A DNA stretch of 34,247 nucleotides from Bacteroidales bacterium (lineage in GTDB: Bacteria > Bacteroidota > Bacteroidia > Bacteroidales > UBA7960), in contig PUKZ01000034.1 in assembly GCA_003550725.1 (NCBI GenBank), positions 1-34,247 of the forward strand, in the 5' to 3' direction. Shown one piece after another: positions 1 to 34,247 of this stretch. The translations under genes were made by a program, and so were the position numbers. How positions within the stretch are numbered: the first letter of the stretch is position 1; each line of letters starts with the position of its first letter. The notes beneath the pieces were generated by a model that saw nothing but the letters and a program-made list of their open reading frames with translations, did not search any database and was not told where the DNA came from.

Positions 1-512
1 CAAATATATATGAAGTTGCTTTTAACGTTGAAGGTCAAAACGGCGAATTAACTGCTTATGTTCAAGACAAAGAAATAAATTCAGCAGACTTGATAGAAGA
101 AGGAAGGGATATAATTTTTATCGCAATTCCTGATGATGGTTACAAAGTCTATGAATGGACTGTCAATGACAATGCTATTGCTGATTACGAAGAAGAGGAA
201 CTAATGATCGAAGGCCTGGATAGTAACCTGCATGTTACTGTTGAGTTTAAAAAAACCACAGGAATACAAGACATTGCTTTAGCTGATATATCAATATTCC
301 CTAATCCTGCACGAGATAAATTTTATGTTGAATCAGACAAAAAAATTATACATATCAGATTAATCGATATCAGCGGACAGGTAATAAAAAATATTGCCGT
401 TGATGATTTTCGAACAGAGTTAAACGTAGGCAATATTAATAACGGATCATACTTTATACAAATATATACCAATGAAAGTATAATTAATAAACGTGTTCAA
501 ATAATACGTTAA
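1..512 (+). CDS. Type IX secretion (T9SS type A) sorting-domain protein, C-terminal part
   Basis: The frame is open from base 3 to the TAA at 510-512, so the gene starts outside the window and only about 169 C-terminal residues are visible. The first ~80 residues look like a surface repeat module of the bacterial-repeat (InlB B-repeat-like) kind: alternating beta strands with a GQNGELTAYV-type turn, an EEGRD turn and a GYKVYEWTVN strand. The last ~75 residues match the T9SS type A sorting domain: SIFPNPARDKFYVE, then LIDISGQV, then GSYFIQIYTN and a basic end. In the family this domain takes the protein across the outer membrane and is removed on secretion. The catalytic or adhesive part is upstream and cannot be named. 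A weak bulged inverted repeat at 521-566 follows the stop. Confidence 0.85.
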   Translation, partial: NIYEVAFNVEGQNGELTAYVQDKEINSADLIEEGRDIIFIAIPDDGYKVYEWTVNDNAIADYEEEELMIEGLDSNLHVTVEFKKTTGIQDIALADISIFPNPARDKFYVESDKKIIHIRLIDISGQVIKNIAVDDFRTELNVGNINNGSYFIQIYTNESIINKRVQIIR

Positions 513-630
513 TGCAACAGCCGGGTGTTAATTGTACAATAAACATCAATATAGCAATTATTCCGGTTATCTTTATTAGTAAAAATTTAAATCATTCTAT
601 TTCAATCAAACACAAATAAAAAAATATATG

Positions 631-638
631 TAGGTTTG
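631..638 (+). promoter_or_regulatory. Bacteroidota -7 box of polA
   Basis: TAGGTTTG matches the TAnnTTTG -7 consensus exactly. The ATG at 657 lies about 19 nt past the box, giving a leader of roughly 12-16 nt. The -33 side (about 600-610) is only weakly TTG-like. The last three bases of the box are the TTG that would otherwise be taken as an upstream start codon of polA. Confidence 0.6.
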
Positions 639-656
639 CCAAAAAATTCAGATATA

Positions 657-3461
657 ATGTCACAGAAAAAAAAGCTCTTTTTATTAGATGCGATGGCCTT
701 AATTTACAGGGCTTATTTTGCTTTCAGCCGGAATCCCAGGATCAATTCACAGGGTATGAACACCTCTGCAATATTTGGTTTTGGAAATGCTTTGTTGGAT
801 ATACTGAAAAACGAAAAACCAACTCATATAGGAGTTGCTTTTGACAGCGATGAGCCTACCCAGCGCCATACCGACTTTGCAGAATACAAATCCAACAGGG
901 AAGATATGCCGGAAGATATTGCCGCTTCATTGCCATATATTGTTAAAATGATTGAAGGGTTTAATATACCTGTACTCATGGCTGATGGTTATGAAGCTGA
1001 TGACATAATAGGCACATTAGCAAAAAAAGCGGAACAAAAAGGCTTCAAAGTATATATGATGACCCCTGATAAGGATTTTGGCCAGTTAGTCTCGGAAAAC
1101 ATATTTATTTATAAACCTTCGCGCTCAGGTTCCGGTGCAGAAAAGATAGGGCCGGAAGAGATATGTGAAAAATATAATATAAAAAAACCTGCACAACTCA
1201 TTGATATTCTTGGACTATGGGGTGATACGTCGGATAATATTCCTGGGATAAAAGGTATTGGAGAGGTCACAGCCAAAAAACTTATTACTGAGTACGAGTC
1301 TTTAGAAAACCTTTTAGAAAATTCTTCAAAAATTAAAAATCCCAAACTACGTCAAAAGGTTGAAGAGGGAAAAGAACAGGCAATTGTTTCCAAAAAGCTT
1401 GCTACTATTTTACTTGATGCCCCATTTGAAATTGATGAAGAACTTCTAAAAACAAAAAAACCCGACCTGGAAAAACTTGAACCACTATTTAATGAGCTGG
1501 AATTTCGTAATTACCATAAAAGAGTCATAGAATTACAAAAAGACCAACCAAATGGTAAAACAACGGAAGATATAACACCATCGGCTCAAATGTCACTTTT
1601 TAATAAAGGTTATACAAAAGAAGAGCAAGCACAAATACTTGAAGATCAGTATGAAAAAGTAAAATCAGAAAATAAATATTACACTACAACTGACAATAAA
1701 AGCATAGATGACCTTATCAAAAAAATAAAACACTCTAAATCTTTTTGTTTTGATACGGAAACCACAGGATTAGCCATTTTCGACAATGAGCTTGTAGGTA
1801 TTGCTTTTTGCATGAAACCTAAAGAAGCTTATTATGTGCCTTTTCCTGAAGATCGTAACGAAGCAAACAAGCTGGCAAAAAAATTCAAAAGTGTCTTTGA
1901 AGATACTAATATTGAAAAAATAGGTCAGAATTTAAAATTCGATACCGGTGTTTTAAAGAACTATGATATAGAAGTAAGGGGTCAATTATTTGATACGATG
2001 CTTGCGCATTATTTATTGAATCCAGACATGCGCCACAATCTTAATACTCTTTCCGAAGCTTACCTGGATTATAAACCACTTAACATTGAAAGCCTTATAG
2101 GCAAGAAAGGCAAAAACCAGGAAAGCATGAGAAGTGTTGCATTAGATAAGCAAACCATATATGCATGCGAAGATGCTGACATTACGCTAAGATTGAAAAA
2201 AGTATTTGAACCCTTACTTGAAAAAGATGACATGATTGATCTTTTTTATAGTCTGGAAATACCATTAATCCCAGTTTTATCTGAAATGGAGATTGAGGGT
2301 GTAAAAATTGATAAAGAAGCTCTTGCTAACTTCTCTAAAAAACTGGAAAATGAAATTGCAGTTGTTGAAAAAGAAATTTTCAAACTTGCAGGAACCGAGT
2401 TTAATATTGGATCGCCAAAACAACTTGGTGAGGTGTTATTTAACAAACTTAAAATAGTTGATAAGCCGAAAAAAACTAAAACCAAACAATTTAGTACCAG
2501 TGAAGACATATTGTCAAAACTGGTAAATAAGCACGAAATTGTAAAACATATTCTTGATTACAGGTCACTAACCAAGCTTAAATCAACTTATGTTGACGCT
2601 CTTCCCAAGCTTATTAATGAAAAAAGCGGACGTATTCACACATCATATAACCAGACAGTTGCTGCCACAGGCAGGTTAACTTCAAATAATCCAAACCTGC
2701 AAAATATTCCGATACGCACCGAACAAGGCAGAGAAATCCGTAAAGCATTTGTGGCACGTGACAAAAACTACTTATTACTTTCTGCTGATTATTCACAGAT
2801 TGAATTACGCATAATAGCTTCAATTAGTGGAGATAAAGCCATGATTGAAGATTTTGAAAAGGGTTTTGATATTCATGCAGCCACAGCAGCCAGGGTTTTT
2901 GGAGTAAAAATGAATGATGTCACAAAAGAGATGCGTAGAAGAGCTAAAACAGTAAATTTTGGCATTGTATATGGCATTTCGGCATTCGGACTATCGGAAA
3001 GATTAAATATTCAGAGACAAAAAGCTGAAGAAATAATAAATCAATATTTTAAACAATATCCCGGCATCAAAAACTACATGGATGATAAGATAGCATTTGC
3101 CAAGAAGCATCAATATGTAAAAACTTTAATGGGAAGACGCAGATACATAAAAGATATCAACAGCACCAACAGTGTTGTTAGAGGCTATGGTGAACGTAAT
3201 GCTATTAATGCACCTATTCAGGGCTCAGCTGCAGATATGATAAAACAAGCTATGATTGATATTTTTAACGACATTAAAAGTAAAGAATTAAAAAGCAAAA
3301 TGATTCTTCAGGTACACGATGAATTGATTTTTGATGTTTATAAGCCTGAATTGGATGATATTAAAAATATTGTTTTAAAGCATATGCAAAATGCTTTAAA
3401 ACTTTCGGTACCGGTAGAAGTTGATATAAACACAGGAGAAAACTGGTTGGAAGCTCATTAA
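657..3461 (+). CDS. polA: DNA polymerase I
   Basis: Repair and Okazaki-fragment polymerase, 934 residues from the ATG at 657. All three family domains are present. The N-terminal 5'-nuclease (~1-290) has the LFLLDAMALIYRAYFAF start, TPDKDFGQL and the GDTSDNIPGIKGIG helix-hairpin-helix. The 3'-5' exonuclease (~340-530) keeps DTETTGL (Asp366, Glu368), NLKFD (Asp429) and YACEDADIT (Asp506), so proofreading looks intact. The polymerase domain has motif A SADYSQIELR (Asp711), motif B RRRAKTVNFGIVYG with Phe in the nucleotide-discriminating position, and motif C QVHDELIFD (887-889). A longer frame opens at TTG 636, but that codon is the end of the TAGGTTTG promoter box and adds seven residues the family lacks. 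The gene stands alone and converges with the stress-protein gene. Confidence 0.97.
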   Translation: MSQKKKLFLLDAMALIYRAYFAFSRNPRINSQGMNTSAIFGFGNALLDILKNEKPTHIGVAFDSDEPTQRHTDFAEYKSNREDMPEDIAASLPYIVKMIEGFNIPVLMADGYEADDIIGTLAKKAEQKGFKVYMMTPDKDFGQLVSENIFIYKPSRSGSGAEKIGPEEICEKYNIKKPAQLIDILGLWGDTSDNIPGIKGIGEVTAKKLITEYESLENLLENSSKIKNPKLRQKVEEGKEQAIVSKKLATILLDAPFEIDEELLKTKKPDLEKLEPLFNELEFRNYHKRVIELQKDQPNGKTTEDITPSAQMSLFNKGYTKEEQAQILEDQYEKVKSENKYYTTTDNKSIDDLIKKIKHSKSFCFDTETTGLAIFDNELVGIAFCMKPKEAYYVPFPEDRNEANKLAKKFKSVFEDTNIEKIGQNLKFDTGVLKNYDIEVRGQLFDTMLAHYLLNPDMRHNLNTLSEAYLDYKPLNIESLIGKKGKNQESMRSVALDKQTIYACEDADITLRLKKVFEPLLEKDDMIDLFYSLEIPLIPVLSEMEIEGVKIDKEALANFSKKLENEIAVVEKEIFKLAGTEFNIGSPKQLGEVLFNKLKIVDKPKKTKTKQFSTSEDILSKLVNKHEIVKHILDYRSLTKLKSTYVDALPKLINEKSGRIHTSYNQTVAATGRLTSNNPNLQNIPIRTEQGREIRKAFVARDKNYLLLSADYSQIELRIIASISGDKAMIEDFEKGFDIHAATAARVFGVKMNDVTKEMRRRAKTVNFGIVYGISAFGLSERLNIQRQKAEEIINQYFKQYPGIKNYMDDKIAFAKKHQYVKTLMGRRRYIKDINSTNSVVRGYGERNAINAPIQGSAADMIKQAMIDIFNDIKSKELKSKMILQVHDELIFDVYKPELDDIKNIVLKHMQNALKLSVPVEVDINTGENWLEAH

Positions 3462-3500
3462 TTCCATTAGTAATAAGTCATTAAAGGATATTATTATATA

Positions 3501-3546
3501 TTGCTTCTGATTTGATTTATTTTTTAAAAAATAATCAAGCAAGCAA
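3501..3546. terminator. Probable bidirectional terminator between polA and the stress-protein gene
   Basis: An imperfect nested hairpin lies between two convergent genes. The outer arms are TTGCTT (3501-3506) and AAGCAA (3541-3546). The inner arms are TTGATT plus ATTTTTT, pairing across 3512-3538 with one bulged T. The inner stem is A/T only, so it supplies a U tract for either direction. Confidence 0.5.
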
Positions 3547-3568
3547 TAACCAAAAACAGAAAACCTGT

Positions 3569-4678
3569 TTACGACCTGAAAATCAACAACGGCATAGTAC
3601 TTCGCACCAATAGTTGTTTTGTTATATCAGGATTAAACAATCTGTATATAAGGCTGCGTTTTCTGTTGCTTATAGCAACGAGATCAATATTATGTTTTTC
3701 GGCAAAATCCTCTATTTCTTTAAATATATCATGTCCTTCAAGAAATTGGCATTCTATCTTGGTACCTTTTTTAATTTTTTTAAAATAATCCTTCAATGCA
3801 CTCATTTTTGCTTCTTCCAGTTCTTTATTCTTTTCTTTAGCGATATGAATGCAGTGAATTTTGACATTAAAAGGAGACAAAATATTCATAAGGCGCCTAA
3901 TGGCAACAAAATCAGAATCATCAAACTCTGTGGCATAAATAACATTTCTGACTTTAGTGTCAGTTGTAAATTCAGATTTTTCGGGTATTGCAAGTACAGG
4001 CACCCGGGTTTTGTCGCAAATACGGTAAACTACACTTCCAATAATTTCTGTCTGTTTTTCACCCTTACCTTTTGCTCCAAGAATAATAATGCCGGGTTTA
4101 TATTTCTGAGCCATAGAAGCAACCTCATCTTCAATAATTCCTTCTCGTAACGAATAGCTTATTTTAACTTCTTTCATTCCTTTCTTATTGGCAGTATCAC
4201 GGATCTCTTCAACAAAATCAACCAATTTCTTTTTTGCATTTTCTTCCATCTCTCTAAGATTGATATCCATGTCTACCTGCACGCTATATGCATCTGTAAT
4301 AGGCACCAAATCAATAATAGGGGCATAATACACATGAAATATTTTTAAATCGGCCTTCAATTTATATGCTAAATCAAGGGCATATAGGCATGCATTCTTG
4401 GAATAATTTGAAAAATCAACCGGAACCAATATTCTGCGAACATCTTTTATATCTTTCATTTCAGCTTTTTCCTGCTCAGCTTTCCAGTTATGTATAAGTT
4501 GTAAAGCTTTTTGAACATCCTGTTCTCTTATCTGAACCCTCACCCCTTCAGAAACTGCACCCTGAAGTAAGTTCACATCTTTTAGAAAACATTTTATACC
4601 GGCATCTTCCAGGCGTGCTTTTAAAACCTCCGCTGCAGTATAATGATCTGTAGCAATAGTAATTAGTCGATCGTCCAT
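3569..4678 (-). CDS. Universal stress protein, tandem UspA domains with N-terminal DUF2007 domain
   Basis: A 369-residue cytoplasmic protein with three parts. Residues ~1-70 resemble DUF2007, a small alpha/beta domain of putative signal-transducing proteins: LITIATDHYTAAEVLKARLE, then GVRVQIREQDVQKALQLI. Residues ~80-230 are a first Usp domain starting RRILVPVDFS and carrying the full ATP-binding signature GxxG-9x-GS (GAKGKGEKQTEIIGS). Residues ~240-369 are a second Usp domain (VRNVIYATEFDDSD) whose glycine signature is lost (SNRKRSLIYRLFNPD), so only the first is expected to bind nucleotide. Tandem Usp proteins are common in Bacteroidota; the precise role is unknown. It converges with polA and no clear promoter was found upstream. 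Confidence 0.88.
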   Translation of the reverse strand: MDDRLITIATDHYTAAEVLKARLEDAGIKCFLKDVNLLQGAVSEGVRVQIREQDVQKALQLIHNWKAEQEKAEMKDIKDVRRILVPVDFSNYSKNACLYALDLAYKLKADLKIFHVYYAPIIDLVPITDAYSVQVDMDINLREMEENAKKKLVDFVEEIRDTANKKGMKEVKISYSLREGIIEDEVASMAQKYKPGIIILGAKGKGEKQTEIIGSVVYRICDKTRVPVLAIPEKSEFTTDTKVRNVIYATEFDDSDFVAIRRLMNILSPFNVKIHCIHIAKEKNKELEEAKMSALKDYFKKIKKGTKIECQFLEGHDIFKEIEDFAEKHNIDLVAISNRKRSLIYRLFNPDITKQLLVRSTMPLLIFRS

Positions 4679-4822
4679 AATAAACTATGTTTTATTTATG
4701 TTCTTTTTTGGTTTAAATATACAAAAAAACTTAATTAATTACAATTATTGATTAGACTATTATTAAAATAATATAATGGCAATTGATTATAAATTTAGTA
4801 ATTTAAAAATCAGGTAGTCAAG

Positions 4823-5854
4823 TTAATCCGATAATATTATTTTTTTTGCTTTTTCAATAATTGGGTCTATTCCATATTTAAAAGCTTCTTCCTCGTCAAT
4901 ATCAATTTGATAATCAGGCGGAATACCGCTTTCAATACTATTTCTACCGGGATCTAAAAACCGTGAACTGCTAACCCGAAGTTGCCATCCGTTAGGCAAG
5001 TCATAAAATGCAGGCAAGCCTCCTCCTCCACCGGTAGTATCACCAACCAATGTAACATTTTCCAACACATTCATATATTGAGCAAAATATGTTGTTGCGC
5101 TATAGCTTTTGCGGTTTGTAAGCACAACAATGTCGCCGGTAAACCTGGGGCCGGCAAAGGGGCTTATAAATACTTTATTTTCTCTAAATGCCTCGTGATC
5201 AGGGCCGTATTTGATCAAATTATAGCCTACAAAGTAACGGTAATTTGTAAAACGGCTGGCCATCCTGCGTGCATTCTCAGTACTGCCCCCACCATTATTT
5301 CTTACATCTATTATTAACCCTTCCTTATTTTTTAAATTTGCAATCAGGAGATTCATATCACCATCACTGATTGTATTGCCAAAGCTTTGATAATAAACAT
5401 ATATAATATCACCCATATTCAAAAACTGGAAGGGTCCTAAATAACGCTGGTTATCTTTAAAATAATGTCTTTCAATTATTGAATAATAAAAGTTTTCCGG
5501 ACTATCCAAATACCACTTCCAATACCTGGAGCGATCAAAAGAGCTGACAAGATTAACATGACCGTCTTTAAGCTCATATAGCATATCGGCACAAACATCA
5601 AACAATTCTATACTAGTCATTCCTTCATAAATTTTCGGCCTGTATCTTTCATAAACCTCATCCCAGTCAACATCTTTCTCCTCAAAAAAAGAATAATGAG
5701 TATCGGCAAATGTCCATATTTCCTCAAATATGGTTTCAGGATCAGCGGGCTTATCAGGCTCCATGAATAGCTTTTCGCAGGAATAACTAAAAAACAAACT
5801 AATAATTATCAAAATATTAGTTGTTTTTATATAACAATTTTTTAAGTAACACAT
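4823..5854 (-). CDS. S41 family peptidase, lipoprotein
   Basis: A 343-residue protein from the ATG at 5854. A hydrophobic signal (~12-25) ends in SYSC (Cys26), a plausible lipobox, so it is probably membrane-anchored and faces the periplasm or surface. The S41 (C-terminal processing/tricorn-type) core is seen in LKDGHVNLVS (His99), GLIIDVRNNGGG (~179-190), the nucleophile segment TNRKSYSATTYFA (Ser252 the likely nucleophile) and LVGDTTGGGGGLP. At the place where CtpA proteases have the general-base Lys, this protein has Asp (GDTTG), so a tricorn-like Ser/His mechanism is more likely, or activity may be reduced. No PDZ domain is obvious. A longer frame begins at TTG 5905, overlapping the upstream stop as TTGA, but it adds 17 polar residues before the signal peptide. 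It is cotranscribed with the outer-membrane protein upstream. Confidence 0.85.
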   Translation of the reverse strand: MCYLKNCYIKTTNILIIISLFFSYSCEKLFMEPDKPADPETIFEEIWTFADTHYSFFEEKDVDWDEVYERYRPKIYEGMTSIELFDVCADMLYELKDGHVNLVSSFDRSRYWKWYLDSPENFYYSIIERHYFKDNQRYLGPFQFLNMGDIIYVYYQSFGNTISDGDMNLLIANLKNKEGLIIDVRNNGGGSTENARRMASRFTNYRYFVGYNLIKYGPDHEAFRENKVFISPFAGPRFTGDIVVLTNRKSYSATTYFAQYMNVLENVTLVGDTTGGGGGLPAFYDLPNGWQLRVSSSRFLDPGRNSIESGIPPDYQIDIDEEEAFKYGIDPIIEKAKKIILSD

Positions 5855-5901
5855 ACAGTTTTTATCTTTTTTATTTTTGGTATTCAAAAAACATAAATTC
5901 G

Positions 5902-6741
5902 TCAATTAACTCTGAAATACAATTCAAGAACCAGTTGATGTACAGCGTTATTAACGTTAAGGTCATGATTTCCCCTCATTGAATAATAATCCCATATATA
6001 TCCTATTCTAAACCAGTTTGGGTTTGCGGCATCACCGATTGATTCGTTAAAAAACACGCCTGTTGAAAAATGTCCGAAATTCGATGGAGTCAATATATGA
6101 TTTTCATAACCCTGAATTGCAATACCACCATCAACACCTAAATGGTATATTACACCATATTCAGGAATTCGTAAACCATATCCTATAAGCGTTGCCGACA
6201 AGGAAAAATCCATATTCCATTCTCTCAGTAAATGAAAACTTGTTGATAAATCGGCTTGCGGCCTCACTTCTCCAATAATGTCAGCAAACAAAAATGAATT
6301 TCCCAGCCTCGGTGCAATACGCATATCAGTAAAAATATTAGCCTGAAGTCCTGCATGAATATCAAAAACACCCAGGAAATCCATGTTTCTAAGATGTATA
6401 TACCTTAACCCTAAAGAAGGATTATATACCTGGGTAGCCCCATGTAAGGGTTTTGAATAATTAAACTGTGCCCTTATAAAACTCCATTCAGCAATATAAT
6501 CTTCTCTATTTACACGTCTGCCAAAATTTAATATGCCCCCGTAGCCTGTATAATGCAAATTAGACATTTTTTGGTCTAATATTCTGTTTGTTGTAAAGCC
6601 CTGATCTATTTTAAAATAGACATTATGCAGTGGTTCTTTATCATCGTCATTATTCTTATGTTGGTTTTCAGCCCAACTATCCGATATATTTAAAGTAATA
6701 ATAACAAGCAGATTGATAAGCAGTAATACTATTTTTCGCAT
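5902..6741 (-). CDS. Predicted outer-membrane beta-barrel protein
   Basis: 279 residues with an N-terminal signal peptide: MRKIVLLLINLLVIITLNIS, cleavage near SWA-EN at about residue 25. The mature part is rich in alternating aromatic/polar strands (YTGYGGILNFGRRV, LHLGVDGGIAIQGY-like segments) and ends in LELYFRVN, as in small barrel proteins. I do not recognise a named family. It is the first gene of a two-gene unit; its stop and the possible TTG start of the S41 gene overlap, and the real S41 ATG lies 47 bp downstream. Possible roles are a porin-like or assembly partner for the S41 lipoprotein. No TAnnTTTG box was found between it and the inverted-repeat element upstream. Confidence 0.7.
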   Translation of the reverse strand: MRKIVLLLINLLVIITLNISDSWAENQHKNNDDDKEPLHNVYFKIDQGFTTNRILDQKMSNLHYTGYGGILNFGRRVNREDYIAEWSFIRAQFNYSKPLHGATQVYNPSLGLRYIHLRNMDFLGVFDIHAGLQANIFTDMRIAPRLGNSFLFADIIGEVRPQADLSTSFHLLREWNMDFSLSATLIGYGLRIPEYGVIYHLGVDGGIAIQGYENHILTPSNFGHFSTGVFFNESIGDAANPNWFRIGYIWDYYSMRGNHDLNVNNAVHQLVLELYFRVN

Positions 6742-6772
6742 TTACCGGTAATGTGTTAAGTTATACATGTAC

Positions 6773-6983
6773 TCAGTAGTGTCCGATAAAAATTAATCTT
6801 GCCACCAAGCATAAACTGAGCTTGTCGAATTGACACAAAAACACAAAGAGTAAAAAAACTAATATCTAACAGGGTTAAAGTCTAAATAGCTATATTTTAA
6901 ATTAATTTTTTGATACTACTTTTGCAATTACTGTTATTAATTGAAAACAAACAATTTTAATAATTTTTATCGGACACCTCTGA
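6773..6983. mobile_element. MITE or internally deleted IS remnant (~210 bp)
   Basis: The ends are inverted repeats. 6773-6795 and the reverse complement of 6961-6983 agree in 21 of 23 positions, including an unbroken run of 17 (GTGTCCGATAAAAATTA). The interior (~165 bp) has no open frame. It sits in the otherwise featureless 318-bp interval 6742-7059 between two divergent genes. Short terminal repeats beginning near GTGTCCGATAAA with no transposase fit a miniature inverted-repeat element or a deleted IS; the parent family cannot be named from this sequence. No clear target-site duplication is visible. Confidence 0.6.
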
Positions 6984-7008
6984 TTAGTTGCCAAAAAATC
7001 AATAGTAA

Positions 7009-7039
7009 TTGGCTAAAACAGAAATATTTACTATATTTG
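7009..7039 (+). promoter_or_regulatory. Promoter of the LapA-like gene
   Basis: TTG at 7009-7011, a 20-bp spacer, then TATATTTG at 7032-7039: a full match to the Bacteroidota TTG / TAnnTTTG arrangement. Predicted transcription start is about 7045-7048, just ahead of the ATG at 7060. It lies outside the inverted-repeat element. Confidence 0.65.
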
Positions 7040-7059
7040 GAACAACAAAAAATATCGAT

Positions 7060-7296
7060 ATGGAACAAAAGAAAAACAAAACTTTTTTCTGGGTTATAGC
7101 AACACTTATAATTGTTTTTGCAGCTATTTTTGCTATTCAAAATTACGCTGATACTGAAATTAACTTTCTTTTTTTTGAAGTTAAGGGTCCCCTATTTTGG
7201 GTAATTCTGATTATTTTTTTTCTTGGTTTCTTTTTGGGCAGAATCTTTCATTTGCTGCGCAAAAAGAAAAAGCTGGAGAAAGAAAAAACTACTTAA
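7060..7296 (+). CDS. LapA-domain (DUF1049) small membrane protein
   Basis: 78 residues from the ATG at 7060. Two hydrophobic segments (about 9-27, FFWVIATLIIVFAAIFAIQN, and about 41-61, PLFWVILIIFFLGFFLG) are separated by a short stretch with FLFFEVKGPL, followed by a Lys/Arg-rich tail (RKKKKLEKEK). This is the layout of LapA-domain proteins, small inner-membrane proteins associated in proteobacteria with lipopolysaccharide assembly; the role in Bacteroidota is less clear. The TTG at 7009 that would lengthen the frame is the -33 element of the promoter. The last 8 bases overlap the 3' end of the convergent ridA gene. Confidence 0.8.
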   Translation: MEQKKNKTFFWVIATLIIVFAAIFAIQNYADTEINFLFFEVKGPLFWVILIIFFLGFFLGRIFHLLRKKKKLEKEKTT

Positions 7297-7666
7297 CTGC
7301 TATGCAGCTAATTTCAACGTCAGCTCCCAATGGTAATCCGGCAACTGCTATTGTTTCGCGTGCAGGGAAATTGTCGTCAAAATAGCTTCCGTAAACTTCA
7401 TTAATTTGCGGAAAATTCTTCATATCAGAGATAAATATGCTGCACTTAACCACATGTGAAAACTCCATTTCAGCTTTGTTAAGTATGGCTTTTATATTTT
7501 CCATCACCAGCTTTGTTTGGTGTTTTACGTCTTTTTTTTCCAATTTGCCGGTTTCCGGATTTATTGGAAGTTGTCCTGAAACATACAACGTGCTGCCGGT
7601 CATTATCGACTGATTATAAGGCCCTATAGGTGCCGGCGCTTTATCTGTATTTACAGCTTGTTTCAT
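7289..7666 (-). CDS. ridA: RidA family enamine/imine deaminase
   Basis: 125 residues, the usual RidA (YjgF/YER057c/UK114) length. In the family, RidA hydrolyses reactive 2-aminoacrylate-type enamines released by PLP enzymes. Family marks are APAPIGPYNQS near the N-terminus, LYVSGQLPINPETGKL, and FPARETIAVAGLPLGADVEISCIA, with the substrate-binding Arg103 and Glu119 in place (E. coli Arg105/Glu120). It is cytosolic. Its 3' end overlaps the LapA-like gene by 8 bp on the other strand. It is divergent from the pabA/trpG gene, with only 80 bp between the two starts. Confidence 0.95.
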   Translation of the reverse strand: MKQAVNTDKAPAPIGPYNQSIMTGSTLYVSGQLPINPETGKLEKKDVKHQTKLVMENIKAILNKAEMEFSHVVKCSIFISDMKNFPQINEVYGSYFDDNFPARETIAVAGLPLGADVEISCIAVK

Positions 7667-7722
7667 AATTATTATTTTTTGTAATTAATACTTTAGTTTA
7701 ATTATAAATCTTAATTTTATTA

Positions 7723-7753
7723 CAAATTTAATTCAAACAACAATCAATGCAAA
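7723..7753 (-). promoter_or_regulatory. Promoter of ridA
   Basis: On the minus strand, TTTG (7753-7750), a 19-bp spacer, then TAAATTTG (7730-7723). Predicted start is about 7714-7718, giving a ~50-nt leader before ridA. The -33 element lies inside the first codons of the divergent gene at 7747. Confidence 0.55.
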
Positions 7754-8322
7754 TAATTATTATTGATAATTACGATTCGTTTACTTATAATCTTTACCAT
7801 TTAATAGAAGCCGAATTAAATCCTGGTGATACTGTTTCGGTTAAACGCAATGACGAAATAGGAGTTAGTGAATTAAATGAATATGATAAGATTATTTTAT
7901 CGCCCGGACCGGGTTTGCCAAGCGAAGCAGGAATTGTTTGCGAAACCGTTTTGACCTATGCCAACAAAAAAAGCATACTAGGTGTTTGTCTTGGACATCA
8001 GGCAATAGGCGAAGTTTTTGGCGCCAGCCTGTATAATCTCAAAAAAGTAATGCATGGTAAACAAATCGATACACATGTTATTGATCCGAATGATTATTTG
8101 TTCAAAAATATTCCGGCTAAATTTCCATCAGGAAGATATCATTCATGGGTAATAAAAAAAGACACATTGCCTGAATGTTTTTCTATAACTGCAGTTGACG
8201 AAGAAGGAAATATCATGGCAATCAGCCATAAAATATATGATCTAAAAGGTGTCCAATTTCATCCCGAATCAATTATGACAACATGGGGAAGAGTTTTACT
8301 AAAAAACTGGCTATACAGCTAA
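7747..8322 (+). CDS. pabA: Aminodeoxychorismate/anthranilate synthase glutaminase subunit (component II)
   Basis: 191 residues, a class I glutamine amidotransferase that supplies ammonia to a chorismate-using partner. Seen: the start IIIDNYDSFTYNL, LSPGPGLP, the nucleophile loop GVCLGHQAIGEVFG (Cys81), and QFHPESI with His172 and Glu174 completing the triad. The family cannot be split into PabA (folate) and TrpG (tryptophan) by motif alone. I favour PabA because no other trp gene is nearby, but the partner subunit is not in the window either. The gene stands alone, divergent from ridA and convergent with murF-alr. Confidence 0.9.
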   Translation: MQIIIIDNYDSFTYNLYHLIEAELNPGDTVSVKRNDEIGVSELNEYDKIILSPGPGLPSEAGIVCETVLTYANKKSILGVCLGHQAIGEVFGASLYNLKKVMHGKQIDTHVIDPNDYLFKNIPAKFPSGRYHSWVIKKDTLPECFSITAVDEEGNIMAISHKIYDLKGVQFHPESIMTTWGRVLLKNWLYS

Positions 8323-8421
8323 TGTAAACCCGTTTAATTATTGTTAATGATTAGCTAAGTTAGTTATTTATAAATCACTTTACCTTACTCATTCCCCTCG
8401 TTATAGTTCTGTCCTCAGGAT

Positions 8422-10938
8422 TCACTCCTGATAATAAACTCTTTTAACTCTTGCCGATACATTGGTCAATATCTCATAAGGTATGGTATCTAGTGTTTTA
8501 GCCAAATCACTTATAGTATTTTTTTCACCAAAGATTGTTACCTCATCACCTTCTTTAACATCAATTCCGGTAATGTCAATCATACACATATCCATACAAA
8601 TATTCCCTATTATAGGAACCTTTATACCCTTAACTATTAAACTGCCCTTACCGTTGCCCAGTTTACGATTTAAACCGTCTGCATATCCTACCGGAACAAT
8701 ACCGATAGTGGTTTTTTGGTTTACTTTACCTTTTAAGCTATAACCTACAGCATCTCCTTTATCGACGGTCCTTATTTGCGATATTACTGATTTAAAGGTA
8801 CTGACATTTTTAAGAATAGGTTGTACTTTAGTATCAGCAGTTATTCCATAAAGTCCGATACCAAGCCTAACCATATCCATATGAGCTTCAGGGAATCTTG
8901 TAATAGCAGCAGAATTACAGATATGCCTTAAAAACTTATATCCAAGAATTTTTTCTATCTTATCACAAATGGTTGTAAACAAGTATAATTGTTTTTTTGT
9001 AAAAAAGTCAAAAAAATGTTCATCACTTGCAGCAAAATGTGAAAATACTGATTGTACCATTACTGACTTATTGTCTCTCAATTTTTCAGCTAAAACATAA
9101 ACATCTTTAGGATCAAAGCCAAGCCTGTGCATTCCTGTATCAATCTTCACATGTATTTTGAGTGGATTTTGCTCAGAAATAAAATTGCTCTGTTTACAAC
9201 CTTCCAATATATTATTCAAAAGCCTGAAGTTATAAATTTCGGGTTCGAGGTTATATTTAAACAAACCTTCAAAACTTTGAGCTTCGGGATTCATGACCAT
9301 AACAGGTGTACTAATTCCTGCCTTTCTAAGTTCTTTTCCCTCATCACCGTATGCAACTGCAAGGTAATCAGCATTGTGATATTGCAGCATACTAGCTGTT
9401 TCGTAACTACCACTGCCATATCCAAAAGCCTTTACCATAATCATAATTTTTACATCAGGTTTTAAAAATGACTTATACACATTCATATTGTGTACAATTG
9501 AATCGAGATTGATCTCAAGAATAGTTTGATGATCTTTTAACTGGAGTGTATTTATGATTTTTTCAAACCCAAATACGCGTGCGCCCTTCACCAATATAGC
9601 CTGATTTTGGAATGTTTTAAAGTCATGGTTTTCTAAAAAATCATCTGTATTATTATAAAAACATTTATTAATTTTAAAAAGATCTGATTGTGCTGATATT
9701 CTTGGACCAATACCAATAAGTTGTCCTGTATCCTTCTCCTTAAGAAGGTTTGCAACCTCACCATATAAAATATTGTCATCCTTGCCGGTTTGTAATATAT
9801 CAGAAAGTATCAATGTTTTCTTTTCATATTGATGCTGTGTGGCTAAAAAATCCAATGCTAATCCAAGGGAATTCACATCAGAGTTGTAACTGTCGTTTAT
9901 CAATATGCAATTATTTATGCCATGCTTAAGCTCCATACGCATTGCTACGGGTTGCAAAGCATTAATTAGATTTTTTATCAGCTGTTTTTCATAGTTTAAT
10001 ATTAACATTGTTGCTATACAATGTATTGAATTTTCGACTGAAGCATAATCAGTAAAAGGAAGGTCGATTGAAAAAATATCATCATTTCTTCTTAATTCAA
10101 GGAATGTTGATTTCTTGTGTTTGTTTATTTTCAATACCTGCAGCTCATAACCACTATTTATTGACCATGGAAATAGTTTTACTTCAGGATGATCTTTTGC
10201 CCAATGATATATCTCTTCACAAACATCCTTATGGTCGGCACAAAATACCAAAGTACTTACTTTATCAAATAAATCAAGCTTTTCGATTATTTTTTCTTTA
10301 CGGCTTAAAAAACCTTCATCATGTGCCGGACCAATATTTGAAAAAATTCCTATTGTTGGATTTATTATCTTTTGAAGTTTTTTCATTTCGCCTGTTTTCG
10401 AAATACCTGCTTCAAAAACTCCAATATCATGATCTTTATTTATTTGCCATACCGACAGGGGCACACCTATTTGAGAGTTGTAGCTTTTTGGATTTTTTAC
10501 CACACTATTGTCATAAGAAAGCAGTTGACCCAGCCATTCTTTGATAATGGTTTTTCCGTTGCTGCCTGTAATACCTATTATCGGGATATTATATTGGCTA
10601 CGATGATATGCTGCAATGTTTTGTAAGCTCTCAAGTGTATTTTTTACAACAATAAATGCTATTTCTTCCATCTCTTTGGCAAAAGCAGGTACTTTTGACA
10701 CAACAAAACAAGTTACACCTTTTCTTATCAATTCTTTAATATAAAGATGCCCATCATTTTTATTTGATTCAATAGCAAAAAAAACAGTAGTTGCAGGAAA
10801 CACTAATCGCCTGCTATCTGTTAAAAGATGTTCTATCTTTTTATTAATGTCAGGCTTATTAAAAAGTTGTCCTTTGACTATCTTTAATAAGCAACCGATA
10901 GTATATACCTGTTCACCGTTCATATTTTGAAAGCTCAA
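8422..10938 (-). CDS. murF: Bifunctional UDP-MurNAc-tripeptide:D-Ala-D-Ala ligase / alanine racemase
   Basis: 838 residues, a fusion of two cell-wall enzymes known from Bacteroidota. Residues ~1-465 are MurF, which ligates D-Ala-D-Ala to UDP-MurNAc-tripeptide: DGHLYIKELIRKG near residue 63, ATP loop GITGSNGKT (122-130) and the central FEAGISKTGEM. Residues ~470-838 are a fold-type III alanine racemase: PLP lysine in MVKAFGYGSG (Lys503), VKIDTGMHRLGF, MVRLGIGLYG, the second catalytic Tyr in AVGYSLKG (Tyr733), GYADGLNR and GNICMDM. The fusion links making D-Ala to adding D-Ala-D-Ala. It follows pdxA by 11 bp; PdxA belongs to PLP synthesis and Alr uses PLP. Confidence 0.96.
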   Translation of the reverse strand: MSFQNMNGEQVYTIGCLLKIVKGQLFNKPDINKKIEHLLTDSRRLVFPATTVFFAIESNKNDGHLYIKELIRKGVTCFVVSKVPAFAKEMEEIAFIVVKNTLESLQNIAAYHRSQYNIPIIGITGSNGKTIIKEWLGQLLSYDNSVVKNPKSYNSQIGVPLSVWQINKDHDIGVFEAGISKTGEMKKLQKIINPTIGIFSNIGPAHDEGFLSRKEKIIEKLDLFDKVSTLVFCADHKDVCEEIYHWAKDHPEVKLFPWSINSGYELQVLKINKHKKSTFLELRRNDDIFSIDLPFTDYASVENSIHCIATMLILNYEKQLIKNLINALQPVAMRMELKHGINNCILINDSYNSDVNSLGLALDFLATQHQYEKKTLILSDILQTGKDDNILYGEVANLLKEKDTGQLIGIGPRISAQSDLFKINKCFYNNTDDFLENHDFKTFQNQAILVKGARVFGFEKIINTLQLKDHQTILEINLDSIVHNMNVYKSFLKPDVKIMIMVKAFGYGSGSYETASMLQYHNADYLAVAYGDEGKELRKAGISTPVMVMNPEAQSFEGLFKYNLEPEIYNFRLLNNILEGCKQSNFISEQNPLKIHVKIDTGMHRLGFDPKDVYVLAEKLRDNKSVMVQSVFSHFAASDEHFFDFFTKKQLYLFTTICDKIEKILGYKFLRHICNSAAITRFPEAHMDMVRLGIGLYGITADTKVQPILKNVSTFKSVISQIRTVDKGDAVGYSLKGKVNQKTTIGIVPVGYADGLNRKLGNGKGSLIVKGIKVPIIGNICMDMCMIDITGIDVKEGDEVTIFGEKNTISDLAKTLDTIPYEILTNVSARVKRVYYQE

Positions 10939-10949
10939 ATAACATTTTC

Positions 10950-12110
10950 TTATTCAGGGGTATCATCGTTATAATTATCATTTAAATCCTGTAAAAGCTT
11001 GTTATCGTTATCGTTATCATTATCATCTTCCAAAGCAGTAACTGTCAGCGGATTGGAGGTGATCACTTCATATGTTTTCCGGTTACGATAAGAATCAACC
11101 GCCAAATACATTGCCTGAAGTAAAGCATCATGAGCAGCAATGTTTTTTCCTGCAATATCAAAAGCAGTTCCGTGTGCAGGTGATGTTCTAATAATTGGTA
11201 ACCCGGCGGTAAAATTCACACCACTCTTAAAAGAGAGAGCTTTAAAAGGTATAAGCCCCTGATCATGATACATTGCCAGTATTCCATCAAAATCACGGAA
11301 AGTTGCAGATCCGAAAAATCCATCAGCAGGATAAGGACCGAAGCAAAGAATTCCTTCATCAAAAGCTTTCTTTATTGCCGGGATAATAACCTTTTCCTCT
11401 TCATCACCAATAAGCCCCATATCACCTGCATGTGGATTAAGACCCAGAATGGCAATCTTTGGTTTGAGAATAGAGAAATCTTTAATTAAAGACTGATTTA
11501 ATACTCTAACCTTCTTCAAAATCAACTCTTCTGTTATCGCAGAAGAAATATTTTTAACCGGAACATGCCCGGTAATCACTCCTATCCTGAAATCCTGGCT
11601 TATCATTAGCATCAGATAGTCATCAACATCAAACTTTTGTGCCAGATATTCAGTATGCCCGGGGAAATTAAAACTTTTACTTTGCATATTTTTTTTATTA
11701 ATAGGAGCTGTAACCAATGCATCAATTAACCCATTCTTTAAATCTTCAATGGCTTTTTCTAATGCGATATATGCAATCTCTCCGGCAATCTCGGTACAAT
11801 GTCCCAGGTCAATTTTTATCTCATGCGAATAAACATTAATCAAATTAGCTTTATTATCCTGAGCTTTATTAACCGATTTTATAATATTAAAATGAAAGTC
11901 AGAAAAATTAAGGGTTTTACGATAATAAGAAGCTACTTTTGAAGAACCATAAACTACTGGTGTAATAAAATCCAATATCCGGGAATCTGACAAAGCTTTC
12001 ATTATTATTTCATAACTAATACTATTAACATCACCATGAGTTATTCCCAATTTTACAGGAGGTTTATTTTCAATTTGATTTTCAGATTGATTTTCAATTT
12101 GGTTTTTCAT
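10950..12110 (-). CDS. pdxA: 4-hydroxythreonine-4-phosphate dehydrogenase
   Basis: 386 residues. PdxA oxidises 4-phosphohydroxy-L-threonine in the DXP-dependent route to pyridoxal phosphate. Seen: KLGITHGDVNSISYEII, TAPINKKNM, FPGHTEYLA (metal His152), GLNPHAGD (His227), MYHDQGLIPFK (His282) and the SPAHGTAFDIAGK C-terminal signature. All three metal ligands are intact. Two low-complexity tails flank the enzyme core: an N-terminal NQIENQSENQIEN from three 12-bp repeats, and an acidic C-terminal DDNDNDNDN from a hexanucleotide repeat. No internal Met offers a shorter start, so the N-terminal tail seems to be translated. It heads the pdxA/murF-alr pair. Confidence 0.94.
   Translation of the reverse strand: MKNQIENQSENQIENKPPVKLGITHGDVNSISYEIIMKALSDSRILDFITPVVYGSSKVASYYRKTLNFSDFHFNIIKSVNKAQDNKANLINVYSHEIKIDLGHCTEIAGEIAYIALEKAIEDLKNGLIDALVTAPINKKNMQSKSFNFPGHTEYLAQKFDVDDYLMLMISQDFRIGVITGHVPVKNISSAITEELILKKVRVLNQSLIKDFSILKPKIAILGLNPHAGDMGLIGDEEEKVIIPAIKKAFDEGILCFGPYPADGFFGSATFRDFDGILAMYHDQGLIPFKALSFKSGVNFTAGLPIIRTSPAHGTAFDIAGKNIAAHDALLQAMYLAVDSYRNRKTYEVITSNPLTVTALEDDNDNDNDNKLLQDLNDNYNDDTPE
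11001..11027 (-). repeat. Hexanucleotide repeat in the 3' part of pdxA
   Basis: GTTATC occurs three times in a row, then ATTATC and ATC. On the coding strand it gives alternating Asp and Asn. Unit length is 6 bp, so slippage changes the protein by two residues and stays in frame. Confidence 0.8.
12066..12101 (-). repeat. Three 12-bp repeats at the 5' end of pdxA
   Basis: Units ATTTTCAATTTG (12066-12077), ATTTTCAGATTG (12078-12089) and ATTTTCAATTTG (12090-12101). The outer two are identical and the middle one differs at two bases. They encode QIEN, QSEN and QIEN. Confidence 0.85.
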
Positions 12111-12305
12111 AAAAAATAATCTTTTTTAAAGACAATTTAGTCAAGTTTATTATTATATCTATTTTATATTACGTTATGATTAGGTGTATAACTTTGAACG
12201 CATAACTAATTTATTTGCGCTGCCATATACAAATTATTCACATTTGTGTTCTTGTATATTTTTCCGGTCATTTGTCTCTTTATTTAAAAACTTAGCATGT
12301 AATTG

Positions 12306-13751
12306 TTACTTACTATCCATTTGCATATTTTTAATAAATCTGTAGAGCAATCTTACACCAACGCCACTTGCACCTTTTCCAAGGTATGATTCTTTTTGCT
12401 CCATGTATGCCATACCGGCTATATCAAGATGTATCCAGGGATAATTGACAAAGTGTTTCAGAAATTTACCGGCAGTTATTGCGCCTGCATTATTACTTTT
12501 TCCAATATTTCTTATATCTGCAATATCTGATTCTATTTCTTTATCATATTCCTCCCAAAAAGGTAACTGAGCAATTCGTTCATAAACTTCCATACCGGAT
12601 TTTTTGAGATCGTTCAATTGATTTTCGGCATCTGATTCAACGGCAACAATACCATATTTTCCTATTGCACGGGTAGCTGAGCCGGTAAGAGTAGCCACAT
12701 CAATAACCAGTGATGGATCAAATTTTGACGCATAGCAGAGGGCATCGGCTAAAATAAGGCGTCCTTCAGCATCAGTGTTAAGAACTTCTACCGTTACATT
12801 ATTGCTCATTTTAATAATATCTCCCGGAGCCAGGGCATCACTTCCGGGTTGATTGTCAGTAGCAGGAATAAGGCCTATAACATGAATGGGCAATTTTGAT
12901 TTTGCAATTGCATAAATTGCAGCAAAAACAGCAGCACCCCCTGCCATATCGGCTTTCATATCTTCCATTGCCGAAGGTGGCTTTAAACTAAGTCCACCGG
13001 TATCAAAAACAATACCTTTTCCAACAAAAACAACAGGTTTATGGTTTTTATAATTCTCCGGCTTCCATTCAAGCTGAATAAAAGCAGGGTCATTTGTGCT
13101 GCCACGATTCACAGCTATAATACCTGCCATCCTTAATGATGCAATTTGAGTCTTGCTAAAAACCCTGGTTTTTACCCCCAAAGGATTGATCAATTGAGTA
13201 ATCCTATTTGCAAAATCCTTCGATTGCAGCTCTTGTAAGGGAGTATTCACCAAATCACGACAGTGGTAAACTGCTTCGGTAACCGATTTAAGTTCATCAA
13301 TATCCTGATTGGTAAAAATACCTCCCGTAAAACTAATTTTTTGAATATAATCAGGCTTTTCCTTGCTCTTATATTGCGAAAATTTATAATTACCCAAAAT
13401 CATCCCTTCGGCAAAAGCAGTTAATAAGCCTATATCGATATTGATTCCATTTAAAATTACAGATTTTTGTTTGTGACGATTTAAAAAACCTGCAGTTTTA
13501 TCACCCTCCTTCCTGACAAACTCAAGTGTTTGATAAACAGATGATTTATCTTGTATGAAAAAAATAATTTGATAATGTGTAAGACGGTTAAAAGAAAAAT
13601 ATTGCTTTTTTTCTTTTTTAAGCTTATCTAATATAAAATTCTTTTCCTGATTACTAATATGGCAGTTGTCAAGTGAATCTTTATTTTTTATTAAAAACAC
13701 AATATTCTCTTTATCAGTAAGCTTGTCAGTAAGTTGCAATTCAATATCCAT
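12306..13751 (-). CDS. pepA: Leucyl aminopeptidase, M17 family
   Basis: 481 residues. M17 aminopeptidases use two metal ions to release N-terminal residues from peptides in the cytosol. The C-terminal catalytic domain (~165-475) has the full set: VGKGIVFDTGGLSLK (Lys245, Asp250, Lys257), MKADMAGGAAV (Asp268), and the NTDAEGRL signature at 325-332 with Asp327, Glu329 and Arg331. Further family segments are DVATLTGSATRAIG, DIADIRNIGKSNNAGAITAGKFL and WIHLDIAGMA. The N-terminal ~160 residues are poorly conserved, as is usual. A TAACTTTG box lies 18-25 bp upstream of the ATG. It is followed by a 195-bp gap before pdxA. Confidence 0.95.
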   Translation of the reverse strand: MDIELQLTDKLTDKENIVFLIKNKDSLDNCHISNQEKNFILDKLKKEKKQYFSFNRLTHYQIIFFIQDKSSVYQTLEFVRKEGDKTAGFLNRHKQKSVILNGINIDIGLLTAFAEGMILGNYKFSQYKSKEKPDYIQKISFTGGIFTNQDIDELKSVTEAVYHCRDLVNTPLQELQSKDFANRITQLINPLGVKTRVFSKTQIASLRMAGIIAVNRGSTNDPAFIQLEWKPENYKNHKPVVFVGKGIVFDTGGLSLKPPSAMEDMKADMAGGAAVFAAIYAIAKSKLPIHVIGLIPATDNQPGSDALAPGDIIKMSNNVTVEVLNTDAEGRLILADALCYASKFDPSLVIDVATLTGSATRAIGKYGIVAVESDAENQLNDLKKSGMEVYERIAQLPFWEEYDKEIESDIADIRNIGKSNNAGAITAGKFLKHFVNYPWIHLDIAGMAYMEQKESYLGKGASGVGVRLLYRFIKNMQMDSK

Positions 13752-13768
13752 AATTCAAATTTTTGCAT

Positions 13769-13776
13769 CAAAGTTA
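13769..13776 (-). promoter_or_regulatory. -7 box of pepA
   Basis: On the minus strand this reads TAACTTTG (TAnnTTTG), placing the start of transcription about 10 nt before the ATG at 13751. No TTG is found at the right -33 distance, so the call rests on the -7 box alone. Confidence 0.4.
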
Positions 13777-13922
13777 TAAATAATTTGAGCAAAATGCAGA
13801 CTAAATATCACTTTGCTGGTATTTTTATAACAATATAAATATAAATTTAATAAATATCTATAAGATTTATTTTCAAAAGCCTCCGGCCATATTTATAAAA
13901 AATAATACAATAATTTGTTAAA

Positions 13923-14843
13923 TCAGTAACCAAAAGCGTGATTTTTTTCATCATCAATGATTTGCTTGATATTTTCATTGCTGATATTATCGCTATATAA
14001 AAGCAGGTCTACCTGTTTGTTCGATAATAATTCATAAACATCGTGTCTGATAAATTTAATATTAACTGATTCAGGATTTAAGTTCTGTTTCAGGCCTTTT
14101 TCAAGGATGTTTATCTTGGCTTTATGGCCTGTAAAATATCTGAAACACTCGGCAGCATGATACAACAACCAGCGATGCCCGTCAATAAAAGTAAAAATAT
14201 TATTGTTGTTTTTCTGTTTTTGACCATATATTGCATCAAGCAAAACCAATCCGGGTTTTATATTTTCATTTTTTAACGGCCATATCCCCGGAAGCAGAGC
14301 CATAACAGCTATATCAAAGCTGTTTATGTTTGCAACAGCATCATTTATATCAAGGTATTCACACCCATATCTCTGAGCAATATCGCGGGCTTTTAAAATA
14401 GTTCTGTTGGTTAATGTAACATCTGCTCCTGAATTAATTAATCCGTATGTTGCAGCTTTTCCTGCTCCACCTGCACCAAAAACAATACACTTTTTATTAT
14501 TCAACTCTGCTACCTTTTCAGAAAGAGCCCCTATAACTCCAAAAGGGTCAGTATTATAGCCTGTTAGGAAACCATTATGATTAATTATTGTATTTACGGC
14601 TCCAATATTTTTAGCTTCACCGGATAACTCATCAAGATGAGGTAAAACAGCTTCCTTAAATGGCGAAGTGATATTACTACCTGATAAGTTCAGATCACGG
14701 ATTGTTTTTACTACTTGTGCACCTGTATCAACTAAAACACGTGTGTAGAAATAATTGAACCCGGCATTATAGAAGCCATAATTGAAAATTTGAGGACTTT
14801 TGCTATGCAAAACAGGTTTACCAAAAACTGCAAAATATTTCAT
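13923..14843 (-). CDS. aroE: Shikimate dehydrogenase family protein with C-terminal extension
   Basis: 306 residues. Shikimate dehydrogenase reduces 3-dehydroshikimate with NADPH in the chorismate pathway. Seen: the shikimate-binding KPVLHSKSPQIFN (Ser14, Ser16), SNITSPFKEAV with catalytic Lys63, IGAVNT, GYNTDPFG with catalytic Asp99, the nucleotide loop VFGAGGAGKAATYGL (122-134) and the NRT after the second strand. In the C-terminal substrate helix the usual Gln (GMLVxQA in the family) is His229 (DGHRWLLYHAA). About 60 residues follow the expected end (from ~242); I recognise no domain in them. It is a shikimate dehydrogenase or a quinate/shikimate paralogue. It lies between upp and pepA with gaps of 163 and 171 bp, so it is probably its own unit. 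Confidence 0.82.
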   Translation of the reverse strand: MKYFAVFGKPVLHSKSPQIFNYGFYNAGFNYFYTRVLVDTGAQVVKTIRDLNLSGSNITSPFKEAVLPHLDELSGEAKNIGAVNTIINHNGFLTGYNTDPFGVIGALSEKVAELNNKKCIVFGAGGAGKAATYGLINSGADVTLTNRTILKARDIAQRYGCEYLDINDAVANINSFDIAVMALLPGIWPLKNENIKPGLVLLDAIYGQKQKNNNNIFTFIDGHRWLLYHAAECFRYFTGHKAKINILEKGLKQNLNPESVNIKFIRHDVYELLSNKQVDLLLYSDNISNENIKQIIDDEKNHAFGY

Positions 14844-15006
14844 ATATTATCAACTATATAAACAAAACCTATCATTTATTTTTTATAGATTGTCATACTA
14901 TATAATTTGAAATACCCATATTACTATGTTGGAGAGATTTTTCTTTTAATTAATAAGAAACAAAAGGGTTTAAACAATAAATGACACTAGGATTTTTATT
15001 TAACTG

Positions 15007-15654
15007 TCATTTACTTCCAAAAGCCAGGTCACCGGCATCACCCAAACCAGGCACTATATAAGCTTTTGCAGTAAGTTCCTCATCAACTGCACCAACCCAT
15101 AGGGTAAATTTATCATTAACCAAATTTCTTTTAATGTATTCCAAACCTTCTACACTGGCAATAATAGTTACTATATGTGTATGAAGGGGTGTTCCTTTTT
15201 GTGTTAATTCCTTATATGCCAACTTCATAGATGAACCTGTGGCAATCATAGGATCTGATAATATCAGTATTTTGTCATCAAGCACAGGGCTGGAGGTATA
15301 TTCGATTTGCACATCAAACCTGTTATCTTTGCGATGTTTCCTATATGCCGAAACAAACGCATTTTCAGCCTTGTCAAAATAATTCAATATACCCTGATGC
15401 ATAGGAATCCCTGCTCTAAGTATAGTAGCAATCACAGGATTATTTTTGAGTACTTTACACTTGGCTATTCCCAGTGAAGTATTAATTTCTTTACTTTCCC
15501 ATTCCAGCACTTTACTTATTTCATAGGCAAATATTTCACCGGTTCTTTCCAAATTACGCCTGAAACGCATAGAATCCTTCTGTATTTCAGCATCACGGAT
15601 CTCAGCTATAAACTGATTAAGCAAAGAGTTGTTTTTTCCTAAAACATTTATCAT
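15007..15654 (-). CDS. upp: Uracil phosphoribosyltransferase
   Basis: 215 residues, typical of the family. It makes UMP from uracil and PRPP in pyrimidine salvage. Seen: the PRPP loop LSDPMIATGSS (132-142), ILRAGIPMHQG in the dimer/PRPP region, and the C-terminal uracil-binding segment IVPGLGDAGDLAFG (200-213). The start overlaps nothing and lies 11 bp after the upstream gene, so the two are probably cotranscribed. Confidence 0.96.
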   Translation of the reverse strand: MINVLGKNNSLLNQFIAEIRDAEIQKDSMRFRRNLERTGEIFAYEISKVLEWESKEINTSLGIAKCKVLKNNPVIATILRAGIPMHQGILNYFDKAENAFVSAYRKHRKDNRFDVQIEYTSSPVLDDKILILSDPMIATGSSMKLAYKELTQKGTPLHTHIVTIIASVEGLEYIKRNLVNDKFTLWVGAVDEELTAKAYIVPGLGDAGDLAFGSK

Positions 15655-15665
15655 TTTAGCTATTA

Positions 15666-16625
15666 TTAAATTGTACGTAAAAATAATGATTTTACTCTTT
15701 TGTAAAGATTAAAAATCGTTTTTAATAAAAAAGGCATGCGATTAATAATTAAACTTTGATAAGTTGTTTTTTTACTACCAAAGCTTTTATAAAAATAGGC
15801 TGTTCCCGGATGATTTGATCCCTCAAAATCAAGTATATATGATTTTTTAGAGTTCTTATATATAAAATCGTCAATTAATTTATTCATAGCACCGGTTTTT
15901 CTTGCTTCATCATTTGTAGCCGAAAACAAAAATATTATTCGCTTATGGCTCCTTACCATGATCATACCGGCACATAGTGTATTTGTTTCTGAATAAGCTG
16001 AATGAATGTCAGCAAGCCCTTTATACAAACTAGAATAGGCTATATGCTTTAGATTTTTGTAGTCTGCTCGGCTAATAGTATTTAACTGTCTGCCCCGGTT
16101 ATTTTTGAAAAGCTCAATAATTGATTCGGGATTTGAAGCACGGGTAAAAAACAAATTATTTTTTTCTGCCTTTTTAATGTTCCTTTTATTATTTGTAGAA
16201 TAATTTTTTTTTATTACGCTATACGGTTCAGCCAGGCTTAATTTAAAAGTTTGGTTAGTAATAGTTTTGTATTGTTTCGCTGGTGGTAAATAATTGTTTT
16301 CGTTTAAATTATAATCAACATATTTAAATTTCCCGGGAATTGCCTCTATAAATTCTTCCAAAAAACTGGTTTTAATTGGTTCAGTTGAAAAAACACCCAA
16401 CTGCTGAACAAATGCAGGCTGATAGATATAATTAATACCCATTTTTTTGCGGCATGGTAATGGCATAACGCTATCATAATCACCTTTTATTAAAGCATCC
16501 CAATAATTTGATGTTATATTCAGATACCAAGAGTAACCATAAATTATTCCGTTAATGGCATTATCTATGCATCTATCCCATTTCTCAAAATCTATTTCAT
16601 TATGTTTAAGATAACGTATTGTCAT
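15666..16625 (-). CDS. GNAT-fold (FemAB/BioF2-like) acyltransferase-like protein
   Basis: 319 residues, no signal peptide. The layout resembles the double GNAT-fold proteins annotated as Acetyltransf_6/BioF2-like. The N-terminal half runs MTIRYLKHNEIDFEKWDRCI through YIYQPAFVQQLGVFS. The C-terminal half contains NNKRNIKKAEKNNL, AGMIMVRSHKRIIFLFSATNDEARKTGAMNKLIDDFI and ILDFEGSNHPGTAYFYKSFG, a pattern common in this group. The substrate is unknown; relatives transfer amino-acyl or acetyl groups in cell-envelope synthesis. The next gene upstream encodes a polysaccharide deacetylase-like protein, which agrees with an envelope-sugar role. upp follows by 11 bp but is unrelated in function. Confidence 0.72.
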   Translation of the reverse strand: MTIRYLKHNEIDFEKWDRCIDNAINGIIYGYSWYLNITSNYWDALIKGDYDSVMPLPCRKKMGINYIYQPAFVQQLGVFSTEPIKTSFLEEFIEAIPGKFKYVDYNLNENNYLPPAKQYKTITNQTFKLSLAEPYSVIKKNYSTNNKRNIKKAEKNNLFFTRASNPESIIELFKNNRGRQLNTISRADYKNLKHIAYSSLYKGLADIHSAYSETNTLCAGMIMVRSHKRIIFLFSATNDEARKTGAMNKLIDDFIYKNSKKSYILDFEGSNHPGTAYFYKSFGSKKTTYQSLIINRMPFLLKTIFNLYKRVKSLFLRTI

Positions 16626-16715
16626 ATTTACAAGCTATAATAAAATAATTAAAAGTCTCTTATGTAATATTTATGGCTACTAAGAGCGAATACATTTTTA
16701 AAGCATCCATTTTAT

Positions 16716-18044
16716 TTATAATTTTCCGGCTTTTTTGGCAGCATAATCAAATATTTTCAAATAAAGTTCTTTCCATCCTTCCCATCTTCCGCAATCACAC
16801 AATGATTCATTGTGCCATAGAGAAATAAATGTTCCGTTTACATTATAAACTTCATCAATAAGTTTTTTTACTTTTTTTTCAGATGAGTTTATATCTAATC
16901 CCATATAATCTTTTAAAGACCCATCCATAACAATGAGTGGATTGACGATTATATTAGTAACTGTTTCGGTGGTCAGATCATAAAATAAAAACGGACTACA
17001 TATACTTGCCCTGAATCCGGTATGTGATGCAAAGCCCATTGTAAAATCATTTATAATACCCTCATCCATTAACCTGTGATAAGTAAATGGCAAATGAAGC
17101 TTTAAAAAATGCTGCCTGCTATCTTTAATTTCCCTGTTTAATATTGATGAAAGACGCCATATTTCTTGTTTAAGTTTTAAGGAGTTTTTATTTGAATCAT
17201 AGGATGGATGAATACCCGCTATTGAATAATCGCTAAGCTTTTTGATAAGGTTTTGATAAACAACATTATAAGCCGAGTGATTTTTATCATTTATACTATA
17301 ATCACCTACTAAAAAAAAGTAATAAGGCTTTATTTCAAATTCTTTGTGCAATTTAAGCTGAAATGAATAAGTATCAAAGGGGTCATTTTCTTTTCCTAAA
17401 ATAACTCTTGTTCGTTTATTTATACTCTTAAGATCTCTCTTTATAATAGAATTAATATACCCTGCCAAAGTTCTAAAAAAACCTTTTCCTTTATAAGCAT
17501 AAGCTATATCAATATCATATGTAGGAATAAAAGAAAATTCATTGTACTTGTAGGGTTCAATAAAAGGGAATTTTTTATTTATCAAATTTTTTACCATGAT
17601 TGCATAATGATTTACCACAGGTTTTTCCAAAAAACCTGATTTAAATGCAAGGCTTTGATCAGCTTCAAACCTGCCATGAATATCCTTGGTATGAGGAAGG
17701 TATTCTTCGTATCTGCTGACAAAATAAAAGGCCGCTGCAAAAGGATCAAACGGTAAAATATTTTCTAAGCTTCCGGTATTAAAAATTGTATATACGTTTT
17801 CATGTAATACCGGCTTGGGATTATGAGGCTTAATACCTTTTTCATCAAGCAGATCTTTAGCAAAGAAAAATAATTCACTATCATCAAGTGGTTGCTTGGA
17901 ATAGTTGATTTTTGAACCTTTATAATTGAGATAATATTCAGAATTATCTGTGATTTCATACTTATATCCGCACAGATTATTTATAATTAAATCAAAAATA
18001 TATCTTTTTCTTTTCGATATTTTTGGTGTATAAATCAGTAACAT
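16716..18044 (-). CDS. Polysaccharide deacetylase family protein
   Basis: 442 residues, cytoplasmic by sequence. The N-terminal ~150 residues look like the DUF7033-type domain that precedes the deacetylase fold in Bacteroidota proteins (FDPFAAAFYFVSRYEEYL, then HGRFEADQSLAFKSGFLEKPVVN). The NodB-like fold follows with FIPTYDIDIAYAYKGKG (the Asp-x-Asp motif, ~175) and AGIHPSYDSN (the His-x-Ser metal motif), ending in FISLWHNESLCDCGRWEGW. Members typically act on acetylated sugars, but no substrate is shown here. The GNAT-fold gene lies 90 bp downstream. radC ends 69 bp upstream, so readthrough is possible. Confidence 0.82.
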   Translation of the reverse strand: MLLIYTPKISKRKRYIFDLIINNLCGYKYEITDNSEYYLNYKGSKINYSKQPLDDSELFFFAKDLLDEKGIKPHNPKPVLHENVYTIFNTGSLENILPFDPFAAAFYFVSRYEEYLPHTKDIHGRFEADQSLAFKSGFLEKPVVNHYAIMVKNLINKKFPFIEPYKYNEFSFIPTYDIDIAYAYKGKGFFRTLAGYINSIIKRDLKSINKRTRVILGKENDPFDTYSFQLKLHKEFEIKPYYFFLVGDYSINDKNHSAYNVVYQNLIKKLSDYSIAGIHPSYDSNKNSLKLKQEIWRLSSILNREIKDSRQHFLKLHLPFTYHRLMDEGIINDFTMGFASHTGFRASICSPFLFYDLTTETVTNIIVNPLIVMDGSLKDYMGLDINSSEKKVKKLIDEVYNVNGTFISLWHNESLCDCGRWEGWKELYLKIFDYAAKKAGKL

Positions 18045-18113
18045 TGTTTTTTTGTATAAGAAAATTCTTTTCGAAATTATTTATTAAAAGTTTGTATTTA
18101 ATTTTTGGTTTTT

Positions 18114-18830
18114 CTAAATAAGACCTTCATCTGCAAAACTAAAATAATTGTCATTACCTACAATAATATGATCCATAACAGGCAAATCAAGAAATTTTCC
18201 TGCTTCTTTGCATTTTTCTGTAAGTTGCATATCTGATTTACTTGGCTTTAATGAGCCGCTAGGATGATTGTGTGCAAGTATTATTGATGATGCATTATCC
18301 TCTAATGCTAATTTAAATATTTTTTTTGGATCAGCAACTGTTCCTGATATACTTCCTTCGCTTATAGAAATAGTTTTAATAACATAATTACTCCTGTTGA
18401 GTGTAACACACCAAAACTCTTCATAATTCCGGTCATTTAAGATTGGAGCAATTATTTCATAAACATCCTTGCTGCTTTTAATTTTCTTTTTATTTAACGC
18501 TTCACTAAGCCTTCTTCTTCTTCCCAGCTCAAGTGCAGCAATTATATTTATAGCTTTTGCCTGTCCAATTCCCTTAAAATTAGTAAGCTCTTTAATACTA
18601 AGCCTGGCAAGTAATCCAAGATGGTTGTCGAGTGATGCCAATATTTTTTTTGCAAGATCCACTGCCGATTCATTTTTTGTACCGGAGCCAATTAATATAG
18701 CAAGCAATTCAGCATTGGTAAGTGCTTTAGGCGTTTTATTTATGAGCTTTTCCCGAGGGCGATCATCTTCAGCCCATTCTTTTATCGTACTAACTTTAAC
18801 ACCTGGTTTTGTTTTATAATATTCATCCAT
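18114..18830 (-). CDS. radC: RadC family JAB/MPN domain protein
   Basis: 238 residues from the ATG at 18830 (the codon before it, 18833, is an in-frame GTG). The N-terminal RadC module has the WAEDDRPREKL start and a helix-hairpin-helix at KGIGQAKAINIIAALELG (~86-104). The C-terminal JAB/JAMM metal site is AHNHPSGSLKPSKSD, with His187, His189 and Asp200, and then DHIIVGNDNYFSFADEGL. The family was once assigned to DNA repair, but its true function is not settled. It lies downstream of the tRNA/rpsT unit's terminator. Confidence 0.95.
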   Translation of the reverse strand: MDEYYKTKPGVKVSTIKEWAEDDRPREKLINKTPKALTNAELLAILIGSGTKNESAVDLAKKILASLDNHLGLLARLSIKELTNFKGIGQAKAINIIAALELGRRRRLSEALNKKKIKSSKDVYEIIAPILNDRNYEEFWCVTLNRSNYVIKTISISEGSISGTVADPKKIFKLALEDNASSIILAHNHPSGSLKPSKSDMQLTEKCKEAGKFLDLPVMDHIIVGNDNYFSFADEGLI

Positions 18831-18878
18831 CACATAATTATTATAATATTAAACTTTAAAACGATGAACGAATATACC

Positions 18879-18918
18879 AAAAAAAAGGTTTCCGGAAGTA
18901 TTCACGGAAACCTTTTTT
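18879..18918 (-). terminator. Intrinsic terminator of the tRNA-Glu/rpsT unit
   Basis: An 8-bp stem GGTTTCCG (18887-18894) / CGGAAACC (18905-18912) with a 10-nt loop. On the minus strand it is followed by eight Ts (18886-18879) and preceded by A6. It comes directly after the 3' tRNA-Glu and is the strongest terminator in the window. Confidence 0.9.
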
Positions 18919-18919
18919 G

Positions 18920-18991
18920 TAGCCCGTAGGGGATTCGAACCCCTGCTACCAGGATGAAAACCTGGCGTCCTAACCCCTAGACGAACGGGCC
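18920..18991 (-). tRNA. tRNA-Glu (TTC), copy 1
   Basis: Minus strand, 72 nt including discriminator A. The acceptor stem GGCCCGT pairs with ACGGGCT (one G-T at 1-72). The anticodon arm is CCAGG-TTTTCAT-CCTGG, anticodon TTC; the T arm has GGTTCGAATCC. The 3' CCA is not encoded. Identical to the copy at 19309-19380. Confidence 0.97.
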
Positions 18992-19018
18992 TGAAAATAA
19001 CCAAAACAAACAGATAAA

Positions 19019-19270
19019 TTATAGACTATTTACGTGCTTTGTAAGCTTGGATTTTAAGTTGGAAGCTTTATTTTTATGAATTATGTTCTTTTTTGCTATC
19101 CTGTCAACCAAAGATATAACTTTAGGTAAATTTTCAATAGCCTCTTGTTTTTCGCTTGTTTTTCTTAAATTTTTAACCGCATTACGGGCAGTTTTTGCAT
19201 AGTATCTGTTTCGTATGCGCTTGGCATTATCCGATCTGATACGCTTTTTCGCTGATTTATGATTAGCCAT
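19019..19270 (-). CDS. rpsT: 30S ribosomal protein S20
   Basis: 83 residues, short, very basic and helical, with the S20 start MANHKSAKKRIRSDNAKRIRNR and a C-terminal Lys-rich helix (KNIIHKNKASNLKSKLTKHV). S20 binds 16S rRNA early in 30S assembly. It sits between two identical tRNA-Glu genes on the same strand: 38 bp after the upstream copy and 27 bp before the downstream copy, with no terminator between, so all three are probably one transcript. Confidence 0.97.
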   Translation of the reverse strand: MANHKSAKKRIRSDNAKRIRNRYYAKTARNAVKNLRKTSEKQEAIENLPKVISLVDRIAKKNIIHKNKASNLKSKLTKHVNSL

Positions 19271-19308
19271 ATAATAATAAGTTAATTCTGTTTATTACTT
19301 TTAGTATG

Positions 19309-19380
19309 TAGCCCGTAGGGGATTCGAACCCCTGCTACCAGGATGAAAACCTGGCGTCCTAACCCCTAGACGAACGGGCC
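19309..19380 (-). tRNA. tRNA-Glu (TTC), copy 2
   Basis: Same 72-nt sequence as the copy at 18920-18991, anticodon TTC, CCA not encoded. It is the first gene of the tRNA/rpsT/tRNA unit. A hairpin with a U tract lies just ahead of it. Confidence 0.97.
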
Positions 19381-19386
19381 TTTATT

Positions 19387-19419
19387 AAAAAACAACCACT
19401 TATATCTTAATTGGTTGTT
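19387..19419 (-). promoter_or_regulatory. Leader hairpin with U tract ahead of tRNA-Glu (attenuator-like)
   Basis: On the minus strand AACAACCA (19419-19412) pairs with TGGTTGTT (19398-19391) around a 13-nt loop, then TTTT AATAAA leads straight into the tRNA. If only the inner CAACCA/TGGTTG pairs, the U tract is six. It lies between the predicted promoter and the tRNA, so it is in the leader and not at the end of any known gene. It may be a weak attenuator or part of 5'-end processing. Confidence 0.45.
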
Positions 19420-19452
19420 GAAATAAATTATAGGTTCTTTTTTTAAGAGGTG

Positions 19453-19482
19453 CAAATTTAAAACTATTTTTTTATTCTGCAA
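19453..19482 (-). promoter_or_regulatory. Promoter of the tRNA-Glu/rpsT/tRNA-Glu unit
   Basis: On the minus strand: TTG (19482-19480) within a T-rich run, a 19-bp spacer, then TAAATTTG (19460-19453). The predicted start is near 19446-19448, about 66 nt before the tRNA 5' end at 19380. Confidence 0.65.
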
Positions 19483-19647
19483 AAAGATTTTGATTCTTTA
19501 TTACTAATGTTTTGAAAAAAACAGGTTTATTTTTGGACAACAATGTCTTATAATAAAAAAAATCATTTTTTATTTTTAAAAAAAAGAACGATATTTGCAC
19601 CCAATTTTTAATTAAATATTAATGTTAACCTAAATTTTTAAAATTAA

Positions 19648-20412
19648 ATGCCAACAAAAATCAGATTGCAAAGAAAAGGGAAAAAAAGAAGACCTTTTTA
19701 TCACCTTGTTGTTGCGGATGGTCGTGTACCCCGAGATGGAAAATTTATTGAAAAGCTTGGCACCTATGATCCAATGACCTCTCCGGCAACTATTAAGTTA
19801 GATTTTGACCGTTCACTTTACTGGATCCAGGTCGGAGCCCAACCTACCGACACAGCCCGATCAATACTATCACACAAAGGAGTGATGCTAAAACATCATT
19901 TACTTAAAGGAGTGAAAAAAGGAGCATTAACAGAAGAACAGGCAGAGGATAGATTTCAGGAATGGATAAAAGAAAAAGAGACAAAACGCCAGAAATCTGT
20001 CAGTGAAAAAGAGCTTTCCGATAAAGAAAAACAAAAGAAAATAATTGAAGAAGAAAGAAAAGTTAATGAAGCCCGGGCTGAAAAAATTGCAAAAAAGAAA
20101 GCTGAAGAAACCCTGAAGGAAGAAAAGGAAAGTAAACCAGCAGAAGATGTAAAAGAAGATCTTCCCAAAACTGAAAAAATTGATGAAAAAGAAGCTGAAT
20201 CCGAAGAAAAAAAGAAAGAAGATACTAAAACTGAAATAAAAGAAAAGGAAACTCCTAAAGCTGAGAGCAAGAAAGAGGATAAAGCTGAAGACAAAAAAGA
20301 AGATAAAGCTGAGAGCAAGAAAGAGGATAAAGCTGAGGCAGCTAAGAACAATGACAATAAAGAAGAATCTCCCACAGATAGTAATGCTAAAAATAAAGAA
20401 GATAAGAAGTAA
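19648..20412 (+). CDS. rpsP: 30S ribosomal protein S16 with long charged C-terminal extension
   Basis: 254 residues. The S16 core is at ~1-85 ([26 protein letters not shown], then [12 protein letters not shown] and [19 protein letters not shown]). S16 is usually 80-120 residues; longer, charged C-termini are known in Bacteroidota, but here ~140 residues are almost only Lys, Glu, Asp and Ala, likely disordered or one long helix. Residues ~205-228 come from three 24-bp repeats. The purine-rich strand also gives a long antisense frame that is not a gene. A near-consensus box GATATTTG at 19590-19597 may be its promoter. rimM follows, with a hairpin between. Confidence 0.96.
20260..20336 (+). repeat. 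24-bp tandem repeats in rpsP
   Basis: Units at 20260-20283, 20284-20307 and 20308-20331, followed by GCTGA. The first and third are identical for 29 nt (20260-20288 and 20308-20336). They encode [16 protein letters not shown] and AESKKEDK. The 24-bp unit keeps the frame. Confidence 0.85.
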
Positions 20413-20449
20413 AGCAACAAAACAGACCTGTTTTTTTTATTAGTTGCTT
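20412..20449 (+). terminator. Hairpin between rpsP and rimM
   Basis: Outer arms AAGCAAC (20412-20418) / GTTGCTT (20443-20449). Inner AAAACAG (20419-20425) / CTGTTTT (20428-20434), ending in a run of eight Ts (20431-20438). It begins at the rpsP stop codon. Either nested form may end or reduce transcription into rimM. Confidence 0.55.
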
Positions 20450-20519
20450 TAATACATCTTTGTTTAATGGCATATTTTAATACTTGATCACAAGGTCCGG
20501 TATCCGAAAAAAATAAGTT

Positions 20520-21053
20520 ATGAACATTGAAGATACGTTTTACCTTGGCTCAATATCAAAAACAGTTGGATATAAAGGAGAATTAGCAGCTATTCTCGAT
20601 GTTGATGATCCGGAAAAATATAATGAACTGGAATCAGTTTTTTTATTAATTGAAAAAAAACTGGTTCCTTTTTTTATAGAAAAGTTATCATTTCGCCCCA
20701 ACAGTAACCATGTAATAATAAAATTCAGAGACATAAACAGCGAAGAAAAGGCTGAGCGTTTGGTTGATTCTGAATTACACTTACCGGCAGAAATGTTGCC
20801 ACCCTTATCAGGCAATCATTTTTACTTTCATGAAGTTGAAGGATTTCAGGTTTTTGATACCAGGTACGGCTATTTAGGCAAACTTGAAAAAATCCTGGAT
20901 TATCCCGGTAATCCTCTAATGCAAATATTAAAGAAAAACCGGGAAATACTTATACCTGTTAAAGATGAATTTATTAATGAAGTAGACCGGGAATCGGAAA
21001 AAATAGTTGTATCAACTCCTGATGGTTTAATAGACATTTATAATGATAATTGA
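20520..21053 (+). CDS. rimM: Ribosome maturation factor RimM
   Basis: 177 residues. RimM binds S19 and helps mature the 3' domain of the 30S subunit. The N-terminal RimM barrel begins YLGSISKTVGYKGELAAILDVDDPEKY. A PRC-barrel follows from ~98, with FYFHEVEGFQVFD, LGKLEKILDYPGNPLMQI and ILIPVKDEFINEVDRESEKI, ending DGLIDIY. Lengths and motifs are normal. It is 107 bp after rpsP, the common partner. Its stop codon lies inside the stem of its own terminator. Confidence 0.95.
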   Translation: MNIEDTFYLGSISKTVGYKGELAAILDVDDPEKYNELESVFLLIEKKLVPFFIEKLSFRPNSNHVIIKFRDINSEEKAERLVDSELHLPAEMLPPLSGNHFYFHEVEGFQVFDTRYGYLGKLEKILDYPGNPLMQILKKNREILIPVKDEFINEVDRESEKIVVSTPDGLIDIYNDN

Positions 21054-21078
21054 TAAAAGCATATTTATCAATTTTTTT
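21050..21078 (+). terminator. Intrinsic terminator of rimM
   Basis: An 8-bp stem TTGATAAA (21050-21057) / TTTATCAA (21064-21071), 6-nt loop, then seven Ts (21072-21078). The rimM stop TGA (21051-21053) is inside the left arm. Confidence 0.8.
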
Positions 21079-21104
21079 CATTTACATAAACATGGATCAA
21101 CAAT

Positions 21105-21155
21105 CTGTTGTACAATGATTTACACCTTTATGTTTAGATATTTAAATTTTTAGTG
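21105..21155. repeat. 51-nt direct repeat, copy A (3' of the hybrid kinase)
   Basis: Matches 24488-24538 without gaps in 45 of 51 positions and the same orientation; the longest identical run is ATGTTTAGATATTTAAATTTTTA. It lies in the intergenic space after the hybrid kinase gene. No gene and no promoter box was found in it. Confidence 0.75.
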
Positions 21156-21225
21156 GTGATTAACGCTTAATTTACTCAAGATTTTTTTTTGATTTTGTAC
21201 AAACTGAAATAGTATATATGAAGTG

Positions 21226-23964
21226 TTATAAATATTTGCTTTCAACATGTTCTTTAAATTCCATGTACTTATCACTCATTAATGGAAACAGAGTTTTTAC
21301 CTGTTCAAAATTGTTCATTTCTACATGATATTCCATCCTTTTAGTGACCTCATGAACCTGTGAGGCTCCTATTGTTGCCGAAAGTCCTTTTACAGCAACT
21401 ATGATTTGTTTAACTAAACTTTGATCATTTTTTTTGAATGCATCTAATGATTGGTAATAATACTCATCCATATCTTCTATAAAAGAATTCAGAAGGCTTT
21501 TTATATTAACTTCATCGCTTACACCATGCTTAATAATATTATTAATAGTATTTTTATTAATAATTGGGTGATTTTCAATATTTGAAATAAAAAAGTCGTC
21601 AGGAATTAATCCCGGTTTTTCATACTCTTTTTTTATTTTGTTTTTCCAGTAAAATAGTTTTTCGGCTAATATTTCAATTCTAACAGGTTTTACCAGATAA
21701 TCTGTAAAACCAATATCATTATAGCTCTCTTCGGTATAATTATCCAATACACTGGCACTTAATCCTATAATAGGTGGCAATTCATCATATATCTTATGTA
21801 ATTCTTTAGTAGCAGCTATACCATCCATTACAGGCATGTACATGTCCATTATAATAATATCATAACTCACTTTTTCAAAAATCCCAAATGCATTAACTAT
21901 TGTTTCATGATACAACTCAATAGCTTGTTTGCCATCAGATGCAATTTTCACTTCGCATCCTATACTTTCTAACATCATGGAAAGCACCTTTTGGTTTTCT
22001 TCATTATCTTCAACAAGTAATACAGACATATTCAGATTACCTGGGATATCTTCTTTTGTAATAAACTGATCACTCCACGAATCTTTATCCGTACATTCTT
22101 TGTATTTAAATGTAAACCAAAATGTACTGCCTTTACCCGGCTCACTATTTACACCTATATCGCCTTCCAAAAGATTTACAAGGTTTTTGCAAATATATAA
22201 GCCGAATCCTTTACCAACTGAACCACTCTTATAATAAGAATTATGTAAAGCTTTAAACAAGAAAGTTTGATCTTCTTTCCTTATACCTACCCCCGTATCT
22301 TTTACTTCAGCATAAATATTATTATCAAAGCCTTCTCTTCGATCAATCTTGATATTAAGACCAACATAACCCTCTTTTGTATATTTTATACCATTTAACA
22401 ATAAATTGAAAATAATCTGGTTTACACGCTTTCCATCAACAAAAATATTTTCCGGTATTTTATCATCAATACAATAATGTAGATCAATTTTATTGTCATC
22501 AGTAAAGCGTTGCAAAGTCCCAATAATTCTTTCAACATTTTGTCGTATATTATAAGATCCAGGATATAATTGTAGTTTATCTGCTTCAATTTTAGAAATA
22601 TCAGAAATATCACTAATCATATTAATAAGTGTTTCTGATGAGTTTCTCAATGTTGAAAGATATTTTTGCTGTTTATTTGTTAAGTCTGTTTTAGACAAAA
22701 GACCAATCATGCCAATTATTTCAGTGAGAGGCGTTCGTAATTGATGACTGACTCCCGAAAAAAACTGCTGCTTTATTTCGGCTGATTTTTGCTTAATAAA
22801 TTTGTCTTTATCATGCTTCTGGCTTTGATCGTTCCATAAAACATCTTGCATTGTAATTAAAAATACATCAGTATTTTTATTTGAATCATACCTGGTTTTG
22901 CCACGGGAATAGATATGTCTTATATTTTTGCTTCTATCAATTATTCGGAAATAAATTGAAAATTCTTCGTTTTTATTTGCTAAGATTTCTTTATGATATT
23001 CTAAATACCTGGTTTTATCATCGGGGTGAATAACATCTAATATTTTATTATCGTCAAGGCTCATTATATTCTGATAATCATCAATATCCAACAGTTCAAA
23101 AAATATGTTATTATGAGTCAATTTATTTGTTACATGATCAATCTCACATATTCCCAGCCCAACGATTTTCTGTGCTTCTTTAATCTTTTCATTTTCTAAA
23201 ATGATCTTTTTTTCAGTATCTTTATTTTTAGATATATCACTAATTATCAATGTAATCCCAATGGCTTTATTATATATATCTTTCCTCAATGAAGCTTTAG
23301 CATGATACCATTTATTTTTATTTTGCTTTTTTATTTCAACTTCAAATTCCTGAACTATTTTAGTTTTAAATAAATTATCAAAACAGACATCTAACATCTT
23401 AACCAAACTATCAGGAAACACATTACTATAGTGTTTTTGTTCAGGTTTCTTAGTATTCAGTAAAACTTTATTGTTTTCATGGCTAGAATGCATATATTTA
23501 ATATAACCTTTGCAGTCAAAAGAAATCAAAATATCATCGATAGATTCTATTGTAGTGCGCAAAATTTCTTTTGTTTCTAAAAGTTCTTTTTTTACCTGGT
23601 GTCGATAGACGGCAATATCAATTGCCGAACGCAATATTCTTTCATCAAAAGGCTTAATAATAAAAGCATTGGGCTCTACCTTCATTAAACGTTTAATAGT
23701 TTTTTCATCGGATTGGGCTGTAACATAAACAACCGGCACATCCAAAAATGAAAGTATCTCAGAAGCAGTTTCAATAATATCTTTTTCACCATTCAGGTTA
23801 ATATCAAGAAGTATAAGATTGGGTTTCAGGTCTTTTGCTAACTTTACTGCATCATCACAATTATTAGCTTTAGCAAGAACATCACAATCCAATTGTTCTA
23901 ACTTATTGTATATATAATTTTTGGCAGTGCTTTTGTCTTCAACAAGTAAAATTTTGTTTTGCAT
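21226..23964 (-). CDS. Hybrid histidine kinase, REC-PAS-PAS-HisKA-HATPase-REC-Hpt, with degenerate Hpt
   Basis: 912 residues, no transmembrane segment. N-terminal receiver ~1-120 (Asp54 in LILLDINL, Lys104). Two PAS-like sensor regions ~129-250 and ~255-378, the second of PAS_3 type ([18 protein letters not shown]). HisKA ~397-462 with SHQLRTPL (His407). HATPase ~508-622 with N box [19 protein letters not shown] and GKGFGLYI. Second receiver ~646-775 with [13 protein letters not shown] (Asp707) and Lys759. Hpt-like domain ~805-905. In that Hpt the motif usually H-x-L-K-G reads V-A-V-K-G (Val856, GTT codon), so it cannot accept phosphate there. Start and end are clear. A stand-alone Hpt gene ends 29 bp upstream. 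There is no DNA-binding output domain. Confidence 0.93.
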
Positions 23965-23993
23965 ACCGGAAAGAATTAATATATATAATTATT

Positions 23994-24377
23994 CTATATC
24001 ATTTGATTTATAACCCTTTTGAACTCATGATAAAATGAAACTAATGTTGGTACCAATAATGAAACCTCCTCTAGATTATTTGTTATTATACTATTTTCAA
24101 TATCATTGGCAACTTTCATAAGCTTCGTTGCACCAACTGTTGCGGAAATGCCGGCCAAAGAATGAACTGGAGCTTTCAATTTTTTATAATTGCCTTTTTT
24201 AAAATGATCGTTTATAAGTTTAACCAAAATCTCAGCTTCAGAAAAATATGATAAATAAACCTCCCTGACAATTAACCTGTCTCCATCAGACTGTGATTTC
24301 AGTATTTCAAATGTGCCCATATCAAATACGTCATACTTATCATATTCTGATGATATATAATCATTTCCTCTCTCCAT
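23994..24377 (-). CDS. Stand-alone histidine phosphotransfer (Hpt) protein
   Basis: 127 residues, cytoplasmic. The Hpt core is APVHSLAGISATVGATKL with phospho-accepting His72; the Lys usually following in HxLKG is Ala75. The C-terminal helix pattern (VANDIENSIITNNLEEVSLLVPTLVSFYHEFKRV) aligns well with the end of the hybrid kinase ([21 protein letters not shown]), so the two Hpt modules are probable paralogues. In the family, Hpt passes phosphate between receivers. Here it would take it from Asp707 of the neighbouring kinase; the final receiver could be the kinase's own N-terminal receiver or a regulator elsewhere. Confidence 0.85.
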   Translation of the reverse strand: MERGNDYISSEYDKYDVFDMGTFEILKSQSDGDRLIVREVYLSYFSEAEILVKLINDHFKKGNYKKLKAPVHSLAGISATVGATKLMKVANDIENSIITNNLEEVSLLVPTLVSFYHEFKRVINQMI

Positions 24378-24487
24378 AAAATCTAATTATATAAGTGTTG
24401 TAAAAAACCTTTTCTAAAACTGAAATTATTTATTTAATAATTAAGTCAATCACAGATTATTTATCTGTATAAATTATAGTTATAAAA

Positions 24488-24538
24488 CTGTTTTACAATG
24501 ATTTACGTATTAATGTTTAGATATTTAAATTTTTAATG
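24488..24538. repeat. 51-nt direct repeat, copy B (between the helical-protein gene and the Hpt gene)
   Basis: 45 of 51 positions match copy A at 21105-21155, same orientation, no gaps. It lies 39 bp after the stop of the helical protein and 111 bp before the Hpt start. The two copies enclose the Hpt and hybrid kinase genes. Confidence 0.75.
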
Positions 24539-24576
24539 ACCTATGACGGGTTTTACTTATCTGTTAACTGATACTA

Positions 24577-26247
24577 TTATTGGTTAATTGGAATTTCATT
24601 ATAACTGTTATTTAGTTTTTTAGAATTCAAATCATAAGTTATTAATCCTTTTTTGATCTGATTGAGCCTATAAACAACATTCTTTGCCGTATTATTAAAA
24701 ATTTCCGAATATTTTATTTTATCCTCAACCTTATCATTAATATTTTCTGAAATTCTTTGCCCCAACTGATCAACATCAGAACTTTTTTTCTTAAATTCCA
24801 TCACACTATAATACAGCTCTTCACTTAGCTTATTTAAATTATTTAATAACGAATCAAAATAACTTAATCCGTTTTTTTTAAGCTTAATAAATGTGTTTGT
24901 TTTTAATATTTCATTTTTTTGATCTATAACCTCATCAAATTTTTGCCTGAGTTTATTTTTTTCAAAATGACTTTTAGAATATATTTTAAAAATTTGCTGT
25001 GCTTTACATGCAATATTTTCATCTAAATTCAACAAAAATCCTCCTGAGTATATTTTATCAACAACTTTCATTTCAATAGCTCTTTCTTTCGTTTCGGCGT
25101 CAGAAAATTTTTCATTCAAGTTTTGAATAACTTTTTGAACATAGTTCATTTCTTCTGAAAACTCACGAAACTTTTCCAGTATTTCTGATAAATTGAATAT
25201 AAAAGATTTGAAATTATCATATACTTTTTCACCACATAACTGTTTGGAGGCAAACAGCTTGAATCCGTATAAAATACCGTTTACTTCTGCCCGACTATGC
25301 TTCATTTCAGTTAAAAATCTTTCGACAGAAGCTTGGTATTCTTTATTAATGTTAAAAATTTTTACTCCTTGGCTATCTGCAATTTGCAAAATATCTAATT
25401 CCTTGATTGCACCATTATTGTTTAAGCTATTACCATTAATCTTTATCAGTTTGTTTAACACATTATTATGAGTAACATGAAAATTTTCAGCGCTTTTATA
25501 AGCTCTCTTCTGATAATTAAGATTTGAAATGACGCTTTGTAATCTTTTATAATTTTCTTTTTTTAATTCCTCTATTTTATATGTGTCACTTAAATAATCA
25601 TCTGATTGATTCAAAATATTCATAATATCATTTACAATAAGCTCAATATTACACAGCAAACTTTCAAATTCTTTCTCTTTCAGTTTTACGAAATTTTGTT
25701 TAATAAAACTCAGATGTTTATTTAAAATAAGAACATTTTCTTCAATAACAGGATATAAATCCGATACTTTATCAATAGCTTTTTCAATCATAACAGACTC
25801 ATTAACATCAAAACCTTTTAAGTTTCTGACACAAGTCGTAGATGTAAGTTCAATATCGTCAAGTAAAGGTTTTAAAGAAGAAATATTTTGTTTATACCTG
25901 TCAAATAATTCAGGTATCATTTTAAGTTCTGTTATCAATTTATCCAATGACTGAAAGGATGCTTCAAACATATTGAGTAGTTCTGGTAAAAGAGATTTTA
26001 AGATATTAAAATCTTTAACTATTTCGTCTAAAAGCTTTTTGGTTCCATGTTTACCGGACAACTCAAATACCTGATCAATTTTTTCAGATAATGCAGTTAA
26101 AAGAGACAAATTATCTTGCAATTTGTCATTATAAGAGAGCTGATTATCTATATTCCACCTGTTTAGAGAGTTTATTTTTTCCTCAATTTCAAAAAAAACC
26201 GAAATGACGTTGTTGTCTTTGTTGCTTATTTCAAAAACTTCTTTCAT
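24577..26247 (-). CDS. Unrecognised long helical protein (putative coiled coil)
   Basis: 556 residues, no signal peptide, no membrane segment, no enzyme motif I recognise. Nearly the whole sequence is predicted amphipathic helix with Leu/Ile spacing suited to helical bundles, for example ELSGKHGTKKLLDEIVKDFN, ALSEKIDQVF, KAIDKVSDLYPVIEENVL and NEKFSDAETKERAIEMKVVD. It is rich in Lys, Asn, Glu, Ile and Leu and has a few scattered Cys. It recalls a chemoreceptor-like signalling rod without sensor or HAMP, but I see no methyl-accepting signature. Two signalling genes follow on the same strand (Hpt, hybrid kinase), 199 bp and more downstream. A role as scaffold or input partner is inference only. 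Confidence 0.6.
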   Translation of the reverse strand: MKEVFEISNKDNNVISVFFEIEEKINSLNRWNIDNQLSYNDKLQDNLSLLTALSEKIDQVFELSGKHGTKKLLDEIVKDFNILKSLLPELLNMFEASFQSLDKLITELKMIPELFDRYKQNISSLKPLLDDIELTSTTCVRNLKGFDVNESVMIEKAIDKVSDLYPVIEENVLILNKHLSFIKQNFVKLKEKEFESLLCNIELIVNDIMNILNQSDDYLSDTYKIEELKKENYKRLQSVISNLNYQKRAYKSAENFHVTHNNVLNKLIKINGNSLNNNGAIKELDILQIADSQGVKIFNINKEYQASVERFLTEMKHSRAEVNGILYGFKLFASKQLCGEKVYDNFKSFIFNLSEILEKFREFSEEMNYVQKVIQNLNEKFSDAETKERAIEMKVVDKIYSGGFLLNLDENIACKAQQIFKIYSKSHFEKNKLRQKFDEVIDQKNEILKTNTFIKLKKNGLSYFDSLLNNLNKLSEELYYSVMEFKKKSSDVDQLGQRISENINDKVEDKIKYSEIFNNTAKNVVYRLNQIKKGLITYDLNSKKLNNSYNEIPINQ

Positions 26248-26659
26248 AATTACTCAAAAAATATAATCCAAAAATGTATTTATGTAAACTTTATACTTAT
26301 TAATAATTAATTATTTATAATCTTAAAAAAATAAATTATTAAGAATCAGTATACAAACAAATTTAGTTTTGAATAACAATGAAAAAAACAGTATTATTAC
26401 CGATTTTTGGGCGTATTCAATAAGCTATATGATAATTTTGATGGTAATTTAAAAAGATAGGAATTAACGGGGGGAGGGTAAGCAGATAATAAAAATAAAA
26501 TATGGATTGTATAAACAGGCTTAAGATAAAACAAACATATACAAAAAAACGGCCCGGTAAGATATTAAATTTTCTCTTCCAGGCCGCTTAAATAAAACTA
26601 TTAAATTACTCCTTGAATGTTAATAAAAACAGGTTATCAGTGTTATTTGATACTTAACC
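26248..26659. other. 412-bp interval without a gene
   Basis: The interval between the helical protein and the Glu/Lys lipoprotein. It holds the lipoprotein's terminator (26543-26587), a possible -7 box (26358-26365, TAAATTTG on the minus strand, with no TTG at the right distance) for the helical protein, and a G-rich stretch at 26469-26478. Open frames are under 20 codons. Confidence 0.6.
26543..26587 (-). terminator. Intrinsic terminator of the Glu/Lys-rich lipoprotein gene
   Basis: GC-rich stem: on the minus strand CGGCCTGG (26586-26579) pairs with CCGGGCCG (26557-26550) with one mismatch, 21-nt loop, followed by seven Ts (26549-26543). It lies 73 bp past the stop codon. Confidence 0.85.
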
Positions 26660-26974
26660 TCAATTTTTTTCAACTTCAAATTCACCTTTCTTTTCTTCCT
26701 GTGCCTCAAATTCTTTTGTTTTTTCTTTAGCTTCAAACTCCTTTTTCTCTTTTTCGGCTTCTAATTTTGTTTCTTCTTTAACCTCTAGTTCTTTTTCTTT
26801 TTTCTTTTCTTTTTCATCTTTATCATCACATTCTTCTTCTACATCATGCTCTAATTCCTTTTCGATAGCAGCCGGATCTTCTTCAGCTTCTTCCTCAACT
26901 GCAGGTCCACAAGCAGGAATAATTAAAAAAGCTGAGAATGCTAGTAATGAGAATAATACAAAAAGTTTTTTCAT
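26660..26974 (-). CDS. Small Glu/Lys-rich lipoprotein
   Basis: 104 residues from the ATG at 26974. The signal is MKKLFVLFSLLAFSAFLIIPAC with a lipobox ending at Cys22 (IPAC; Pro at -2 is not ideal), so a membrane-anchored lipoprotein is expected. The mature 82 residues are almost wholly Glu, Lys and Asp; EFEA/EFEV recurs three times about every ten residues. No domain is recognised. The frame can be extended to TTG 27019, but that TTG lies in a -7 promoter box (TATTTTTG) and the extension would place 15 extra residues before a complete signal peptide. It has its own promoter and terminator. Confidence 0.75.
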   Translation of the reverse strand: MKKLFVLFSLLAFSAFLIIPACGPAVEEEAEEDPAAIEKELEHDVEEECDDKDEKEKKKEKELEVKEETKLEAEKEKKEFEAKEKTKEFEAQEEKKGEFEVEKN

Positions 26975-27016
26975 TTTTAATACAATTTTATAGTTAGTTT
27001 TGATTTTAATTATGAA

Positions 27017-27024
27017 CAAAAATA
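27017..27024 (-). promoter_or_regulatory. -7 box of the Glu/Lys-rich lipoprotein gene
   Basis: Minus strand TATTTTTG fits TAnnTTTG. The start of transcription would be near 27010, about 36 nt before the ATG. The -33 side reads TTTC (about 27044-27048), so the match is to the -7 box only. Confidence 0.5.
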
Positions 27025-27064
27025 AAGATTTTTAATTTCCCTGTGAAATTTTTTTATTTTATTT

Positions 27065-27559
27065 TCAATCAGACAATTTAACATATTCATAGCTATTATT
27101 GCAGTAATCCAAAAACATTATAAAATCATTATATTTAAGAACTATCGATGCTGAATTAATATTAGGATGAAAACTTATTGTAGATGAGTTTTTTAGGTTT
27201 TCATCCAAAAAAACATGAACGTGATTATCAGTATCATATAGCAATCCAAAAGGTGAAACTGAGCCCGGAGAAAGCCCTAAAAATTTATTTAACCTTTTTT
27301 CGGAAGCAAAAGATAACTTACCCTGCTTTAATCTATTTTCTAAATCATTAATTTTAAGATCTTTTGTATGCTGAATAATAACAAGATAGTGGCGATTTCC
27401 TTTATGATTTCGAAAAAATAAATTTTTGCAATGTGTTGCATCCAAATCTTTCCAGTATTTTGCTGCTTCTTCTACCGTGGGCACCGGAGGATGCTCATAA
27501 TAATCAAACCCTATTCCTAAATTACTTAAAACATCATATAATTTTTTATCACCTCTCAT
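27065..27559 (-). CDS. YbaK/ProX-type prolyl-tRNA synthetase-associated domain protein
   Basis: 164 residues. This family hydrolyses mischarged tRNA-Pro in trans (ProXp-ala and YbaK types). Seen: FDYYEHPPVPTVEEAAKYW at the N-terminus, HCKNLFFRNHKGNRHYLV (Lys45 in the conserved KNLF), LKQGKLSFASEKRLNKFLGLSPGSVSPFGL, and the DNHVHVFLDENL strand. The whole protein is the single domain, with no synthetase attached. Precise substrate (Ala- or Cys-tRNA-Pro) cannot be told by eye. It stands alone between the ferritin and lipoprotein genes. Confidence 0.87.
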   Translation of the reverse strand: MRGDKKLYDVLSNLGIGFDYYEHPPVPTVEEAAKYWKDLDATHCKNLFFRNHKGNRHYLVIIQHTKDLKINDLENRLKQGKLSFASEKRLNKFLGLSPGSVSPFGLLYDTDNHVHVFLDENLKNSSTISFHPNINSASIVLKYNDFIMFLDYCNNSYEYVKLSD

Positions 27560-27712
27560 ACTATAATATACAATTACTTTCCAAACAAAATTTTTAATTC
27601 GGGCTTAAACATTAAGAAGTCCTTAATATTATATGTTTAACACTCTAAAATACACAAGTTATATGTAACAATATTTAAGGGTTAATATGCAACTCTTCGA
27701 GTATTATTAAAT

Positions 27713-27763
27713 AAAAAGCCCGGATGAATATATTCTAAAAGATCATATCAGGCAACCGGGCTT
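27713..27763 (-). terminator. Intrinsic terminator of the ferritin gene
   Basis: An 8-bp stem AAGCCCGG (27716-27723) / CCGGGCTT (27756-27763) with a 32-nt loop. On the minus strand it is followed by a T run over 27717-27713. It comes 22 bp after the ferritin stop. Confidence 0.85.
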
Positions 27764-27784
27764 CAAATTAATAGTAAAGCCATC

Positions 27785-28276
27785 TTATTCCTCACCACGC
27801 ATTTTCATTATATCACGATCAAAAATATAAATATTTTTATCGCCCAGCATTTCTAACTTATCAAGAATCGCATTTACCGATGACTCTTCTTCTAGCTGTT
27901 CATCAACGAACCATTGAATCCAATTATGGGTAGAGTAATCTTTTTCCTCCAGACAAAGCCCAACAATATCGTTTATAGAGTGGGTTACCATCTGCTCATG
28001 CTCTAATGCTGCTTCAAAGATTTGCTTTATTCCATCAAATTCTTTAGGAGGCTGTTCAATTTTGGGCACTATAGCATGACTTCCCCTTTCATTAACATAC
28101 TTAATAATTTTTAGCATATGTTCAATTTCTTCCATATGCTGAGCATAGAACCAATCTGATATCCCATCATAACCTTTAGTTTCAGTCCAGGAAGCCATAG
28201 CAAGATAAAGTTGTGCAGCATACCCTTCTTTTTCTATCTGATCGTTTAATGCTTTTTTAATTTTTTCTGATAACAT
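27785..28276 (-). CDS. ftnA: Ferritin (non-haem, FtnA type)
   Basis: 163 residues. Iron-storage cage subunit. The ferroxidase site is complete: Glu17 and Tyr24 (EKEGYAAQLYLAM), Glu50 and His53 (MEEIEHM), Glu94, Gln127 and Glu130 (VDEQLEEE). Lack of a haem ligand and the short length fit FtnA rather than bacterioferritin. It lies 73 bp downstream of atpG on the same strand with no strong terminator between, so some readthrough from the ATP synthase operon is possible. Its own terminator follows. Confidence 0.95.
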   Translation of the reverse strand: MLSEKIKKALNDQIEKEGYAAQLYLAMASWTETKGYDGISDWFYAQHMEEIEHMLKIIKYVNERGSHAIVPKIEQPPKEFDGIKQIFEAALEHEQMVTHSINDIVGLCLEEKDYSTHNWIQWFVDEQLEEESSVNAILDKLEMLGDKNIYIFDRDIMKMRGEE

Positions 28277-28349
28277 ATTTAATTATTTTTATAGATTAAT
28301 ACTTGTATTTTAAAGTGCTAAATTAAAAATAATTCTGCACAAAAACGAA

Positions 28350-29249
28350 TTACTTTAAAGCTTCGGCACCTGATACAATTTCAACAAGTTCCCTGGTAAT
28401 AGAGGCTTGTCTTGCTTTATTGTAAGTTAAAGTCAGGTCTTTAATTAATTCACTGGCATTTTCAGTGGCTTGATGCATTGCCGTCATGCGTGCGCCTTGT
28501 TCACCGGCATACGAATCAAGTAGTATCCTGTATACTTTCATATCTATAAAATTAGGAATAATAAAGTTAGCAATATCATCGGGAGTAGGTTCAAGTATAT
28601 GTTTTAAATGATCCTTTTGGTAATTATTCCCAATATTGTTCAAGTCTGTTTCGTTACTATTTTGAGAAACATCAACCGGAAGAATTTTTTCGGTAACGGG
28701 TTCCTGAACAACAACATTTTGAAACCTGTTATATACAGCATCTATCCTGACAAACTCACCGTCAGTATAATTATTTTTAAGTTGTTTTACAAACTCAATT
28801 GCCCTGTCATAAGTTACCTTTTGATTTATTTCCTGGTCGGTGTATAAAATATCAAACTCCTTATCTTTAAAAAAATCATGGGCTTTTTTTCCTATAATAT
28901 ATAAATATATTTCAAAGTTTTGTTCTTTCAACCAATTTATGTATGTAGTTGCTTTTTTTAAGACATTAATATTATATGTGCCACAAAGCCCTTTATTAGA
29001 GGTGTAAACAATTAACAGCACTTTATTTCCTTCTCTATTTGCAGTATATTTATTGTTTCTGATTATTTGAGTTGTTTCACTAAAATCCTTTAATATATCT
29101 TTAAGATGATCAACATAATATCGCAGGTTTTCAATATTACTCTGGGCTTTTCTAAGTTTGGAGGCTGATACCATTTTCATGGCACTTGTAACCTGCCGAG
29201 TTGATTTAACAGATGATATTCTGGTTCTTACATCTCTTAGATTAGCCAT
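28350..29249 (-). CDS. atpG: ATP synthase gamma subunit
   Basis: 299 residues; central rotor shaft of F1. Seen: the N-terminal helix ANLRDVRTRISSVKSTRQVTSAMKMVSASKL and the C-terminal helix YAGEQGARMTAMHQATENASELIKDLTLTYNKARQASITRELVEIVSGAEAL, the two that form the shaft. The middle has a ~15-residue polar insert (SQNSNETDLNNIGNNY). It is the last atp gene here, 9 bp after atpA. Confidence 0.97.
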   Translation of the reverse strand: MANLRDVRTRISSVKSTRQVTSAMKMVSASKLRKAQSNIENLRYYVDHLKDILKDFSETTQIIRNNKYTANREGNKVLLIVYTSNKGLCGTYNINVLKKATTYINWLKEQNFEIYLYIIGKKAHDFFKDKEFDILYTDQEINQKVTYDRAIEFVKQLKNNYTDGEFVRIDAVYNRFQNVVVQEPVTEKILPVDVSQNSNETDLNNIGNNYQKDHLKHILEPTPDDIANFIIPNFIDMKVYRILLDSYAGEQGARMTAMHQATENASELIKDLTLTYNKARQASITRELVEIVSGAEALK

Positions 29250-29258
29250 ATTGTTTTA

Positions 29259-30848
29259 CTATTTAGTCTTTTCTAAATTTGCGATTGTTACTTCTGCTGC
29301 CTCATTAAGAACTTTTTTTATTTCATCATTCAATATTCCATTTTTTAGTTCATCCAGAACATCTCTATGATTAGCATCGAGATAACTAAGGTAATTATTT
29401 TCAAATTCTTTTATTTTCTCTAATGGCAGTTTTTGGAGTAATTCATGAGTACCACAATAAATTATGGCTATTTGGTGTTCGACTACCATGGGCGAATATT
29501 GTCCTTGCTTAAGTATCTCCACATTTCTTGCACCTTTATCCAGTACATTTTTTGTATTAGCATCAAGATCGGAGCCAAATTTTGAAAAAGCCTCCAGTTC
29601 GCGATACTGTGCTTGATCCAGTTTAAGAGTACCTGCAATTTTTTTCATTGATTTAATTTGCGCATTACCTCCTACCCTTGATACTGAAATACCCACATTA
29701 ATTGCTGGTCTGATACCTGCATTAAACAATGACGATTCAAGAAAAATTTGTCCGTCGGTAATAGAAATAACATTTGTGGGGATATAAGAAGAGACATCAC
29801 CGGCCTGGGTTTCAATAAGAGGCAGGGCAGTAAGAGACCCTCCACCCTTTACTATATCTTTTATTGATCCGGGTATATCATTCATTTGTCGTGCAACTTC
29901 GTCGGAAGATATAATTTTAGCAGCTCTTTCCAGTAAACGGGAGTGCAAATAAAATACATCACCGGGAAAAGCTTCTCTTCCGGGAGGTCGTCTAAGTAAC
30001 AGTGATATTTCCCTGTAAGATACTGCTTGTTTTGACAAGTCGTCAAAAACAACCAATGATGAATCGCCTGTATCTCTGAAATATTCACCAACAGCCATCC
30101 CTGCAAATGGAGAAAAAAACTGCATGGCTGCAGGGTCACTTGCAGAGGCTGCAATAACAACAGTATAAGGCATTGCTCCATGTTTTTCAAGTATATCTAC
30201 TATTCCGGCAATAGTAGACCCTTTCTGACCTATTGCAACGTAAACGCAATAAACAGGCTCGCCCTTTTCATAAAACTCTCGTTGATTAATTATGGTATCT
30301 ATAGCAATAGCTGTTTTACCGGTTTGCCGGTCTCCTATAATAAGCTCACGCTGACCTCTCCCGATAGGAATCATGGAGTCTATCGCTTTTATACCGGTTT
30401 GCAATGGTTCATTGACGGGTTGACGAAAAATCACTCCAGGAGCTTTCCTTTCAAGTGGCATCTCAAACAGCTCTCCTTCAACATGTCCTTTGCCATCAAT
30501 AGGCTCTCCTAGTGTATTAACAACTCGTCCCAACAAACCTTTACCTACCTTAATTGAAGAAATAGTCCTGGTTCTTTTGACAACATCACCTTCCCTTACA
30601 TTTTTCGGATCACCAAGCAAAACAATACCAACATTATCTTCTTCTAAATTAAGAACAACCCCCTTTAAACCCTCATCATCAAACGATATTAACTCCCCTG
30701 CTTGAGCACGCGTAAGACCATAAACACGGGCAATACCATCTCCTATCTGAAGAACAGTTCCGGCTTCTTCAAACTCGGTTTCCGATTGAAAACCAGCCAT
30801 CTCTTGCCTAAGTATTGCTGATATCTCTGATGGTTTAATTTCTGCCAT
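29259..30848 (-). CDS. atpA: ATP synthase alpha subunit
   Basis: 529 residues. Seen: the nucleotide loop [11 protein letters not shown] (172-182, Lys178), [48 protein letters not shown], and [10 protein letters not shown] with Arg391 reaching the beta catalytic site. The N-terminal beta-barrel starts near residue 25. It lies 9 bp before atpG and 48 bp after atpH. The beta and epsilon genes (atpD, atpC) are not in the window, as is usual in Bacteroidota, where they are often elsewhere. Confidence 0.98.
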
Positions 30849-30896
30849 GACTTACATTAATTTTGTGAAATTATTAGTTAATTATCATATTCTAGT

Positions 30897-31445
30897 TTAC
30901 AATTCTGTTGAGTGAAAAAGTTTTTTCCGCATATTGATAAGTGACCGCCTCATACTTGAGTCGTAATAATAATCGCCTATTTTAAGTATAAAACCACCAA
31001 TTATTGACGGATCAATTTTATTATGAAATTCAATCTCTTTGTCAGTAATTCTTTTTGCTACTTTCAAAACTTTTTCACGAATATCGTCATCAATTTCATG
31101 TGCAGTTATAACAATTACCGACTCAATATTATGCTTTAACTTATGCAACCTTTTATATTCAAAAACAATAGGTTCAATAAGAAACGAACGTTTTTTACGT
31201 GTAATAATCAGCAAATATTTGAGTATAAAATCGTTAACCCTGCCCGAGAAAACATTTTTTATAATGTTAATCTTTTTTGATTCACGAATCACCGGACTTT
31301 TTAAAACTATTTTTATTTCCCTGTACTTACCAAAAACATCCTCTATAACATTCATGCTTTTATAAGCTTCATCCATTACCTGATTCTCCTCTGCCAATGA
31401 CAATAAAGCTTTTGCATAACGACTGGCTATCCTGATGTTTTTCAT
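30897..31445 (-). CDS. atpH: ATP synthase delta subunit
   Basis: 182 residues from the ATG at 31445. The delta subunit caps F1 and joins it to the b stalk. Family start KNIRIASRYAKALLSLAEENQ and C-terminal FHNKIDPSIIGGFILKIGDYYYDSSMRRSLINMRKKL. The frame can be lengthened by eight residues to TTG 31469, but the family starts at MKN-type sequence and no promoter or ribosome site supports the TTG. It is 114 bp after atpF. Confidence 0.95.
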   Translation of the reverse strand: MKNIRIASRYAKALLSLAEENQVMDEAYKSMNVIEDVFGKYREIKIVLKSPVIRESKKINIIKNVFSGRVNDFILKYLLIITRKKRSFLIEPIVFEYKRLHKLKHNIESVIVITAHEIDDDIREKVLKVAKRITDKEIEFHNKIDPSIIGGFILKIGDYYYDSSMRRSLINMRKKLFHSTEL

Positions 31446-31559
31446 GAGTAATATGTAATTATTTAACAAACAAGCATAGATGCTTAATAAAAAAACTAAT
31501 AACTCTTACTTGTTTAATAAAAATTGAGTTTACAAAAAATATATTCAGAAAAATCAAAG

Positions 31560-32054
31560 TTAATTCTTATGTATATTTTCCAGGTTATCCATTACAATCT
31601 TTTTATGCTTTTGTTTATCGGATAATTCTGTCACCATTATTTTTTCAGCCATATCAATTGATAAAAAGGCAATTTCCTTTTTTATTTGAGCTTCAATCTT
31701 TTTTCTTTCATTTTCACCAGCTCGTTTTGCTTCTTCAATTATCTTTTTGCTTTGCTCTAAAGCATTTTGCTTGGCTTCCTTTATTATCTCTTCCCTATCT
31801 ATCTTGGCTTGTTCAATAATATTAAGCTTCTCCTGGTTGGTTTCTGTAATAATGCGTTCTTTAGTTTCATTAAGCTCAGCAGTTTCTTTTTCAATTTTTT
31901 CAGCTTTTTTTAAAGAGCGGCTTATAGTGTTTTCGCGCTCCTTAATTGTGTTTAAAATAGGCTTCCAGGCAAATTTACGCAAAATAAAAAGCACTACCGC
32001 AAATGAAAGTGTCATCCAAAAAATCACACCTAAACCCGGCATTATAAGTTCCAT
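31560..32054 (-). CDS. atpF: ATP synthase b subunit
   Basis: 164 residues. One N-terminal membrane helix (~7-25, GLGVIFWMTLSFAVVLFIL), then KFAWKPILNTIKERENTI, the usual b-subunit start of the stalk, then a long charged coiled coil (~35-150) that forms the outer stalk dimer. It is the first gene after the 540-bp gap, with a good promoter ~100 bp upstream. Confidence 0.96.
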   Translation of the reverse strand: MELIMPGLGVIFWMTLSFAVVLFILRKFAWKPILNTIKERENTISRSLKKAEKIEKETAELNETKERIITETNQEKLNIIEQAKIDREEIIKEAKQNALEQSKKIIEEAKRAGENERKKIEAQIKKEIAFLSIDMAEKIMVTELSDKQKHKKIVMDNLENIHKN

Positions 32055-32594
32055 AACAAATATTTTTTATATTTAACAAAAATATTTACAATTTAAGCAA
32101 TTAGTTATTTGAGAGTTCTATTTTCAAGCATAATGCTTGTAGTATTTATTACCAAACATAAATGTTTTTTGTGTTCGGCAAACCCTAACCATACTATAAT
32201 TATATTATTTTAAGTTCAATTCATTCTATGTTTTATTTTGTATATTATATTACTAAATTATTTTTATGGCGAGGGTTTCAAATAAACTGGTTTTAAATCA
32301 AACAATCAATAAAATTTTTATTTCCTGCAATTGTTTTTATTCAGAACAAAAAGCAATGTAAACATTTTAGTTTGATTTAATTTAACAAGATCAAAACCCT
32401 GATATTCTGCTTCTAAAAAGCATTCAAGCCTCCTTGAGCAACAATTTATCTACTTATAATTATCTCTTATTATTTATAATGTAATTAAGTCATTATAATT
32501 TAATAATAACCCGGGGGCTATTCATGTTTTTTAATATTTTAAATTAATTTCAAAATATTAAAAAAGCACATCGAAACAATTATAATATAATATA
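32055..32594. other. 540-bp gap inside the atp cluster
   Basis: No convincing gene lies here (best frame, 31 codons on the + strand at 32266-32361). It holds an internal promoter (32153-32182) and three inverted repeats: CAAGCAT/ATGCTTG at 32125-32139; an imperfect pair of arms 32272-32303 and 32370-32400 sharing AGGGTTT and TTAAATCAAAC; and a perfect 14-bp A/T stem at 32527-32540 / 32552-32565, 30 bp after atpE. Confidence 0.7.
32153..32182 (-). promoter_or_regulatory. Internal promoter upstream of atpF
   Basis: Minus strand: TTTG (32182-32179), 18-bp spacer, TATGTTTG (32160-32153). Predicted start near 32145, about 90 nt ahead of the atpF ATG. Spacing is one base short of the usual 19-20. 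Confidence 0.5.
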
Positions 32595-32858
32595 TTAAAC
32601 AAAAAGCACTAATAAACAAACAACAATTGCAAAAAATGTCACACCTTCAATAAGGGCGGCAGAAACAATCATTGATGAACGTATATCGTTTCCTGCTTCG
32701 GGTTGACGGGCAATTGATTCAAGAGCCTTCGTACCTATCTTGCTTATACCCCAGGCAGCTGCAAAAACTGCTATAACTGCTACTGTAGCAGCTCCCAGCT
32801 TACTCCATTGCTGTGCAAGCTCGAACGAAATATCAAGTAAAACCATTAAATTTAGCAT
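32595..32858 (-). CDS. atpE: ATP synthase c subunit
   Basis: 87 residues, two membrane helices around the conserved polar loop ARQPEAGN (50-57). The ion-binding carboxylate is Glu71 in AALIEGVTFF. No Ser/Thr follows the Glu and no Gln is seen at the Na+-site position, so proton coupling is expected. The first helix reads GAATVAVIAVFAAAWGISKIG: the usual GxGxGxG run is replaced by A33-x-A35-x-G37-x-S39. It is 38 bp after atpB and is followed by a hairpin. Confidence 0.96.
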   Translation of the reverse strand: MLNLMVLLDISFELAQQWSKLGAATVAVIAVFAAAWGISKIGTKALESIARQPEAGNDIRSSMIVSAALIEGVTFFAIVVCLLVLFV

Positions 32859-32896
32859 AATTTTAAAGTATTAAGTTAAACAAATTTAATTAATTA

Positions 32897-34042
32897 TCAG
32901 TGATGCTCATCGGGCACAGCCATCCCGAAAAATATTGCACTAAAAAATGTAAAAATATATGACTGTAAAAAAGCTACTAATAGCTCAAGAAAATTCATAA
33001 ATATCAAAAAAATTACTGTTACCGGCGATATAGACAAACCCATAACAGTAGCAACACTTCCTAATACAAATATCAAGGATAAAAAACCTTTGATAATCAT
33101 ATGCCCTGCTGTAATATTTGCAAATAACCTGACCATAAGAACGAAAGGCTTTATCAGGATACCTACAAGCTCAATAATCGGCATTAAAGGTATAGGTATT
33201 TTCAAAAAAACTGGTACTCCGGGTGTATTAAAAATATGCTTCCAATGCCCTTTATTTGCATAAAACTGTGTTGCAACAAATGTAAAAAAAGCAAGTGTAA
33301 AAGTAACTGAAATATTGCCGGTAACATTAGCTCCACCCGGGAAAAAAGGAATCAAACCCATTAAATTATTGAAAAAAATAAAGAAAAACAAAGTCAAAAG
33401 GTAAGGAACAAATTTTTGATATTTATCTTCTCCGATGGCAGATTTAGCAATATCATCTCTTACAAAGAGTATTATAGGTTCTATAAACGACTGCAAGCCT
33501 GCCGGAGCGAGTTTCGAACCTCTTTTTTTATAAGCTTTGCCAACCGAAATAAAAATAACACACAACAAAAATGCATTAATAAACAAAGAAAAAACAACCT
33601 TTGTAATTGAAAGGTCAATAAGCATACCTGCTTCAGGATCTTCAGTTACGCCATCATCAAGCATTTTGACTAAACGCCCCTTCTTAGGGCCATCTTCAGC
33701 TATTCCAAACCCCCTATATGTATTGTTTCCCTTCTGCAGTTTATTTGATAGAAAAATATGCAAGCAACCCTCATAATAAAGAATAACAGGTAAAGGAATA
33801 TAAATATATGTATCACCGATTTCGGCAATTTTCCACTCATAAGAATCAAGTACATGCCCTATTATTAAATCACCGGCATCAAACTCTTTTTTTTCCTCAG
33901 TTTGATCTAAATCTTTTGTGCTATCGTCAGTATTAGCATAGCTAATCACTGAAAAACATGAAAGTATTAATACTAAGACTGAAATTAACAAATAATCCCG
34001 TGTATTACTTGCAGCCCGAAATATCAGTTCAAGTCCTAACAT
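32897..34042 (-). CDS. atpB: ATP synthase a subunit
   Basis: 381 residues, longer than the E. coli a subunit (271), due to an N-terminal extension of ~140 residues. The extension includes a hydrophobic segment at ~17-36 (YLLISVLVLILSCFSVISYA), perhaps a signal peptide, then a charged periplasmic part (DAGDLIIGHVLDSYEWK) known from other Bacteroidota. The membrane core (~148-375) has the essential Arg305 in FVLMVRLFANITAGH and the final helices MNFLELLVAFLQSYIFTFFSAIFF. It is the first atp gene in the window. A -7 like box (TATTTTTG, 34188-34181) lies 139 bp upstream. Confidence 0.95.
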   Translation of the reverse strand: MLGLELIFRAASNTRDYLLISVLVLILSCFSVISYANTDDSTKDLDQTEEKKEFDAGDLIIGHVLDSYEWKIAEIGDTYIYIPLPVILYYEGCLHIFLSNKLQKGNNTYRGFGIAEDGPKKGRLVKMLDDGVTEDPEAGMLIDLSITKVVFSLFINAFLLCVIFISVGKAYKKRGSKLAPAGLQSFIEPIILFVRDDIAKSAIGEDKYQKFVPYLLTLFFFIFFNNLMGLIPFFPGGANVTGNISVTFTLAFFTFVATQFYANKGHWKHIFNTPGVPVFLKIPIPLMPIIELVGILIKPFVLMVRLFANITAGHMIIKGFLSLIFVLGSVATVMGLSISPVTVIFLIFMNFLELLVAFLQSYIFTFFSAIFFGMAVPDEHH

Positions 34043-34180
34043 CTTTTAATAAATTTTAATATGCGCAATGTAGTGCATATTTAAATTAAAAAAATAAGTG
34101 ATAAACTGATTTTTTTATAATTATTAAAAAAAAAGTGAAATTATCTAAAATTAACCCGGGAAAAATTCTAATAAAGAAAA

Positions 34181-34213
34181 CAAAAATAAAAACAATTATT
34201 GTATATTTTACAA
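34181..34213 (-). promoter_or_regulatory. Possible promoter of atpB
   Basis: Minus strand TTG (34213-34211), 22-bp spacer, TATTTTTG (34188-34181). The spacer is longer than usual and the leader would be ~130 nt. No other candidate lies in 34043-34247, which has no gene. Confidence 0.3.
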
Positions 34214-34247
34214 CGAAACATATTTAAAATTATTTAATCTTAACTGA

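Follow-up and report, generated by a model that had tools for sequence, protein, structure and literature searches.

A conserved Hpt domain without phospho-histidine in a predicted hybrid kinase of a Bacteroidales family, encoded next to a stand-alone Hpt protein

Hpt domains that have lost their phospho-accepting histidine are already known from CheA-type kinases, where their role was described as undetermined (PMC10542144) or unknown (PMC12632253). In ChpA and in the CheA3 proteins of Rhodobacteraceae, these His-less domains (Xpt) likewise belong to kinases of chemosensory systems, but they lie within CheA, with active Hpts in the same chain (PMC10542144, PMC12632253). In the locus described here, the kinase is a hybrid kinase of the HisKA type and the active Hpt is provided in trans. 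Plant pseudo-histidine phosphotransfer proteins of the AHP6 type (PMC3572949) are also Hpt-like with the acceptor His replaced, and they occur beside His-bearing relatives of the same system. However, AHP6 is a separate inhibitor protein, whereas in the present locus the kinase carries the pseudo-Hpt as a fused domain and it is the active Hpt that is separate. As for the kinase, CheS3 of Rhodospirillum centenum is likewise a hybrid kinase with receivers inside a Che-type cluster, being alike in this setting alone (PMC3868531). HmrA of Caulobacter is a hybrid kinase proposed to signal via separate Hpt proteins, one of which, HmrX, is not encoded adjacent to the kinase gene (PMC11481889). DivL, also of Caulobacter, is a repurposed HisKA-type kinase (PMC4211667); here, the HisKA His was lost in relatives and not in the kinase under study. 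The exact phrase 'degenerate Hpt' in combination with 'histidine kinase' gave no match in the literature searched.

We analysed a stretch of 34,247 nucleotides from a Bacteroidales genome (assembly GCA_003550725.1, contig PUKZ01000034.1), called the window below. Three consecutive genes on its minus strand encode an all-helical protein, a stand-alone Hpt and a hybrid histidine kinase (Table 1). The domain order of the kinase is REC1-PAS-PAS-HisKA(His407)-HATPase-REC2(Asp707)-pseudo-Hpt, with PAS, HisKA, HATPase_c and two Response_reg domains over their Pfam cut-offs. It thus combines a HisKA domain bearing His407, HATPase_c and a receiver bearing Asp707, as expected of a hybrid histidine kinase; these residues and the ATP-site motifs, described as intact in a preliminary description of the locus, are all present in the window. 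Asp707 is kept in every kinase that was aligned. The protein is best explained as a predicted cytosolic hybrid kinase originating from a chemosensory gene module.

Table 1. Features of the locus and of related loci (positions without a prefix refer to the window)
Feature	Position	Strand	Basis or remark
Hybrid histidine kinase, 912 aa	21226..23964	-	Pfam domains; 12 further genomes of the family have orthologues
Fused pseudo-Hpt domain, residues 803-912	21229..21558	-	No phospho-His, motif KG retained
Codon GTT of Val856, Hpt phospho-histidine position	21397..21399	-	Alignment
Stand-alone Hpt, 127 aa, HSLAG motif	23994..24377	-	Pfam, alignment, tree, profile search
Codon CAT of His72, presumed phospho-acceptor	24162..24164	-	Alignment
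All-helical protein, 556 aa, third gene of the conserved unit	24577..26247	-	No Pfam family
rimM, flanking marker of the same locus in relatives	20520..21053	+	Gene order
rpsP, flanking marker together with rimM	19648-20412		Gene order
Intergenic repeat of ~65 nt, two copies	21102-21155, 24485-24538
Kinase of G002	L088:9251-11989		HisKA His replaced by Tyr
Kinase of G013	L094:8784-11528		HisKA His replaced by Asn
Degenerate REC + pseudo-Hpt proteins, 281-284 aa	L112:11628-12479, L113:7894-8736, L114:3052-3894, L179:7936-8778
Helical protein copies at contig ends	L174:3421-5220, L175:9546-11384		CheA linkage presumed
Further copy of the helical family	L169:5862-7697
Second set of kinases with His-less Hpt	L106:6778-13928, L103:5899-12548, L101:31-5179, L100:3934-9609

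The fused domain lacks the phosphorylatable His of the HxxKG motif that a functional Hpt carries. Its motif begins II-V856, and Val856 falls into the His column both in alignments and, independently of these, in a profile comparison with solved Hpts, in agreement with the loss of His that had been noticed before; the GTT codon was also borne out, while its earlier position (21395-21397) was two bases off. The domain scored 18.8 bits against the Pfam Hpt profile (PF01627), i.e. below the cut-off of 24.6. A 12-row profile of the fused domains matched solved Hpts (PDB 7c1i, E 2.5e-6), and the predicted model of the domain is all-helical, with pLDDT mostly between 85 and 94. Altogether 13 orthologous kinases from three genera (g1, to which the window belongs, g5 and g8) were found in the family, the window's own included and the copy of G069 being partial. 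None of the 13 has His at the fused position, which is always V, M or L (V, V, M and L in g1, M or L in g5, M and M in g8). All fused domains of the kinases share the Lys and Gly of the motif, and the GA, SF and DM residues are invariant as well. A replacement acceptor elsewhere in the fused domain was ruled out, as none of its His residues is invariant.

Could the Val codon be a sequencing or assembly error, as the preliminary description had considered? The window belongs to a draft genome (195 contigs), but two substitutions separate GTT from a His codon, and His is likewise missing from 12 independent orthologues, so that the loss is common to relatives. We reject this explanation as having a practically negligible probability. 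As for the origin of the loss, the nearest homologues outside the family all have His, and the closest fused Hpt among them, in a hybrid kinase of G185, reads HTVKG. In the tree, the His-less fused domains cluster together beside the fused Hpt of G185 (support 87/79, not starred). Because this nearest outside domain has retained His while all family members are without it, the simplest reading of the sequences is that His was lost in one old event, before the genera of the family split, and that this state was conserved afterwards. A relative with a His-bearing fused Hpt and no stand-alone one had been expected to contradict a division of labour between the two Hpts. Such a fused Hpt does exist in G185, outside the family and on a short contig, and it reads as the ancestral state.

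Another explanation would be that the fused domain is a relic without function, retained merely as the tail of a working kinase. The residue that defines the Hpt family is indeed gone and the separate Hpt would be able to do the job; nevertheless, we consider this decidedly unlikely. The fused domain appears constrained like other domains across distant genera: besides the invariant residues given above, a hydrophobic residue always occupies the position of the lost His in the kinases. The mean identity of pseudo-Hpts within a genus is 0.52 (g1) or 0.67 (g5), and that of PAS domains 0.51-0.55. Since the identity of the pseudo-Hpt thus matches or exceeds that of the PAS domains, and in g5 equals that of REC2, its pattern does not look like that of a decaying relic.

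The relic explanation is further weakened by four genomes (G006, G008, G014 and G023) where the pseudo-Hpt has outlived the kinase core. At the kinase locus, these keep just a degenerate REC followed by the pseudo-Hpt, in a protein that has 284 aa and a stand-alone Hpt alongside in G006, and 281 aa and no adjoining stand-alone Hpt in the remaining three. In all four genomes the remnant has rpsP as a neighbour, and in three of them rimM could be located as well. The receiver of these remnants has lost both its acidic pair and its Lys, and T, V, I or V stands at the Hpt position. Kinase-core loss that left REC and pseudo-Hpt was seen in two genera. From this, one might suppose that the pseudo-Hpt and its receiver neighbour are themselves the selected output, a receiver-binding decoy working without phosphate, and that two genera dropped the kinase and kept the pair. 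We regard this as rather unlikely.

The gene directly upstream of the kinase gene, on the same strand and 29 nt away, encodes a 127-residue Hpt with His72, as previously described, in the context APV-H72-SLAG-ISATVGA. This protein has the phospho-His and scored 28.7 bits against PF01627, above the cut-off of 24.6, and its profile matched plant Hpts (4pac, E 3e-13). The usual Hpt motif has Lys at position +3 from His. Here, each of the 14 clade members with His has Ala or Ser instead, and because the usual Lys is absent, the phosphotransfer chemistry of the stand-alone Hpt may be unusual. The gene is located directly upstream of the kinase, on the same strand and with gaps of -7 to 71 nt, in 11/11 readable genomes. 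The predicted split between a hydrophobic residue in the fused Hpt and His in the stand-alone one was recovered in nine of the 11 genomes. The other two, G001 and G002, belong to the same genus as the window; in them the stand-alone position is Gln and the Gly at +4 is lost too, leaving neither Hpt with a His.

The two Hpts had been regarded as paralogues whose C-terminal halves align closely. These shared C-terminal motifs are indeed found, but the two domains are only 24% identical overall and form separate lineages in the tree. All 16 stand-alone sequences fall into a single clade (98/97) that excludes the fused ones; the latter group with the His-bearing fused Hpt of another family. Moreover, the stand-alone Hpt scored 36.7 bits against the fused domain, but 50.5 bits against a further Hpt that the same genome encodes on contig C134. 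Because of this and its own clade, the term paralogues seems to hold in a broad sense only. A recent local tandem duplication of the two Hpts is disfavoured by tree and similarity, although trees with stand-alone and fused Hpts forced together were not rejected (p-AU 0.117 and 0.166).

The earlier picture lacked the chemosensory context of the locus. In G025 and G070, the Hpt-kinase pair lies between MCP and CheR inside a complete Che cluster, with rimM-rpsP close by. The cluster order, read in both genomes (its domains were scanned in G025), is helical (coil)-STAS-like-CheY-CheY-CheA-CheW-MCP-Hpt-kinase-CheR-ATPase-CheD-CheB. The window, G002 and G013 keep no more than the helical protein, Hpt and kinase together, beside rimM (and rpsP where the contig covers it). 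The genome of the window carries its Che cluster on a separate contig, C17, where the helical protein is encoded a second time. We also observed that two copies of an intergenic repeat of about 65 nt flank the Hpt-kinase pair of the window, and that about 20 more copies are scattered over the genome.

The D-x-x-x-Q motif is the active-site motif of CheZ. A CheZ-like motif of this form, YHDIIRQ, was present in 9/9 CheA-linked copies of the helical protein, counting copies only probably linked owing to a contig edge, and in 0/11 of the others, including that of the window. The helical family had no Pfam match over cut-off for CheZ; against PDB sequences the helical protein gave nothing beyond coiled-coil noise, and Foldseek returned no match at E 0.001. 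None of these searches supports an identification of the helical neighbour as CheZ, and its CheZ likeness can be taken as a lead only.

The common cluster raises another possibility, namely that the stand-alone Hpt serves mainly CheA/CheY or other receivers rather than the kinase, and that the two genes are adjacent because they share a chemosensory cluster. In addition to its place in the full Che clusters of G025 and G070, the stand-alone Hpt persists with its His in six genomes without an intact kinase, namely next to the remnant of G006 and in G022, G027, G029, G031 and G033, where this kinase is missing. It is because of these six genomes that the stand-alone Hpt would seem to have, or to have had, partners besides the kinase. 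On the other hand, all six genomes are also without CheA, the latter five, all of g5, retaining the helical protein and the Hpt; and wherever the contig permits a check, the kinase comes with the stand-alone gene. This explanation, too, appears fairly improbable to us.

We then compared the state of the kinase with the presence of CheA. Among the 11 genomes whose kinase shows no loss of the HisKA His (the residue was read in 10 and is not covered by the sequence of G069), CheA was found in ten, G003 being the exception. Of the remaining 36 genomes, only G024 has CheA. Catalytic residues or the whole kinase thus appear often to be lost where CheA is absent. Any single absence is uncertain in draft genomes, and this pattern rests on many genomes that are not phylogenetically independent. 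Two kinases of genomes without CheA are otherwise intact and have lost the HisKA His, with Tyr in G002 and Asn in G013. A Tyr at the phospho-His position is also found in DivL.

Such cases could be taken to mean that the whole module is now a phosphorylation-independent scaffold, like the pseudokinase DivL. In G002, the HisKA His became Tyr, the stand-alone His became Gln and the fused position is Met, yet the genes are all intact and colinear; the replacement in G013 and the lack of the CheZ-like motif in every helical protein copy not linked to CheA point in the same direction. However, the window retains His407, Asp707, His72 and the ATP-site motifs and its genome has CheA. We find a pure scaffold very unlikely.

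We propose, with moderate confidence in the model as a whole, that the relay runs via His72 of the stand-alone Hpt as long as the circuit is active and that the pseudo-Hpt is retained as a receiver-docking module independent of phosphorylation. In the organism of the window, phosphate would pass from His407 to Asp707 and on to His72 of the stand-alone Hpt, which would then hand it to another receiver, for example REC1 of the kinase or a CheY. This relay, which had been suggested previously, is plausible for the window but is not conserved even within its genus, given the Gln of the stand-alone Hpt in two congeners and the lost HisKA His of G002 and G013. The pseudo-Hpt would stay folded and dock without being phosphorylated on a receiver, either its own REC2 or a CheY-type partner. 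On the model of the plant pseudo-Hpts, it may compete with the stand-alone Hpt or gate its access to the receiver. Where the chemosensory system was lost, catalytic residues would have decayed, with two genera eventually left with the degenerate receiver and the pseudo-Hpt.

The docking or regulatory role that had been assigned to the fused domain is a reasonable one, since it is conserved as a domain. As the whole lineage kept it, usually beside a working copy, it probably serves as a binding module. The predicted model of REC2 with the pseudo-Hpt has a pTM of 0.49, too low for the docking geometry to be read. A fold search with the same pair returned receivers only; REC2 fills the list, which therefore says nothing on the pseudo-Hpt.

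A second set of kinases was observed in g5. These have 1337-1549 aa and Q, K, S or E at the His position of their fused Hpt, and the adjoining partner, which is an 811-aa kinase, a kinase covered in part or a small protein, has His. Judged from sequence, this set is in line with, and supports, the idea that a His-less fused Hpt is tolerated or favoured beside a His-bearing partner.

Taken as a natural series, the family and its relatives lead from an ancestral His-bearing fused Hpt to a His-less fused domain with an active partner in trans, then to further catalytic loss, and finally to REC and pseudo-Hpt alone. Because the family offers this series, the function of a pseudo-Hpt becomes directly testable.
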